In this document: piece by piece, positions 1 through 64,000 of the stretch
How positions within the stretch are numbered: position 1 is the first letter of the stretch
Layout of the letters: each line of letters begins with the position of its first letter
Assembly: GCF_003385955.1 (NCBI RefSeq)
Contig: NZ_QRDW01000004.1
Location: forward strand, 62,001-126,000
Direction: 5' to 3'
Length of the DNA stretch: 64,000 nt
DNA from: Aestuariispira insulae
GTDB lineage: Bacteria > Pseudomonadota > Alphaproteobacteria > UBA8366 > Aestuariispiraceae
The notes under the pieces: model-generated
Databases searched by the model: none
What the model was told of the DNA's origin: nothing
What the model saw: the letters and a program-made list of their open reading frames with translations, nothing else
Made by a program: the position numbers and the translations under genes

Positions 1-1078
1 CCTGGCGGGCCTTTTTGGCCGCCCGTTCCGCCGGGGGCAGGGAGTCCCATTCAGGGTGCCAGCTGCAGATTACCGCAGGGCCATATACTTCCGTCAGGCC
101 GTAAACATGGGTGACGTCAATGCCGAGTTCTTCCAGTGCGCTCATCACCGAGGCGGGGGGCGGCGCTGCGGCCGTCATCATGGAAACTTTCTGGCTGAAC
201 CGCGTTTTCTGATCTGCTGCGGCGCTGATCAGCATGCTCATGACAATCGGCGCCCCGCAGAAATGCGTAACCTGGTGCTCCTCAATTGCCGCGAGGATAT
301 TGTTGCCGTCAACCTTACGCAGGCAGACATGTGTGCCGCCAAGCGCAGTGATCGTCCAGGGAAAGCACCAGCCATTGCAATGGAACATAGGCAACGTCCA
401 TAGATAGACCGGAAAATGGGGCATGGGCCAGGTAACGGCATTGCCCATGGCATTCAGATAAGCTCCCCGGTGGGAGTAGACGACACCCTTCGGGTTGCCG
501 GTGGTGCCGGAGGTATAGTTCAACGCTAGGGCGTTTTCTTCATCATCGGGCATGTGCCAAGGAAAGTTGGGATCTCCCTTGGAAATGAGGGTTTCATAAT
601 CTGTTTCACCAAAGGGTGCTCTTGCAGGGCCTTCATTATCTTGGATATCAATGATGGTCGGAGGATTTTCCAGGTTGCTCACCGCTTCCCTGGCCAAGTC
701 GGAAAACTCGCTGTCCACTAGGAAGAGTTTTGCCTCCCCATGTCTAAGCATATAACTGAGGGCATTGGCATCAAGACGGGTATTGAGGGAATTGAGGACC
801 GCCCCGCACATTGGAATGGCAAAATGCGCCTCCAGAAATTCCGGAATATTGGCGGCGATGATTGCAACGGTATCTCCTTTGCCAATACCCAAATCAGTCA
901 GGCTGGAGGCCAGTCTCACGCATCTCTCATAGGTTTCGCGCCACGTACGGCGGAGGGAGCCATGAATGACGGCCAATCGGTTGGGATAGACCTTGGCAGT
1001 GCGCCGGATCAGGGAGAGCGGGCTTAACGGGACATGATTGACGGAATTTCGGCCTAGATCATTTTCGTAAATTGTCAT
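1..1078 (-). CDS. Acyl-CoA synthetase (AMP-forming), 3' end cut by window
   Basis: Activates a carboxylic acid to its CoA thioester through an acyl-adenylate. The first 359 codons are present and the C-terminal part lies beyond base 1. The P-loop-like adenylation motif YTSGTTGNPKGV is at residues 188-199, MFHCNGW at about 231-237 and the YGLTE motif at 326-330. The N-terminus (MTIYENDLGRNSVNHVPLSP) resembles the medium-chain acyl-CoA ligase/DmdB (methylmercaptopropionate-CoA ligase) branch. The start at 1078 begins the conserved region. Substrate cannot be fixed from sequence: medium-chain fatty acid and methylmercaptopropionate are both possible. It is divergent from the STAS gene across about 210 bp. 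Confidence 0.9.
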   Translation of the reverse strand, partial: MTIYENDLGRNSVNHVPLSPLSLIRRTAKVYPNRLAVIHGSLRRTWRETYERCVRLASSLTDLGIGKGDTVAIIAANIPEFLEAHFAIPMCGAVLNSLNTRLDANALSYMLRHGEAKLFLVDSEFSDLAREAVSNLENPPTIIDIQDNEGPARAPFGETDYETLISKGDPNFPWHMPDDEENALALNYTSGTTGNPKGVVYSHRGAYLNAMGNAVTWPMPHFPVYLWTLPMFHCNGWCFPWTITALGGTHVCLRKVDGNNILAAIEEHQVTHFCGAPIVMSMLISAAADQKTRFSQKVSMMTAAAPPPASVMSALEELGIDVTHVYGLTEVYGPAVICSWHPEWDSLPPAERAAKKARQ

Positions 1079-1290
1079 GCCGTCCTCGCTGTTACCATTT
1101 ATTCGTCCGATGATGGCGAATTTTAGGGATAATATAAAACCAAAACTGAATTGTGCTATATATTGCGGTGACTTGTTGGGACGCTTTTATGATGTGCCAG
1201 TTCATTCGTGGAGTTACCTATTGTTAATCAAAGCGGTCTAAGATGCGGGATGAGGGTTGGGTTAAACTGATTAAATTTGAAGGGTCCAGG

Positions 1291-1596
1291 ATGTATTACG
1301 ACGCGGATGATGAAAACGGTGCTAAAGCTGTAAAGCTATACGGGGAGCTTACGTTCAACGACCATGGCAGCTTTAACGATTTGATTGAGGAACTCTCGAC
1401 GGGCGGTACGTCAAACATTTCATGTGACCTTAGCGGGCTTGAATTTATCGATTCCTCCGGCCTGGGTCTTTTGCTTCTGCTTACGGATCGGGCAAAGAAA
1501 AACGGTTGGACCCTGACCTTTTTGAAACCGCAGGGTCAGGTAGCCAAGATGTTGAAATATACCGAAATCAGCAAACAGCTCGCGCTGGAAGAATAA
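1291..1596 (+). CDS. STAS-domain anti-anti-sigma factor
   Basis: Single STAS domain of 101 residues, SpoIIAA/RsbV type. The phospho-acceptor motif DSSGLG is at residues 54-59, with Ser55 matching Ser58 of SpoIIAA. Such proteins bind an anti-sigma kinase when unphosphorylated. I chose the ATG at 1291 because AGGG ends 6 bases upstream. An in-frame ATG at 1243 would add 16 residues but lacks a clear ribosome site. The stop is 7 bases before the next gene, so it is co-transcribed with the receiver/kinase and receiver/ATPase genes. The third gene of the unit has an SpoIIAB-like ATPase domain and is the obvious partner (inference). Confidence 0.88.
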   Translation: MYYDADDENGAKAVKLYGELTFNDHGSFNDLIEELSTGGTSNISCDLSGLEFIDSSGLGLLLLLTDRAKKNGWTLTFLKPQGQVAKMLKYTEISKQLALEE

Positions 1597-1603
1597 CGTT
1601 TCG

Positions 1604-2935
1604 ATGAATGATCCATTGGAAGAGGATTTCCTGATCGATGATGAGGACGGTGCCGGAACGGATGCCGTATCAGATGGGGTTTGGAAAATTCTTGTGGTGG
1701 ATGACGAGATTAATGTGATTTCGGCGACTAAGCTGGCGTTGAATGATTTCGTTTTTGAAGGGCGCCGCCTCGAATTTTTAAGCGCGACTTCCGGGCGTGA
1801 GGCCCGCGAGATTCTCAGTCGCGAGAATGACATTGCCCTGGTTCTGCTTGATGTGACGATGGAAAGCGAACATGAGGGGCTGGATGTCGCCCGATGGATT
1901 AGGGAAGTTCTTGAAAACCAGGAAGTCAGGATTGTATTGCGCACTGGACAGCCGGGCCAGGCTCCGGAGCGAGAAGTCGTGATTAAATATGATATCAACG
2001 ACTACAAGGAAAAGACCGACTTAAGCTATCGTAAGATGTTTACCATGATGGTGTCGGTGCTGCGCTCTTATCGAGACTTGGTTAACCTGAGGCAATATCA
2101 AGAAAAATTGGAAGATCTGGTGGAAAACCAGACCCGTGGCTTAAAATCTGAGATTGAGATGCGGCAGGCAAAGGAGCATCAGTTGCTGGAAGCGGAGCAG
2201 CAGTTGATGATTAAAAACGCGAAACTGGAAAGTGCGTTAAAACAACAAAAGGAAATGACCAACGCACTGCGCCAGTTTGTTTCCGTCACCAGCCATGAAA
2301 TCCGAACGCCGGTCGCGATCATCGACGGCCTGGTTCAAAGGTTGATCCGGAATGTAGGGCAAAGCTCTACCGATTATGCCGTAAAAAAATATGATCAGAT
2401 CCGCAGCGCGATTGCCCGGTTGGAAGAATGTCTGGAACTGTTGCATGCCGGGGCTGCGCTTGATGGGGATATGCTGGACTTTCATCCAGTGGATCTGGAC
2501 CTCAAGGCGGAACTGACCCGGCTGGTTTCCAAATTCGCCGACATGGATAGTGATCGAGAACTGAAATTAGATATAGATGGTCTGCCGGACCATATCAGCG
2601 CAGATCGTGAGGCATTGAACCACATTGTCTCCAACCTGATTTCCAATGCTCTGAAATACTCACCGGACGGCAAGCCCGTAGAGATTTCCGGTCGCAGCGA
2701 TGAAAATGCCATCATAATTTCCGTGCGCGATCATGGGATCGGAATTGAAGATAATGATCAGGGGAATATTTTTCGGCAATTTTACCGAGGCAGCAATGTT
2801 TCCGGGATAAGCGGCACCGGCCTTGGGCTCTACCTGGTCCGGAAACTGGCGCAAAAGCACAAGGGGGATGTGTCGGTCAAAAGTACAAAGGGGAAGGGCA
2901 GTGTTTTTTCCGTGCGTCTCCCCCTGAAACGCTGA
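1604..2935 (+). CDS. Receiver domain fused to histidine kinase
   Basis: 443 residues with no membrane segment, so a cytoplasmic kinase. Residues about 27-150 are a receiver domain with ILVVDDE and the phospho-acceptor Asp83 in LLDVTM. A coiled-coil linker spans about 160-225. The HisKA box SHEIRTPVAI has His231. The ATPase domain follows, with N box NLISNALKYSP, G1 DHGIGIE and G2 GTGLGLYL. The domain order is receiver first, kinase last, so the protein is probably driven by an upstream phosphodonor rather than an extracellular signal. It lies between a STAS gene (7-base gap) and a receiver/ATPase gene (13-base gap), which suggests one signalling complex. Confidence 0.93.
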   Translation: MNDPLEEDFLIDDEDGAGTDAVSDGVWKILVVDDEINVISATKLALNDFVFEGRRLEFLSATSGREAREILSRENDIALVLLDVTMESEHEGLDVARWIREVLENQEVRIVLRTGQPGQAPEREVVIKYDINDYKEKTDLSYRKMFTMMVSVLRSYRDLVNLRQYQEKLEDLVENQTRGLKSEIEMRQAKEHQLLEAEQQLMIKNAKLESALKQQKEMTNALRQFVSVTSHEIRTPVAIIDGLVQRLIRNVGQSSTDYAVKKYDQIRSAIARLEECLELLHAGAALDGDMLDFHPVDLDLKAELTRLVSKFADMDSDRELKLDIDGLPDHISADREALNHIVSNLISNALKYSPDGKPVEISGRSDENAIIISVRDHGIGIEDNDQGNIFRQFYRGSNVSGISGTGLGLYLVRKLAQKHKGDVSVKSTKGKGSVFSVRLPLKR

Positions 2936-2948
2936 TGAGGAAAATCTG

Positions 2949-3929
2949 ATGCCGAGGATCTTGGTTGCGGAAGATGAAGAAATTCTTCGCGATATCCTGG
3001 CCGAAGAATTGGTTGATTCCGGTTTTGAGGTCATTATGGCCGAAAACGGCCAGCAGGCGCTTGAACTGGCTAAGCAAAATAGTCCGGATTTGATCCTGTC
3101 TGATTTCTCCATGCCGGTAATGGATGGCGCGGAACTGGTTAAGGCTTTGCAACAGGAAGGCAGCGGGCTTTCGACAGTGCCAGTCATCATGCTGACGGCT
3201 ATGTCCGACAAGAGAACCGAGCTGACATTGCGCTCTGCCGGCGCAATCAATTTTCTTAAAAAACCATGTGATTTCAAGATCCTGATTGCAGCGATCAATA
3301 GTCAGCTTGGGCTGCATAAGAATATCCAAAAGCATTTCCGCGATCGTGTGAACGAATTTTTTGTCCTGCAATCGGAGAACAATGCCGATGTCGACAAGGA
3401 TGAGTTCTTAACAGACCTGGCCGGGCGCCATCAAAGATTTCTGAAGTTGGCGAGTTTGCCGCGCAAGCTCACCCCTTTTCTGGAAGAGGCGCATTTTCGT
3501 TTTCAGAGCCCGAAAGAGGCTTCAAGTGTCGCGGTTTTTCTTTCCCATGGGTTTGAAGACCCTGAGACAGCAGGGATTGGGCTGGTGGAGCTGTTTTACA
3601 ATGCAATTGAACATGGCAATCTCGGTATTGATTTCGGTCTGAAAACCAAATTGTTGGCCGATGGTATATGGCATCAGGAGATTGAGCGGCGTCTGCACAG
3701 TTCGCCCTTTAACCAAAGATGGGTGACCGTGGATTATCGTAAAAAAGACGGTCAGGCCCTTGTGGTCATATCTGATGAAGGTGAGGGGTTTGATTGGAAG
3801 CCCTTTCTGGAAGGGGGCATACAGCAATCCGAAGAGCGGCATGGGCGAGGGATTGCGATTGCGGTCAATATGGCCTTCAAGGAGCTGAGTTATAATGAAA
3901 TCGGTAACAGCGTGACCATATTAGGTTGA
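2949..3929 (+). CDS. Response regulator with anti-sigma-type ATPase domain
   Basis: 326 residues. The N-terminal receiver (about 1-125) has acidic pocket AEDEE, Asp52 in SDFSMP and the Lys of KKPCD. A helical linker of about 70 residues follows. The C-terminus (about 205-326) looks like an HATPase_c_2/RsbW-type domain: VELFYNAIEHGN supplies the Asn-bearing N box, DEGEGFDW the G1 box and HGRGIAIA the G2 box. There is no PP2C phosphatase domain, unlike many receiver/ATPase regulators. Phosphorylation by the adjacent kinase could switch binding of the STAS protein (inference). It ends the three-gene unit, and no sigma factor lies in the window. Confidence 0.88.
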   Translation: MPRILVAEDEEILRDILAEELVDSGFEVIMAENGQQALELAKQNSPDLILSDFSMPVMDGAELVKALQQEGSGLSTVPVIMLTAMSDKRTELTLRSAGAINFLKKPCDFKILIAAINSQLGLHKNIQKHFRDRVNEFFVLQSENNADVDKDEFLTDLAGRHQRFLKLASLPRKLTPFLEEAHFRFQSPKEASSVAVFLSHGFEDPETAGIGLVELFYNAIEHGNLGIDFGLKTKLLADGIWHQEIERRLHSSPFNQRWVTVDYRKKDGQALVVISDEGEGFDWKPFLEGGIQQSEERHGRGIAIAVNMAFKELSYNEIGNSVTILG

Positions 3930-4055
3930 AAGCGACCAGCCCGGCAGAGGTTTAGGTCCCCAGAGCGCAGATCTTCCAGTTTTGGTCGTTATTTCCATTG
4001 AAGAAGCGTGATCCTCTCTCTAGTCTCGAAATCGTTCCCAATAGGGGGCAGCTTA

Positions 4056-4200
4056 TTCTCAGGGCAGGGTGCAATTCCTGACCGGCGGTATTCCGGATTT
4101 GAGCCGGAGAGCCCGCGAGCGCCTGATGCATTTTGCAACAGGGTCAGCAGATCCGGTGAGAGGCCGGAGCCGACGGTAATAGTCCGGATGGTAGAGAATG
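4056..4200 (+). promoter_or_regulatory. FMN riboswitch (RFN element)
   Basis: Carries the hallmark blocks of the RFN aptamer in order: AGGGCAGGGTGCAATTCC, then ACCGGCGGTA, GAGCCCGCGAGCGC, GGGTCAGCAGATCCGGTGAGA and GCCGACGGTAATAGTCCGGATGG. The outer P1 helix is closed by TTCTC at 4056-4060 with GAGAA at 4194-4198. It precedes ribB by about 120 bases, which is room for an expression platform. By family knowledge FMN binding lowers riboflavin-gene expression. Whether control here is by termination or by masking the ribosome site at 4306 is not clear. Confidence 0.97.
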
Positions 4201-4318
4201 GGTTTTTAGGAACCGGGCTTTATGGCCTGGTCCTGCCAATTGTCATGTGACGATTCTGTTACGGACGACTCTCCAAAATGCCCTGATTCTGGTTAACGAT
4301 AGGTATGGAGTACCAACC

Positions 4319-4987
4319 ATGAGTCAGATCGCAGAAAACCAATCCCTTCTTGATCAGTTCGGTGATCCATTCACACGCGTGGAACTGGCCCTTGAAGCCC
4401 TGCGTGCGGGCCGGGGTGTTTTGGTTGTGGATGACGAAGACCGGGAAAATGAAGGCGATATCATTTTTGCCGCAGATAGCCTGACCGAGGCGCAAATGGC
4501 TGTGCTTATCCGGGAATGCAGTGGCATTGTCTGTCTTTGCCTGACAGATGAAACCGCCAGCCGTTTGCAACTTCCGCCAATGGTGGAACATAACGACAGC
4601 TCCATGGGGACTGCTTTCACTGTCACCATTGAGGCCAAAAAGGGGGTGACGACCGGTGTTTCAGCTGCAGATCGGGTCACCACCGTAAAAACCGCGATCG
4701 CTGCTGATTGCCGTCCGGATGACCTGGCAAGGCCGGGCCATGTGTTTCCGTTGCGGGCACAGGCCGGCGGTGTTTTGACACGGCGCGGGCATACCGAAGC
4801 CACCATTGATTTGGTGGCCATGGCCGGGCGTACACCAGCAGGTGTCTTGTGTGAGTTAACCAACCCAGATGGCACCATGGCCCGCCTGCCGGAGATCGTT
4901 CAGTTCGGGAAAACCCATGAAATGCCCGTCGTTTCGATCGAAGATCTGGTTTCATTTCGCCTCAGCCAACAGAAAATGGCCGTGTGA
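4319..4987 (+). CDS. ribB: 3,4-dihydroxy-2-butanone 4-phosphate synthase
   Basis: Makes the four-carbon riboflavin precursor from ribulose 5-phosphate, with formate released. 222 residues, a stand-alone RibB length with no GTP cyclohydrolase II domain. Catalytic motifs are [13 protein letters not shown] near residue 35, the GVSAADR block, and [20 protein letters not shown]. The ATG at 4319 is chosen because GGAG at 4306-4309 sits 9 bases upstream. An upstream in-frame start at 4247 would extend into riboswitch-proximal leader. It is monocistronic, between the FMN riboswitch and a strong hairpin, so feedback by FMN is the likely control. Confidence 0.96.
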
Positions 4988-4997
4988 TCATCGGGTT

Positions 4998-5032
4998 GCG
5001 CCGGCATCCTCTATTATTGAGGATGCCGGCGC
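4998..5032 (+). terminator. Strong hairpin after ribB
   Basis: Perfect 14-bp stem GCGCCGGCATCCTC (4998-5011) pairs with 5019-5032 across a 7-base loop. There is no long T-run after it, so it may be a weak intrinsic terminator or an RNA-stabilising hairpin. Confidence 0.75.
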
Positions 5033-5154
5033 GATTGATAAAACTCACAATATTTTAGGGATTTATTGAGATAACCTGGAATAGGATCAAAGGGGCAAAC
5101 TCCCGCCGGATTGGCGTTAGAAATGGTTGCAGGGTATAGAAAAACAGGAACCGC

Positions 5155-7443
5155 ATGACGGGACTGAGGAAAATCAAGGTGTCGACCGGCATAGATTGGG
5201 TCGAAGTCCCGGAAGTCGGACTTCGGATGCTATGCGGCTGCCCGGCGGATAGTGTCAAACATTTGATGCGCCGTGGCCTGATCGTGCCGACCGAAAAGGA
5301 CGGTGTGGAATTTGAGACCGGCCCCAATGTGATCCTTCTGTCCGATACCATGATCCAGAAGGGAAATTTCTGCAACATGGGAGAATTCCCGGTTCTGCAG
5401 ATGCTCTACCGCCAGGGCATGATTTTGCCAGGGCATCCGAATAACAAGGGTGTGAAGCCCTTATTGATCGGTTCGCGCGAGCAGGTTACCGCGCAGATGG
5501 AATATATCTATCGAGGTAACTACGGCTTGATTTCAAAAGAAGAAATCATGGCTACTGGCATTTCACCCAAACTGGCCCACGACCTGATGCGGTTGAAACT
5601 GCGCTTTGCCTTTGGAGAAATCCGAAGCCCGCGCGACCTGCTGGACAATCAGTTTATCGGTACCCGAAAGGTTGAGATCCGCGACGGCGTGATGATTGAA
5701 AGGCTGGAGAATAACATATTTGAAGTCAGTTACTTAGAAGACAAGGTTCAGGTGAACCTGAATCTGAAAAGTGATGAAAAATATGAAACCGCCTATCCGC
5801 TGGACCATCACAAGGTCAAGCGTGAGGCCTTCTCCGTCGTGCATTCCGGCAATGGCGATGGTTGGGATGTTAACCGACCGTCCATGTCGAGTGTGATCAT
5901 TTATCAGGGCAAGGTCTATCTGGTGGATGCGGGCCCGAATATGCGTGAGATTCTGATTGCTCTGGGCATCGGCATCAACGAAGTGGAAGGCATCTTCCAG
6001 ACCCATTCCCATGATGATCATTTTGCCGGGCTGCTATCCTTTATCCGGTCGGATCACAAGGTGAAGTTTTTTGCGACGCCGATGGTGCGGGCGTCGGTGA
6101 CCAAGAAAATCGCGGCTTTGATGTCCATGGCGGAAGGACGCTTTACAACTTTCTTCCATGTCCATGATTTGGAAATGGGCGACTGGAACGAAATTGACGG
6201 GCTGGAAGTCATGCCGATACTCTCGCCCCATCCGGTTGAAACCACAGTCTTCAAATTCCGGGCTTTGGGCCGGAACGGTTACAAGACCTATGCACATTTT
6301 GCTGATATCGCCTCTTTCAAGGTTTTGGAGGCTATGGTGACCGATGATCCCGATGCGCCGGGAATTTCTGCGAAAATGCTGAAGAAAGTAAAGGCGGATT
6401 ATCTGACCCCGGCGACCTTGAAAAAGCTGGATATCGGTGGCGGGATGATCCACGGCAATGCCTTGGATTTCACCGATGATCAGTCGGATAAGATTATCCT
6501 GTCCCACACGGCGCTTCCTTTGACACCCGAACAGCGGCGGATCGGTTCAGGGGCTTCTTTTGGCACAAGAGACTCGCTTCTGGAAACCAGGTCTAACTAT
6601 GTCCGGCAATTTGCGGACTCGTTTCTGCGCGGTTACCTGCCGGACGCGCCCGATCATATGGTCAACACGTTGCTGAACCATGATATCGTGACCTTCATTC
6701 CTGAGACGATTTTGCTCAAAGAGGGGCAGCGGATTGAGAATATCTATCTCCTGCTGACAGGGAATGTTGAGGTGATCTTTTCCAGTGACGATATTGCCCA
6801 TCCAATGTCGGCGGGATCTCTGGTCGGTGAAATCTCCGGCTTGCATCAGGTACCGACCATGGGTACCTACCGGGCTCTTAGCTTTGTCGAAGCCCTTGAA
6901 ATTCCATGCGATCTGTATCTGGATCTTGTGAAGAAAAATAATCTGTTCGAATCGATATCGACCCTAATGGAAGGTCGAGAATTCATGCGCGAAACCTGGC
7001 TGTTGGGAGAAGCTTTAAGCTATGCGGTTCAAAACCGGGTAGCCGCGACTCTGGAACTGATGGATTTGAAGCAAGGCCAGGTGATCGAGGTGGATGAAAC
7101 CACGCCGCTGACAATTCTACGATCCGGACGGGCCCGGCTGACATGCGCGGGCGAGGATATTGCTGAAATCCGCAAAGGTGATTTCTTCGGCGAGGATCAG
7201 GCGGTTTTCAAAGCACCTGAAACCTATCAGTTCATTGTCGAGGAAGATATCGTCGCCTACAGGATACCCGCCAGAATCCTGGCCGATATTCCAATCATCC
7301 AATGGAAACTGTATGAAACGTTCCTTCAAAGGCTTGAAAAAGCCTTGGACTGTCAGAAAAAGTTCCACAAGAAGGCCCTGGAGACTACCGCAGCGTCTGC
7401 GGGGAGCCGCGCCCGGCATTCCAACAAAAAAGCCGCTGGGTAA
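5155..7443 (+). CDS. MBL-fold hydrolase with two cyclic-nucleotide-binding domains
   Basis: 762 residues with no signal peptide. Residues 1-230 form a domain I do not recognise, rich in conserved-looking Cys and Gly (LCGCPADSVKHLMRRGLI). Residues about 240-490 are a metallo-beta-lactamase fold with the metal motif THSHDDHFAG (about 283-292) and later His positions (AHFADIASF, ILSHT). Residues about 510-600 and 640-730 look like two cNMP-binding beta-rolls (KEGQRIENIYLLLTGNVEV; GDFFGEDQAVF). The second fits the phosphate-binding cassette pattern less well. AGGA precedes the ATG. It may be a nucleotide-gated hydrolase, with substrate unknown. It ends 2 bases from the convergent flavoprotein gene. 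Confidence 0.85.
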   Translation: MTGLRKIKVSTGIDWVEVPEVGLRMLCGCPADSVKHLMRRGLIVPTEKDGVEFETGPNVILLSDTMIQKGNFCNMGEFPVLQMLYRQGMILPGHPNNKGVKPLLIGSREQVTAQMEYIYRGNYGLISKEEIMATGISPKLAHDLMRLKLRFAFGEIRSPRDLLDNQFIGTRKVEIRDGVMIERLENNIFEVSYLEDKVQVNLNLKSDEKYETAYPLDHHKVKREAFSVVHSGNGDGWDVNRPSMSSVIIYQGKVYLVDAGPNMREILIALGIGINEVEGIFQTHSHDDHFAGLLSFIRSDHKVKFFATPMVRASVTKKIAALMSMAEGRFTTFFHVHDLEMGDWNEIDGLEVMPILSPHPVETTVFKFRALGRNGYKTYAHFADIASFKVLEAMVTDDPDAPGISAKMLKKVKADYLTPATLKKLDIGGGMIHGNALDFTDDQSDKIILSHTALPLTPEQRRIGSGASFGTRDSLLETRSNYVRQFADSFLRGYLPDAPDHMVNTLLNHDIVTFIPETILLKEGQRIENIYLLLTGNVEVIFSSDDIAHPMSAGSLVGEISGLHQVPTMGTYRALSFVEALEIPCDLYLDLVKKNNLFESISTLMEGREFMRETWLLGEALSYAVQNRVAATLELMDLKQGQVIEVDETTPLTILRSGRARLTCAGEDIAEIRKGDFFGEDQAVFKAPETYQFIVEEDIVAYRIPARILADIPIIQWKLYETFLQRLEKALDCQKKFHKKALETTAASAGSRARHSNKKAAG

Positions 7444-7445
7444 GA

Positions 7446-8624
7446 TTATATAAACTGGCCGGCACAATGGCCGGATGACCAGGCCCATTGGAAATTGTAT
7501 CCGCCCAGATGACCCGTCACATCAACAACTTCGCCGATGAAAAACAAACCGGGTATTTTGCGGGACTCGAAAGTCTTGGATGATAATTCCTTTGTGTCGA
7601 CTCCACCAAGGGTCACTTCTGCCGTCCGATAGCCTTCATCGCCGCATGGCTTGATCGACCAATCATTCACCTGGCCGGCAAGGGCGCGCAGTTTCTTATC
7701 CGGCGTTTCGGCCAAGACCTGGCTGCAATTGTGCATTTCTGCAAATTTCTGTGCCAATCGTTTTGGCAGGGTTTCTGCCAGTATCGTCTGTGGGGACTGT
7801 TTTGGATTGGATTCCTTTGCAATCTTAAAACGCTGGAACATATCTATGTCCGGGGCGAGATTGATGGTGATGGCTTCTCCCGGACGCCAATAGGACGAGA
7901 TTTGCAAAATGACCGGACCGCTTAAGCCGCGATGGGTGAAGAGCAGGGCCTCACGGAAGGACTTTTTGTTACAACTCGCGACAGCCTCGGTGGCGACACC
8001 GGAAAGGCCGTTTGTTTGATCCAAGAGGTCTTCACCGAAACGCAAAGGGACAAGACCGGCCCTGGTATCAACCACATCCAGGCCGAACTGACTGGCAATA
8101 TCATAACCGAATCCCGTGGCACCCATCTTGGGAATTGATTTTCCGCCGGTTGCAATGACCAGGCTTTCCGACGCCAACCTTCCCAGGTTGGTCTGAAGGA
8201 GGAAGCCAGTATCTGTCTTCTCGACATTCATGACGCTGTGCTCCAGGCGGATCTCTACGGATCCGTTCCGGCATTCTTTGAGCAGCATATTGATGATTTG
8301 TTGCGAGGAACCGTCGCAAAACAGCTGGCCCAACGTTTTTTCATGATAGGCAATGCCATGGTTTTGAACCATGTCGATGAAATCCCACTGGGTATAGCGT
8401 TTCAGGGCGGAAACGCAAAAATGGGGATTACCGGACAGGAATTTGTCTGGGGCCGCATTCAAATTAGTGAAGTTGCAGCGGCCACCGCCCGAGATTCTGA
8501 TCTTCTCACCGGCTTTCTTGGCATGGTCCAGCAACAGGACCTTCCTGCCGCGCTGGCCCGCAGTTGCGGCGCAGAACAGACCGGCTGCACCAGCGCCGAC
8601 GATGATTGTATGGAATTGTTCCAA
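7446..8624 (-). CDS. YhiN/HI0933-family FAD-dependent oxidoreductase
   Basis: 392 residues. The N-terminal dinucleotide motif IIVGAGAAGLFCA binds FAD, ISGGGRCNFTN is the second family signature, and the C-terminus has GLFFIGEVVDVTGHLGGYN. This matches the BaiN/YhiN/HI0933 group of flavoproteins, whose physiological substrates are mostly unknown and which databases often label aminoacetone oxidase family. The start is TTG at 8624 with GGA about 7 bases upstream. It is monocistronic, convergent with the MBL gene and divergent from the pyrimidine operon, so the 8625-9077 region may hold its promoter too. Confidence 0.9.
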   Translation of the reverse strand: MEQFHTIIVGAGAAGLFCAATAGQRGRKVLLLDHAKKAGEKIRISGGGRCNFTNLNAAPDKFLSGNPHFCVSALKRYTQWDFIDMVQNHGIAYHEKTLGQLFCDGSSQQIINMLLKECRNGSVEIRLEHSVMNVEKTDTGFLLQTNLGRLASESLVIATGGKSIPKMGATGFGYDIASQFGLDVVDTRAGLVPLRFGEDLLDQTNGLSGVATEAVASCNKKSFREALLFTHRGLSGPVILQISSYWRPGEAITINLAPDIDMFQRFKIAKESNPKQSPQTILAETLPKRLAQKFAEMHNCSQVLAETPDKKLRALAGQVNDWSIKPCGDEGYRTAEVTLGGVDTKELSSKTFESRKIPGLFFIGEVVDVTGHLGGYNFQWAWSSGHCAGQFI

Positions 8625-9077
8625 GGTTTTTCCGGTCTATTTAAAGTTACTGGCTGGACAGGCTTATAAGGATTTTTGCGTAAGAGGTCACGAGTAAAGC
8701 GCATCGGGGAGTTTCCATTTGTTTTAGGGTCGAGGTAATAAAATGTCCTGTATTGGTGGAATTAAGAAATTATTCCTGACCAAATAGTCAGATTCATCTT
8801 GACCATATGATCAACATAGGTCAGACTTTCCTCATAAGTAGAAAATTCGCCCTTCATGCCAAATGGACAACAGGCATGATTCACAAGCAAGAGGCGAGAC
8901 GAACGGGATCGAGGCGCAAGACAGAGGGCAAAAGCTCCGGATCGCACCTCCATAAGTGAAAATTCTCAGGCACCCGCATTGGTTGGTGTCGTCGGGATCG
9001 CTTTTCCCAAATTTCGTCTGGTCTCCACGCTGGGGGCATATCAGGATCTGGCTAAAGACGGCCTTTGGGAGACGACA
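8625..9077. other. Divergent intergenic region, long preT leader
   Basis: 453 bases between the YhiN-type gene and preT. It holds two palindromic operator-like sites at 8776-8814, then about 260 bases of leader before preT. Short open frames here have no convincing ribosome site. A TTG at 8979 is in frame with preT but lies far upstream of its conserved start. The 11-mer TGATTCACAAG at 8877-8887 recurs at 13121-13131 in the leader of the second pyrimidine unit. Confidence 0.6.
8776..8814. promoter_or_regulatory. Two RutR-like operator palindromes
   Basis: CTGACCAAATAGTCAG (8776-8791) and TTGACCATATGATCAA (8799-8814) are both palindromic, with centres 23 bp apart. They match the RutR consensus as I recall it, TTGACCAnnTGGTCAA, at 11 and 13 of 14 positions. 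RutR is a TetR-family regulator that responds to uracil and thymine. The position upstream of pyrimidine-degradation genes fits that role. No TetR gene lies in the window. Confidence 0.7.
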
Positions 9078-10415
9078 ATGACGACCAAGCGCATGGGATT
9101 GAGCGGCAAACCGGAAACGGCGGCGGAAATGGCCGCCCGCTTTGATGATTTGCATCCGCCCTATAATGAAATGATGGCGATGACCGAGAGTAATCGCTGC
9201 CTTTATTGCTATGATGCACCTTGCACCACTGCCTGCCCAACCAGCATTGATATTCCGGCATTCATCCGGAAGATTTCGACCGGCAACCCCAACGGCGCGG
9301 CAAAGACGATTCTGGAAGAAAACATCCTCGGTGGTACCTGCGCACGTGTCTGTCCAACGGAAACCCTGTGCGAACAGGCCTGCGTCTGCAATGAGTTGGA
9401 GGGCGGGCCGGTCCCGATTGGCCGGTTGCAGCGTTACGCGGTTGATCATTTCATGGAGGCGGACAAGCCGCACCCGTTTGGCCGGAAACCCTCGAGCGGC
9501 AAAACGGTTGCGGTTGTCGGGGCCGGGCCTGCGGGCCTGGCCTGCGCGCATCGCCTGGCGATGTTAGGCCATGATGCGGTTGTTTTTGAGGCTAAGGCGA
9601 AGGCGGGGGGGCTGAATGAATATGGTCTTGCCGCCTATAAAATGACCAATGATTTTGCCCAGAAGGAAGTGGATTTCTTATTGGAGATTGGTGGTATCAC
9701 CATCCAGTACGAACAACGCCTTGGCGACAATCTGCTGCTTGCCGATCTGAGCCGGGATTATGATGCTGTCTTTATCGGTATTGGTCTTGGCGATGTGAAT
9801 GATTTGGGGCTGGAAGGCGAAGACAAGGACGGCATTCACAGCGCGATCGACTTCATTGAAGAAATTCGTCAGGCACCGGACAAGCGCGATGTCGCGGTCG
9901 GTGACAATGTGATCGTGATTGGTGGCGGTAATACGGCCATTGATGCCGCGGTTCAGGCAAAACGGCTGGGGGCCGGTGAGGTCACCCTGGTCTACCGTCG
10001 CGGAGCCGAACAGATGGGGGCAACGGATTTTGAACAGGACCTGGCCAAACTGAATGATGTCATCGTGCGCTATTGGTCCATGCCATCCGGCATCAAGGGC
10101 AATGGCAAGGTTGAGAGCATGGTCTTTGAAAAGGCCGAGCTGGATGGTGGTAAACTGATGGGCACAGGAGAGACCTATGAGGTCAAAGCCGACATGGTTT
10201 TGAAAGCTGTTGGCCAGAAACTATTGCCTTCCGGATTGGATGGTATTGAGCTCAATCGGGGTAAACTGGTGCTTGATGAAAAATTCCAAACCACGATGGG
10301 CGGGGTATTTGCTGGTGGTGATGCGGTTGCCTCGGGCGAAGATCTAACGGTTCAGGCGGTTGAGGACGGCAAGCAGGCCGCCCATGCGATCGACCAATAT
10401 CTGTCCGGTATGTGA
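9078..10415 (+). CDS. preT: NAD-dependent dihydropyrimidine dehydrogenase, PreT subunit
   Basis: Electron-input subunit of the enzyme that reduces uracil and thymine to dihydropyrimidines. 445 residues. The N-terminal iron-sulfur region has CLYCYDAPCTTACPTS and CARVCPTETLCEQACVC. An FAD site VAVVGAGPAGLACA follows, then an NAD(P) site VIVIGGGNTAIDAA, and a C-terminal GGVFAGGDAV flavin motif, as in the glutamate synthase small subunit family. I start at ATG 9078, preceded by GGGAG. It is followed 19 bases later by preA, giving the classic PreTA pair, and is probably controlled by the RutR-like sites upstream. Confidence 0.94.
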   Translation: MTTKRMGLSGKPETAAEMAARFDDLHPPYNEMMAMTESNRCLYCYDAPCTTACPTSIDIPAFIRKISTGNPNGAAKTILEENILGGTCARVCPTETLCEQACVCNELEGGPVPIGRLQRYAVDHFMEADKPHPFGRKPSSGKTVAVVGAGPAGLACAHRLAMLGHDAVVFEAKAKAGGLNEYGLAAYKMTNDFAQKEVDFLLEIGGITIQYEQRLGDNLLLADLSRDYDAVFIGIGLGDVNDLGLEGEDKDGIHSAIDFIEEIRQAPDKRDVAVGDNVIVIGGGNTAIDAAVQAKRLGAGEVTLVYRRGAEQMGATDFEQDLAKLNDVIVRYWSMPSGIKGNGKVESMVFEKAELDGGKLMGTGETYEVKADMVLKAVGQKLLPSGLDGIELNRGKLVLDEKFQTTMGGVFAGGDAVASGEDLTVQAVEDGKQAAHAIDQYLSGM

Positions 10416-10434
10416 GAGAAGGGGATTAGAGACT

Positions 10435-11712
10435 ATGGCTGATTTGAAATGCACCATCGCCGGTATTGAGAGCATCAACCCCTTCTGGCTGGCCTCTGCA
10501 CCGCCCACGGACAAGAAATACAATGTTGTCCGTGCGTTTGAAGCTGGTTGGGGCGGTGTTGTCTGGAAGACCCTTGGGATTGATCCGCCGGTGATCAATG
10601 TTTCCAGTCGCTACGGCGTGCATCATGACCATAAGCGCCGGGTCATGGGGATCAATAATATCGAGCTGATCACCGACAGGCCGCTGGAGGTGAACCTTCA
10701 GGAAATCCGGGAAGTGCGCGAGGAATGGCCGGATCGGGTGATCATCGGTTCCATCATGGCGCCGGTCGAAAAACACTATTGGCAGGATCTGGCCCGTCAG
10801 GTGGCGGATGCTGGTGTTCATGGGCTGGAATTGAACCTTGGCTGTCCGCACGGCATGTGTGAACGCGGCATGGGATCCGCCATCGGGCAGGTGCCGGAAA
10901 TGGTGGAACAGGTGACCCGATGGGTGAAAGAGGCTGTCGACATTCCCGTCTTCACCAAACTGACTCCCAATATCACCAATATTCTCTGGTCTGCGGAAGC
11001 AGCTTATAAAGGCGGCGCGGATGCGGTCTCGCTGATCAACACAGTCAATTCCATCATCTCGGTCGATCTGGATCAGATGGCTCCGACACCGACTGTGGAT
11101 GGTGTCGGCACCCATGGCGGCTATTGCGGATCGGCGGTCAAGCCGATCGCGCTGAACATGGTGGCCGAGATCGCCAAGAGCCCGGATACCGGCAATATGC
11201 ATATCTCCGGCATCGGCGGTATCACCGACTGGAAAGACGCGGTTGAATTCATGACCCTGGGGTCGAATGCGGTCCAAGTCTGCACTGCGGCCATGGTTTA
11301 TGGCTTCCGCATTGTTGAAGACCTGATCGACGGCATGTCCGACTGGATGGATGAAAAGGGTTATACATCCGTCGCCGAATTCACCGGGGCTGCCGTTCCG
11401 CAGGTCAAGGACTGGAACGAGCTGAATATGAACTATGACATCAAAGCGGTGATCGACCCGGATCAGTGCATTGAATGCGGGCGCTGCCATATTGCCTGTG
11501 AAGACACTTCCCATCAGGCGATCTTGATGAAAACCAGGGAAGACGGCGGCAAGCTGTTTGAGGTGGTGGATGATGAATGTGTGGGCTGTAACCTCTGCCT
11601 GCATGTCTGCCCGGTGGAAGGTTGTATCAGCATGAAAGAAGTGAGTGCGGGCAAACCGGCTCTCACCTGGCCGGAACATCCGCTTAATCCGATGAAACAG
11701 GCGGCAGAATAG
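10435..11712 (+). CDS. preA: NAD-dependent dihydropyrimidine dehydrogenase, PreA subunit
   Basis: Catalytic FMN subunit that reduces uracil/thymine with electrons from PreT. 425 residues. The dihydroorotate-dehydrogenase-like barrel carries ELNLGCPHGMCERGMG, holding the active-site Cys. The C-terminus has a two-cluster ferredoxin module, CIECGRCHIACE and CVGCNLCLHVCPVEGC. The ATG at 10435 has AAGGGG upstream and is preferred to an in-frame start inside preT. It follows preT and is 14 bases before the carbamoylase gene. A 4Fe-4S PreA paired with PreT is the bacterial split version of mammalian dihydropyrimidine dehydrogenase. Confidence 0.95.
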   Translation: MADLKCTIAGIESINPFWLASAPPTDKKYNVVRAFEAGWGGVVWKTLGIDPPVINVSSRYGVHHDHKRRVMGINNIELITDRPLEVNLQEIREVREEWPDRVIIGSIMAPVEKHYWQDLARQVADAGVHGLELNLGCPHGMCERGMGSAIGQVPEMVEQVTRWVKEAVDIPVFTKLTPNITNILWSAEAAYKGGADAVSLINTVNSIISVDLDQMAPTPTVDGVGTHGGYCGSAVKPIALNMVAEIAKSPDTGNMHISGIGGITDWKDAVEFMTLGSNAVQVCTAAMVYGFRIVEDLIDGMSDWMDEKGYTSVAEFTGAAVPQVKDWNELNMNYDIKAVIDPDQCIECGRCHIACEDTSHQAILMKTREDGGKLFEVVDDECVGCNLCLHVCPVEGCISMKEVSAGKPALTWPEHPLNPMKQAAE

Positions 11713-11726
11713 GGAAGGGCAAAATC

Positions 11727-13007
11727 ATGACCGTACAAGCAAAGTCAAGGAACCTGCGCATCAATGGACAGCGCCTTTGGGACAGCCTGATGGAAATGGC
11801 CAAGATCGGGGCGACGGAAAAAGGCGGTGTCTGCCGCCTGGCCCTGACTGATGTAGATAAGGAGGGCCGCGATCTTTTCGTTAAATGGTGCGAGGATGCA
11901 GGATGCACCATCCGTACTGACAAGATGGGGAATATCTTTGCCCGGCGTGCCGGCCGCAATAATGACCTGCCGCCGATCCTAACCGGCAGCCATCTGGATA
12001 GCCAGCCGACCGGCGGCCGCTTTGACGGGGTCTATGGCGTGCTGGCCGGTCTGGAGGTGGTGCGCGCGTTGAATGATGCGGGCTATGAAACGGAAGCCCC
12101 GGTGGAGGTGGCCGTTTGGACCAATGAAGAAGGCTCGCGCTTCCCGCCAGCCATGGTTTCTTCGGGCGTTTTTGCTAAGGTGTTTGACCTGGAATATGGT
12201 CTCAGCCGGGCTGATGTCGATGGCAAGACCATGGGGGAAGAGATCAAGCGCATCGGCTATGACGGCCCCGATGAGCCGACCATTGACGGTCATCCGGTCG
12301 GTGCCTATTTCGAAGCTCATATCGAGCAGGGACCGATACTCGAGGATGAGGAAAAGACCATTGGCGTTGTGACTGATGCCCAGGGCCAGCGCTGGTATGA
12401 AATTACCTTAACAGGGGTGGAGGCCCATGCCGGGCCGACCCCGATGAATTTGCGCAAAGATGCATTGTTGGGGGCGGCCCGGATTGTCGATGCGGTCAAT
12501 CGAATCGGCATGGCGAACCAGCCCTATGCCTGTGCGACAGTCGGGATGATGCAGGTTCATCCCAATTCCAGGAATGTGATCCCGGGCCAAGTTTTCCTGA
12601 CCGTTGATTTCCGCCATCCCGATGATGAGATCCTGGCTAAAATGGATGGGCAATTGCGTGAAGCGGTCGAGGATATCCGTGACGAAATCGGGCTGGAGAT
12701 GGATTTTGAACAGATCTGGTATTATGCACCGATTAAATTTGAAGCATCCTGTGTCCAGGCTGTCCGCGACGGGGTGGAGATCATGGGCTACAGCAACCGG
12801 GACATGGTTTCCGGCGCAGGCCATGATGCCTGTTATCTCTCCAAAGTCACGCCGACAGGCATGATCTTCATCCCCTGTGTCGACGGGATCAGCCACAACG
12901 AGATCGAGGATGCGACACCCGAATGGGTAGAAGCCGGCGGCCAGGTGCTGCTGCAGGCGATGATCGCCAAGGCAGATGAAACAATACTCAATATTTCAAA
13001 AGGATAG
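11727..13007 (+). CDS. Zn-dependent N-carbamoyl amidohydrolase (hydantoinase/carbamoylase family)
   Basis: 426 residues, M20-type zinc carbamoylase. Metal ligands sit in GSHLDSQPTGGRFDG (His89, Asp100), WTNEEGSRF (about 131-139), EAHIEQGP, GVEAHAGPTPMN and GAGHDACYL. In this context it most likely cleaves N-carbamoyl-beta-alanine and N-carbamoyl-beta-aminoisobutyrate to the beta-amino acid, CO2 and ammonia. AllC-type ureido hydrolysis is an alternative from the same family. It is the third gene of the preTA unit and is followed by an intrinsic terminator. A second, unrelated ureidopropionase candidate lies 390 bases downstream. Confidence 0.92.
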   Translation: MTVQAKSRNLRINGQRLWDSLMEMAKIGATEKGGVCRLALTDVDKEGRDLFVKWCEDAGCTIRTDKMGNIFARRAGRNNDLPPILTGSHLDSQPTGGRFDGVYGVLAGLEVVRALNDAGYETEAPVEVAVWTNEEGSRFPPAMVSSGVFAKVFDLEYGLSRADVDGKTMGEEIKRIGYDGPDEPTIDGHPVGAYFEAHIEQGPILEDEEKTIGVVTDAQGQRWYEITLTGVEAHAGPTPMNLRKDALLGAARIVDAVNRIGMANQPYACATVGMMQVHPNSRNVIPGQVFLTVDFRHPDDEILAKMDGQLREAVEDIRDEIGLEMDFEQIWYYAPIKFEASCVQAVRDGVEIMGYSNRDMVSGAGHDACYLSKVTPTGMIFIPCVDGISHNEIEDATPEWVEAGGQVLLQAMIAKADETILNISKG

Positions 13008-13021
13008 AGGCAACCCCGACT

Positions 13022-13055
13022 GGGACCTGCGGGACTATCCCGCGGTCCCGTTTTT
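13022..13055 (+). terminator. Intrinsic terminator of preTA-carbamoylase unit
   Basis: GGGACC and GCGGGA (13022-13034) pair with TCCCGC and GGTCCC (13038-13049). The stem has one bulged T and a 3-base loop, followed by TTTTT after G13050. Confidence 0.9.
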
Positions 13056-13091
13056 CCCGGTTTGAGGGAATGGAGATCGGTTGTAATATTG

Positions 13092-13107
13092 TTGACCGTT
13101 TGGTCAG
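13092..13107. promoter_or_regulatory. RutR-like operator palindrome
   Basis: TTGACCGTTTGGTCAG matches 12 of 14 defined positions of the remembered RutR consensus TTGACCAnnTGGTCAA. It lies between the preTA-unit terminator and the second pyrimidine unit, 308 bases before the nitrilase-type gene. Together with the pair at 8776-8814 it suggests both units answer to one uracil-sensing TetR-family repressor. Confidence 0.7.
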
Positions 13108-13399
13108 TAGGGGTGTAACCTGATTCACAAGGTCCATCTGTGAAAAATGAAACCGGTGCGGGTTGCACAAGCAAATAGACACCGGAAAAGGGCCTGCAAG
13201 AACAGGATGAAAGGGAAGATTTGATAGGGAGTGCGTTTAAGCCTCCATATTCCTCTCAGCATCCAAGAGTATCCGGGGAGAGCAGGCGGATATCGTCCGC
13301 ATCCCCGCAGTATCAAGAAGTTTTTCGCGGGCTTGATTGCCCGAACCGTTTTCCTTTGCCTGCCTGATTGTGCAGGCCTGTTTTGGGGAGAGTTCGCTT
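13108..13399 (+). other. Long leader of second pyrimidine unit
   Basis: About 290 bases without a convincing gene. It contains the 11-mer shared with the preT leader (13121-13131). Close to the next gene it holds a hairpin, GCCTGC (13358-13363) pairing with GCAGGC (13372-13377), followed by CTGTTTT and then the ribosome site GGGGAG of the nitrilase gene. The hairpin could act as an attenuator or ribosome-site modulator. This is weak evidence, as the stem has only 6 pairs. Confidence 0.4.
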
Positions 13400-14263
13400 A
13401 TGACGATGTTGCGCGGCGGTCTGATACAAATGGGGTTGAAAGGGGATACGGCGGACAGTCCGGAAAAAATCCGCGATGCGATGCTGGAGGCTCATTTGCC
13501 GCTGGTTGAAGAGGCTGGCCGCAAAGGCGTCCAAGTGCTCTGTTTCCAGGAAGTCTTCACCCAGCCTTATTTCTGCCCCAGCCAGGACAGCAAATGGTAT
13601 GCGGCTGCGGAACAAATTCCCGACGGTGTTACGACCCAGATCATGTGCGAGATGGCTAAGAAACATAACATGGTCATTGTGGTGCCGATCTATGAGGAAG
13701 ACATCACCGGGGTCTATTACAACACAGCTGCCGTGATTGACGCGGATGGCCGATATCTTGGTAAATACCGCAAAACCCATATCCCGCAGGTTGCCGGTTT
13801 CTGGGAGAAATTCTTCTTTAAGCCCGGTGCATCAGATTGGCCGGTCTTCGAGACCGCCTATTGCAAATTGGGTGTCTATATCTGTTACGACCGCCATTTT
13901 CCGGAAGGCTGGCGAGCGCTGGCGCTGAACGGGGCGGAATATATCGTCAATCCGTCAGCCACTGTCGCTGGCGTTTCCGAATATCTCTGGAAGCTGGAAC
14001 AACCGGCGTCGGCGGCGGCCAATGGGGTCTATATCGGCGCGATCAACCGGGTTGGGCGCGAACAGCCCTGGGACATTGGTGAGTTTTACGGCCAGAGCTA
14101 TTTCGTCAACCCGCGCGGCCAGATTGAAGCGATCGCAAGTCGCGACAAGGATGAGCTGATCGTCCATGACATGGATATGGACATGATCAAGGAAGTTCGT
14201 AACAGCTGGCAGTTTTTCAGGGATCGGAGGCCGGATACTTACGGGCCGCTGACCGGACTGTGA
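13400..14263 (+). CDS. Nitrilase-superfamily beta-ureidopropionase candidate
   Basis: 287-residue carbon-nitrogen hydrolase. The Glu-Lys-Cys triad is visible as Glu51 (CFQEVF), Lys125 (KYRKTHIP) and Cys162 (ICYDRHFPEG). The surrounding sequence, including HIPQVAGFWEKFFFKPG, resembles the eukaryotic beta-ureidopropionase (UPB1) branch rather than aliphatic nitrilases. Expected reaction: N-carbamoyl-beta-alanine to beta-alanine, CO2 and ammonia. N-carbamoylputrescine amidase is the main alternative. Start ATG 13400 follows GGGGAG. It opens the unit with the NCS1 permease and dihydropyrimidinase, duplicating the function expected of the zinc carbamoylase. Confidence 0.9.
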   Translation: MTMLRGGLIQMGLKGDTADSPEKIRDAMLEAHLPLVEEAGRKGVQVLCFQEVFTQPYFCPSQDSKWYAAAEQIPDGVTTQIMCEMAKKHNMVIVVPIYEEDITGVYYNTAAVIDADGRYLGKYRKTHIPQVAGFWEKFFFKPGASDWPVFETAYCKLGVYICYDRHFPEGWRALALNGAEYIVNPSATVAGVSEYLWKLEQPASAAANGVYIGAINRVGREQPWDIGEFYGQSYFVNPRGQIEAIASRDKDELIVHDMDMDMIKEVRNSWQFFRDRRPDTYGPLTGL

Positions 14264-14475
14264 CAAATTTGAGAATCGTATAACAGTTTCAATCGTTTCT
14301 GGCCGGTTGCTCTAACAAGAAAACATATGCGGGGAGCAGCATCCGGCCCGCCCCGATACACCGGCGGGGTGACAAAGAGGGGACCGGTGCGGCAAGGCGG
14401 GACATGTTCGGGAAGAGACCTGACAACAGGCAAGTCCGGGGAAAACAGGTCCGCGCATATCTGGGAGATAGACAC

Positions 14476-15987
14476 GTGACTGATAATGCTTCGGTAGCAG
14501 GACAAGGGACTGTTACAGATGAATATGGGGTGACGCATTCACAAATAGCGGGTGCAGATCCGGATTTATTTAACGAAGACCTTGCGCCCGCGTCGGCCGA
14601 GGCTCGTACTTGGGACTGGAAAGCAATTGCCGCCTTATGGGTTGGTATGGTGGTTTGCGTTCCAACATATTTCATTGCCGCCAGTCTGGTGGCTGACGGA
14701 ATGTCCTGGTGGCAGGCGGTAATCACTGTGTTGCTCGGCAACGTGATTGTAGCCGTTCCCATGATGTTAATCGGCCACGCAGGTACGAAACACGGGATTC
14801 CATTCCCGGTTCTGCTTAGGTCATCCTTTGGTACAGTCGGTGCAAAGATTCCAGGTGTTGCCCGTGGTCTGGTGGCATGCGGCTGGTTCGGAATCCAAAC
14901 CTGGGTAGGCGGCTCAGCCATTTATGTAATCTTAAATGCCGTATCTGGTAATGCTTTTGCTGGTGAACCGCTTCCATTTCTCGGTATTGATGCAGCACAA
15001 ACCTTGAGTTTTCTTGCGTTTTGGGCGTTGCATCTCTGGTTCATTCGGCATGGTACGGAATCGATCCGCTGGCTGGAAACCTACGCGGCACCGTTCCTTC
15101 TGCTTATGGGGCTGGCGCTGTTGGCCTGGGCCTATGTGAAGGCGGGTGGTTTCGGTGAAATGTTGTCTGCACCGAGTGCGTTTGGCCCCGGTGGGGAGAA
15201 GGAAGGCCAATTCTGGAGCGCTTTCATTCCGGGTTTGACTGCAATGGTCGGGTTTTGGGCTACACTGGCTTTGAACATTCCGGATTTCACCCGTTATGCC
15301 AAAAGCCAGAAGGATCAGATCCTCGGCCAGGCAGTCGGCCTGCCGATCCCGATGGCGCTCTTTGCATTCATCGGCGTAGCAGTAACCTCCGCAACCGTGG
15401 TGATCTATGGTGAGGCGATCTGGGATCCGGTTAAGCTTGCGGAGCGCATGGAAGGCTTTGGTATAGTGGTTGCCCTGTTTGCGTTGGTTGTGGCCACTCT
15501 GACTACAAATCTGGCAGCCAATGTTGTGGCTCCATCCCATGGTTTTTCCAATCTCAGCCCTAAGAAGATTTCCTTCAAGATGGGGGGGTATATCACAGCA
15601 GCGATCGGTATTGCGATTTTCCCTTGGAAACTGATCGAAAGCACCCAGGGTTATATCTTTACTTGGCTAATCGGATATTCAGCTTTGCTGGGACCGATCG
15701 CAGGCATCCTGATCGTGGACTATTTCCTGATCCGCAAAACCGAACTGAAAGTGGACGATCTGTTTCGGCATGATGGGATTTATGGCGGTAGAAATGGCTG
15801 GAACATGGCGGGTATCACCGCGCTTATCATTGGTATCCTGCCCAACCTGCCGGGTTTCCTGAATGCGGCCGGTTTTGTTGAAAGCGTACCATCGTTCTTC
15901 ACCGGAATTTATGATTTTGCCTGGTTTGTAGGGCTTCTCATCGCCGGGATTGTCTATTTCGCCATGATGAGCGGTAAACGGAGCTGA
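14476..15987 (+). CDS. NCS1-family nucleobase permease
   Basis: 503-residue integral membrane protein with about 12 hydrophobic segments. The N-terminal DWKAIAALWVGMVVCVPTYF and later WFGIQTWVGG are typical of nucleobase:cation symporter-1 proteins (uracil, cytosine, allantoin, hydantoin). The GTG at 14476 is preferred because GGGAG lies about 8 bases upstream; an ATG at 14404 would add 24 residues with no family match. It sits between the ureidopropionase and dihydropyrimidinase genes, so uracil, thymine or a dihydropyrimidine/hydantoin is the likely substrate (inference). The 211 bases before it contain no gene I can support. Confidence 0.93.
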   Translation: MTDNASVAGQGTVTDEYGVTHSQIAGADPDLFNEDLAPASAEARTWDWKAIAALWVGMVVCVPTYFIAASLVADGMSWWQAVITVLLGNVIVAVPMMLIGHAGTKHGIPFPVLLRSSFGTVGAKIPGVARGLVACGWFGIQTWVGGSAIYVILNAVSGNAFAGEPLPFLGIDAAQTLSFLAFWALHLWFIRHGTESIRWLETYAAPFLLLMGLALLAWAYVKAGGFGEMLSAPSAFGPGGEKEGQFWSAFIPGLTAMVGFWATLALNIPDFTRYAKSQKDQILGQAVGLPIPMALFAFIGVAVTSATVVIYGEAIWDPVKLAERMEGFGIVVALFALVVATLTTNLAANVVAPSHGFSNLSPKKISFKMGGYITAAIGIAIFPWKLIESTQGYIFTWLIGYSALLGPIAGILIVDYFLIRKTELKVDDLFRHDGIYGGRNGWNMAGITALIIGILPNLPGFLNAAGFVESVPSFFTGIYDFAWFVGLLIAGIVYFAMMSGKRS

Positions 15988-16047
15988 TTGTAAGAGAGGG
16001 CTGGCCGGATTCTCACCCTTGGATTCCGGCCGTACCTTTCGAGTTAA

Positions 16048-17541
<1,494 letters not shown>

Positions 17542-17588
17542 CCCCAGACCATAATCGACCTTGTAGCATCCCACAGATGCCGCAAACT

Positions 17589-17615
17589 GGACGCCTTTGA
17601 CCGGGCGTCCTTTTT
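17589..17615 (+). terminator. Intrinsic terminator after dihydropyrimidinase
   Basis: GGACGCC (17589-17595) pairs with GGCGTCC (17604-17610) across an 8-base loop, followed directly by TTTTTC. Confidence 0.9.
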
Positions 17616-17658
17616 CTTTGTGGTTGCAGTTTGATATCGGCTCGGCAATTCTCTTTGT

Positions 17659-18561
17659 ATGCCGATATTCACGCAATCCGCCCGCTGTTTCATCGCCGTC
17701 ACCCAGGCCGGTTCCATCCGCAAGGCGGCAGGGCTGCTCAACACATCGCCCTCTTCGGTCAACCGGCAGATCAAGCAGTTGGAATATGAGATGAAGGTCG
17801 AACTATTCGACCGGAAACCGGATGGCATGCAAATGACCGCTGCCGGCGAGATCCTGCTGGCGGACCTGCAGGAGGCTATGCTGGGCCATAACCGGGCCCG
17901 CAATGCCATATCCGCGCTCAAAGGTATGCAGGGCGGCCATGTGATTTTGGGCGTGGTGGAATGTCTCGCGGCGGATTTTGCCCCTGATTTGCTGGCCGAT
18001 CTGGCCACAGCCTTTCCAGGACTGTCCTTTGATTTGCGCATTGGCCGGACAGCGGAACTGTCCGACAGGCTGGCCAAGGGCGAGCTGGATGTGATTTTGG
18101 CCTTCAACGTGCCGACATTTGCGGAAATCATCACCGAACATATCAGCCATTGGCCGGTGGGTCTGGTCTCTCACCAGAAAACGGGAGAGGGGGATATTGC
18201 TCTTGAAGAGGTTTCAAATTTGCCTCTGGTCCAGCTGGAGCAAAGCTTCGGGGTGCAGGCTTCCCTGACGGAAATGATGAACCGCAAAGGGTTCCAGCCA
18301 CGCCTAATTGGCCAATGCAATTCCATTGCAGCGGTGAAAGGTCTGGTTCGGCGTGGGCGGGGGGCGGCCATCCTGACCCGATTGGATGTTTATCGTGAAT
18401 TAACATTGAAAGAGCTTCATTTCCGGGCAATTGACGCCGAGATGCCGCTGACCGAGCCGCTGTCCCTGTGCGTTGCCCGGAACAGGAAATTATTGTTTGA
18501 TCGAGATGCCGTGCTGGCACGGATTATAGGCCGTCTGGAAGCGCTGATGATGAATGAATAA
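17659..18561 (+). CDS. LysR-family transcriptional regulator
   Basis: 300 residues. The N-terminal winged helix reads FIAVTQAGSIRKAAGLLN, TSPSSVNRQIKQLEYEMKV and ELFDRKPDGMQMTAAGE. An effector-binding periplasmic-protein-like domain follows from about residue 90. The start at 17659 has no obvious ribosome site, which is common for LysR genes. It lies 110 bases upstream of, and in the same direction as, the 8-oxoguanine deaminase gene and just beyond the pyrimidine terminator. It may control the deaminase or an unseen gene. The effector is unknown. Confidence 0.93.
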   Translation: MPIFTQSARCFIAVTQAGSIRKAAGLLNTSPSSVNRQIKQLEYEMKVELFDRKPDGMQMTAAGEILLADLQEAMLGHNRARNAISALKGMQGGHVILGVVECLAADFAPDLLADLATAFPGLSFDLRIGRTAELSDRLAKGELDVILAFNVPTFAEIITEHISHWPVGLVSHQKTGEGDIALEEVSNLPLVQLEQSFGVQASLTEMMNRKGFQPRLIGQCNSIAAVKGLVRRGRGAAILTRLDVYRELTLKELHFRAIDAEMPLTEPLSLCVARNRKLLFDRDAVLARIIGRLEALMMNE

Positions 18562-18670
18562 GGCTGTACCGTTTTCTGCAACGCTTTGTTAGCAACTTGG
18601 CAATATTCGAAACGCTATTCTATCCAATATCTTGTCGGGGAAGCTTACATAAGGACAGGACATTAGCATT

Positions 18671-20026
18671 ATGGCGATTTGGATCAGGAACCCTCTGGCA
18701 ATTCTCGAAGAGGAGGCGCGGGGCGGCTTGCTGCTCATGGGCGACCGGATTGCGGAACTTGTTCCGGCCGGGGCGGAGCCAACTTGCCTGGAGCCGAATG
18801 AAGCGCTGGAGGTGTTTGATGCCAGCCAGCATGTGGTGCTGCCGGGTTTGATCAACACCCATCATCATTTTTATCAGACTTTAACCCGCGCCTGCCCGCC
18901 GGCGCTGGACAAGGAATTGTTTCCCTGGCTCAAGGCGCTCTATCCGATCTGGGCGGGGTTGACACCGGAACGTATGCAGCTTGGCAGCCGGCTTGCGATG
19001 GCGGAGCTGTTGCTTTCCGGCTGTACCACAACAGCGGATCACCATTATCTTTTTCCCAAAGGCATGGAAGAAGCAATTGATATTCAGGTTTCTGAAGCAT
19101 CTCAGCTGGGCCTGCGCGTGTTACTGACACGCGGCTCTATGAGCTTGGGCGAAGAGGATGGCGGTTTGCCGCCGCAAAGCACGGTCCAGCGCGATGAGAC
19201 AATCCTCTTTGATAGTGAACGCCTAATTTCCCGCTATCACGAGCCGGGGGAAGGGGCGATGGTTCAGATTGCTCTGGCCCCTTGTTCGCCTTTTTCCGTC
19301 ACCACTGAACTGATGCGGCAAACAGCGCGGTTGGCTAGGCGTCATGGCGTGCGCCTGCATACCCATCTGGCGGAAACCGAGGATGAGAACGAATTTTGCC
19401 TGAAAACCTTCGGCATGCGACCGCTGGACTATCTGGAGCATGTGGGCTGGATGGCAGATGATGTCTGGCTGGCCCATGGTATTCATTTCAATGATGAGGA
19501 GATTGCAAGGCTTGGGAAAGCGCGCGTCGGCATCACCCACTGCCCGTCATCCAATATGGTGCTGGCATCCGGCATCTGCCGTAACCTGGAGCTGGAGGCC
19601 GCAGGTGCCATTGTTGGGCTGGGGGTTGATGGTTCTGCATCCAATGATGGTTCCAATTTGATCCAGGAAGTACGTCAGGCCCTCATGATCCAGCGTTTGC
19701 GCTATGGCTCCGGCCGTGTCAGTCACAAGGATGCTTTCCGTTGGGCAACAGCCGGATCTGCGGATTGTTTGGGGCGAAGGGATCTGGGCCGTCTTGAGGT
19801 TGGTTGTCAGGCGGATCTCGCTATGTTCAAGCTTGATGAGCTGCGTTTCTCCGGCAATGGCGATCCGCTTGCTGCGCTGCCGCTTTGCGGGGCCGACAGG
19901 GCGGACCGTGTCATGGTGCAGGGGCGCTGGCGGGTGATTGACGGATGCATTCCAGGTCTTGATTTGGAAGAGCTGTTACACAGTCATCAACAGGCTGCGG
20001 ATGAGCTGCAAGCACCATTCTTGTAG
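18671..20026 (+). CDS. 8-oxoguanine deaminase (amidohydrolase)
   Basis: 451-residue amidohydrolase of the cytosine-deaminase-like group, expected to deaminate 8-oxoguanine to urate. Metal and substrate motifs are NTHHHFYQTLTRACP, HTHLAETEDEN, DVWLAHGIHF, HCPSSNMVLASGI and GVDGSASNDGSN. The spacing and the phrase FGMRPLDYLEHVGWM match the family defined around Pseudomonas Pa0142. Isocytosine or other oxidised bases are possible substrates. It follows a LysR gene and the pyrimidine-degradation cluster, consistent with scavenging of damaged nucleobases. No xanthine or urate catabolic gene is adjacent. Confidence 0.9.
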   Translation: MAIWIRNPLAILEEEARGGLLLMGDRIAELVPAGAEPTCLEPNEALEVFDASQHVVLPGLINTHHHFYQTLTRACPPALDKELFPWLKALYPIWAGLTPERMQLGSRLAMAELLLSGCTTTADHHYLFPKGMEEAIDIQVSEASQLGLRVLLTRGSMSLGEEDGGLPPQSTVQRDETILFDSERLISRYHEPGEGAMVQIALAPCSPFSVTTELMRQTARLARRHGVRLHTHLAETEDENEFCLKTFGMRPLDYLEHVGWMADDVWLAHGIHFNDEEIARLGKARVGITHCPSSNMVLASGICRNLELEAAGAIVGLGVDGSASNDGSNLIQEVRQALMIQRLRYGSGRVSHKDAFRWATAGSADCLGRRDLGRLEVGCQADLAMFKLDELRFSGNGDPLAALPLCGADRADRVMVQGRWRVIDGCIPGLDLEELLHSHQQAADELQAPFL

Positions 20027-20497
20027 GATATCTTTACAACTTTACAAATAATACCAATTTTTCGTAAAGAAATTAACAAAATAATATAATAATAACAATG
20101 CATTGTTGAGATGTTCACATATTGCCGATAGCGTATCCTCAAATCGATCGGGATTTCTAAAGACAGAGAATGAACTCGGCATTCCGGATTGATTTTGGGA
20201 GTTTCACATCGGCAGATCCAAAAGGCCGCAGATCATCCCGCGCCAGATTTGCCGGAAAAGACGTTCGCTCTTTCCAAGTCCCTCTGTGTCCGTCTGGAGA
20301 TAATGAGGTCTCCGGGCGGAACAGGGGAGAGGCTTGTTTAGAAAAGGGCTTTGGGGCTGTCGACGCTCCTGGCATGGATCTTATGTCTGCAGGGCGACGA
20401 TTTTCGCCGGATACCAAATGATTTGACCAATCGGGGGCGCAGGCACCCCGGGGGCTACGGCTGTTTGTTGGATTTCTTGTAGGGAGTTAATCTACTC
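20027..20497 (+). other. Long noncoding leader upstream of acs
   Basis: 471 bases. The first 130 are A/T-rich and promoter-like. The rest is more G/C-rich and can fold: CGTCTGGAGA (20291-20300) pairs with TCTCCGGGCG (20309-20318) including G-U pairs, GGCGA (20393-20397) pairs with TCGCC (20404-20408), and CGGGG/CCCCG flanks a loop near 20435-20450. An 83-codon open frame (20170-20421) has no ribosome site or recognisable domain. I suspect a structured 5' UTR or small RNA. No known riboswitch class was recognised. Confidence 0.45.
20094..20107. promoter_or_regulatory. Perfect 14-bp palindrome upstream of acs
   Basis: AACAATGCATTGTT is a perfect palindrome in the A/T-rich part of the acs upstream region, the position expected for an operator. 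I do not recognise the protein that would bind it. Confidence 0.4.
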
Positions 20498-22444
20498 ATG
20501 TTGGACGATAATCGTTTTCCAGTTCCTGCTGATGTGCGGTCGAGAAGCTGGATTGATGATGAAAAATATCAGGAAATGTATCGTCAATCGATTGAGGATC
20601 CCGAGGCATTCTGGGAGCGCGAAGGCATGCGCCTGGATTGGATTAAGCCCTATAACAACGTCAAAGACGTATCATTTGATGCCAACGATCTGCATATTCG
20701 CTGGTTTTATGATGGTACGCTGAATGTCTCAGCGAATTGCCTGGATCGCCATCTTGAAACACGTGGAGATCAGGTCGCTATCATCTGGGAAGGGGATGAT
20801 CCTTCAGAGCATCGTGATGTCACCTATCGTGAATTGCATGAGGAAGTTTGTAAATTTGCCAATGTCCTGAAGGGGCAGGGCATTGGGAAAGGCGATCGGG
20901 TCACGATTTATATGCCGATGATTGTGGAGGCGACTGTTGCGATGCTGGCTTGCGCGCGCATCGGCGCAGTTCATTCCGTTGTGTTCGGCGGATTCTCACC
21001 TGATGCCCTGGCGGGACGGATCAACGATTGCGATTCCCATGCGGTGATCACCTCGGATGAAGGGGTGCGCGGCGGCAAACATATCCCCTTGAAGGCCAAT
21101 GTGGATGAGGCCCTGACCCATTGTCCGGATTGTGCAACCTGTATCGTTGTGCGCCACACGGGTGGGGATATCCAGTGGGTGGAAGGGCGTGATGTCTGGT
21201 ATCACGAGGCAATGGAAAAGGCCTCTGCCGACTGCCCACCGGTGGAAATGCAGGCGGAAGATCCGCTTTTTATTCTCTATACATCGGGGTCGACCGGCCA
21301 GCCCAAAGGGGTGCTGCATACTTCCGGTGGGTATCTGGTTTATGCCGCCATGACCCACCAGTATGTTTTTGACTACCATGATGGCGATATCTATTGGTGC
21401 ACGGCGGATGTGGGCTGGATCACCGGTCATAGCTACATTGTCTATGGGCCGCTGGCCAATGGGGCGACTACCCTCATGTTCGAGGGCGTGCCCAGCTATC
21501 CGGATGCATCGCGCTTCTGGCAGGTTTGCGAGAAGCATAAAGTGAACATCTTCTATACTGCGCCGACGGCGATCCGGGCGCTGATGCGCGAAGGCGAGGA
21601 ATTTGTCAAACGCACGGACAGATCTTCGATCCGGCTGCTGGGGTCGGTAGGCGAGCCGATCAATCCGGAGGCCTGGTCCTGGTATCACAAGGTGGTGGGT
21701 GATGAACGCTGCCCGATAGTCGATACCTGGTGGCAGACGGAAACCGGCGGTATCCTGATCACGCCCTTGCCGGGTGCGACCGATCTGAAACCGGGGTCGG
21801 CGACCAGGCCGTTTTTTGGGGTAAAGCCCTTGATGGTTGATCATGACGGTAATCCCCTGGAGGGTGCCTGCGAGGGTAATCTTTGCATGGAAGACAGCTG
21901 GCCCGGTCAGATGCGGACCGTCTATGGTGACCATGAGCGCTTCATCCAGACCTATTTCACCACCTATCCGGGCCGTTATTTTACCGGCGATGGAGCAAGA
22001 CGCGATGAAGACGGTTATTACTGGATCACGGGCCGGGTGGATGATGTGATCAATGTTTCCGGCCATCGGATGGGCACGGCAGAGGTTGAAAGCGCATTGG
22101 TTGCCCATGAAAAAGTGGCGGAAGCGGCCGTGGTTGGATACCCGCATGATCTTAAGGGGCAGGGGATTTATGTCTATGTCACCTTGAAGGCCGGTATCGA
22201 GCCCACTGATGGGCTGCGCGGTGAATTGGTAAAATGGGTGCGCCATGAGATCGGCCCGATCGCAACACCGGATCTGTTGCAATGGGCGCCAGGTCTGCCG
22301 AAAACCCGGTCCGGCAAGATCATGCGCCGGATCCTGCGTAAGATTGCTGAAGATGATTTCGGCAATCTGGGGGATACATCCACGCTGGCCGATCCGGCAG
22401 TTGTGGATGATTTGATCGCGCATCGGATGAACAGGAAGGACTAA
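20498..22444 (+). CDS. acs: Acetyl-CoA synthetase (AMP-forming)
   Basis: Activates acetate to acetyl-CoA through acetyl-adenylate. 648 residues, the standard length. It has the N-terminal ACS domain, the adenylation motif [19 protein letters not shown] in the substrate pocket and the C-terminal [11 protein letters not shown] with Lys607, the residue acetylated by Pat-type enzymes and deacetylated by sirtuins in homologues. It is followed by a response regulator, a small membrane protein and a CrbS-like kinase, which suggests dedicated acetate-responsive control. The ribosome site GGGAG lies about 11 bases before the ATG. Confidence 0.97.
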
Positions 22445-22659
22445 CAAGATGGCGTGCCGGGCCTCGCAACCCGCACGGCCGCCCGTGAGGCTGGCGGGAA
22501 TGGGTGACAACAGGACGTGACAGAACGGATGCAGCTGCATTAAAATGCGGGCATGAAGAGAGGGCGCTTAAGCCCCAGGGCGCAAAATGCGCCGTCACGG
22601 CAGGAAGGCTGATTTCTAGCAGGTGTTGCCCCTGTGGCGGGATGGGAGATGACGACCAG

Positions 22660-23052
22660 ATGTCGCATTCAGTATTAGTTGTTGAAGATGAACCAAATAT
22701 CGTCTTGTCTTTGCAATTCATTATGAAACAGGCTGGCTTTGCGGTCCGGGTGGCGGAAGATGGTGACAAAGCGGTCCGAGAAGTGACCCGCAAGGTGCCG
22801 GATATCGTTCTGTTGGACATTATGCTGCCCAAGACGGATGGCTTCACGGTTTGTGAAACGATCAAATCCGATCCGCGCTGCAAAAAAGTAAAAATCATTA
22901 TGCTGTCCGCCAAAAGCCGTGATGCGGACCGTGAAAAAGCGCTGGCACTGGGTGCGGATGATTTTATTACCAAGCCTTTTTCGACACGGGAACTGGGGGA
23001 TCGGGTCCGACAGCTATTGGGGCTGACGACAGATTCCGCGCAGGCCTCCTGA
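22660..23052 (+). CDS. Single-domain response regulator
   Basis: 130 residues, a receiver domain only: VVEDEPN acidic pocket, Asp53 in LLDIMLP, the Thr/Ser switch in MLSAKS and Lys in TKPFS. It has no DNA-binding output, so it must act by protein contact or as a phosphorelay intermediate. I use the ATG at 22660 (GGGAGATG upstream) instead of an in-frame start at 22504, which would add 52 non-receiver residues. It lies between acs and the CrbS-like kinase. The known CrbR partner of CrbS is a LuxR-type regulator, so this arrangement differs. Confidence 0.92.
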   Translation: MSHSVLVVEDEPNIVLSLQFIMKQAGFAVRVAEDGDKAVREVTRKVPDIVLLDIMLPKTDGFTVCETIKSDPRCKKVKIIMLSAKSRDADREKALALGADDFITKPFSTRELGDRVRQLLGLTTDSAQAS

Positions 23053-23080
23053 TGGATAAAATGGGTCGGGACGCCCTAAG

Positions 23081-23338
23081 ATGAAAAGAACCGGTCGGAA
23101 AAAAGAATGGTCGATAACCCTCTTCTGTTTTGGGCTGTTGGCTTTTTTTCCGCCGATCCTGGAACTGTTTGATCGTCCTCTGCTGGTTGGTGGATTTCCG
23201 CTCTCCTATTTGTTCCTGTTCGGCGTTTGGGCAATCATTATTCTGGCGGTTGCGATCAGTGCCAAAAAACGCCGGGGCATGGTTATTCCGGATCAGGACG
23301 GCGTTACAGCCGGGCCTGATCGAAGCGGAGAAAGCTGA
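23081..23338 (+). CDS. Small two-TM membrane protein, symporter-associated
   Basis: 85 residues with two hydrophobic helices (about 12-30 and 43-60) and a positively charged segment (AKKRRG) after the second. The stop codon overlaps the start of the next gene (TGATG), so it is translationally coupled to the symporter/kinase. Size, topology and position recall the small subunits that accompany some sodium:solute symporters (DUF4212-like or DUF3311-like proteins), but I cannot name the family with certainty. Confidence 0.8.
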   Translation: MKRTGRKKEWSITLFCFGLLAFFPPILELFDRPLLVGGFPLSYLFLFGVWAIIILAVAISAKKRRGMVIPDQDGVTAGPDRSGES

Positions 23339-26079
23339 TGGTCACCACCTGGCTGGTTGTCGGCGTTTCCTTTGCCTATCTGGGGCTGCTGTTTGCCATT
23401 GCCTTTTATGGAGACAAGCGCGCTGAGATGGGCGGCAGCCTGGCGGCAAACCCCTATATCTATACGCTTTCTATTGCTGTCTTCTGTACCTCATGGACCT
23501 TTTACGGTTCCGTGGGCTTGGCTGCGCAATCAGGATTGGATTTTCTGCCGATCTATCTGGGGCCAACCCTGGTTTTCATCCTCTGGTCCTTCATCTGGAT
23601 CAAGATCATCCGGATCTGTAAGGTGAACCGGATCACATCGATCGCGGATTTCATCTCAGCGCGTTATGGTAAAAGTACCGCTCTTGGCGGGCTTGTGGCG
23701 ATCATCGCGGTGCTTGGTACAATGCCCTATATCTCTCTGCAGCTGAAATCCATCGCGACAAGTTTCACTCTGCTGCTCAATTATCCAAGCGTTGCGCCCG
23801 GACTGGAAGCGGGCGGGCCGTTTGCCTTTGACACTACATTGGTGGTGGCGCTGGCGCTGGCGGTATTCGCCATTCTGTTTGGTACACGCCATATCGACCC
23901 CAGCGAACATCATGATGGCATGGTCGCGGCCATTGCTTTTGAATCGGTGGTGAAGCTATGTGCTTTTCTCGCGGTTGGCTTGTTTGTGACCTATGGGATC
24001 CATAATGGTTTCACTGATTTGTTTGAAAAAGCCGCGGCCATTCCCGAATTGTCTCAAAACCTGGTTGTCGGTGGGGAAGGGGGCTATGGTCGTTGGATCA
24101 CCATGATCCTCTTGTCGATGGCGGCTATCATCTGTCTCCCGCGGCAGTTTCACATCACGGTTGTTGAAAATGTCGATGAAAGCCATATGCGAAAGGCTGT
24201 TTGGCTGTTTCCGCTATATCTGCTTGTTATCAATATCTTTGTCCTACCGATCGCCCTGAGTGGAAAGATGCTGTTTTCCGGCGGTCAGGCGGATGCGGAT
24301 ATGTTCGTGCTGACCTTGCCGATCGTTCATGACCAAATGGCTTTGGCACTGTTTGCCTTTATTGGCGGCCTGTCGGCTGCGACCTCAATGGTGATTGTCG
24401 CTGCCATCGCTTTGTCCACAATGGTTTGCAACAATCTGGTGATGCCCCTGCTGATCCATAGGGGACGGGTTCATGTCCGCGAAGGGGGCGACGTTTCCAG
24501 GCTGCTGCTGATCATTCGGCGCACCAGCATATTGCTGATCATGCTGCTGGGGTATGGCTATTTCCGGATCGCCAGTGAAAGCTATTCCCTGGTGACAATT
24601 GGCTTGGTTTCCTTTGCGGCCGCGGCCCAATTCGCGCCAGCCATCATTGGTGGCATTTTCTGGACCGGCGCGGCGCGGCGCGGTGCCATGGTTGGGTTGG
24701 CGCTGGGGTTCTTGGCCTGGTGCTATACCCTCTTGCTGCCATCCTTTGCCCAGTCCGGCTGGCTGCCAATCAGTTTTATTGAACAGGGCCCCTGGGAAAT
24801 CGGCCTGCTGAAACCCTATGCTCTTTTTGGCCTTGAAGGGTTTGATCAGCTCTCCCACGCTTTGTTCTGGAGTATGCTGCTCAATATCGGCAGTTATGTG
24901 ATTATTTCCCTGCTGACCCATCAAAGCCCCTTGGAACGGATCCAGGGGACGTTGTTTGTTGATGTTTTCAAACATACAGAAGGGCGGACTGGATCCCATT
25001 ATTGGGAAGGCACAGTGACGGTCGCCGATTTGGAAGAGCTGGTATCCAGATTTGTCGGTTCAGCCCGGGCACAAAAAGCTTTCGAAGAATTTGCCAGGCG
25101 CAACGATACGGTTTTCAAGCGCGGGCAGGTGGCCGATAGCGGGTTGATGAATTATGCCGAAAAACTGTTGGCCGGAGCGATCGGATCGGCAACCGCGCGG
25201 GTGATGATCGGTTCCATTGTCAAAGGGGAAATCGTCGGGATCGATGAGGTCTATAGGATCATTGATGAAACCAGCCAGGCCATTGAGTATTCGAAAAAAC
25301 TGGAACAGAAATCCATTGAACTGGAGGATACGACCCGACAGTTGCAACGTGCCAATGACCGATTGAAGGAACTGGATGCGCTCAAGGATGATTTCCTCTC
25401 CACGATCAGCCACGAATTGCGGACACCGCTGACCTCCATCCGTGCCTTTAGTGAGATTCTTTCCGACAATCCGAATGTACCGGATGAGGAGCGGCATCAT
25501 TTCCTTTCGGTCATTGCTAAAGACAGCGAACGGCTGACCCGGTTGATCGATCAGATCCTTGACTTGGCGAAGATGGAGGCCGGGCGTATGCAATGGACGG
25601 TTGAAGATGTGGATCCCGCCATTGTTGTGCGCGATACAATGACCCTGATGGATGGTTTGCTGCAGGATAAGAATGTGGATCTGATTCTGGATCTTCCTGA
25701 AAATCTGCCAATGGTCCGGGTGGATCGCGACAAATTCATGCAGGTTCTGATCAATCTGGTTTCCAATGCTGTGAAATTCTGTGGCCAGCCGGAGGGCAGG
25801 ATCGCGGTTACCCTTGCCGTCGTTGAAACGGGCCTGCAGGTGACGGTCCAGGATAACGGCAAGGGCGTTCCGGCCGCCAACCGGGATAGGATCTTTGATA
25901 AGTTTCACCGTTCGCCAGGTGAATCGAATAAAGCGCCGCATGGAACCGGTCTGGGGCTGGCGATCTGCCGGCAGATCATCACCTTTTTCGGTGGGCGGAT
26001 TTGGGTGGAGGAGGGAGACCTTGGCGGTGCAGCGTTTAGTTTCTCAATCCCGGTCAGCCGGAATGAAATGGCAGCCTGA
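23338..26079 (+). CDS. CrbS-like sodium:solute symporter/histidine kinase fusion
   Basis: 913 residues. The first about 550 form a sodium:solute-symporter-like membrane domain (about 13 helices, starting TTWLVVGVSFAYLGLLFAI). A STAC-like linker at about 565-640 has LLAGAIGSATARVMI. A coiled coil leads to the HisKA box STISHELRTPLTS with His692, then an ATPase domain with NLVSNAVKFC, DNGKGVP and GTGLGLAICR. This is the CbrA/CrbS architecture; CrbS governs acs in Vibrio and Pseudomonas. Neighbouring acs makes acetate or a related carboxylate the likely signal. It lacks a C-terminal receiver. Confidence 0.94.
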   Translation: MVTTWLVVGVSFAYLGLLFAIAFYGDKRAEMGGSLAANPYIYTLSIAVFCTSWTFYGSVGLAAQSGLDFLPIYLGPTLVFILWSFIWIKIIRICKVNRITSIADFISARYGKSTALGGLVAIIAVLGTMPYISLQLKSIATSFTLLLNYPSVAPGLEAGGPFAFDTTLVVALALAVFAILFGTRHIDPSEHHDGMVAAIAFESVVKLCAFLAVGLFVTYGIHNGFTDLFEKAAAIPELSQNLVVGGEGGYGRWITMILLSMAAIICLPRQFHITVVENVDESHMRKAVWLFPLYLLVINIFVLPIALSGKMLFSGGQADADMFVLTLPIVHDQMALALFAFIGGLSAATSMVIVAAIALSTMVCNNLVMPLLIHRGRVHVREGGDVSRLLLIIRRTSILLIMLLGYGYFRIASESYSLVTIGLVSFAAAAQFAPAIIGGIFWTGAARRGAMVGLALGFLAWCYTLLLPSFAQSGWLPISFIEQGPWEIGLLKPYALFGLEGFDQLSHALFWSMLLNIGSYVIISLLTHQSPLERIQGTLFVDVFKHTEGRTGSHYWEGTVTVADLEELVSRFVGSARAQKAFEEFARRNDTVFKRGQVADSGLMNYAEKLLAGAIGSATARVMIGSIVKGEIVGIDEVYRIIDETSQAIEYSKKLEQKSIELEDTTRQLQRANDRLKELDALKDDFLSTISHELRTPLTSIRAFSEILSDNPNVPDEERHHFLSVIAKDSERLTRLIDQILDLAKMEAGRMQWTVEDVDPAIVVRDTMTLMDGLLQDKNVDLILDLPENLPMVRVDRDKFMQVLINLVSNAVKFCGQPEGRIAVTLAVVETGLQVTVQDNGKGVPAANRDRIFDKFHRSPGESNKAPHGTGLGLAICRQIITFFGGRIWVEEGDLGGAAFSFSIPVSRNEMAA

Positions 26080-26216
26080 TGTACGACCGCTGATTTTGCG
26101 TCCCATAGTCGAGTAACAATTAATCCGGCCATTTACCGGTTGAACCCCGAGAGGAATTGGGTAATTCTCGTTTTACGGGATTGCTGCCTGGGATGAGTAA
26201 CTCATATGGGGAAGAA

Positions 26217-27059
26217 ATGATTAAACTGACCGCTGCCACGCCGGTATCGGAACTAACCGAAATCTGGGATATTGCGTTAACGGATACTGAGGTAGAACGG
26301 CATCAAATATTTATGCTGCTGACTCTGACTTTGGTGTATGACAATTGGTGCATATACAAAAATGACGCACGGGTATTGGCCGACTATAGCCAGGCGGCAC
26401 CCGGTCGGGAATTCAGCGAATATGTTGGCCATAATATTGGCGCCTTGCTGGTGAACCAGGATAACGCAATTGTTACATATGCCTTTAACAACAATCATTT
26501 GCATAATAACAGCACGGAACACGCGGAAACCCGCCTGATACGGAAGGCATTGCGGCTCTATAACCGCAAGAATTTCAAAACGGGTCAGGGCAATAGCGGC
26601 TATTGGAAAGTGCTGAAGGGCCATACGGTATATACCAGTCTTGAATCCTGCTCCCAATGCAGCGGGATCATGGATCTGGCTAATGTCGAGAATGTTGTTT
26701 ATGCGCAGGTTGATCCGGGCCAGGGGCATATCGGCAATATTCTCTACAACCTTCATCGTGACGAGGGTGGCAGTGGTGCACCAAGGCCAATCAAAGCCGA
26801 TTTCCTTCCGGTTTTTTCCCAGATTGAGGAGGCATACAGCCGGTTTGGTCGGGATGGCACGGCACAGGGGACGAGACGGCCCGGAGCAACGCGCTTCCTG
26901 CGATCTGTTGATGCGTTTGAAGTTTTCAGGGAAGCGGCCGTCCAACTGGAGGGGTTTACGCCAACCAATGACAGCAACCAGGCGGTGCTGGAACATGCGC
27001 TGGAATTCCGTGAAAGCTATAATGACACCACCATGCGCGATGCGGTTTTTGGCGAATGA
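26217..27059 (+). CDS. Orphan zinc-dependent deaminase-fold protein
   Basis: 280 residues. It carries the cytidine-deaminase-superfamily zinc signature: HAE at residues 102-104 (EHAETRLIRKAL) and a Cys pair at 145 and 148 (SLESCSQCSGIM), with NVENVVYA after it. The usual PCxxC reads SCxxC here. About 100 residues precede the zinc site and 110 follow the core, larger than a plain cytidine or tRNA-adenosine deaminase. The ATG at 26217 is chosen for GGGGA just upstream; 26193 is an alternative. Substrate unknown. It follows the CrbS-like gene by 137 bases and converges on the GtrS-like kinase gene. Confidence 0.8.
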   Translation: MIKLTAATPVSELTEIWDIALTDTEVERHQIFMLLTLTLVYDNWCIYKNDARVLADYSQAAPGREFSEYVGHNIGALLVNQDNAIVTYAFNNNHLHNNSTEHAETRLIRKALRLYNRKNFKTGQGNSGYWKVLKGHTVYTSLESCSQCSGIMDLANVENVVYAQVDPGQGHIGNILYNLHRDEGGSGAPRPIKADFLPVFSQIEEAYSRFGRDGTAQGTRRPGATRFLRSVDAFEVFREAAVQLEGFTPTNDSNQAVLEHALEFRESYNDTTMRDAVFGE

Positions 27060-27071
27060 TGATGTTCGGGT

Positions 27072-28553
27072 TTATTCCAGCGGCATTTCCTGATTGGGAA
27101 TGTTTCGCGGCAAAATGACCCGAACCAGCAGACCGCCCTGGGGCAGGTTCAAGAGATCAATCATGCCGTGATGGAGATCAATGACTGATTTTGCGATGCT
27201 CAGTCCCAGGCCGCTGCCGCCGGTTTGGCGGTTCCTGGATTTTTCCAACCGGTAAAACGGTTTGAAAACATTGGAAAATTCCTCGTCAGGAATCCCAGGA
27301 CCTTTATCGGTGATTTCAACGATGATTTCGGTGGGCTTCACCTGCATTTCCACGCGCGCCTGGCCGCCGAATTTCACCGCATTGCCGATTAAATTATCAA
27401 AGACCCGCCCCAGGGCTACTGGCTGTCCGGAGATATAGCCGGTCAGGACGTCCTTTAATTCAACTTCTCGGGTGAAGCCACCAAAGACCGTGCCCATGGT
27501 GGTGACCGTCATGAATTGCGGTTCCAGAAAACTGACCGGTGCACCGGTATCGGCATAATCATCGCATATGCTTTGCACAAGGGACGGAAAATCCAGCCGC
27601 TCCATTGGTTCCTGAATGATCGACCCTTTCAGGAAATCAATAGCGTCCCGGATCATGCCGAGCATGGACTCCAGATCAGCCAGTATTTTTGCGCGCAATT
27701 CATCATCTTCGATATAGTCGGCGCGCAGCTGGATTCGGGTTGCTGGCGTGCGCAAATCATGGGAAATAGCAGCCAGCATGCGGGTGCGTTCCTCAAGCAT
27801 TTCCTGACGGGTTTCACGTTCATTCTGGATAGTCTTGAGGGTTGAGCGCGCTTCCCGTGTCCAGAACCAGTCAGTTGCGGGCAGGGCGGTATCATCGCCG
27901 GGCGGCAAGGTTGCGATGGCCCGGTAAGGGTGGGCAAGGGCGCGGGCCAGGATCAGGAACGTGCAGCCGCACAGCGTGACAATGATCAAAATAGCCAGAA
28001 ACCAGATGGTTTCACTGGTTCTGTCGGCCCAATAACGTCGGCTTTCAAAACGTAACAAAGAACCATCTCTCAGGCGTAAATAGACCGCGGCCTGTCGATC
28101 ATGTTTTGCCAGACCGACCGCGATATCGGTCATGAGGGTCTCCAGACTGGCAAAAGTCGTTGTTCCGGCAAACAGGCTTTCACGCAAGGTACCCCGTTCG
28201 AGGAGGAGGGTGATTTCAGGAAAGCGTTTGCCGGCGCCAGGCAGCTTCTTCACCGATAGTTGTGCGTTTCGTAACGGTACGGAGCCGGCCAGGCTGAAGG
28301 ATAAATCCTCTGGATCCAGCTCGGCTTCTGCATGAATGCTCTGGCCTGCATCCAGACGCCGGAAAATGGCGGCCATTGTGGTTCCGAGCCTTGCGGCTTC
28401 GGCCACTTCTACTCTGCGTTCCAGGATTTGGAGCATTCCCCATGAAACAGCGGTGACAGCAATCGCCCCGCAAATCATGCCGCAGAAAACCATTCTGCGC
28501 GCCAGGCTTTTGGGAACAATCATGTCCACGACTGTGGCCAACCAATTCTGCAA
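27072..28553 (-). CDS. GtrS-like sensor histidine kinase
   Basis: 493 residues. TM1 is at about 21-43, an extracytoplasmic sensor at about 44-182, and TM2 at 183-204. A HAMP-like linker follows, then HisKA with His265 in AAISHDLRTPATRI and an ATPase domain (NLIGNAVKF, DKGPGIP, GSGLGLSIAKS). It lies 21 bases after its response-regulator gene, and the pair diverges from a sugar ABC operon. That layout matches GtrS/GltR of Pseudomonas, where the pair controls the gts glucose importer and responds to sugar-acid intermediates. Substrate specificity here is inferred from context only. Confidence 0.92.
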   Translation of the reverse strand: MQNWLATVVDMIVPKSLARRMVFCGMICGAIAVTAVSWGMLQILERRVEVAEAARLGTTMAAIFRRLDAGQSIHAEAELDPEDLSFSLAGSVPLRNAQLSVKKLPGAGKRFPEITLLLERGTLRESLFAGTTTFASLETLMTDIAVGLAKHDRQAAVYLRLRDGSLLRFESRRYWADRTSETIWFLAILIIVTLCGCTFLILARALAHPYRAIATLPPGDDTALPATDWFWTREARSTLKTIQNERETRQEMLEERTRMLAAISHDLRTPATRIQLRADYIEDDELRAKILADLESMLGMIRDAIDFLKGSIIQEPMERLDFPSLVQSICDDYADTGAPVSFLEPQFMTVTTMGTVFGGFTREVELKDVLTGYISGQPVALGRVFDNLIGNAVKFGGQARVEMQVKPTEIIVEITDKGPGIPDEEFSNVFKPFYRLEKSRNRQTGGSGLGLSIAKSVIDLHHGMIDLLNLPQGGLLVRVILPRNIPNQEMPLE

Positions 28554-28574
28554 AGCTTCAGCGTCCCTTTACTA

Positions 28575-29321
28575 TCAGCGTTTAACCCGGTTCGAGCTAA
28601 CGGAGACTTTTTGAGTGAAGATATAGCCTTGCCCGCGCACGGTCTTGATCGGTTGTTCGGACTGTTTTTCCTGGCTTAGTTTTTTGCGCAACCGGCTTAC
28701 CTGGATATCGATGCTGCGGTCAAAGGCGGCAGGTTCCTGGCCTCTGGTGATATTAACCAGGTCTTCGCGGCTTAGAATGGTTTGTGGTTTTTCCAAAAAG
28801 GAGACCAGTAGGGAAAACTCGCCGCTGGAAAGGGGAATGACCAGTTTTGTCGGGGATCTAAGTTCCCGTTTGCCCTCATCCAGCCGCCAGCCGGAAAACT
28901 GAAACACTCGGTTTTGCGCAATATGCGGATCACCGCTTTGATCATCCTGGTTCCCTAGGCGGCGGAAGACCGCTTTTATCCGGGCGAGCAACTCTCTGGG
29001 GTTGAAAGGTTTCTCCATATAGTCATCCGCACCCATCTCAAGGCCGATGATCCGGTCGGTTTCGCCGGTGACCGCGGTCAGCATGATGATCGGGATGTCG
29101 GATTTGTCACGAATCTCACGGCAAAGGCTCAAGCCATCTTCGCCCGGTAGCATGAGATCGAGAATGACCAGATCAATGGACCAGCGGGCCATCTCCTCGC
29201 GCATCTGCTTGCCTGATTCCGCCTTGGAAACCCGGTAACCGCGCGTTGAGAAAAAGTCGAAAAGAAGATCGCGGATGTCACAATCATCATCAACAATCAG
29301 GAGATGTTTTACCGTGCTCAT
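28575..29321 (-). CDS. OmpR-family response regulator (GltR-like)
   Basis: 248 residues. The receiver has LLIVDDDCD, Asp55 in ILDLMLPG and Lys in EKPFNPRE. The C-terminal winged helix (about 150-240) includes LSSGEFSLLVSFLEKP, DRSIDIQVSRLRKKL and the wing TVRGQGYIF. Partner of the kinase encoded 21 bases downstream. It is divergent from the sugar-binding-protein gene across 263 bases, so it very likely controls that operon. GltR of Pseudomonas is the nearest functional analogue by position. Confidence 0.93.
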   Translation of the reverse strand: MSTVKHLLIVDDDCDIRDLLFDFFSTRGYRVSKAESGKQMREEMARWSIDLVILDLMLPGEDGLSLCREIRDKSDIPIIMLTAVTGETDRIIGLEMGADDYMEKPFNPRELLARIKAVFRRLGNQDDQSGDPHIAQNRVFQFSGWRLDEGKRELRSPTKLVIPLSSGEFSLLVSFLEKPQTILSREDLVNITRGQEPAAFDRSIDIQVSRLRKKLSQEKQSEQPIKTVRGQGYIFTQKVSVSSNRVKR

Positions 29322-29584
29322 TATGGTGTCTCAATTTAACTGTAACATTTCGCAATTGCGGTAAGGTTATGTAAATAAACATATCTAACGGGAGTTTTTA
29401 TCACTTTATTGCAAGGTCGCCCGGTTGAAAAAATCTGTTACCCTATTCCAATCGCACGGCCACACTCCATCCGATTAAATAGCGGTGCATAACAAACAGG
29501 AAAGCAACCCCCTGTAGGCCAATAACAATAACAAATAGGGGCGAGCCTATCCGTTTTGTCAACGTGACGTTAGGGAGATGTCTG
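29322..29584. promoter_or_regulatory. Divergent promoter region, TCS versus sugar operon
   Basis: 263 bases, A/T-rich. It contains a perfect 10-bp palindrome CGCAATTGCG (29351-29360) flanked by TGTAAC (29341-29346) and GGTTATG (29365-29371), a reasonable place for the OmpR-type regulator. The motif is not one I can match to a known GltR site. The ribosome site AGGGAGA of the binding-protein gene is at 29572-29578. Confidence 0.45.
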
Positions 29585-30850
29585 ATGAGTTCTTTCAAGA
29601 GAAATTCCACACTCAAGGCCTTGTTGCTGGGTGGGGTGGTCCTGGGCTGTGCCTCTGCGGCGCAGGCTCAGCCGACAGCAGAAGTATTGCATTACTGGAC
29701 CTCCGGCGGTGAGGCCAAGGCGGTCAAGGCACTGAAGGAAGATTTTGAAGCCAATGGCGGCAAATGGGTCGACGCGCCGGTTGCCGGTGGCGGCGGTGAT
29801 GCCCAGAATGCCGTGCTGCGGTCCCGTGTGTTGTCTGGCGATGCGCCGGCGGCTGTGCAGATCAAAGGCCCGAACATCCGCAACTGGGCCGAGGCCGGCG
29901 CGCTGGCCGATCTTGACGCGATCGGCAAAGAGGAAGGATGGGATGACATTCTGCCGCCGCTTTTGCAGGACATCGTGAAGTTTGACGGCCATTATGTGGC
30001 GGTACCGGTTAACATTCACCGGGTGGACTGGATCTGGGCAAACCCGGAAGTATTGGCCAAGGTCGGTGCCGATGTTCCGACCACCTGGGCAGAGTTTAAT
30101 GAAACCGCTGAGAAGCTGAAAGCGGCGGGGATCACCCCGTTGGCCCATGGTGGACAGCCCTGGCAGGACGCCACCATCTTTGAAACCGTTGTTCTAGGTA
30201 TCGGCGGTGCGGATTTCTTTAACAAAGCCTTTGTTGACCGGGATCTGGACACCTTACGCTCCGACACCATGAAAAAGGTGTTTGACCAGATGCGTATCAT
30301 CCGCGGTTTCGTGGATGACGACTTCTCCGGCCGAGACTGGAACCTGGCCACCGCCATGGTTATGAATGGCAAAGCGGGTATGCAGATTATGGGCGACTGG
30401 GCCAAGGGTGAGTTCCTGGCAGCCGGCAAAAAACCCGGTGTGGATTTCGTTTGTGCTCCGACTCCCTCCGAAGGCGGCTATATCCTGAACTCCGACAGTT
30501 TCGCGATGTTTGACGTTAAGGGCGATGACAACAAATCCGGTCAGGCCCTGCTGGCAAAGCTGATCCTGGGTGAGAAGTTCCAGGAGACCTTTAATGTTTA
30601 TAAAGGGTCCATCCCGGCGCGGATGGGGGTTGCCAAGGCGAAGTTCGATGATTGTGCGATCAAATCCATGAATGATCTTGAAGCAGCTTCTTCCAAAGGG
30701 ACCTTGGTCGGGTCCGCTGCTCATGAAATTTCAACGGCTGGCGCGGTGCGCGGCGCGATCATGGATGTCGTGACGGAGCATTTCAATTCCGACATGTCTT
30801 CCGACGATGCCGTCAACAAGCTTGCTGAAGCGATCGAACTGGCTCTCTAA
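29585..30850 (+). CDS. Sugar ABC transporter substrate-binding protein (GtsA-like)
   Basis: 421 residues. The signal peptide (KRNSTLKALLLGGVVLGCASAAQA) predicts cleavage near residue 28 and export to the periplasm. The mature protein is a cluster B solute-binding protein of the glucose/mannose group: EVLHYWTSGGEAKAV, GGGGDAQNAVLRSRV, VPVNIHRVDWIW and GDWAKGEF. The ATG at 29585 has AGGGAGA upstream. It is first in a nine-gene catabolic operon and is separated from the permease genes by an intercistronic hairpin terminator, a common way to make binding protein in excess. Confidence 0.94.
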   Translation: MSSFKRNSTLKALLLGGVVLGCASAAQAQPTAEVLHYWTSGGEAKAVKALKEDFEANGGKWVDAPVAGGGGDAQNAVLRSRVLSGDAPAAVQIKGPNIRNWAEAGALADLDAIGKEEGWDDILPPLLQDIVKFDGHYVAVPVNIHRVDWIWANPEVLAKVGADVPTTWAEFNETAEKLKAAGITPLAHGGQPWQDATIFETVVLGIGGADFFNKAFVDRDLDTLRSDTMKKVFDQMRIIRGFVDDDFSGRDWNLATAMVMNGKAGMQIMGDWAKGEFLAAGKKPGVDFVCAPTPSEGGYILNSDSFAMFDVKGDDNKSGQALLAKLILGEKFQETFNVYKGSIPARMGVAKAKFDDCAIKSMNDLEAASSKGTLVGSAAHEISTAGAVRGAIMDVVTEHFNSDMSSDDAVNKLAEAIELAL

Positions 30851-30863
30851 CTCGATCCACTGG

Positions 30864-30895
30864 CCCGGAGGTGTTTTGTCACCTCCGGGTTTTTT
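30864..30895 (+). terminator. Intercistronic terminator after binding protein
   Basis: CCCGGAGGTG (30864-30873) pairs perfectly with CACCTCCGGG (30880-30889) across a 6-base loop, followed by TTTTTT. It probably causes partial termination, so the binding protein exceeds the permease. Confidence 0.92.
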
Positions 30896-30937
30896 CAGCA
30901 TGAGACCCACTCTGTCATCGAGCATGGTACGGTTATT

Positions 30938-31846
30938 ATGGATACCAACAATCAGAATGCGGTGAAGGGCGTTGGCGACTGGTTCCGCTGGCACCTGTCC
31001 AAGTTTGTAGTGGCGCCGTCATTCCTTATGATTTTGTTTTTTGTTTACGGCTTCATCCTGTGGACGGGCTATATGTCCTTCACGAAATCCAAGATGCTGC
31101 CGATCTATAATTTTGAAGGCATTCTTCAATATGTGAAACTTTGGAAACAGCCGACCTGGCTGGCATCCTTTGAAAACCTTTTTGTTTTTGGTTCATTGTT
31201 CATTGCGGTCGCGATTGCATTCGGCTGCATCCTGGCGATCTTCCTGGATCAGAAAATCCGGGGTGAGGGGGCCCTGCGGACCATCTATCTCTATCCAATG
31301 GCTATTTCTTTCATTGTGACGGGGACGGCCTGGAAATGGATTTTGAATCCAGGCTCCGGCATTGAAAAACTGGTCCAGAGTTTTGGTTTTGAGAATTTTG
31401 AATTTGATTGGCTCGTCGATCCCGATTATGCGGTCTACACCTTGGTCATTGCCGCCGTCTGGCAGGCATCCGGTTTTGTTATGGCGCTGTTTCTGGCCGC
31501 GCTGCGCGGGGTGGATGGTGAGATCATCAAAGCGGCTCAGCTCGATGGCGCCTCAATCTCACGCATCTATATGGTGATCATTCTGCCGACCCTGCGACCG
31601 GTTTTCCTTAGCTCGTTTGTGATCCTGACCCATATGGCGATCAAGAGCTTTGACCTTGTGGTGGCGCTCACCGGTGGCGGACCGGGCAATGCCTCCTGGC
31701 TGCCGGCTAATTTCATGTTTGAGATGACTTTCCGGCGTAACCAGATCGGCCAGGGGGCGGCCAGTGCGATGATCATGCTGGCGACCGTTCTGGCCATTAT
31801 TGTGCCGTATCTCTATTCCGAATTGCGGGAGAAGAAACATGGCTGA
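30938..31846 (+). CDS. Sugar ABC transporter permease (GtsB/MalF-like)
   Basis: 302 residues, six predicted membrane helices beginning FVVAPSFLMILFFVYGFILW. The EAA loop that contacts the ATPase is at about 200-220 (IIKAAQLDGASISRIYMV). Conserved context FDLVVALTGGGPGNAS is typical of sugar-family MalF-type permeases. The last 8 bases overlap the second permease gene. It forms the inner-membrane pore with its neighbour, probably for glucose or a related aldose. Confidence 0.94.
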   Translation: MDTNNQNAVKGVGDWFRWHLSKFVVAPSFLMILFFVYGFILWTGYMSFTKSKMLPIYNFEGILQYVKLWKQPTWLASFENLFVFGSLFIAVAIAFGCILAIFLDQKIRGEGALRTIYLYPMAISFIVTGTAWKWILNPGSGIEKLVQSFGFENFEFDWLVDPDYAVYTLVIAAVWQASGFVMALFLAALRGVDGEIIKAAQLDGASISRIYMVIILPTLRPVFLSSFVILTHMAIKSFDLVVALTGGGPGNASWLPANFMFEMTFRRNQIGQGAASAMIMLATVLAIIVPYLYSELREKKHG

Positions 31847-32726
31847 TTCCATCGCTTTCACCTCTGACCGCACCTTGTGGCACCGGATTGGCCGGATCGG
31901 CATCTACACGTTGCTCGCGGTCTTCGCCTTCTACTATATTATGCCGCTGATCGTGATTGTCTCGACCTCTATGAAGGATCTGGACGAAATCAGGACCGGG
32001 CATCTTCTGTCCCTGCCGGCCCAGATCAATCTTGACGCTTGGACCTTTGCCTGGAGCGAGGCCTGTATTGGGGTGACCTGTACGGGCTTGAAACCCTATT
32101 TCTGGAACTCCCTTGCCATGGCAGTGCCAGCGGTTTTGATCTCCATCATGTTAGGGGCGATCACCGGATATGCGCTGACCAAATTCCGGTTTCGCGGAGC
32201 CAATGTCATTTTCGCCATGATCCTGTTCGGCTGCTTTATCCCGTTTCAGGTGATCCTGCTGCCGATGGCAACTTCGCTCGGCTATCTGGGGGTGGCTAAC
32301 ACCATACCGGGGCTGGTTCTGGTCCATGTGGTTTACGGGCTTCCCTTTACCACGCTGTTCTTCCGGAATTATTATGTAAATATCCCGGATGACCTGGTGA
32401 AGGCGGCGACCATTGACGGTGCCGGGTTTTTCACCATCTTCTGGAAGATCATGCTGCCGCTGTCACTGCCGATCATCGTCGTGACCATCATCTGGCAGTT
32501 CACCCAGATCTGGAATGACTTCCTCTTTGGCGCAAGCTTTACCAGCGGCGGAAACCAGCCGGTAACGGTCGCGCTCAACAATCTCGTCAACACCACCACC
32601 GGCGTCAAACGCTACAATGTGGACATGGCGGCTGCCCTGATGACAGCGGCGCCGACCCTGTTGGTCTACATCTTCGCCGGTCGTTATTTCGTAAGGGGCC
32701 TGACCGCCGGCGCGGTCAAGGGCTGA
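31839..32726 (+). CDS. Sugar ABC transporter permease (GtsC/MalG-like)
   Basis: 295 residues with about six helices. The EAA loop is VKAATIDGAGFFTIFWKIM, and IWNDFLFGASF is typical of MalG-type permeases. The ATG at 31839 overlaps the upstream permease by 8 bases and has GGGAGAAG before it; an upstream in-frame start inside the previous gene has no support. Works with the MalF-like subunit and the ATPase encoded 18 bases downstream. Confidence 0.94.
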   Translation: MADSIAFTSDRTLWHRIGRIGIYTLLAVFAFYYIMPLIVIVSTSMKDLDEIRTGHLLSLPAQINLDAWTFAWSEACIGVTCTGLKPYFWNSLAMAVPAVLISIMLGAITGYALTKFRFRGANVIFAMILFGCFIPFQVILLPMATSLGYLGVANTIPGLVLVHVVYGLPFTTLFFRNYYVNIPDDLVKAATIDGAGFFTIFWKIMLPLSLPIIVVTIIWQFTQIWNDFLFGASFTSGGNQPVTVALNNLVNTTTGVKRYNVDMAAALMTAAPTLLVYIFAGRYFVRGLTAGAVKG

Positions 32727-32744
32727 TCGACAGGAGAATAATCA

Positions 32745-33869
32745 ATGGCTTCCCTGAATATTCGCAACGTCAAAAAAGCCTTCGGGCCCATGGAGGTTCT
32801 GAAAGGTATCGATCTGGACCTGGACGATGGTGAATTCCTGGTGCTTCTGGGGCCGAGCGGTTGCGGTAAATCGACTCTGCTCAATATGATCGCGGGTCTT
32901 GATTCCATTACCAGTGGCGAGATCACCATCGATGAACGGGTGCTTAACAATGTGCATCCCAAGGATCGCGATATCGCCATGGTATTCCAATCCTATGCGC
33001 TTTATCCGAACATGACGGTCGGTAGGAATATCGGTTTTGGCCTGGAAATGCGCAAAGTCGCCAAGGCTGAGCGCGACCAGAAGGTACAGGATGCGGCAAG
33101 AATGCTGCAGATCGATCATCTTCTGGACCGGAAACCAGCGCAATTGTCCGGTGGCCAACGCCAGCGCGTGGCCATGGGCCGTGCCCTGGTGCGGGACCCA
33201 AAGATTTTCCTGTTTGATGAGCCGCTTTCCAACCTGGATGCAAAATTAAGGGTGGAGATGCGCACAGAAATCAAGAAGCTGCATCAGCGTTTGGGCACAA
33301 CCATGGTTTATGTGACCCATGACCAGATCGAGGCCATGACCCTGGCCAGTCGGATTGCGATCATGAAAGACGGCATTGTGCAGCAATTCGCCCCACCGCA
33401 GGAGGTTTATGAGAAACCGGCCAATATGTATGTGGCGGGGTTTGTCGGCGCACCGGCGATGAATTTTATCCCGGCCACATTGGTGGCGGAGAACGGCAAG
33501 CTGGGGGTCAGCATGCAGCGTACCGCCAAGGGGAACCGCAGCGATGTTTTCCTGGCGCTGAATGATGAGCGCAAGGAACTGGCTGATTGGGTCGGGCGCG
33601 AACTGGTGCTGGGCATCCGGCCGGAATCGGTTACCCATAAATCCGAGGCCGAATTGAACGGCACACGCAATCTCCAGCATTTTGATTGCCAGGTTGATGT
33701 CCTGGAACCGACCGGTGCAGATACACTGACCTACATTGAACTGGGTGGCCGGGAAGTGATTGCCCGTGTGAACCCGCACAATACCAGCAATCCGGGTGAG
33801 ACCATGGATTTCATGGTCGACATGGATAAAGCCAGCCTTTTTGATCCGAAAACAGAACAGAGGATTTAA
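32745..33869 (+). CDS. Sugar ABC transporter ATPase (MalK/UgpC family)
   Basis: 374 residues. Walker A GPSGCGKST, Q-loop FQSYALYPNMTV, signature LSGGQRQRVAMGRAL, Walker B FLFDEPLSNLD and the H-loop VTHD are all intact. A C-terminal TOBE-type regulatory domain (about 240-370) with GIRPESV is present, as in UgpC/MalK proteins. AGGAG lies upstream of the ATG. Powers the importer formed by the two preceding permeases. Confidence 0.96.
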   Translation: MASLNIRNVKKAFGPMEVLKGIDLDLDDGEFLVLLGPSGCGKSTLLNMIAGLDSITSGEITIDERVLNNVHPKDRDIAMVFQSYALYPNMTVGRNIGFGLEMRKVAKAERDQKVQDAARMLQIDHLLDRKPAQLSGGQRQRVAMGRALVRDPKIFLFDEPLSNLDAKLRVEMRTEIKKLHQRLGTTMVYVTHDQIEAMTLASRIAIMKDGIVQQFAPPQEVYEKPANMYVAGFVGAPAMNFIPATLVAENGKLGVSMQRTAKGNRSDVFLALNDERKELADWVGRELVLGIRPESVTHKSEAELNGTRNLQHFDCQVDVLEPTGADTLTYIELGGREVIARVNPHNTSNPGETMDFMVDMDKASLFDPKTEQRI

Positions 33870-33880
33870 GGGGACAGGTG

Positions 33881-34765
33881 ATGGAGCGGGCGGAAGATCT
33901 CGGGCTTGAACATATCTGGAGCGGTAATGACCTTTTAGGCGAGGGGCCGCTCTGGGACCACCGTGCCGGTGTCTTATACTGGGTCGATATCGAGAAATCC
34001 CTGATCCACCGGTTTGATCCGGTCAGCGGCGACGTCGATAGCCTGGAGACGCCTTCTATGGTTGGGTCGGTCGCGCTGTTGGGGGAATACCGCCTGCTGG
34101 CTGCTATCGGTCGTGGTTTCTATTCTGTTGAATTTGCAAAAGGCACGTGCGAACTGCTGCCTGATGGTGAGGTTGAGGCTGTCGGCTGTCTGATGAATGA
34201 CGGCAAGGTGGATCGCCATGGGCGTTTCCTGGCCGGTGCCAAGGATCTGTCGGAAGACAGTCCTGTCGCATCGGTCTGGCGGTATGATGGCCAGGCAATC
34301 AAGCCGGTGATGGAGGGATTCACAGTCTTTAACGGTCCGGCTTTCTCGCCGGATGGAAAGACTATCTATTTCACCGATTCCCCGGGCCAGGTGATTTTCC
34401 GTGCGGATTACGATCCACAGTCCGGCTGCATTTCGGCGCGGGAGGAATTTGCCCGGCTGGGAGAGGGGGATGGTTATCCCGATGGCATGACCGTCGATGC
34501 CGAAGGCTGTCTTTGGAATGCCCATTGGGATGGCTGGCGGATTACGCGGTATCGGCCGGATGGTGCAATTGACCGGGTGATCAGTATGCCAGTCAAGCGC
34601 GCGACCTCGCTCTGTTTTGGTGGCGTGGATCTCAAAACGCTTTTTGTGACTTCTGCCTGCACACGGTTCACTGAGGACGAGCTTGCGGAAAACCCTGCAG
34701 CGGGAACGCTGTTTGCTCTGAAACCCGGCGTTGTTGGCCTACCTGAAGCGACAGTGAAAGAATAG
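33881..34765 (+). CDS. SMP-30/gluconolactonase-family lactonase
   Basis: 294 residues forming a six-bladed beta-propeller of the SMP-30/LRE family: LLGEGPLWDHRAGVLYWVDI holds the metal-binding Glu, FNGPAFSPDGKTIYFTDS the Asn/Asp region, and GYPDGMTVDAEGCLWNAHWDG a second Asp. Hydrolyses a sugar lactone to the free sugar acid. I take ATG 33881, six bases after GGGGA, over the GTG at 33878. It sits between the ATPase gene and the sugar dehydrogenase gene, so it probably opens the lactone that the dehydrogenase makes. Confidence 0.92.
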   Translation: MERAEDLGLEHIWSGNDLLGEGPLWDHRAGVLYWVDIEKSLIHRFDPVSGDVDSLETPSMVGSVALLGEYRLLAAIGRGFYSVEFAKGTCELLPDGEVEAVGCLMNDGKVDRHGRFLAGAKDLSEDSPVASVWRYDGQAIKPVMEGFTVFNGPAFSPDGKTIYFTDSPGQVIFRADYDPQSGCISAREEFARLGEGDGYPDGMTVDAEGCLWNAHWDGWRITRYRPDGAIDRVISMPVKRATSLCFGGVDLKTLFVTSACTRFTEDELAENPAAGTLFALKPGVVGLPEATVKE

Positions 34766-34770
34766 AAAAT

Positions 34771-35565
34771 ATGTTGTTGAAAAATAAAAATATTCTTGTA
34801 ACAGGATCAACTGCAGGCATTGGCTTCGGGATTGTGAAGCAGGCTTTGTCAGAGGGCGCCAATGTCATGGTGCATGGCCAAAACCCGGACAAGCTGAAAG
34901 AGGCCCGGCATCAGTTGGAGGTTGAGGGTTTTGGTGAACAAGTCGCAGTCCATGGATGCGATTTAACCAAACCGGAAGCGGCGGAAGAACTGGTGGAGGC
35001 CTGCGTTACCGAACTGGGGTCCCTGGATGGTCTTGTTAATAATGCGGGCGTCTTTCCGCGCAATGATGTTGAAACGGTGACAGCCGAGGATTTTGACTGG
35101 ATTGTCGCGGTCAATATGCGCGCGCCTATGTTGCTGGCCCAGGCGGCGGTGCGCCACTGGCGCACGCGGTCTTATCCGGGCACCATTGTGAATATCGGTT
35201 CGATCAATGCTCATTGCGGCCAGCCCAACCTTTTGGCCTATTCCATGTCCAAAGGCGGATTGCAGACCATGACCCGCAATCTGGGCGATGCCTTGGGACC
35301 GGAAAAAATTCGGGTTAACCAGTTAAATGTCGGCTGGACCTATACGGAGATGGAGCATCAGACACAATTGTCGGAAGGCCGCCCGGAAGACTGGCTCTCG
35401 CAGGTGCCATCCGCCTTTGCGCCCTCGGGCACATTGCTGGTGCCGGAGAATATCGCCAATCACGTGGTATTCTGGCTGTCTGAACGCTCAGCTCCGGTTA
35501 ATGGCAGCGTCTACGAAGTCGAGCAGTATCCGTTGATCGGCCGTAACAAGATTGCGGAATCCTGA
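34771..35565 (+). CDS. Short-chain dehydrogenase, probable sugar 1-dehydrogenase
   Basis: 264 residues, classical SDR. The cofactor motif TGSTAGIGFGI is near the N-terminus, NNAG in the core, and the catalytic Ser and Tyr-Lys are in NIGSINAHCG and YSMSKGG. Likely oxidises the imported aldose to its lactone with NAD(P). It begins 5 bases after the lactonase gene and precedes the sugar-acid dehydratase. Glucose, galactose, xylose or arabinose cannot be separated from sequence alone. Confidence 0.9.
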   Translation: MLLKNKNILVTGSTAGIGFGIVKQALSEGANVMVHGQNPDKLKEARHQLEVEGFGEQVAVHGCDLTKPEAAEELVEACVTELGSLDGLVNNAGVFPRNDVETVTAEDFDWIVAVNMRAPMLLAQAAVRHWRTRSYPGTIVNIGSINAHCGQPNLLAYSMSKGGLQTMTRNLGDALGPEKIRVNQLNVGWTYTEMEHQTQLSEGRPEDWLSQVPSAFAPSGTLLVPENIANHVVFWLSERSAPVNGSVYEVEQYPLIGRNKIAES

Positions 35566-35596
35566 AATTTAGAAGGCCCCAGGGTCAGGTGACATC

Positions 35597-37387
35597 ATGA
35601 GCAAAAATCCATCAGATCCGTTGAAACTGCGCAGCCAGGCCTGGTTCGACGATAGTGAAAATCCGGGTATGACCGCGCTTTATATCGAGCGCTATTTCAA
35701 CTATGGCCTGACCCGCGAGGAGTTACAGTCCGGCAAACCGATCATCGGCATTGCCCAGACCGGCTCGGATCTCACCCCATGCAATCGCCATCACAAAGAC
35801 CTGGCCAGCCGAGTGAAAGACGGTATTCGGGAAGCAGGCGGTATTCCTTTTGAATTCCCGGTCCATCCAATCCAGGAGACGGGCCGCCGTCCGACAGGCG
35901 CACTGGATCGAAACCTGGCCTATCTGGGGCTGGTGGAAGTTCTTCATGGTTATCCCATAGACGGCGTGGTCCTGACCACAGGCTGTGACAAGACCACACC
36001 GGCCTGCCTGATGGCGGCGGCAACCACCAATTTGCCGTCGATTGTGCTTTCCGGTGGCCCTATGCTGGATGGCTATCATAAGGGCAGGGTGGTCGGGTCC
36101 GGCTCGGTCATCTGGGAAGCCCGCGAATTGCTGGCCGCTGGTGAGATTGACTATGATGAATTCATGGAAATGGCTGCGGCATCGGCCCCGTCGGTCGGTC
36201 ATTGCAACACCATGGGGACGGCGCTTTCCATGAATGCCCTGGCGGAAGGCTTGGGCATGTCATTGCCGGGCAATGCTTCCATTCCGGCCCCTTATCGGGA
36301 GCGGGGTCAGATGGCCTATGCCACCGGAAAGCGCATTGTCGGGATGGTCCGGGATCAGATGAAACCCTCTGATATCATGACCAGGGAGGCCTTTGAAAAT
36401 GCCATCAAACTGGCCTCCGCGCTGGGCGCTTCAACCAACTGTCCACCGCATCTTATCGCCATTGCCCGCCATATGGGCATCGAAGTGACAATGGAAGACT
36501 GGCAAGAACAAGGCCAGGACATTCCGCTCATAGTCAATTGCCAGCCCACGGGACGATATCTCGGTGAAGGGTTCCATAGGGCGGGCGGTGTGCCTGCCGT
36601 GATGGCGGAGCTGATCAAGGCGGGGAAGCTGAACGAAAAGGCGCTCACGGTCAACGGACAGACCATGGGGGAAAACTGCCACGCGCGGTTCACCGGCGAG
36701 CCGGATGTTATTTTCCCGTTGGAAAAGCCCGTGAAGGATCAGGCGAGTTTCCTGATCATGTCGGGCAATCTATTTGATTCGGCGGTTCTGAAAACCTCCG
36801 CCATTGATGCGGCCTTTTCGAAACGTTTCCTGGAACATCCCGATCATCCCAATGAATTCACCGGCAGGGCGGTCGTGTTTGAAGGGCCGGAGGATTATCA
36901 CGACCGGATCAATGACCCGGAACTGGGAATCGATGAAGAAACCATTTTGATGATCCGCAATTGCGGGCCGGTGGGATATCCGGGATCCGCTGAGGTGGTT
37001 AACATGCTGCCGCCCGATGCATTGGTGCGCCGTGGGGTTTCGGCCCTGATGTGCATCGGAGACGGCCGTCAGAGCGGCACGTCAGCCTCGCCATCCTTCC
37101 TGAATGCATCGCCAGAGGCGGCGGTTGGTGGCGGATTGGCTTTTGTTCAAACCGGGGATTGCATCCATGTGGATCTGAATAGCCGACAGGTGGATTTGTT
37201 GATCTCCGACGAGGAGTTTGCCGCGCGACGGCAGGCCTATGAGGAACCAAATCTGGAAAGCCAAACACCATGGCAGGAAATTTACCGCTCCATGGTTGGC
37301 CAATTGGATAAGGGGGCCTGCCTGGAGCCGGCAACATTCTATTTGCGGGTGATTGACCAGTCCCGCGTGCCGCGCCATTCGCATTGA
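35597..37387 (+). CDS. IlvD/Edd-family sugar-acid dehydratase (xylonate-dehydratase-like)
   Basis: 596 residues. Cluster and substrate motifs are TGSDLTPCNRHH, TTGCDKTTPACLMA, SAPSVGHCNTMGTALSMN and GDGRQSGTSASPSFLN. The N-terminus (AWFDDSENPGMTALYIERYF) and whole length closely recall Caulobacter XylD, a D-xylonate dehydratase, rather than dihydroxyacid dehydratase or phosphogluconate dehydratase. Dehydrates an aldonic acid to its 2-keto-3-deoxy form. The following KDG kinase and KDPG aldolase argue for a hexonate, so the substrate is uncertain. Confidence 0.92.
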   Translation: MSKNPSDPLKLRSQAWFDDSENPGMTALYIERYFNYGLTREELQSGKPIIGIAQTGSDLTPCNRHHKDLASRVKDGIREAGGIPFEFPVHPIQETGRRPTGALDRNLAYLGLVEVLHGYPIDGVVLTTGCDKTTPACLMAAATTNLPSIVLSGGPMLDGYHKGRVVGSGSVIWEARELLAAGEIDYDEFMEMAAASAPSVGHCNTMGTALSMNALAEGLGMSLPGNASIPAPYRERGQMAYATGKRIVGMVRDQMKPSDIMTREAFENAIKLASALGASTNCPPHLIAIARHMGIEVTMEDWQEQGQDIPLIVNCQPTGRYLGEGFHRAGGVPAVMAELIKAGKLNEKALTVNGQTMGENCHARFTGEPDVIFPLEKPVKDQASFLIMSGNLFDSAVLKTSAIDAAFSKRFLEHPDHPNEFTGRAVVFEGPEDYHDRINDPELGIDEETILMIRNCGPVGYPGSAEVVNMLPPDALVRRGVSALMCIGDGRQSGTSASPSFLNASPEAAVGGGLAFVQTGDCIHVDLNSRQVDLLISDEEFAARRQAYEEPNLESQTPWQEIYRSMVGQLDKGACLEPATFYLRVIDQSRVPRHSH

Positions 37388-37400
37388 TAGAGGGTTGTAG

Positions 37401-38321
37401 ATGAAAATCGGCATCATCGGCGAATGCATGGTGGAACTGTCCGACGGACCGGACGGCTCCCTCAACAAAGCGTTCAGCGGAGACACATTCAATACGGCTG
37501 TCTATCTTGCCAGATGTGACCGTGATCGCGAATTTTCAATCGACTATGTGACGGCGCTGGGTGATGACCTGCTCAGTTCTGAGATGATAAAGTTGATGGC
37601 GCGGGAAAATGTCGGATCGGGTCTGATTCACCGGTTCGTGGGTGACGTGCCGGGGCTATATATGATCCATCTGGATGATCAGGGAGAGCGGAGCTTTTCC
37701 TATTGGCGCAGTCAGGCGCCGGCCCGCAAGCTGTTCGAGCGACCGGATTTGGATCAACTGCTTGCCAATTTAATGGAAAAGGACTGGCTTTATCTGTCCG
37801 GTATTTCTGTTGCCATCTTGCCCGTTGCCGGACGTGAGATGTTGAAATCTACCCTGTCCGATTTCCGGCACAGGGGCGGTAAAGTTTGTTTTGATATCAA
37901 CTATCGACCCCGGCTGTGGAAGGATAAAGGTGAGGCCGCTCGTGAAATCGCAGCATTTTATCGCCATTGTGATATGGCTCTACCGTCTTTTGACGATGAG
38001 TCGTCTCTCTTTGGCTCTGCTCGTCCGGCGGATGTGATCGACCGCTTGGCGGGGTTGGGCTGTTGCGAAGTGGTGGTCAAGAATGGGGCCGGTGCCTGTG
38101 TGGTTTATACTGGCGAGGAAACCCGTGAGGTCGAAGTTCCGACAGTTGGCAAGGTGGTGGACAGCACGGCCGCAGGGGACAGCTTTAACGCGGGCTATCT
38201 CTATGCCCGCTTCAAAAATATGGAGATTGTCCAAGCTGTTGAGGCCGGCCAGCAAATCGCCCGCCAAGTGATTTCAGCCAAAGGGGCAATCGTGCCCATT
38301 GATCCGACCATTATTTGTTGA
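37401..38321 (+). CDS. kdgK: 2-keto-3-deoxygluconate kinase (PfkB family)
   Basis: 306 residues, ribokinase/PfkB fold. The N-terminal GECMVELSDGPDGSLNKAFSG and the C-terminal STAAGDSFNAGYL (catalytic Asp) are the two family signatures. Phosphorylates 2-keto-3-deoxygluconate or its galactose epimer at the 6-hydroxyl. It lies 13 bases after the dehydratase gene, and its end lies just before the start of the aldolase gene. Confidence 0.92.
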   Translation: MKIGIIGECMVELSDGPDGSLNKAFSGDTFNTAVYLARCDRDREFSIDYVTALGDDLLSSEMIKLMARENVGSGLIHRFVGDVPGLYMIHLDDQGERSFSYWRSQAPARKLFERPDLDQLLANLMEKDWLYLSGISVAILPVAGREMLKSTLSDFRHRGGKVCFDINYRPRLWKDKGEAAREIAAFYRHCDMALPSFDDESSLFGSARPADVIDRLAGLGCCEVVVKNGAGACVVYTGEETREVEVPTVGKVVDSTAAGDSFNAGYLYARFKNMEIVQAVEAGQQIARQVISAKGAIVPIDPTIIC

Positions 38322-38335
38322 CGGGAATGAACGAT

Positions 38336-38992
38336 ATGACTGAGGCCAATGTATCCGGCAAAGCTCAGGATGACATGCGCAAGATCCTCTCACTTTGCCC
38401 CATCATGCCCGTGGTCTCCATAAACAGCGTGGAACATGCGGTGCCGCTGGCGCATGCCCTGCTGGCCGGTGGTGCCCGCAGCATCGAGGTGACCTTACGG
38501 ACAAGCTGTGCCCTGGCGGCCATTGAAGAAATTGCAGATAAGGTGCCGGATATCCTGGTGGGGGCAGGGACGGTATTGACTGCTGCTGACTTTGGCAGGG
38601 TGATGGATGCCGGTGCCGCCTTTGCTATCAGTCCCGGTCATACAGGCCAACTGATCAAAAAAGCCATGGAAAGTGAATTTCCCTATCTGCCGGCAGCCTC
38701 GACCGCCTCGGAAATTATGAGTTTGCGGGACCGGGGGTTTCATAATTTGAAATTGTTTCCGGCCGGTGTGGTCGGCGGGGTATCCATGCTGAAAGCCATT
38801 GGCGCACCTATTTCCGATATCCAGTTTTGCCCGACGGGCGGGGTCAACAAAGACAATGCAAAATCCTATCTGGATCTTGCCAATGTGATTTGTGTTGGTG
38901 GCAGCTGGGTTGCGCCGAATAGTGCGATGGATGCCGGTGAGTGGGGGGCGATCGAGGCTTTGATGGCAGATGGCTTGCAGGCTGTTTCCTGA
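38336..38992 (+). CDS. eda: 2-dehydro-3-deoxy-phosphogluconate aldolase
   Basis: 218-residue class I aldolase. Catalytic Glu is in SIEVTLRT, then VGAGTVLT, ISPGHT, the Schiff-base Lys in LKLFPAG, and FCPTGGV for phosphate binding. Cleaves KDPG (or KDPGal) to pyruvate and glyceraldehyde 3-phosphate. I prefer the ATG at 38336, with GGGA 9 bases upstream. ATG 38327 and TTG 38315 are in frame, the last overlapping the kinase gene. It closes the sugar operon. Confidence 0.94.
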   Translation: MTEANVSGKAQDDMRKILSLCPIMPVVSINSVEHAVPLAHALLAGGARSIEVTLRTSCALAAIEEIADKVPDILVGAGTVLTAADFGRVMDAGAAFAISPGHTGQLIKKAMESEFPYLPAASTASEIMSLRDRGFHNLKLFPAGVVGGVSMLKAIGAPISDIQFCPTGGVNKDNAKSYLDLANVICVGGSWVAPNSAMDAGEWGAIEALMADGLQAVS

Positions 38993-39201
38993 TACTGCAT
39001 TCCACCGGCCCTGATAGACTGTGAATTCCGACCCTCCGTCTTATTGGGGGGTGGCCAGGCGCGGCATTTTCCCGTATAAGCGCGCCAAACGATCAGCTGT
39101 GGTCGGCGTGAGGCCGCCCCCTGGAACTATCAGCCAGACCTACATTTGTGTGAATTCCGCTTTGCAGTGAGACACCGTTGTGTTGGGCAAAGGAGGACGT
39201 T

Positions 39202-40743
39202 TTGTCGTTCGTTAGTCGTTATAAAACAGAAATTCTTTGTGGCCTGACCGTCGCCCTGGCCCTGGTGCCCGAAGCGGTTGCATTTGCCTTTGTCGCCCAT
39301 GTCCACCCATTGGTGGGCCTCTATGCGGCATTTATCGTTGGTTTGATCACCGCCTTGATAGGCGGGCGTCCAGGCATGATTTCCGGCGCAACCGGTGCGC
39401 TGGCCGTGGTCATGGTCAGTTTGGTGGTTACGCATGGCGTTGAATATCTGTTTGCCGCTGTTGTTTTAATGGGGATCATCCAGATTGCGGCGGGCGCGCT
39501 GCATCTTGGTAAATTCATCCGGCTGGTGCCGCATCCGGTGATGCTGGGCTTTGTGAACGGTCTGGCCATTGTGATCTTCCTGGCGCAGTTGGGTCAGTTC
39601 AAAGTACCCAATGATGAGGGTGTGAAGGTCTGGATGCAGGGCATGCAGCTCTACACCATGCTGGGTCTGGTGGGGCTGACCATGTTGATTATTTTCGGCA
39701 TGTCCAAAGTAACCAAAGCGGTTCCAGCACCGCTGGTCGGCATCGCCGCAGTTACTGGGTTGGTGATCGCCTTTGATCTTGATGTCCCGCGTGTTGGAGA
39801 TTTGGCCCAGATCATGGGTGGTTTGCCGCAGTTTTCTATTCCCGACGTTGATTTGAACCTGAAAACGCTGGAAATCATCCTACCCTATTCCATCATCCTG
39901 GCGGCAATCGGCCTGATTGAATCCCTGTTGACCCTGAACCTGGTGGCCGAAATCACCGACACCAAGGGCGGTGCCAGTAAGGAATGTTTTGCGCAAGGCG
40001 TTGCCAATACGGTGACCGGTTTCTTCGGCGGCATGGGCGGCTGTGCCATGATCGGCCAGAGCATGATCAATGTCAGCTCCGGCGGGCGCACAAGGCTTTC
40101 AGGGATCTCTGCGGCATTGTTCCTGCTGTCCTTCATTCTGTTTGCGGCCCCCTGGATCGAGGTTATCCCGCTGGCGGCCTTGGTCGGTGTGATGTTCATG
40201 GTGGTGATCGGCACATTTGCCTGGTCCAGTTTCCGGATCATTCACAAGATTCCGTTGACCGATGCATTCGTGTTGGTGCTGGTATCCGGTGTGACCGTTT
40301 ATAGTGATCTTGCCGTTGCTGTGGTGGTTGGGGTGATTGTCTCTGCATTGGTTTATGCCTGGAAAAGTTCCCAACGGATTTTTGCCCGAGAGGAAATCGA
40401 TGCCAACGGCTCCAAGATCTATCATCTGTCCGGCCCGCTCTTTTTTGGTTCGATCAGCAGCTTTAATGAGCTGTTTGACCCGAAACAGGATCCCGATGAT
40501 GTGGTCATTGATTTCCTTGAATCTCGGGTCTGGGATCATTCCGGGCTGCAGGCCATTGATGCACTGGCGGATAAGTATGAATCGGCCGGTAAAAAACTGC
40601 ATATCCGTCATTTGAGTGAGGATTGTAAGGTTCTGCTGAAAAAAGCGGGCAAGCTTGTTGAAGTATCGGTGATTGAAGATCCCGAATATGGCGTTGCCGT
40701 TGATTATAGCGAGGAAATGCGCGCTGCGGCGAAACAATCCTGA
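39202..40743 (+). CDS. SulP-family anion transporter with STAS domain
   Basis: 513 residues. The membrane domain (about 1-400) opens with [20 protein letters not shown] and [12 protein letters not shown], the SulP signature region, and has [15 protein letters not shown] downstream. The C-terminal STAS domain (about 410-500) has [12 protein letters not shown] and [16 protein letters not shown] take the TTG at 39202 because AGGAGG at 39191-39196 sits 5 bases upstream, a near-perfect ribosome site. Substrate could be sulfate, bicarbonate or a dicarboxylate. Monocistronic, ended by a strong terminator. Confidence 0.93.
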
Positions 40744-40766
40744 CGGATTGCAAAATGAAGAAAATC

Positions 40767-40802
40767 GAACCCCGGACCCATTGTGGGCCGGGGTTCTTTT
40801 TT
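40767..40802 (+). terminator. Intrinsic terminator after SulP gene
   Basis: GAACCCCGG and CCCA pair with TGGG and CCGGGGTTC (40767-40796) around a TTG loop with one bulged base, followed by TTTTTT. Confidence 0.93.
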
Positions 40803-40890
40803 GGTGGCCGTTGAAAAGGCGATGATCCTTGAAGGGGCCGTGGGGCAATGGTAATAACCTCTTCGGATTACGGGAAAGGTACGTCTATCA

Positions 40891-41868
40891 ATGGTTTCAT
40901 TGCCCAAACATATTCTTGTCACCGGCGGGGCCGGTTTTCTTGGCACCCATCTGTGTGAGAGGCTTCTCGACCAGGGGCATGAAGTCATCTGCCTGGATAA
41001 TTTTTATACCGGTAGCCGACGGAATATCCATCATCTGGAATCCCATCCGCGTTTTGAAGTGATGCGCCATGATGTGACCTTCCCGGTTTATGTGGAAGTG
41101 GACGAGATCTTCAATCTTGCATGCCCCGCATCACCAGTGCATTACCAGCGCCACCCGGTGCAAACGGTGAAGACTTCTGTCCATGGCGCGATCAATGTGC
41201 TGGGTCTGGCAAAGCGGGTTGGCGCGAAAATCTTCCAGGCTTCGACCAGTGAGATTTACGGTGATCCGGAAGTGCATCCTCAGCAGGAGGATTACTGGGG
41301 CAATACCAACCCGATTGGGCTACGTTCCTGCTATGACGAAGGCAAGCGTTGCGCCGAAACGCTGTTCTTTGACTATCATCGCCAATATGGATTGGATATT
41401 CGGGTTGCTCGGATTTTCAACACTTTTGGACCGCGCATGCATCCGCATGATGGCCGGGTTGTCTCCAACTTCATCCTCCAGGCTCTGCGCAATGAGCCTA
41501 TCACCATTTATGGTGATGGGGAGCAGACCCGTTCATTCTGTTATGTGGATGATTTGGTTGAAGGTTTTCTGCGTTTAATGGCCTGTGATGAGGCCAATGG
41601 TCAGCCGGTCAACCTGGGCAATCCCGTTGAGATTACCATCCGGGAAATGGCTGAGACCGTGATTGAACAGACCGGCAGCAGCTCTGAGCTTTCCTTTAAG
41701 CCCTTGCCATCAGATGATCCGGTGCGCCGCCGCCCTGATATCACCAGGGCGCAGAATCTGCTGGACTGGCAGCCGCAGACCACCTGGGAAGACGGTTTGG
41801 CAAAGACCATTTCCTATTTTGATGCCATGTTGAAAGACGGATGGTGGGGAATGGTGGAAAATCAATGA
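40891..41868 (+). CDS. UDP-glucuronate decarboxylase (UDP-xylose synthase)
   Basis: 325-residue extended SDR. NAD motif [11 protein letters not shown], the catalytic [14 protein letters not shown] and [10 protein letters not shown] (Tyr-x3-Lys), [11 protein letters not shown]-type segment ([20 protein letters not shown]) and [19 protein letters not shown] are characteristic of UXS. Converts UDP-glucuronate to UDP-xylose for surface polysaccharide. First gene of a plus-strand trio; its stop overlaps the glycosyltransferase start as ATGA. Confidence 0.93.
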
Positions 41869-42815
41869 CCCGCTGCGTCAGTTTTGTAACCACACTTTAT
41901 AACAAGGCGGTTTTCCTGCCGTTTGTCCTGGCGGGTCTGAAGGCACAGACCGGACCGTTTGAGCGGGAGTTTGTCTTTGTTGATGATGGCTCGACTGATA
42001 ACACGGTCGCGTTGCTGAAAGAACTGACGGAAGACTGGACCGATCCCGTCACGATCGTGGAGCAGGAAAACCAAGGGCCATCCATGGCCTCAAACAATGG
42101 ATTTGCAGTTGCGACCGGCGATTTGATCAAGCCGGTGGATGGCGATGATATGCTTAATCCATGGTGCACTGCAGCCCTGTTGGAAGCTATGGAGCAATTC
42201 GGTACAGAGATTGCGCATGGATTGGTATCACCGGAGACTTTTGACCCGACGGGAAAAGAACCAGCAGAAGCGTTCCTGGAGCGTCAGGTGGATCCAGGGG
42301 GGGCACCGATTCTCTATAAAAACGCACTGGTTCGATCTCTGCAAAGATCAAGAACCAATCCAACATCCTGGTTGGCGACGGCGGATCTGGTTAAAAGGTC
42401 GGGGGGCTGCGACCCGGATATTTTTATCCAGGATTATTCCATTGAATTGCGCTTGATGCATTTAGCGGGAAAAGCTGCGTTTACTTCCAGAAATATCTTT
42501 GTACCACCGAAGGAAGCGCCGGAACGGCTATCCGGTAATGAAGCGCAGATCCTTCATGACCTGAACATGGCTTTGGCAAGCTTTCTGGACGAAAACCCGC
42601 TGCCATTGACGCAGAAATTCCTAGCCTATCGACGGGCGTTGCGCCGTTGCTGGGCCTGGGCACGACGCCAAAAAGGGCAAAAAACACCCTTTAGTAAAGT
42701 ACATCGGGCTTATCTGAGGGTCTATTTTCCCTTTGGGATTTCTCCTGATCACATCCGTAAGGAAAGCACGGTTTTTCAGCAGGGGGCTCGTTTGCGTATC
42801 CCCGGTGCCAGATAG
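41865..42815 (+). CDS. Family 2 glycosyltransferase
   Basis: 316 residues with a GT-A fold: [19 protein letters not shown] at the N-terminus, [10 protein letters not shown] for nucleotide binding, and KPVDGDDML as the DxD-type metal motif. ATG 41865 overlaps the upstream stop by 4 bases. Probably adds a sugar, perhaps xylose given the UDP-xylose synthase next door (inference), during assembly of a surface glycan. Confidence 0.88.
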
Positions 42816-42831
42816 CGGGGCAGGCTAGCTC

Positions 42832-44061
42832 ATGAAACTGCTTGAGATCTTGCGGAAAACCAATCCGTCCTATTTCAGGTATCGCTATAAAAAGCTGCAA
42901 GCGAAATACTTTAGGCACCGGGATCGCCACTTGTTCACCCATGCCTGCTTCAATCATCCGCTGATTAACATTCCCAAGCGGGTAATTGAGAATGAAGGGC
43001 CGGTTGATGTTTTCAACGATGCCCTGATGGAACGCGTTTGCAGACTGTACCAGAGCTTCTCCCACACATATGAAACAGCGGGGGATATCTGGCAGGAAAT
43101 TGAAGCCAGAAGAAGGCCCTATACGGATGCCCTGCTGAGGGATGACTACGCAGAGGTCAGGTCTTTCTTTCTCGAGATCCTCAAAGGCGATTTGTTAGAG
43201 GGCATGGCCCATGCAAATGGCATAGTCATTGATGCAGGAAGGAATCCCTATACGGCTGACTATTTTACCCTAAGATTGGCGGATACGCTGCTCAGCCTTG
43301 CAGAGGCTATGGGCACCTATCCGGTGCATTCCTTCGCGCAGATGGATCTGCAACGCTATATCGACCACCTTAACCCCAATCTCGAAAAACTCGTGGCTGA
43401 TATTGAGCAGGAAATTGGTTTTTCTCTTGATATGCCGCAGGTTGGGAACCCGCCGATTGTTCGTATTGGTGATCACCGTCTGAATCCCGACCCGGTTCAA
43501 CATGCCTATACCGCGCACCGGATACAACAGCTGCTTGGCAATAAGGCGAACCCAACCATACTGGAAATCGGCGGGGGGTATGGCATGACAGCTTTAATGT
43601 CTCACCGGGCGGGGCTTCGGAACTATACGATTATTGATTTGCCTTATGTCTCGTCTTTTCAACTGGGATATCTCGGGGCTGTAATCGGTAGTGATAAAAT
43701 TCAGGTCTATGGCGAAAAGGGCGAGGGCTTAAGACGGGAGCAATATGATATTGCTCTGGGGCCGCCTGTCGCGATCAGCGCGATTCCGGACAGATCCATC
43801 GACCTTGTGGTGAATGTGGATTCAATCCCCGAGATGCCGGTGGATGTTGGCGCAGATTACTTAAAAGAGATCAAGAGGGTCTGCCGCGGACAGTTTCTAT
43901 CCATGAACCAGGAAGCCCGGAAACAGCACATAAATCAGGTCCAGACAATTGTGCCGGAATTAGTGAAAACCGTTGGCGGATTTAAACGCACGCACCGTTT
44001 CAGGCATTGGATGGAGCAGGGGTATGTCGAGGAAGTCTATGACCTAACCTCAACTGACTGA
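42832..44061 (+). CDS. Putative sugar O-methyltransferase
   Basis: 409 residues. The C-terminal half carries an AdoMet-binding Rossmann motif, ILEIGGGYGM (about residues 242-251), with IIDLP as the acidic strand. The N-terminal about 200 residues are family-specific and helical. It resembles the putative sugar O-methyltransferases found in O-antigen and capsule loci, though the acceptor is unknown. Follows the GT2 gene by 16 bases. Its 3' end overlaps the convergent exporter gene by 12 bases. Confidence 0.75.
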   Translation: MKLLEILRKTNPSYFRYRYKKLQAKYFRHRDRHLFTHACFNHPLINIPKRVIENEGPVDVFNDALMERVCRLYQSFSHTYETAGDIWQEIEARRRPYTDALLRDDYAEVRSFFLEILKGDLLEGMAHANGIVIDAGRNPYTADYFTLRLADTLLSLAEAMGTYPVHSFAQMDLQRYIDHLNPNLEKLVADIEQEIGFSLDMPQVGNPPIVRIGDHRLNPDPVQHAYTAHRIQQLLGNKANPTILEIGGGYGMTALMSHRAGLRNYTIIDLPYVSSFQLGYLGAVIGSDKIQVYGEKGEGLRREQYDIALGPPVAISAIPDRSIDLVVNVDSIPEMPVDVGADYLKEIKRVCRGQFLSMNQEARKQHINQVQTIVPELVKTVGGFKRTHRFRHWMEQGYVEEVYDLTSTD

Positions 44062-45837
44062 CGTCTCATTTTCAGATTGATGGGCATGCAATTTGGCATA
44101 AAGCCCATTTCTCGCGAGAAGTTCTGTATGGGTACCAGATTCAGCAACCTTTCCAGCCTGCAATGCATAAATCACATCTGAATCGACAATGGTCGATAGG
44201 CGATGGGCAATCATCAGCACTGTCCTGCCTTCGATCAGGCGTTTCAAGGCTTTCTGGACAAGTTTCTCCGTTTCGGAATCAAGCGCTGATGTGGCTTCAT
44301 CAAGCAACAGGATGGGAGCGTCTTTATAGATTGCGCGTGCAATGGCCAGCCGCTGGCGCTGGCCGCCGGAAAGCTTTGTGCCCATTTCACCCAGTTCAGA
44401 ATCATAGCCGTCTTCCAGCATCATGATGAAATCATGCGCTTCGGCCGCTTTGGCCGCGGCGATGGCCTTTTCCCGGTCTGGAGCGGTGTCGGCATAAGCG
44501 ATATTAGCCAGGACCGTATCGTTGAAGATCCCGGTTTCCTGGCTGACAAGCGCGATATTATCGCGCAGCGACCTAAAGGTCAGGCCACTGATGTCCTGGC
44601 CATCAATCTCTATTGAACCTTTTGTGGTATCGTAAAAACGCAGAAGCAGGTTGAAAATGGTCGATTTTCCTGCGCCTGAAGGACCGACAAGGGCAACTTT
44701 GCTGCCAGCAGGAATATCGAGACTGATCCCTTTTAAGACTTCGATTTCATTGTCGTAGCTGAAAGACACGTCTTTGAAGCGGATCGTACCCTCGTTCAGT
44801 TGCAGCTCCGAAGCATCTGGCGCTTCGACGATCATGGGTTTGATGTCGATGACCTCGAAGGATCGCTGGGCCGCCGCCAATCCCTGCTGAAGGTTTGAAT
44901 TGAGATTGGCAAGGCTACGCATTGGCTGATAGGCCATCATGAGCGCCCCCATGAAGGACATGATGGAGCCGACCGAAGCCTCACCTTCCGCAATCTTGAA
45001 GCTGCCGTAGAGGATGAGCAAGGCAACGGAAGCGCCACCCAGCAATTCCATCATGGGATACATACGTGAACGGACCTCAATGGCCTTCACGCCTAGTTTC
45101 GCGATCCAGTCAAAGATTACCCGGGCCTTTTCCTGGGCAAATTCTTCGGCACAGAAGGATTTAACCAGTCGAACACCCTTGAATTTATCGTCCAGCAGGG
45201 ACGTCATATCGCCAACGCGTTCCTGAGATGTCCGGGCAATCCTTCGGAGTTTTTTACCAATTGCAACAATGGGCAATGCGGTTATGGGGAAAATGGTGAA
45301 GACCACTAGGGTCAGCTCCCAGTCCTGATAGATCATAACGCCAATCATGACTATCACCAGGACCAGGTCGCGGGCGATGCCTGTGATGGACTTAACCACG
45401 GCTTCGCGTACCTGATAGGTGTCGCTGATGAAGCGGGCCACCATCTTACTGCTGCCGTCTTTGAACATGTGGGAGATGTCGGCATTGATGATACTGCTCA
45501 TCATGTCCGATTGGAGATGCGAGATCACATTGGATCCCATCGTATTCATGCGGACGGTCTGGATATATTTTGATATGCCCATGACAACGCCGAGCAGGAC
45601 AATCACGCCAGTAATCAGAAACACTTTGTTTTCTTCCCCGCCCAACAAGGCATCATCCATAGCAGGTTGAATGATCAAGGCCTGGGCCCCTTGCAATAAG
45701 GCGGACAAGACAAGAAAGAAGGCGGCGATCGTGATATCTTTCTTGTGATGGATCATATATTGACTAACCAGCCTTTTAACCAAGGCTTTGGTCGGCAAAT
45801 GCACATCAGTGTTCTTTGATCTGGAGAAGAGGCCCAT
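44050..45837 (-). CDS. MsbA-type ABC exporter (lipid/polysaccharide)
   Basis: 595 residues, half-transporter with an N-terminal six-helix membrane domain (about 20-330) and a C-terminal ATPase: Walker A GPSGAGKST, signature LSGGQRQRLAIARAI, Walker B LLLDEATSALD and H-loop AHRLS. This is the lipid A/glycolipid flippase group. ATG 45837 starts the family-typical N-terminus and lies 7 bases after the upstream stop; an in-frame start at 45900 lies inside the preceding gene. Last gene of a minus-strand glycan operon, so probably flips a lipid-linked saccharide or lipid A. Confidence 0.92.
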   Translation of the reverse strand: MGLFSRSKNTDVHLPTKALVKRLVSQYMIHHKKDITIAAFFLVLSALLQGAQALIIQPAMDDALLGGEENKVFLITGVIVLLGVVMGISKYIQTVRMNTMGSNVISHLQSDMMSSIINADISHMFKDGSSKMVARFISDTYQVREAVVKSITGIARDLVLVIVMIGVMIYQDWELTLVVFTIFPITALPIVAIGKKLRRIARTSQERVGDMTSLLDDKFKGVRLVKSFCAEEFAQEKARVIFDWIAKLGVKAIEVRSRMYPMMELLGGASVALLILYGSFKIAEGEASVGSIMSFMGALMMAYQPMRSLANLNSNLQQGLAAAQRSFEVIDIKPMIVEAPDASELQLNEGTIRFKDVSFSYDNEIEVLKGISLDIPAGSKVALVGPSGAGKSTIFNLLLRFYDTTKGSIEIDGQDISGLTFRSLRDNIALVSQETGIFNDTVLANIAYADTAPDREKAIAAAKAAEAHDFIMMLEDGYDSELGEMGTKLSGGQRQRLAIARAIYKDAPILLLDEATSALDSETEKLVQKALKRLIEGRTVLMIAHRLSTIVDSDVIYALQAGKVAESGTHTELLARNGLYAKLHAHQSENETSVS

Positions 45838-45844
45838 GGCGTTT

Positions 45845-46765
45845 TCAGTTCTTTTCTGATCGATTGGCCCGCCACCAGGCAATGGTGTCGCGCAATCCAC
45901 TTTCTAAGGTATGTACTGGATGATATCCGACTTCATGCTTAAGGCGGTCCGTCTTTGCAATCAACTGCTTCGGATCATCGGGACGGTCGGGAAGGGCGCC
46001 TAGCTTGACAAGGTCGGGTCGGCCAAGCTGTTCGGCCAGTTCCTGCACAAAGCCGGAAAGCGGGAGGGCGCTACCGGTGGCCATGTTGACCGGTCCTTGG
46101 ACGTCACTGTCCAAAAGGGCTGCGAAAGCCCTTCCTGCATCCTCGGTATGCATGAAATCACGGATCTGTTTGCCCGATGAACATTTTACCGGTTGGTTAT
46201 TGGTCAGATTGAGGATGACATCCGGGCATAGTCGGCGCGCTTGCTCACCCGGCCCATATAACAGGAACAACCTACCCCAGGCAAAGCTGAGTCCACTGGT
46301 TTCTGCATATTTGCCGAGAAGCCGAAATGTAGACAGCTTGCTTTGTCCATAGAGCGTATGGGGGTGGCAGAGCGCCGTTTTCTCATCCAGGGGGGCGGAG
46401 AGGTCCTTTTCTGCCCAACTATATTCCGCGCAAGTACCTGCAGCGACAAATCGCCCTCCACCCAACTCCCGAAACTGTTTTGCTAAATGAAGGCTGGCGG
46501 CAACGTGATTTAGGTTGTTCGGGCTGTGCCAATATTCGCCATGCTCGGTTTCCCATGCTAAATGCAGAATGCTCTCAGGGCGGACTGCTTTCAGCAGCTG
46601 TTCCATGGCCGGGATATCGAGAATATCAGCTTGATGGGTTTCATGATCCGGATTTTGTACGGGGTGACGGCTGATCAAATGCAGGTCATGACCCTGGCTA
46701 GCGAGTGCATTAACCGCATGCCGACCGACAATGCCGGAGCCACCTGTGACAAGAATTCTACCCAT
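45845..46765 (-). CDS. NAD-dependent nucleotide-sugar epimerase/dehydratase
   Basis: 306-residue extended SDR. NAD motif TGGSGIVGRHA, a HLAWETEHG segment and Tyr-x3-Lys as LYGQSKLS. The family resembles 4-ketohexose reductases/epimerases acting late in deoxysugar synthesis (for example on CDP-linked sugars). Sits 3 bases after the 3,5-epimerase-like gene and 7 bases before the exporter. Likely reduces or epimerises the product of the CDP-sugar branch. Exact reaction unknown. Confidence 0.85.
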   Translation of the reverse strand: MGRILVTGGSGIVGRHAVNALASQGHDLHLISRHPVQNPDHETHQADILDIPAMEQLLKAVRPESILHLAWETEHGEYWHSPNNLNHVAASLHLAKQFRELGGGRFVAAGTCAEYSWAEKDLSAPLDEKTALCHPHTLYGQSKLSTFRLLGKYAETSGLSFAWGRLFLLYGPGEQARRLCPDVILNLTNNQPVKCSSGKQIRDFMHTEDAGRAFAALLDSDVQGPVNMATGSALPLSGFVQELAEQLGRPDLVKLGALPDRPDDPKQLIAKTDRLKHEVGYHPVHTLESGLRDTIAWWRANRSEKN

Positions 46766-46768
46766 TGC

Positions 46769-47311
46769 TCATACCTTCTGTGCATGATCGGGGTAAGATG
46801 CATCCCGTTCAGAAATGACCGATGGTTCAAAAGGCCATTTAACGCCAAAGGCTGGGTCATTCCAACGCAGTCCCCGTGCTAGATCCGCCTCGTAAAAGGC
46901 CCCCATCAGATAATGAGCCTCTGTCTGGTCTTCCAAAGTCAGGAAACCATGGGCGCATTCGGGAGGGACAATCAAGGATTTCCTATTGTCTGCGGTTAAC
47001 TCCGCACTGACCCATTTGCCATAGCTTTTGGATTGCGGCCGAATATCAATGACCACATCAAACAGCGCGCCCTTGACAGCGCGGATAATCTTCGGGTCCG
47101 GGACGGGGGCGGCCTGCCAGTGCATGCCGCGCAATGTTCCTCGCCGTTCATTGAAGGAAATGTTCTCCTGACAGACCTGAAAGGGATAGCTCAGGCCCGC
47201 TTGCGCGAGGAGATTTGGACAATAGCTGCGCGCAAAAAAACCGCGATCATCCCGCAACGGGGATGGCTCCAAAATGAAACATCCTTCAATGGCGGTTTCT
47301 TTTATGTCCAT
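46769..47311 (-). CDS. dTDP-4-dehydrorhamnose 3,5-epimerase-like protein
   Basis: 180-residue RmlC-type cupin. The catalytic His is in RGMHWQA, with ECAHGFLTLED and the C-terminal RWNDPAFGVKWPF as family marks. In this operon it probably epimerises a 4-keto-6-deoxy sugar linked to CDP, not dTDP, because the only nucleotidyltransferase present is a CDP-glucose type (inference). Overlaps the C-methyltransferase gene by 10 bases. Confidence 0.88.
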   Translation of the reverse strand: MDIKETAIEGCFILEPSPLRDDRGFFARSYCPNLLAQAGLSYPFQVCQENISFNERRGTLRGMHWQAAPVPDPKIIRAVKGALFDVVIDIRPQSKSYGKWVSAELTADNRKSLIVPPECAHGFLTLEDQTEAHYLMGAFYEADLARGLRWNDPAFGVKWPFEPSVISERDASYPDHAQKV

Positions 47312-48546
47312 GGAACCTCATGCAACTCCGGAATAGGCGCATAGCATTTTCCATCCCACTCGCGGATGAAGGATAGTTGCTCGGTGATTTCCCGTTTCAA
47401 ATTCCACGGCAGAATCAGGATATAGTCGGGTTTGGTCTCCCGAATAGCTTGCGGAGCGCGAATATCGAGCATGGAACCGGGCATAAAATGATCCTGTTTA
47501 TGCGGATTTGCATCAACGGCATAATCAATATCATCCCGACCAACGTCAAAGTAATTCAGCAATGTGGATCCTTTGGCAGCAGCCCCATAAGCCACGACTT
47601 TCTTGCCATCCTGTTTGGCTTTTTCGAGGAAACCAATAACTTGTTTCCGAATGTGCTCAATTTTTGGGAAGAAATCCGAATAGGTTTCGATCCGGTCCAG
47701 GCCGGCGGCTTTCTCTTTGGTGCGCACGTCGATCAGGCCCAGGCATTCTTCCCGATCGGATTCCCGGTGGCAACCATGGATGCGCAGGCTTCCACCGTGA
47801 GTTGGGACTTCCTGGACATCGAACAGACGCAAGCCGAATTCCGCAAAAAGACGTTCCACTGCCTCTAAGGACAAGTAGGAAAAATGTTCGTGATAGATGG
47901 TATCGAACTGCACTTCCTCCATCAGTTTGAGGAGATGCGGAAACTCAATGGAGATGACCCCTTCGGGTTTGAGCAGGGTTTTGAGGCCTTTGACAAAATC
48001 CCGGATGAAGGGTGTGTGGGCCAGGACATTATTGCCGACGATGAGATCAGCCTTGCCTTCGTCCTGGACCATGGCGTTGGCGGTTTCGTCACCAAAAAAG
48101 GCGTTCAGGGTCGGAATACCCTTTTCCTCGGCGACTTTGGCGATATTGGCGGCAGGCTCTACACCGCGGACCGGCACGCCCGCGGCCACGAAATGCTGAA
48201 GCAAGTAACCGTCGTTAGAGGCGATCTCAACGACATGGCTTTCGGCACCTAAGTCGAAACGGTCCCTGGCATATTCGGTGAATTTCCGCGCATGTTCGAC
48301 CCAGCTTGGCGAATAGGAGGAAAAATAAGCATAGTCCGAGAAAATATCCTCAGCCGGAACCGAATCCTCGACCTGCACTAGGAAACAGTGCGAGCAGACC
48401 CGTGCATGCAGGGGATAAGAATTCTGATTCTTTGCGTCATCCAGGCTTTTTGGATAGCTGTTGGCCAGCGGCATGGGCCCCAAGTCAGCAAAGTCATGGA
48501 TGAGTTCGGTGCCGCAAGCACGGCAAAGCTGTTTTACGTCGGACAT
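47302..48546 (-). CDS. Sugar C-methyltransferase (TylCIII/NovU type)
   Basis: 414 residues. A zinc-binding N-terminal region has CRACGTEL and VCSHCFLVQ. The AdoMet domain has VVEIASNDGYLL and a following catalytic region with YHEHFSYLSL. The C-terminal Rossmann-like domain has VVAYGAAAKGSTLLNYF. This three-part architecture belongs to C-3 methyltransferases acting on 4-ketosugars. Start ATG 48546 is the first Met of the zinc domain. Gap of 8 bases from the cytidylyltransferase gene. Suggests a branched deoxysugar in the glycan. Confidence 0.9.
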   Translation of the reverse strand: MSDVKQLCRACGTELIHDFADLGPMPLANSYPKSLDDAKNQNSYPLHARVCSHCFLVQVEDSVPAEDIFSDYAYFSSYSPSWVEHARKFTEYARDRFDLGAESHVVEIASNDGYLLQHFVAAGVPVRGVEPAANIAKVAEEKGIPTLNAFFGDETANAMVQDEGKADLIVGNNVLAHTPFIRDFVKGLKTLLKPEGVISIEFPHLLKLMEEVQFDTIYHEHFSYLSLEAVERLFAEFGLRLFDVQEVPTHGGSLRIHGCHRESDREECLGLIDVRTKEKAAGLDRIETYSDFFPKIEHIRKQVIGFLEKAKQDGKKVVAYGAAAKGSTLLNYFDVGRDDIDYAVDANPHKQDHFMPGSMLDIRAPQAIRETKPDYILILPWNLKREITEQLSFIREWDGKCYAPIPELHEVPWT

Positions 48547-48554
48547 ACTCGGTC

Positions 48555-49331
48555 TTAGTCTTTCCAGATTTTCCAGGGGGCTTCGCCGGAATCCCACAGG
48601 GATTGTAAGTAGCGTTTTTCACGCAAGGTATCCATTGGCTGCCAGAAGCCCTTATGGGTGAAGGCGGATAATTCTCCTTCGCGGGCCAGCGTTTCCAACG
48701 GCTTGCGTTCCCAGATGCAATCATCGGCGTCAATGAGGTCAATCACGGACGGATCGCAAACAAAATAACCGCCATTGATAACCGCGTTATCCCCCTGGGG
48801 TTTCTCCATGAAATCCGTGATCTGGTTCCCTTCAAGCTTCAGGGCGCCAAATCGGCCCGGCGGAGAGACGGCGGTCATTGTGCATTTCCGACCTTCACGT
48901 TTATGGAACTCAATGCTGGCCGAAACATCGATATCGCCGACACCATCCCCATAGGTGAAAAGGAACGGTTCATCTTTGTCCAGATAGCGTGCTACACGAC
49001 CGAGGCGGCCACCAGTTTGCGATTCCGCGCCCGTATCAACCAGCGTGACGTTCCAGGGTTCCGACTGACTGTTGAGATATTCGATCGAATTATTCGCCAT
49101 ATCCACCCGCAGATCGGAGGAATGAAGGAAGTAATTGGCGAAATACTCCTTGATCATATAGCCCTTATAACCAAGGCAGATAACGAAATCATTGATGCCG
49201 TGGGCAGCATATATTTTCATGATATGCCAGAGAATGGGGCGATCGCCGATCTCTACCATCGGCTTGGGGCGCAGGGATGTTTCTTCCGCGAGCCTGGTGC
49301 CAAGACCGCCTGCAAGAATAACCGCCTTCAT
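48555..49331 (-). CDS. rfbF: Glucose-1-phosphate cytidylyltransferase
   Basis: 258 residues. The N-terminal nucleotide motif [32 protein letters not shown], and [10 protein letters not shown] for metal binding are the RfbF signatures. CTP plus glucose 1-phosphate gives CDP-glucose, entry to CDP-deoxysugars. Overlaps the upstream GT2 stop by 4 bases. The expected next enzyme, CDP-glucose 4,6-dehydratase (RfbG), is not recognisable in this window. Confidence 0.95.
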
Positions 49332-50290
49332 GGTTTTAAGTCTCCAGCTAAAATTTCATTTGATCCGTTTGCTACGGAGCGCTGTTCCTGGTCTAGGGCC
49401 TTAGCGCCGGCAAGATAGGCGATTGTACCGGCGAAACGGGCCATATCGCGCAGCGCTTTTTCCTTTTTTAGAATCAGGCCGTATCCTATCGCCTTGGGCA
49501 GGAAGCGCAAGGCGTGACGCAGCCCAAGTGACCAGGCGGCACCGGAACCCCTGTATTTATTTTCGATATAGAGCCTAGCCCAGCCATAATTCCAGAATTT
49601 TTCCCATTTGTAATGCAGACTGGGGCGGACCGATCCGCCATTTAGATGCGTAATTTGCGCCTGTGGGACAAGGATCAGACTGAATCCTGCGTGTCGCATG
49701 CGCAGGCAAATGTCATCATCATCGAAATAGAGGAATATCTCAGGATCGAAACCGCCGACTTTTTGGTAGGCCGTCTTGCGGATCAGATTAACCGCTCCGG
49801 AGATGAATTCGGCACAAAGTTCACCGCCTGGCGCAGGTTCTTCGCTGCGCTGATCAAAGGGTTCCGGGAATTTCCTTCGGTGAAACATTGCCACATCATG
49901 GGTCAATTCCAGACTGCCATCCGCATTCTTGTGTTGCGGGCTTATGATGCCTGCCTCCGGGTAACGGTCGGCGGCGTCCAGCAGGGCGGCAACATCGGCA
50001 GGAGTAACAATCGAATCAGGATTCACCATAAGAGTGAATTCGGTTTTGGCGGCGGCCAATCCCTGATTGGCCGCATTTCCATAGCCGACACCCTTGCTAT
50101 TGCGGATGACCCTCGCCTGGGGCGTTTGCCGGGCAACGATTGCCAACGTGTCATCCTGGCTGGCATTGTCGACAACGATGAGATTCTCGGCGGAACGGAA
50201 TTGTTGCAGGCAATCGCCGATGACATGGCCGCCGTTATGGGTAACGGTGACGATCGTGACACGGGACCAGTCCGGAGAGGCTGTCGTCAT
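49328..50290 (-). CDS. Family 2 glycosyltransferase (rhamnosyltransferase-like)
   Basis: 320 residues. [13 protein letters not shown] starts the GT-A fold, [10 protein letters not shown] binds nucleotide, MVNPDS holds the metal motif, and [18 protein letters not shown] is the acceptor-side acidic motif of rhamnosyl/dTDP-sugar transferases (WbbL group). ATG 50290 has AGGA 9 bases upstream; TTG 50299 is an in-frame alternative. It probably transfers the CDP-branch deoxysugar made by the adjoining genes (inference). Confidence 0.9.
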
Positions 50291-50306
50291 CTCTGGCAAT
50301 CCTGCC

Positions 50307-51350
50307 TTAGACCCAAAAGAGTTCTTTATTCAGCATGCCTGAGTTTTGGTGACTGTTCAGCATGTTGAGGCGCATGAGATTGGATGCCCGGAACTCAGCA
50401 TCCTTAAATCCGACAGCTGTCAGCCCGGCCTGCAAACCTCGGATTGCATCTTCCAGGGAAACCTGGGGCGTGTATCCTTGGGCCAACTCAGAGAATTTCG
50501 AAAAATCCACCTTGTAGGTACGCTTATCCGGCATGGCATCCTGGTTAATGGAAACATCAACGCCAGGAATGATATCCGCGACCGCATGGGCGAGATCCCG
50601 GATCTGGTAGTTCCAGCGGTCAGAACCAGTATTGAGTGCCAGGAAGGGCGTATCGGCATCCGACTGAATGGCCCATTCAATCGCACGTGCCATGTCATCA
50701 ACATGGATGAGCGGTCGCCAGGGGGTGCCGTCACTTAGAATGGTGATGGTGCCCGTGGCGATCGCGGAGGCCACAAAATCGTTTAAGACCAAATCGAGGC
50801 GCAGGCGGTCACTCCAGCCGCAGGCTGTTGCAAAGCGAAGGCAAGTGACTTTGAAATCATCATCAGCAAGCTCGGCCAGGGCTTCTTCCATGGCGATTTT
50901 GGACCGGGCATAAGCTGTAACCGGGTTTAACGGTGCTTTTTCGTCGCATGCCTTGTCCGGTCCGGCTCCATATACGCTGCAGCTGGAAGCAAAGACGAAC
51001 CTTTTGACGCCTGCGGCTTTCGCAGCTCTTGCAATCTCGACCGAGGCTTCAATATTGATCTCGGCCGTCACCTGTTCATATGCATTTCCAATCGGATCAT
51101 TGGAAATCGCGGCAAGATGCACGACGGCATCAATGCCATCCATGATTTGATTCGGATAGTTACGAATATCGCCAAAATACTGTGCTTTTAACTGGCGCTC
51201 CGGCAGGCCGTCCTTGGTCGTCAGGCAGTGGGCAAAATAACCGGTGTCAAACCCATGGAGACAATAGTCTTCCTTGGAAGACATCAGATGCTTTGTCAGA
51301 GGGGGCCCGATATAACCCATGTTGCCGTTGATCAGGATGTTTTTTGTCAT
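50307..51350 (-). CDS. NAD-dependent epimerase/dehydratase
   Basis: 347-residue extended SDR. NAD motif NGNMGYIGPPLTKHL, ASSCSVYGAG for the catalytic Ser/Thr strand and YARSKIAMEE for Tyr-x3-Lys. Closest by eye to UDP-glucose 4-epimerase-like and related nucleotide-sugar proteins. It lacks the obvious marks of CDP-glucose 4,6-dehydratase, though that role cannot be excluded. Lies 16 bases upstream of the GT2 gene. Confidence 0.85.
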   Translation of the reverse strand: MTKNILINGNMGYIGPPLTKHLMSSKEDYCLHGFDTGYFAHCLTTKDGLPERQLKAQYFGDIRNYPNQIMDGIDAVVHLAAISNDPIGNAYEQVTAEINIEASVEIARAAKAAGVKRFVFASSCSVYGAGPDKACDEKAPLNPVTAYARSKIAMEEALAELADDDFKVTCLRFATACGWSDRLRLDLVLNDFVASAIATGTITILSDGTPWRPLIHVDDMARAIEWAIQSDADTPFLALNTGSDRWNYQIRDLAHAVADIIPGVDVSINQDAMPDKRTYKVDFSKFSELAQGYTPQVSLEDAIRGLQAGLTAVGFKDAEFRASNLMRLNMLNSHQNSGMLNKELFWV

Positions 51351-51420
51351 GGGAAATCGCCAATGCCTCTTCGAATGGTTCGAATGATACTATGGGTAAT
51401 ATCGGCCGGGGGTAGGGGCG

Positions 51421-52134
51421 TCAAGACTGGCTGAAACGCTTTTCTAGTGACCGGACAATTCGGTAAAGATGAGATCGAAAATGGCTCTTGGTCCGAAAGA
51501 AAGTTCTTTTTTCTTCCTGGCTCAGAATATGGGGCGTGAATCCCGTTTTCCAAACAATATAGGGTAGGCTGAGCTGGTCGCGATGCGAGACCCGATTTAT
51601 CTCCTGCCACCAGGCATTGGAAAGCGCAACCACCTCGGGATGATTGTGCCTTCGGATAAGCAGATTGTTTTCCATCAGTGGACTTTGTTCCGGGAAGCCG
51701 AGATTTTCATAAGATCTTTGTTGCGTGCTTAAAAGCACAGGATCGGATTTCCCATGCCGGATACATTCCTGAAATTCTGTGTCCATGTAAGGATGTTTCG
51801 GATGCTGTGCAGTTACGAAATCCGGCCATCCAATGCGATTAAGGATCTGGTCAGGATTGCTGACGAGATAGGCATTCCCGTCAATGTAAAGCGAGTAATC
51901 ATAATCGGGCAGGAATAAGTGAGGAAGTATTTTTGGCAGACGCGAATAACGAAAACCATCATATCCCCAATCGTCATATTTCACGATCTTCCAGTTTGAC
52001 AGCCCCAGTTTGCCCAAAATGGGAAGTCTTTTGCCGTCCGTGAAGCAGATATAATCCCATCCTGGATATTGAGGCTGCTCCAGCAATTTATCATAGCCGT
52101 TAACAATCACGGTGAAGATGGCTTTTCGGGACAT
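51421..52134 (-). CDS. TOD1/MUCI70-like (DUF616) glycosyltransferase
   Basis: 237 residues with no signal peptide. YDKLLEQP, WDYICFTDG, YSRLPKILPHLFLPDYDYS and LYIDGNAYL, with an Asp-x-Asn in place of a plain DxD, match the DUF616 fold known from plant TOD1/MUCI70 proteins and from bacterial capsule loci. Probable sugar transferase of the surface-glycan operon; donor and acceptor unknown. First gene of the minus-strand cluster, divergent from asnB. Confidence 0.72.
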   Translation of the reverse strand: MSRKAIFTVIVNGYDKLLEQPQYPGWDYICFTDGKRLPILGKLGLSNWKIVKYDDWGYDGFRYSRLPKILPHLFLPDYDYSLYIDGNAYLVSNPDQILNRIGWPDFVTAQHPKHPYMDTEFQECIRHGKSDPVLLSTQQRSYENLGFPEQSPLMENNLLIRRHNHPEVVALSNAWWQEINRVSHRDQLSLPYIVWKTGFTPHILSQEEKRTFFRTKSHFRSHLYRIVRSLEKRFSQS

Positions 52135-52263
52135 GAATATGCTTCCACAAAGAGGGAGCTGCCTATTTAGTCGCTACTCGTTGAGTTCTCAACCCTGTCA
52201 TTGTCATTTTAACCGATCTGAGGCACAACCTTTGGACCCTTTCTTAACAGATTGAATAATGAA

Positions 52264-54159
52264 ATGTGTGGTTTCGCTGGTTTTGTCACTTCTTCTTCAA
52301 AAATCGGCCGTGAAGAGTGGATTGACCGTTTGTCTTCTGCTGGCATGGCAATGGCTCATCGGGGGCCTGATGACCAGGATTTATGGCTTGAACCCGATTT
52401 AAGGGCGGGGCTGAGTTTTCGGCGTCTTGCGATTCGTGATTTGTCTGAAAGTGGTCGACAGCCAATGGAATCCCATTGTGAACGTTATGTGATCGCGTTC
52501 AATGGAGAGATTTACAATCATGAGGACCTCCGCCGGGAATTGGAACAGACCGTGCAGGTGAAATGGCGTGGCCATTCGGATACTGAGACGTTGTTAACGG
52601 CGATCGCCTGCTGGGGACCGGATGTCGCCTTGACGCGCCTTGACGGGATGTTCGCATTTGCGCTGTGGGATCGGCGGGACAGGACGATGTTCTTTGCGCG
52701 TGATCGGTTTGGAGAAAAACCGCTTTATTGGGGCTTACAGGGTGGATGCCTATATTTCGGTTCGGAATTGAAAGCTATGCCGGAGCTGGGCCTTTGTTCC
52801 GGTGATTTGGATGAAAAGGCAATCGCTCAGTTTTTCCGCTATCGATATATTCCGGCACCACAAACCATTTTCAAAGGCGTTAATAAACTGCGCGCTGGCG
52901 AGGTGTTGAAGGCTCGATGGACGGAAGAGGGGCTTGATACCGAGTTGGAATTCTATTGGCGTTCCACGTGTGAGGCGTCAGCTGTTGCGACGAGAAAAAA
53001 TCCTGCCGATAGCGAGACGGTTGAAAATCTGTTGAAAACGTCTGTTGAGGGCCGTTTGAATTCTGATGTTCCACTAGGTGCCTTTTTGTCAGGCGGAATC
53101 GATTCCTCCCTCACCGTTGCACTGGCCCGACAATTGGATCCTGGTCTCAAGACCTATACCATTCGGTTTGAAGACAGCCGCTTCAATGAAGCTGATCATG
53201 CAATGGCCGTGGCCCGTCATCTGGAGACCGACCATCATGAACTGACGGTGACGGAGCAAGATGCGCTTGCCTGTGTGGCCTCCCTTTCTTCCGTTTATGA
53301 TGAACCGTTCGCAGACCCGTCCCAGATTCCGACCATTCTGTTATGCAGAAAGGCAAAAGAGCATGTCACAGTGGCACTTTCGGGGGATGGCGGAGACGAG
53401 TTTTTTGCCGGCTATAGCCGCTATGCGCGGATCTTGAATAGATGGGAAGGCCGTCCTCCTGCATGGATGCGCAAGGGATATGCATGGGCTTCGTCTCTGC
53501 CGGTATCAGGATTGGGTAAGTCGGGTGAAAAGATATTCCGCACATTCATGAATGGTCGGGCGGAAACGCTGGAAGAATACGCCCAGAACGAAGTTGGGTT
53601 TTGGCGCTCTGGTGTTCCCGTACGGGATATTGCAGCGGGCGAGAGGCACCTGTTTTTATCGGCTTGGCCGGGGGCGGATGACCTGGCTGATTTTGATGGC
53701 ATTAAACGCCAGATGATTTCAGATGCGATGGTGTATTTGCCCGATGATTTGCAGGTGAAGGTGGACAGGGCGGCCATGGCCTGCAGCCTGGAGGTTCGAA
53801 CTCCCTTTCTTAACCAGCAACTCGCCCGGGCGGCCTGGTCCATATCGACCGACAATCATATGGATCCAACCCATGGATCAAAGAGTATCTTAAAACAGAT
53901 ACTCTATCGCCATGTGCCAAGAGAATTGGTCGATAGACCGAAACAGGGATTTGATGTCCCGTTGCGCGAATGGCTGCGCGGCGCGCTGAAAAGCTGGGGT
54001 GAGGAGCTATTGAACGAGTGTGATTCAACCATCCACGATATCGTCGATGTAGCGCGTATCCGTCGGGTATGGGCTTGGCACCAGGCCGGTGGTCGCCGCG
54101 AGGGAGACCTCTGGCCGGCCCTGGTGTTTCTCGATTGGTGGCGACGTTGGCAGGCCTAG
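52264..54159 (+). CDS. asnB: Asparagine synthetase B (glutamine-hydrolysing)
   Basis: 631 residues. The ATG at 52264 puts Cys at position 2 (MCGFAGF), the nucleophile of the Ntn glutaminase domain; an upstream in-frame start at 52252 would bury it. The synthetase domain has the ATP-binding PP-loop FLSGGIDSS and ALSGDGGDEFFAGY. In polysaccharide loci such paralogues (WbpS/exosortase-associated AsnB type) can amidate sugars or other substrates rather than make free asparagine. It converges with the cytochrome gene, overlapping it by 4 bases. Confidence 0.92.
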   Translation: MCGFAGFVTSSSKIGREEWIDRLSSAGMAMAHRGPDDQDLWLEPDLRAGLSFRRLAIRDLSESGRQPMESHCERYVIAFNGEIYNHEDLRRELEQTVQVKWRGHSDTETLLTAIACWGPDVALTRLDGMFAFALWDRRDRTMFFARDRFGEKPLYWGLQGGCLYFGSELKAMPELGLCSGDLDEKAIAQFFRYRYIPAPQTIFKGVNKLRAGEVLKARWTEEGLDTELEFYWRSTCEASAVATRKNPADSETVENLLKTSVEGRLNSDVPLGAFLSGGIDSSLTVALARQLDPGLKTYTIRFEDSRFNEADHAMAVARHLETDHHELTVTEQDALACVASLSSVYDEPFADPSQIPTILLCRKAKEHVTVALSGDGGDEFFAGYSRYARILNRWEGRPPAWMRKGYAWASSLPVSGLGKSGEKIFRTFMNGRAETLEEYAQNEVGFWRSGVPVRDIAAGERHLFLSAWPGADDLADFDGIKRQMISDAMVYLPDDLQVKVDRAAMACSLEVRTPFLNQQLARAAWSISTDNHMDPTHGSKSILKQILYRHVPRELVDRPKQGFDVPLREWLRGALKSWGEELLNECDSTIHDIVDVARIRRVWAWHQAGGRREGDLWPALVFLDWWRRWQA

Positions 54160-55118
54160 GGCCTGCCGGTGATCGGCATCAGCTGACAGCTTGGTTGATC
54201 TGGGTTGCTGCAACAGGATGCAAGGTCAGAAACAGATTTTTTATAGATCGTGTCCCAGGCTTCCTTTGAATGAAAGTTTCCGGCGGGCATCCAGTGGCTG
54301 CCCGGATAATCCAGCGCCCAATCATCGCCATTTTGCGGGTGGATGACGCCGGCCGATTCTAAAATGCCCTGCCGGCAAGTGAATTCTGACCCAATCCTAT
54401 GGCAGCCGATACATGTATTGCCGCGTGTTGTGATGGACTTGGGTTTTGCCCATTTTCGAAAAGCCTCCCCGATGTCATTGGCATACCAGCCAAAGGGGTC
54501 GGTCGGTACCTGATGCCAAACCTGACCGATGAAGGGGCTGTACATGAAAGGATCGCTATCATGGCAGTCACCGCAATCGGCAGAGGCGGTCTTTTCCGGG
54601 CTGTTCCAGAAGGCACGGGCGGACACATGGCCCGGCGGCGGAGAGACTTCATTGGGCGGCGGTACGCGTGTGGCATCAAAGCCGTTCGCATCCTTGGCTT
54701 CGGCCTGGAACCAGCAAGTGCTGCCCGTCACCACATCATGGGCAATGATATCAATCTCGTCAAAATAAGGACTGTCGGCGGTCCGGATCTTCTTTTGCCG
54801 GCAAAGCGCCGTAATCTGGGCATTGTCGTCGGAAATCAGCAATGCCCTGGAGAAGGGAACGCATTGCCCGTCGGACTCAGGGCCAAGGGGCAGCAGGGAA
54901 GGGCGATCGCAATCCATGCCGGGAAAATAACTATCCGGCGTTTTGCCACCCACCGTGATGGGAATAATTTCCCCATCCAGACAATTGAAAGCTGGGATCT
55001 GGGCGATGGCGGCCGCACATTGATTGCCATAATCTATAATGTCTTCCGCAGCAGAGATCGCGGTGAAACCGAGCGCGGACAAGCCCGCAAAAGCGGTAAT
55101 CGCAAGTTTCTTTATCAT
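54156..55118 (-). CDS. Periplasmic c-type cytochrome
   Basis: 320 residues. Signal peptide over about residues 1-23 (cleavage near AISA). Two haem c attachment motifs, CGDCH (182-186) and CIGCH (236-240), show it is exported and haem-loaded; the remaining about 12 Cys may form disulfides. I do not recognise a named family. Translationally coupled to the 2Fe-2S subunit (ATGA overlap), so it is probably the electron acceptor of the molybdenum hydroxylase encoded upstream. Converges with asnB. Confidence 0.85.
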   Translation of the reverse strand: MIKKLAITAFAGLSALGFTAISAAEDIIDYGNQCAAAIAQIPAFNCLDGEIIPITVGGKTPDSYFPGMDCDRPSLLPLGPESDGQCVPFSRALLISDDNAQITALCRQKKIRTADSPYFDEIDIIAHDVVTGSTCWFQAEAKDANGFDATRVPPPNEVSPPPGHVSARAFWNSPEKTASADCGDCHDSDPFMYSPFIGQVWHQVPTDPFGWYANDIGEAFRKWAKPKSITTRGNTCIGCHRIGSEFTCRQGILESAGVIHPQNGDDWALDYPGSHWMPAGNFHSKEAWDTIYKKSVSDLASCCSNPDQPSCQLMPITGRP

Positions 55119-55633
55119 GCTACCAACCCCGGGCTGTTAAGGATGACCTGTTTAATGGCCCGGTAGTACCGGACATAACCGGTGCAGCGACAGATATGAT
55201 CGCCAAGCCAGTTATCGATAAAGGGGTCAAGATCCTCCATCTTGACCGGACTGCGCCGCAATCGGTCCATCATCACTGTGGCGGCCATGACAAATCCCGG
55301 TGTGCAATAGCCGCATTGGAACGCGAAATTGGTCAGCAAGGCTTCCTGAAGGGCATTCGGGTGCCCGTCAACGGACTGGCCTTCGACAGTGAGGATATCA
55401 ACACCCTCCAACTCTGAAACCGGTGTTGAACAGGATAACATCGGTTCCAGGGGGGCCTGCGGATGGCGGCGCACGGCGACCGTGCAAGCCCGGCAGACAC
55501 CGATCCCACAGCAGAATTTTGTACCGGTCTGGCCAAGGTCTTCCTGCAGGAAATCCACCAGGGGCAGGTCAGGTTCATCGCCCGGGGCGGTGACCGGTTT
55601 GCCATTCACGGAAAAACGGATGTCCTTGCTCAT
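55115..55633 (-). CDS. 2Fe-2S subunit of molybdenum hydroxylase (IorA-like)
   Basis: 172 residues. The N-terminal plant-type 2Fe-2S cluster uses Cys42, Cys47, Cys50 and Cys68; the alpha-helical second cluster uses Cys107, Cys110, Cys148 and Cys150 (CGYCTPG, CRCTGY). ATG 55633 has GGAGG upstream and overlaps the large-subunit stop as ATGA. Transfers electrons from the molybdenum centre. No FAD subunit gene accompanies it, as in isoquinoline 1-oxidoreductase-type enzymes. Confidence 0.94.
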   Translation of the reverse strand: MSKDIRFSVNGKPVTAPGDEPDLPLVDFLQEDLGQTGTKFCCGIGVCRACTVAVRRHPQAPLEPMLSCSTPVSELEGVDILTVEGQSVDGHPNALQEALLTNFAFQCGYCTPGFVMAATVMMDRLRRSPVKMEDLDPFIDNWLGDHICRCTGYVRYYRAIKQVILNSPGLVA

Positions 55634-58302
55634 GCCAGTGCCTCCAGGATTTTTGCATTTGTGATCGGCAAGTCTCGGAAGCGCTTGCCTGTGGCATCCG
55701 CCAGGGCGTTTGCAATGGCCGGTGCCACCGAACACATCACCGCTTCGGCGATTCCTTTGGCGGTCCGATCCCCTGGCAGCGGCAGGAGCGTTTCCAGATT
55801 GAGATCGTGGATCGGTACATCACTGGCAAGCGGCACATGATAGCGGTTCAGGTTCCAGTTTCCGGCGGCGGGTCCGGAAAGGCCGGGAGGCATATCTTCC
55901 AGTAGGGTATAACCGATGGCCATGGCGATACCGCCCTCGCTTTGTCCCTCCACCAGATCCTTGGTGATAATCCGGCCGGCATTGAGAATGCTGATGGAAT
56001 TGAGGATCCGCACCTGGCCGCTAGAGGGATCGACTGTCAGCGCGATCAGGTTGCCACAGGGGGCGAATGTGGTTCTGGAATAGCGCGCCGATTCATCACT
56101 GGGATAAACGCCATTTTGCCGGTTCACCAGAATAGGCGAGAAGGAGCCCGCCTTGAACAGGCCCAGTGCATCGATGGCAAAACGATAGGGGCGGTTGCCG
56201 ATCTGATATTCCGCCTGAACCCATTCCGCCTGGAAATAGGCATGGATCATGGCACCGGCATAGCCGTCATTGTCATAGATCCAGCGGGCGATCTCACTGA
56301 GGTCCAAGGGCCGGTTGCCGGGCGAAGTCAGTGCGCCGTTACGCCATCTAATGGACCTGCGGTCCACGTCTTTTTTCCAAAGAGCATTTGCCGCAGGCAG
56401 AATGGCGGTTTCCAGCAGAACAAGGCTCGCCTGCTCAATGGCGTGTACCTGATGGAAGGCTGTCAGGCAGGCGCTGGATGAGCCGGATACCTTCTTCACC
56501 CAGCGCGGATTGTCCCAGCCAGGATTGGCGCCGTCATAGCCGCTTTGAAGTTGCAACTGATTGAAGGACGCCGCATCCCCCATGGTGATCACATCGGCAT
56601 TGCGCCCGAGATAGGTCGCGGTCACGACGGCCAGCGTGGTGGCAGAGCCATTGCCCATATCGACCGCGTTGCTGGTAACTTGCAGGCTTCCATCAGGACC
56701 AAGCGAAACATAGCCGAGCATACCGTCGCCCGATGTGCCATAGGCCTGGTTTGATAGGGCAAAACCAACGCCATAGAGCTGGCCATCGCCGGTATGTTTC
56801 TGTCGTTCCTTATCCCGATCACGCCAGACGGGATGATGGGCGGCCTTGTCCAGGATCTCACCAAGACGCAACTCTTCCAGGATTGGTCCGCCGACAACGG
56901 TATTCATACCGCGTTTCAGCATATTCATCCGGCGAAGCTCGATTGCATCAATGGCCAGGGACTCAGCCGCCTCATCCATCAATGTCTCGGTCGCGAAAAA
57001 CGCCTGCGGACCGCCAAAACCTCTTTGCGAGCCACCGGTTACATTCACCGAATGGTGGGCTTCGGCCTTGATGACTGATTGTGGGATCTCATAACCGCCG
57101 CCAACGCAAAGGCCAGCCAACTGTGCTACATAAGGGCTAAGATTCTTCCGACCGCCACCGTCAAAATCCATGCGTGCGTTCAAGGCTTGCATCTGGCCCT
57201 TTTTGTCGAAGACAAGGGATTGGCTGATGTCACATGCATGACGTTTCAGGCCTGCCTGGAACTGCTCGAACCTGTCCTGGGCAATGCGCACAGGTCCATT
57301 GGCGTAAACGGCGGCGATGGCCAGATAGAGGGTGAATATGGATTTGTCACGGCCGCCAAATCCGCCGCCCGGATAACAGGAGGTTAGATTGACCGTTTTA
57401 ATGGGATTGTGGCTGTTATCGGAGGAAAAAATATCCAAGGCGCTGGAAATGTCACCATCGGGCGATTGGGTACCCAGAACCAGGCTGAGGCTGGCTTTAT
57501 TCCTGTCATACCAGGCAATACCGGCTTCCGGTTCCATGAACATGGGATCCATGGCCTGCATGGAGAAATCCGCCTGGAACTGAACCCATTCGCCGCTGGC
57601 GGTTTTGTTGGCGATCTCGGCATTGATGGCATTTTCAACCGTCCGCGCCTCTTTGGTGTAATCCTTGTCGCCACCGTTTAACGTGTAGGAAAAAAGGTCT
57701 TTACCGCCTGTCGGAGAGGCTTTGCGCACATAATCGGTTAGCGGGGTATATTCCACCGGTGGGGAGGGGCTGGTCTGCGCGCCATATTGTTGGATCGCGT
57801 TGTTAAACTGTAGTCGCTTTTTTGCCCGGCGATAGGATTTACGATCCTTAAAAATCAGGAAGGCGACCGGCTGGCCCAGGTAATCTGGTACATTGCCCGC
57901 CACAACCACATAATCATAGTTGATGCCATAGGGCAGGATGATACCGTCTTGAAGTATCTGTTGACCGGTCACGATGGTTTCCGGCTGCAATTCCGGCGGA
58001 AGTCCGGAGAGGTCCAGGCCATTGAAGGGTCGGTCCGCATGAACCGCGCGGATGATCATCACCGGCCGTTCAGCTTGCGGCCAGCCTGGCATGTCGGTGG
58101 CATGATAATCCCTGGCATAAACTTTCCGGCCCAGCACTTTGTCCAGACCGTCGATCCGAAAGCGGGCCTCACCCGGTCCTTTGGCCCAATGGGCCGGCGC
58201 CGGGGTGATAGATGCTTCCAGGGCTTTGAAAGGGAAGGGTAAAAGATTGAGGGCGACCGCACCGCCCGCGGTCTTGAGCATGGTCCGTCGTGTGATTTGC
58301 AA
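55630..58302 (-). CDS. Xanthine-dehydrogenase-family Mo-binding subunit, Tat-exported (IorB-like)
   Basis: 890 residues. N-terminus ITRRTMLKTAGGAVAL is a twin-arginine signal, so the folded enzyme goes to the periplasm. The body belongs to the aldehyde oxidase/xanthine dehydrogenase superfamily, single-chain IorB type: GGSQRGFGGPQAFFATE, GGGFGGRD, and near the C-terminus GQSEGGIAMAIG with the expected Glu. Reaction is probably hydroxylation of an N-heterocycle or oxidation of an aldehyde. First gene of the three-gene operon with the 2Fe-2S protein and a cytochrome. Confidence 0.93.
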   Translation of the reverse strand: MQITRRTMLKTAGGAVALNLLPFPFKALEASITPAPAHWAKGPGEARFRIDGLDKVLGRKVYARDYHATDMPGWPQAERPVMIIRAVHADRPFNGLDLSGLPPELQPETIVTGQQILQDGIILPYGINYDYVVVAGNVPDYLGQPVAFLIFKDRKSYRRAKKRLQFNNAIQQYGAQTSPSPPVEYTPLTDYVRKASPTGGKDLFSYTLNGGDKDYTKEARTVENAINAEIANKTASGEWVQFQADFSMQAMDPMFMEPEAGIAWYDRNKASLSLVLGTQSPDGDISSALDIFSSDNSHNPIKTVNLTSCYPGGGFGGRDKSIFTLYLAIAAVYANGPVRIAQDRFEQFQAGLKRHACDISQSLVFDKKGQMQALNARMDFDGGGRKNLSPYVAQLAGLCVGGGYEIPQSVIKAEAHHSVNVTGGSQRGFGGPQAFFATETLMDEAAESLAIDAIELRRMNMLKRGMNTVVGGPILEELRLGEILDKAAHHPVWRDRDKERQKHTGDGQLYGVGFALSNQAYGTSGDGMLGYVSLGPDGSLQVTSNAVDMGNGSATTLAVVTATYLGRNADVITMGDAASFNQLQLQSGYDGANPGWDNPRWVKKVSGSSSACLTAFHQVHAIEQASLVLLETAILPAANALWKKDVDRRSIRWRNGALTSPGNRPLDLSEIARWIYDNDGYAGAMIHAYFQAEWVQAEYQIGNRPYRFAIDALGLFKAGSFSPILVNRQNGVYPSDESARYSRTTFAPCGNLIALTVDPSSGQVRILNSISILNAGRIITKDLVEGQSEGGIAMAIGYTLLEDMPPGLSGPAAGNWNLNRYHVPLASDVPIHDLNLETLLPLPGDRTAKGIAEAVMCSVAPAIANALADATGKRFRDLPITNAKILEALA

Positions 58303-58400
58303 CAGCCTGATCCCGTTTTATTGTTTTCACTGGTGACAGTGTATTTGCAAAATCATAGCACGTAAAAGTTGATTCTGGTCAACTGATTATTGTTTTAATT

Positions 58401-59603
58401 TCAGGATTGGCGGAAGAGTGGGCGCAGCCTGAGCCCGATAAAATTGCCCACCAGAGCGGCGATAATCCACGCCCAGCCATGCAGGCTGGTCGATGCGACC
58501 CCGCTGAAAAAAGCACCGATATTACAGCCATAGGCCAGTCTCGCGCCATAGCCCAACATCAGCCCGCCAAGCGCTGCGGCGAACAGTGATCGAACATGGA
58601 TCCGAACGGTGGGGCGAAAGGAACCGGCAAGGCTGGCGGCAAGGCCGGCCCCGGCCATGATCCCAAAATTCATAATGGATGTGGTGTCTTGAAAAACGGA
58701 GTTGGCTAGGGCGCGGGCCGGAAATCCGCTTGCCCAGAAGGCGCTGGTCGCCGAATCCCAGCCGACCATTTCAGCAATCTTTGCCGCCCAAAGCGCAAAA
58801 GCCCAGGTGATCGACCAGGGGTGCCCGGCAATCAACAGGGTCAACCAATTGAAAAGCGCCAGCAGGATGGCGCTGAGCAGTAACGGCCATGGCCCTTTGA
58901 TAAGCATCTGCCAGTGGAACTTTCCGCCCCACCAAAGCGGCCTCTTATTGCTGCTCCCCAGCTTCCTGAGGAGGTGATAACAGATCACCAAAAAGGATAA
59001 CTGCATCGACACAGCAAGAGGCCAACCGAGTTCTTCGGCCAGGGAGATGGTGCGAAGCCGCGGCATCTCCTGCCACCAGGACAGGTCCAGGCTGCCCCGG
59101 AATCCACCGATACAGAAAAACAACAGGACAATCATCATGCGTATGTTGCCGCCACCGGCGGTAAAAAGGGTCCCGGATCCGCACCCGCCACCTAATTGCA
59201 TGCCAATGCCAAAGATCATGGCGCCAAAAATCATGGATATACCAATGGGCGCTACGGCCCCAGTGACAGGGTTTCCCAGAAAACTGCCGTTGGCCAGTAC
59301 CGGTGCAAACAGCAGCATGGCCAGGGCCAGCATAATGAATTGCGCGGAAATGCCCGAGATATCCTTTTCCTGGAATGCCCGGCGATAGGCTGACGTGAAA
59401 CCGAAGGCCGCATGATACAGGCTGAAACCCAAGCCAATCCCGAGCAGGAAAAGGGATGCTGTTTTTGCGCCAACTTGGACGGACAGGCCGAAAAGGATTA
59501 GGGCTGCGGATAGGGCGGTGAGGAAGACCGGCCGTTGAACAGCACGAGGCAAGGATTTGGGGGATGCATGATCTGTCATAGAAAGCTCATAAAAGGCGTT
59601 CAT
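58401..59603 (-). CDS. YeeE/YedE-family (TsuA-like) sulfur-compound transporter
   Basis: About 400 residues, roughly ten or more hydrophobic helices. The two conserved YeeE/YedE motifs are present: GGGCGSGTLF (Cys in the first half) and GYGARLAYGCNIGAFFSGVA in the second. Family members import thiosulfate or other sulfur compounds. The start is uncertain: ATG at 59603 is used, 59612 and 59579 are in frame. It lies 98 bases upstream of the molybdenum hydroxylase genes in the same direction. Confidence 0.88.
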   Translation of the reverse strand: MNAFYELSMTDHASPKSLPRAVQRPVFLTALSAALILFGLSVQVGAKTASLFLLGIGLGFSLYHAAFGFTSAYRRAFQEKDISGISAQFIMLALAMLLFAPVLANGSFLGNPVTGAVAPIGISMIFGAMIFGIGMQLGGGCGSGTLFTAGGGNIRMMIVLLFFCIGGFRGSLDLSWWQEMPRLRTISLAEELGWPLAVSMQLSFLVICYHLLRKLGSSNKRPLWWGGKFHWQMLIKGPWPLLLSAILLALFNWLTLLIAGHPWSITWAFALWAAKIAEMVGWDSATSAFWASGFPARALANSVFQDTTSIMNFGIMAGAGLAASLAGSFRPTVRIHVRSLFAAALGGLMLGYGARLAYGCNIGAFFSGVASTSLHGWAWIIAALVGNFIGLRLRPLFRQS

Positions 59604-59680
59604 TGGCAGCACCAGACTATGAAGCGTTCCAGATCAGCACAAATTACGAGTTTGTGAGTGGGGGCTGAGTATGGGTTCGG

Positions 59681-60640
59681 TTACCGGCCGGGCGGCGGGG
59701 CATGTCCGGCAATAACCGCGTCAAAGCTACCGTCCCGGCACCATTCCTGCAGGGATTGGGCAAAATGATAAACCACGCTTGATTCACTTTCCTCCTGGCG
59801 GATTAGGGCCTGCCAGGTGACGAAAATACCGTTCTTGGATAAACGTTTGGCGACCAAGGTGTCATTTTTGAGATGGCCGCGAACCGCCCATTGGCTCAGG
59901 ATGCCAAGGCCAAAACCGGATCGGACCAATTCAACAACAGCCTCGGTCACACCGGCTTTGATGATCTTGTGCAAAGCGACATTGGCGGGTGAGAACAACA
60001 GGTCATGTTCAAAGCCGCGTTCCGGCTGAATGCCATAGGAAATAAAGGGTTGTGGTAAAAAATCCTCTGCTTCCAGCCACTCTTTCCCGGCCAAGGGGTG
60101 ATCTGGCGGCAAGATGCCGACCAATTCATCCTCAAACAGCGGAAAGGCGGTCAGCCTGTTATGGTTCAAGCGACCGGCGGTCAGCGCCACATCTATTTCG
60201 CCGGAGGCCACCGCCTGATGGGACAGGGAGGTAAGGGAACCGACAATCTCAGTGTCCACATCATTTTCCTGGTCCTGAAACCGGCGCATGAAGGCGGGCA
60301 GCCATTGATAACAGCCATAGGCGTGTGAACCGACCCGGACAATATGGCTAACACCTTTGCGATAGTTCAAAACGTCCGATTCCGCCTGGGAAAGGGCATT
60401 TTCTATCACTTTTGCTGTGCCCAGAAGCCGCTCGCCGATTGGAGTGAAGCGGTATTTGCCCTTCACCCGCTGAACCACCGGGGTGCCGATCCGGCGGTCC
60501 ATTTCGCGCAGTTGATGGCTGGCGGCCGGTTGGGTCAGGCTCAGGCTTGCTGCCGCCCGGGTCAGCGATTGATGGCTTTCCAGGGCAACCAACAACCGAA
60601 AATGGCGCAATTCCAGTGAAAGAGGCATGAGCATATCCAT
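59681..60640 (-). CDS. LysR-family regulator (MetR-like)
   Basis: 319 residues. The helix-turn-helix reads LLVALESHQSLTRAAASLSL and TQPAASHQLREMDRRIG; the effector domain starts near residue 95. Divergent from the MttB-like gene across 130 bases, the typical layout for a LysR activator of its neighbour. Starts at 60640, 60634 and 60628 are possible. Overall sequence recalls MetR-type regulators, which would fit control of methyl-group metabolism (inference). Confidence 0.92.
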   Translation of the reverse strand: MDMLMPLSLELRHFRLLVALESHQSLTRAAASLSLTQPAASHQLREMDRRIGTPVVQRVKGKYRFTPIGERLLGTAKVIENALSQAESDVLNYRKGVSHIVRVGSHAYGCYQWLPAFMRRFQDQENDVDTEIVGSLTSLSHQAVASGEIDVALTAGRLNHNRLTAFPLFEDELVGILPPDHPLAGKEWLEAEDFLPQPFISYGIQPERGFEHDLLFSPANVALHKIIKAGVTEAVVELVRSGFGLGILSQWAVRGHLKNDTLVAKRLSKNGIFVTWQALIRQEESESSVVYHFAQSLQEWCRDGSFDAVIAGHAPPPGR

Positions 60641-60770
60641 AAAAAATATTCATGAATTTTGGGAAAATTATGCATTTTCATTCATAAAGCGCCAGAACTA
60701 AACTCCAACCAGAAAAAATAGGTTCAAGGCCTTGGGAAATAGGCCGCTGGTTCTGTCAGGGAGCAGGCAG
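60641..60770. promoter_or_regulatory. LysR-type divergent control region
   Basis: A/T-rich. ATTCATGAAT (60648-60657) is a perfect palindrome, and AATTTT GGG AAAATT (60655-60669) is an inverted repeat centred on GGG. TTCAT recurs twice near 60678-60686. These are plausible sites for the divergent LysR protein, which usually binds T-N11-A dyads. The ribosome site AGGGAG of the MttB-like gene is just before 60771. Confidence 0.5.
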
Positions 60771-62303
60771 ATGGTAAGACGCAAATCTGGGCGGCGCAGT
60801 GCCGAGCGGGAAGCGGGAATGGGATTTAACCAGCTTCCTTTCGGGCAGGTATATTCGCCCTATTCCCCGTTCGAAATTCTCTCCGCGGATCAGTTGGAGG
60901 CGATCCATCAGGCTTCATTGCTGGTGTTGCGGGATACGGGCATGACCTTCTTGCTGCCTGAGGCGCGGGAGCTATTAAAGGCGGCCGGGGCCGATGTCCA
61001 GCCTGGCAGTGATCGTGTCCGGTTTGAGCCTGCCTTGATTGAGGCGTTGATCAAGACCGCGCCATCGCGTTTTACCATGCATTCCAGGAACCCCGCGTTC
61101 AATTGCGAGATGGGCGGCAACATCATCACTTATGGAATGGTGGCAAGCCCGCCCAACGCGACAGATATCGACCGTGGACGGCGCACGGGAAACTTTGAGG
61201 ACTTTTGTAATTTCATGCGCTTGGCGCAATTAATTAATGTCGCACATCATGTTACGGGTTATCCGGTTGAGCCAATTGATATTCCGGTGCCGGTCCGTCA
61301 TCTTAAGGCCTATCAGGCTGGTGTGAAACTGTGTGAAAAGGTCAGTTTCGGTTATTCCCATAGCCGGGAACGCATCCTGGATGTGATTGAAATGACGCGG
61401 ATTGTGCGCGGGATTTCCGAAGAACAGATGACACGGGAACCAAGCCTCTTCACCGTGGTTAACGCCAACTCTCCTCTGCAATATGACCGGGCAATGCTGG
61501 AAGGCATTATCGAGATGGCCAAGAGGAACCAGCCGGTCATTGTCACGCCTTTTACCCTGTCGGGTGCCATGGCGCCGGTCACGATTGCCGGAGCCTTGGT
61601 CCAGCAGAATGCAGAAGCGCTGGCGGGCATTGCCATGACTCAGGTGGTCAATCCAGGCGCGCCTGTCCTTTATGGGGGGTTCACTTCGAATGTGGATATG
61701 AAGACCGGATCACCGGCCTTTGGCACGCCGGAATATGCCAAGGCGGTGCTGGTAGGCGGTCAGTTGGCACGGAAATATGGTGTTCCTTACCGGACATCCA
61801 ACGTGAATGCCTCCAATGCTCCCGATGTCCAGTCGGCTTATGAAAGCATGAATTCCCTTTGGTCGACCATGCTGGCCCATGGCAACTATATCAATCATGG
61901 CCTGGGTTGGCTGGAAGGGGGGTTAAGCGCTTCTTTTGAGAAAGTGATCATCGATGCCGAGATGATCCAAAATATGATCGCCTTCATGGAACCGCTGGAA
62001 GTGACTGAGGACAGCCTGGCCGTTGATGCGATCAACGAGGTGGGGCCGGGTGGGCATTTCTTTGGCACGGCCCATACACTGGCGCGCTATGAAACCGCTT
62101 TTTATGCACCGATGCTATCTGACTGGAACAATTATGAAAACTGGTCAGAATTGGGCGGACTGACTGCAACCGAACGGGCAAACCGGATCTACAAGAAACT
62201 ATTGGTGGATTATGAGCGTCCGCTGATGGATCCGGCCATTGAAGAAGAGTTGGATGCCTATGTTGACCGCCGAGTCGCCGAAGGCGGCGCGCCGCTGACG
62301 TAA
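60771..62303 (+). CDS. MttB-family methyltransferase, non-pyrrolysine
   Basis: 510-residue TIM-barrel protein of the trimethylamine methyltransferase (MttB) superfamily, with NAPTNATDI-like segments (VASPPNATDIDRGRRTG), GYSHSRERILDVIEM and TLSGAMAPVTIAGAL. The frame is uninterrupted, so no UAG-encoded pyrrolysine is used. Non-Pyl members demethylate glycine betaine, proline betaine or carnitine with a corrinoid partner in anaerobes. No corrinoid protein lies in view here. ATG 60771 follows AGGGAG. A DMGDH-like gene begins 25 bases downstream, pointing to N-methylated amine catabolism. Confidence 0.88.
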   Translation: MVRRKSGRRSAEREAGMGFNQLPFGQVYSPYSPFEILSADQLEAIHQASLLVLRDTGMTFLLPEARELLKAAGADVQPGSDRVRFEPALIEALIKTAPSRFTMHSRNPAFNCEMGGNIITYGMVASPPNATDIDRGRRTGNFEDFCNFMRLAQLINVAHHVTGYPVEPIDIPVPVRHLKAYQAGVKLCEKVSFGYSHSRERILDVIEMTRIVRGISEEQMTREPSLFTVVNANSPLQYDRAMLEGIIEMAKRNQPVIVTPFTLSGAMAPVTIAGALVQQNAEALAGIAMTQVVNPGAPVLYGGFTSNVDMKTGSPAFGTPEYAKAVLVGGQLARKYGVPYRTSNVNASNAPDVQSAYESMNSLWSTMLAHGNYINHGLGWLEGGLSASFEKVIIDAEMIQNMIAFMEPLEVTEDSLAVDAINEVGPGGHFFGTAHTLARYETAFYAPMLSDWNNYENWSELGGLTATERANRIYKKLLVDYERPLMDPAIEEELDAYVDRRVAEGGAPLT

Positions 62304-62328
62304 TAATGAATTCAAGGGAGTGAGGGTA

Positions 62329-64000
62329 TTGGCCATTCAAGAAAGGGCACAGGCGGTTGTGATCGGTGGCGGGATCGTCGGCTGCAGCATTTTTTATCAC
62401 CTGACAAAGCTGGGCTGGAAGGATGTCCTGCTGTTGGAGAGGTCCGAATTGACCTCCGGGTCCACCTGGCATGCGGCGGCGGCCAACCTGATCCTGCATG
62501 ATGTGGCCAATATGCTTAAAATCCAGCATTACACCGTCATGCAATACGAAGCTTTGGAAGCGGAAACCGGACAATCCTGCGGTATTCATCCCTGTGGGGG
62601 ACTTTATCTCGCCAATACCCCAGAACGCTGGGACCAGATCCAGATCCTGCATAGCCGTGCCCGCTTGATGGGGCTCGAATCCGAGCTGCTAACGCCCGAG
62701 CAATGCAAGGAGAAAATGCCGGTCTTAAACATCGACAAGGTTATCGGCGGCATGTTCGAACCCAAGGAAAGCCACGTGGATCCAAATGGGGTACCCCATG
62801 CCTATGCCAAGGGCGGCAAAATGAATGGCGGCAAGGTGCATCGCTTCTGTCCGGTGACCGAAACCAATCAATTGCCCGATGGCCGCTGGGAGGTTGTAAC
62901 GGATGAGGGTACGGTCATTGCCGATGTTGTGGTCAATGCGGCGGGCCTGTGGGCAAGGGAAGTGGGCAAGCTGGCCGGATTGGATATCCCGCTGATGCCG
63001 ATGGAACACCAATATATGGTGACCGAGAGCATTCCGGCCATTGAGGCATTGGATTTCGAATTGCCAATCCTTCATGACAGCGACATGGAGTTTTATACCC
63101 GTCAGGAAGGGCAGGGATTGCTGTTTGGGGCCTATGAAAAAGAAGGGCATCATGTCTGGGTGGACGGAACACCTCTGGATTTCGGTCATGAGCTGTTCCC
63201 CGACGCGCTTGACCGTATGGAAGAGAATATCATGCAGGGGATGGAACGTATTCCCTGTATGGCGGACGCCGGTGTACGGCGTGTGGTGAATGGCCCGATG
63301 ATCTGGTCGCCTGATGCGTTGCCGCTGATCGGACCGATGCCGGATGTGGAAAACTATTATATCGCCTCTGGGGTGATGGCGGGTTTCAGCCAGTCGGGCG
63401 GTTTGGGCAAGCTTCTGGCGGAATGGATCGTCGAGGGCGCGCCCAGTCTGGATATATTCTTCCTCGATCCGGCCAGGTTTGGTCGCTTTGCCAATCAGAA
63501 TTATGTGTTGGCGCGCACCGAGGAAAACTACTCGACAAGATTCCGGATCATCTTTCCCAATGATGAACGCCCCGCGGGTCGCCCCAACAGGACAAGGCCG
63601 GTTTATGACCGTCAGAAGGCGCGTGGTGCGGTCTTCGGCGCGTTACTTGGCTGGGAATACCCGCTCTGGTTCGCACCAAAAGGCATGGAGCCAAAAGACC
63701 AGAATAGTTTTCGTCGGGCCAACTGGTTCGATGTGGTCGGCGATGAATGCCGGGCGACCCGCGAAACCGTCGGGCTTCTGGATACATCAATTTATGGCCG
63801 CTATATCATTGAAGGCCCCAAGGCAGAGGCATGGCTGGATCGGTTGGTCACCAATAAAGTGCCAAGCAAGACCGGCCGTGTGGCGCTTTGTCCCATGCTC
63901 AACGAAAAAGGCGGCGTGATCGGCGACTTTACCGTGACCCGGTTGACGGCGGAGCGGTTCCTGCTGATCGGGGCCGGGGTCGCGGAATATTTTCACAAAC
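62329..64000 (+). CDS. FAD-dependent dimethylglycine/sarcosine dehydrogenase-like protein, 3' end cut
   Basis: The first 557 codons; the rest lies outside. FAD motif GGGIVGCS is at residues 13-20, and the Trp-His-Ala of SGSTWHAAAAN marks the region where DMGDH-type enzymes attach FAD to His. A DAO-like domain runs to about 380, an FAO_M-type linker follows, and from about 430 a GcvT-like aminomethyltransferase domain (GWEYPLWFAP, RANWFDVVGDE, ARETVGLLDTS) uses tetrahydrofolate. Start is TTG 62329, with AAGGGAG 8 bases upstream. Oxidatively demethylates an N-methyl amino acid, passing the C1 unit to folate. Confidence 0.9.
   Translation, partial: MAIQERAQAVVIGGGIVGCSIFYHLTKLGWKDVLLLERSELTSGSTWHAAAANLILHDVANMLKIQHYTVMQYEALEAETGQSCGIHPCGGLYLANTPERWDQIQILHSRARLMGLESELLTPEQCKEKMPVLNIDKVIGGMFEPKESHVDPNGVPHAYAKGGKMNGGKVHRFCPVTETNQLPDGRWEVVTDEGTVIADVVVNAAGLWAREVGKLAGLDIPLMPMEHQYMVTESIPAIEALDFELPILHDSDMEFYTRQEGQGLLFGAYEKEGHHVWVDGTPLDFGHELFPDALDRMEENIMQGMERIPCMADAGVRRVVNGPMIWSPDALPLIGPMPDVENYYIASGVMAGFSQSGGLGKLLAEWIVEGAPSLDIFFLDPARFGRFANQNYVLARTEENYSTRFRIIFPNDERPAGRPNRTRPVYDRQKARGAVFGALLGWEYPLWFAPKGMEPKDQNSFRRANWFDVVGDECRATRETVGLLDTSIYGRYIIEGPKAEAWLDRLVTNKVPSKTGRVALCPMLNEKGGVIGDFTVTRLTAERFLLIGAGVAEYFHK

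Follow-up and report, generated by a model that had tools for sequence, protein, structure and literature searches.

Predicted operators of a RutR/PydR-type repressor upstream of reductive pyrimidine pathway genes in Aestuariispira insulae

Results

Reductive pathway genes and palindromic sites

The stretch of A. insulae DNA analysed here, the window, comprises 64,000 nt of contig NZ_QRDW01000004.1 and encodes a reductive pyrimidine pathway in two units, preTA-hyuC and nitrilase-NCS1-dihydropyrimidinase, with the following features:

8776-8791, no strand: predicted operator 1 of the preTA unit, CTGACCAAATAGTCAG; matrix score 16.8 (third in the window), one mismatch to YTGACCRNNYGGTCAR
8799-8814, no strand: predicted operator 2 of the preTA unit, TTGACCATATGATCAA; score 19.8 (second), one mismatch to YTGACCRNNYGGTCAR
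9078-10415, + strand: preT, pyridine-nucleotide-side subunit of dihydropyrimidine dehydrogenase; Fer4_20 (Pfam) in the orthologue of relative G005
10435-11712, + strand: preA, catalytic subunit of dihydropyrimidine dehydrogenase; NF006183 (PreA) 671.5 bits, cut-off 335
11727-13007, + strand: hyuC, hydantoinase/carbamoylase-family Zn amidohydrolase, candidate beta-ureidopropionase; TIGR01879 430.3 bits (cut-off 204), NF006769 681.5 (452)
13092-13107, no strand: predicted operator of the second unit, TTGACCGTTTGGTCAG; score 23.4 (first), exact match to YTGACCRNNYGGTCAR
13400-14263, + strand: nitrilase-family amidohydrolase (CN_hydrolase, PF00795), candidate N-carbamoyl-beta-alanine amidase; TIGR03381 235.8 bits, below the cut-off of 410
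14404-15987, + strand: NCS1-family nucleobase transporter; TIGR00800 388.7 bits, cut-off 353
16081-17541, + strand: dihydropyrimidinase; TIGR02033 602.2 bits, cut-off 393
17659-18561, same strand as and directly after the dihydropyrimidinase gene: LysR gene
18671-20026, after the LysR gene: 8-oxoguanine deaminase gene; NF006055 680.8 bits, cut-off 532

The preT start (ATG 9078) was picked from the sequence and from relatives, the listed open reading frame starting at 8979, and that of the nitrilase-family gene (ATG 13400) was taken from the sequence. PreT-type proteins encoded next to rutR in relatives are 50-71% identical to the window PreT.

The first-pass annotation had reported three motifs at these positions, only upstream of the two pyrimidine units, and both points hold. 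Relative to TTGACCANNTGGTCAA, which we take to be the RutR consensus, the sites at 8776, 8799 and 13092 have 3, 1 and 2 mismatches, thus matching at 11, 13 and 12 of 14 positions. The three best RutR-type sites of the window, scored with a 16-position matrix trained solely on sites beside rutR, preTA and nitrilase genes of other genomes, are confined to the regions upstream of the two units; the fourth-best score (13.3, at 34569) falls within a coding frame. The sites at 8776 and 8799, 23 bp apart from start to start, are imperfect matches. The palindromes lie about 260-300 bp from the chosen start codons, and a simple promoter scan of the + strand near them gave no sigma-70-type match.

A RutR-type regulator gene outside the window

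The search that the first-pass annotation had proposed for a TetR regulator yielded one RutR-type gene. The sole PF08362 protein found in the genome is encoded by a TetR gene at C4:128113-128751, 2.1 kb past the window end and 53-58 kb from the predicted window operators (the one at 13092 lies about 53 kb to its left), a position from which it would act in trans, as had been suggested. The gene itself is preceded by a site, TTGACCAAACGGTCAG (L021 8787-8802), at a distance of 35 bp from the start. The protein exceeds the cut-offs of PF00440 (TetR_N, 56.4 bits) and PF08362 (YcdC/RutR C-terminal region, 163 bits), its best NCBIfam match is TIGR03613 RutR, and its best PDB match is E. coli RutR (3loc, E 8.8e-41). 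However, it falls short of the RutR equivalog cut-offs (TIGR03613, 175.3 bits versus 368; NF011584, 162.2 versus 230), and is therefore better described as related to RutR than as RutR proper. In E. coli RutR, according to PMC10891134, K52 and K62 contact DNA while W77, Y97, W167, Q171 and Q179' form the uracil pocket. All seven are conserved without change in the A. insulae regulator and in each of the 11 proteins aligned.

Regulator, site and pathway are linked in relatives

Among the G-numbered relatives, rutR lies among reductive-pathway genes in all nine with a locus long enough to judge, and a site is found close upstream of rutR in eight of them; the exception is G049 (35% identity), with none there. 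A further set of 80 named loci includes 68 of at least 14 kb, of which 60 encode PreA, 60 encode dihydropyrimidinase and 63 encode either; these loci are not independent: Thalassospira contributes about 17, L287 duplicates L289 exactly, and two others (L263 and L264) seem to be contigs that also appear in the G-numbered set (G032 and G026). The five long loci with neither gene are all from Vreelandella. Within 350 bp upstream of rutR, a site scoring at least 15 occurs in 43 of the 80 named loci, the other 37 lacking that form; in Burkholderiales a variant, CTGTCCRRTTGGACAG, precedes rutR in 16 of 16 loci. The exact YTGACCRNNYGGTCAR pattern was found at 29 places in 10 rutR-bearing relatives (control 8) and at 26 places in 34 rutR-lacking ones (control 19). 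Exact sites lie upstream of preTA in both G001 and G005, and in G043 a site lies between the nitrilase and dihydropyrimidinase genes. Given that rutR, site and reductive pathway are linked in relatives, the regulator is tied to the sites by conservation, beyond motif resemblance. Pairing of a RutR-type sensor with reductive-pathway genes is a common arrangement among relatives, and this recurring association supports the earlier proposal that a RutR-like motif would control the reductive route.

The first-pass annotation had also stated that the window holds no regulator gene, overlooking the LysR gene beside that for dihydropyrimidinase. Given its place directly after the pathway on the same strand, the LysR-type protein could be the main pathway control and the palindromes incidental. 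We regard this as very unlikely. In our view the 8-oxoguanine deaminase gene that follows is the likelier LysR target; moreover, the regulator that recurs in the clusters of the nine relatives is of the RutR type, LysR matches there reaching only about 28-30% identity (L077, L082), and the palindromes track RutR orthologues across genomes.

Alternatively, the sites could belong to another TetR-family protein of the genome with a similar recognition sequence. Elsewhere the genome encodes ten more TetR-type proteins with weak similarity to the RutR-type one, and in G051 two exact sites adjoin another TetR gene, whose product is 23% identical to the RutR-type protein, so the protein that binds cannot be named from the motif alone. 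Such an assignment is nonetheless improbable to a similar degree, as a site is present in the promoter of the RutR-type gene itself, and orthologues of this gene show the same association in other genomes.

Motif frequency

Within the window, ten places have at most three mismatches to TTGACCANNTGGTCAA, compared with a mean of 3.09 in shuffled sequences, none of 100 shuffles reaching ten. Sixty simulations from a third-order Markov model of the window give an expectation of 0.18 sites scoring at least 16 per 64 kb; three were seen. Genome-wide, the first-pass annotation had named frequent occurrence at random positions as grounds for doubt. For the loose motif the concern was borne out: TTGACCNNNNGGTCAA with at most two mismatches occurs at 453 places versus 412 for its reversed control, and loose counting was dropped as uninformative. 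The fuller pattern, YTGACCRNNYGGTCAR, which was drawn up after the genome's own sites had been seen, occurs exactly at four places in the 4.82 Mb genome (reversed control, one) and within one mismatch at 43 (control, 25). By a greedy open reading frame call, in which an early GTG puts the chemoreceptor site described below inside a frame, 12 of the 43 one-mismatch places are intergenic versus none of the 25 control places. Four of these 12 (C1:753473, C1:1048467, C8:81117 and C8:187419) adjoin no recognised pyrimidine gene. Specificity emerges only with the fuller pattern, the loose motif being common and near background. That the palindromes are there by chance, as the nearly equal loose counts might hint, is extremely improbable given the excess over the Markov expectation and the intergenic placement of the one-mismatch sites.

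Further candidate targets

An exact site lies in front of a nucleoside-transporter operon (PnrA-like/Bmp ABC) and is kept in the nearest rutR-bearing relative, G001. Of eight orthologous transporter loci (57-85% identity), only that of G001 has the site upstream; it is absent in the rutR-bearing G006 and G023, G026 offers only 103 bp to inspect, and in G005 a site lies inside the operon. Upstream of carB, a site scores 16.2 in A. insulae and 19.9 in G001. None reaching 15 was found at carB in the other 15 of 16 G-numbered relatives searched (two of the loci with less than 200 bp of upstream DNA), nor in any of the 23 with a carB match among 24 named rutR-bearing genomes searched (best, 11.7). 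Compared with Rfam, the carB leader matched only snoRNA (sR) families, all below gathering scores.

The pyrE gene (NF001729, 341.6 bits, cut-off 245) has a site scoring 18.5, 77 bp upstream. In G001 a decayed match (11.1) occupies the same place, within a generally conserved stretch, so its conservation proves little. The other 15 of 16 relatives score at most 7.8, the G005 match being no orthologue (33% identity), and pyrE was set aside as a target. A chemoreceptor gene has an exact site (C3:246861; L023 9861-9876) 11 or 29 bp before possible ATGs, as judged by eye. A search of 16 relatives with its N-terminal part gave one weak match (E 3.2e-4) and none in the remaining 15; since the reversed control itself has one exact place genome-wide, a single exact site by chance is plausible here. 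In front of argD-argF, both genes confirmed, an intergenic site (C8:143185, score 17.9) lies at a distance of over 300 bp from the likely start.

Discussion

The three palindromes very probably serve as operators for the only RutR/PydR-type TetR repressor found in this genome, and uracil or thymine would relieve the repression. Read from the sequence, the likely course is as follows. Without pyrimidines, the dimer would sit on the 16-bp palindromes, two before preTA-hyuC and one before the nitrilase-NCS1-dihydropyrimidinase unit, blocking transcription of both units; it would also occupy its own promoter. Rising uracil, or thymine, would be held in the pocket formed by W78, Y98, W168, Q172 and Q180' of the regulator. 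As pocket conservation suggests, the ligand-bound dimer would then come off the DNA, allowing uracil to be imported and degraded reductively to beta-alanine.

The regulator resembles RutR of E. coli K-12 in its TetR fold family, its PF08362 effector domain, its identical DNA- and uracil-contact residues and a site at its own promoter. The palindromic operator is also alike, that of RutR being described as about 16 bp long. The E. coli rutA-rutR intergenic region has one weak match, TGGACTAAACGGTCAA, with three mismatches. The two proteins differ in sequence, at 33% identity with the A. insulae protein below the RutR equivalog cut-offs, and, as far as predicted, in targets, those in E. coli being the oxidative rutA-G operon and carAB, whose promoter RutR also binds (PMC10891134).

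The first-pass annotation had presented control of the reductive route by a RutR-like protein as unusual, but an example of this kind is already known. In Pseudomonas putida, the dihydropyrimidine dehydrogenase gene of this pathway is repressed by PydR, a RutR-like TetR protein (Hidese et al. 2012, as cited in PMC7332683). RutR regulogs computed for 13 proteobacterial groups, 68 genomes in all, are catalogued in RegPrecise (PMC5343134), and their motifs show taxon-specific substitutions; the difference in site form between Alphaproteobacteria and Burkholderiales seen here is comparable. Pseudomonas accounts for seven of the 80 named loci (49-50% identity), and six of the seven, the longer ones, encode PreT, PreA and dihydropyrimidinase nearby; the regulators at these loci are presumably PydR. 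As in a PydR-like arrangement, the window has predicted operators at both its dihydropyrimidine dehydrogenase and dihydropyrimidinase units. Unlike the A. insulae gene, the Pseudomonas regulator genes lack this site upstream (all seven score below 1), although in two loci it occurs at another position (L318, 17.7; L319, 15.9); a second difference is that the A. insulae regulator gene lies apart from its predicted targets. A literature search, with subscription titles mostly outside its scope, returned nothing relevant joining RutR with preTA, or RutR with chemoreceptor and pyrimidine; PydR together with RutR was found only in the citing paper PMC7332683, which within that same scope is no proof of absence.

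The detail that may be new is modest: a regulator detached by 53-58 kb, and nucleoside-transporter and carB sites kept in the nearest rutR-bearing relative. It is possible, if rather doubtful, that the sensor is a wide regulator of breakdown, nucleoside import and carB, and perhaps of pyrE, argD-argF and the chemoreceptor, with a carbamoyl-phosphate link that arose, or was retained, in this lineage as well as in E. coli. Under this scenario, one sensor would join pyrimidine uptake, breakdown and synthesis, and the carbamoyl-phosphate link would be shared with E. coli despite the different catabolic routes. The nucleoside transporter and carB are testable extra targets that bear on whether this link of E. 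coli RutR is a local oddity. What began as a motif guess now points to a specific regulator gene and to the operators predicted for it, and RutR-type sensors are found paired with the reductive pathway in Thalassospira, Kiloniella, Rhodobacteraceae, Burkholderiales and Pseudomonas.

Results

The first-pass annotation had placed three RutR-like palindromes around a reductive pyrimidine pathway, and their sequences were confirmed at 8776-8791, 8799-8814 and 13092-13107, with three, one and two mismatches to TTGACCANNTGGTCAA, respectively. On a 16-position matrix trained solely on sites of other genomes (those beside rutR, preTA and nitrilase genes), the three rank at the top of the window (13092 first, 8799 second, 8776 third); the fourth-ranked place, at 34569, scores 13.3 and lies within a coding frame. 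Three sites scoring at least 16 were observed in the 64 kb versus 0.18 expected under a third-order Markov model. The predicted operators and the genes concerned are:

8776-8791 and 8799-8814, operators of the first unit
preT, first unit, start probably at 9078
preA, first unit (NF006183, 671.5 bits against a cut-off of 335)
carbamoylase-family amidohydrolase gene, first unit, after preA
13092-13107, operator of the second unit
nitrilase-family amidohydrolase gene, second unit
NCS1 transporter gene, second unit (TIGR00800)
dihydropyrimidinase gene, second unit (TIGR02033, 602 bits against a cut-off of 393)

As each unit has one amidohydrolase, the final step, hydrolysis of N-carbamoyl-beta-alanine, has two candidate enzymes. 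The two units adjoin in A. insulae, each with operators, while in relatives they are separated or in another order. Immediately after the dihydropyrimidinase gene lie a LysR-type regulator gene and then an 8-oxoguanine deaminase gene (17659-20026).

The regulator had been expected outside the window, acting in trans. Indeed, the sole PF08362 protein found in the genome, predicted to bind the operators, is encoded 2.1 kb beyond the window end (C4:128113-128751). In the PDB it is closest to structures of E. coli RutR (E 8.8e-41), and since it scores under the narrow RutR equivalog cut-offs it is best named RutR/PydR-type. The account of RutR in PMC10891134, including its Fig. 5 legend, names W77, Y97, W167, Q171 and Q179' as uracil stacking or bonding residues and K52 and K62 as DNA-touching lysines; all are identical in 11 of 11 aligned proteins. 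The regulator gene, divergent from an MmgE/PrpD-family gene, retains its own operator, TTGACCAAACGGTCAG, 35 bp upstream of its start. The gene is detached from the cluster, at distances of about 53 kb (operator 13092) and 58 kb (operator 8776), whereas in the relatives judged it is found within or next to it.

Clear orthologues (best match of at least 120 bits) occur in 10 of 58 related genomes, the tenth (G026, locus L085) being left out of the neighbourhood count as its 4-kb contig ends at the gene's start. In all nine judgeable relatives the orthologue lies among PreT, PreA, carbamoylase, nitrilase or dihydropyrimidinase genes. Eight have a site a short distance ahead of the matched start, and the most diverged, G049 (35% identity), has none there; in locus L081 the site falls within the longest form of the frame, though upstream of the matched start. 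Three related genomes carry a tandem pair of RutR-type genes (L078 9741-11058, L079 13158-14382, L085 3-1293), with identities of about 55-59% and 39% to the A. insulae regulator.

Eighty further rutR loci were surveyed. They do not count as independent, since Thalassospira supplies about 17, L287 equals L289, and L263 and L264 are apparently the same contigs as G032 and G026, counted before. Among the 68 of at least 14 kb, PreA is present in 60, dihydropyrimidinase in 60 and one of the two in 63; the five with neither are all Vreelandella. In 43 of the 80, rutR is preceded within 350 bp by a site scoring at least 15. The 37 loci without one comprise 16 Burkholderiales; 15 from Pseudomonas, Vreelandella and gammaproteobacterial MAGs; four Robiginitomaculum, with a site between rutR and preT instead; L264, whose contig is cut off; and L271, an alphaproteobacterial MAG. 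All 16 Burkholderiales loci (L288, L292, L293, L295, L298, L300-L303, L306, L307, L312, L313, L316, L322, L323) have exactly one variant palindrome, CTGTCCRRTTGGACAG, about 215-365 bp upstream of rutR, which is operator-like, with a single base swapped per half site and spacing unchanged. Taxon-specific motif changes are among the features catalogued for RutR regulogs in PMC5343134.

The ten rutR-bearing relatives hold 29 exact sites (8 for the reversed control) versus 26 (control 19) in the 34 larger and more complete genomes among the 48 that lack rutR. In G051, which lacks rutR, two exact sites (G051:C1:480489-480533) adjoin a TetR gene 23% identical to the regulator; the motif alone is therefore no proof, and it may be common to other TetR regulators.

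Across the A. insulae genome the loose motif is unspecific (453 matches versus 412 for the reversed control). Exact matches to the full pattern, YTGACCRNNYGGTCAR, number four in 4.82 Mb: at window 13092, at the promoters of the regulator itself and of a nucleoside transporter, and at the start of a chemoreceptor gene. Allowing one mismatch, a greedy ORF call puts 12 of 43 places between genes, versus 0 of 25 control places. Pyrimidine-linked genes follow eight of the 12 (preT, with two places, nitrilase, regulator, nucleoside transporter, pyrE, carB and argD-argF, the last counted for carbamoyl phosphate in common); downstream of the other four no pyrimidine-linked gene was recognised.

The exact transporter site, TTGACCAAATGGTCAA (C4:169454; L022 9454-9469), lies between an MFS gene and an ABC operon of the PnrA-like/Bmp nucleoside type that also includes purine-nucleoside phosphorylase; the PDB relatives are Lbp (7x0r) and TmpC (2fqw). 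The nearest rutR-bearing relative, G001, keeps it as TTGTCCATTTGGTCAA (score 20.0) within a poorly conserved stretch, and in G005 an exact site lies inside the Bmp operon; it was not seen in the remaining orthologue loci examined. Elsewhere in G005, an exact site (L145 5198-5213) stands 66 bp ahead of a 2OG-Fe(II) oxygenase gene, itself preceded by genes that on visual inspection look like a branched-chain-type ABC transporter. Another exact site, in G001 (L142 5041-5056), precedes by about 260 bp a gene whose product has AlaDh/PNT domains and is probably the alpha subunit of a transhydrogenase.

The carB site (C8:4507; L070 4507-4522) reads CTGACCAAACAGTCAG on the gene's strand and is retained in G001 as CTGACCAATCAGTCAA (score 19.9). 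No site scoring at least 15 precedes carB in the other 15 of 16 relatives, two of whose loci had under 200 bp of upstream DNA, or in any of the 23 further rutR-bearing genomes where carB was matched. Ahead of carB, a block of some 33 bases, CACTTGCTGTACATCTGCGCCGCCTAAGGACCC, is identical in A. insulae (minus strand of L070, ~4405-4450, between the site and the start of carB) and G001 (L185 ~1376-1410) with differing flanks. None of the other carB loci compared showed the core of this block, and no Rfam family exceeded the gathering score; it may be a leader peptide or an RNA element.

Weaker leads are pyrE and argD-argF, with one-mismatch sites upstream (at L069 4766-4781 and L071 4686-4701, respectively), and the chemoreceptor (MCP) gene, with an exact site just ahead of it (C3:246861; L023 9861-9876). 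The receptor's N-terminal part has no clear relative among 16 related genomes; the site may be chance, or the receptor may be uracil-induced.

Discussion

A. insulae has the predicted operators and a RutR/PydR-type regulator with conserved residues, and the linkage of regulator, site and pathway is conserved among relatives. As described in PMC10891134, the RutR apo-dimer binds palindromes and is released by uracil; by analogy, we infer binding, repression and the ligand for the A. insulae regulator. The predicted site before carB resembles the control of carAB by RutR in E. coli. A known counterpart is PydR of P. putida, cited in PMC7332683, which resembles RutR and represses dihydropyrimidine dehydrogenase of the reductive pathway. 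That the A. insulae system belongs to this known kind, to which it adds two modest extensions, is well supported. The reductive pathway ends in beta-alanine, ammonia and CO2. Uracil or thymine would derepress both uptake and reductive breakdown to these products.
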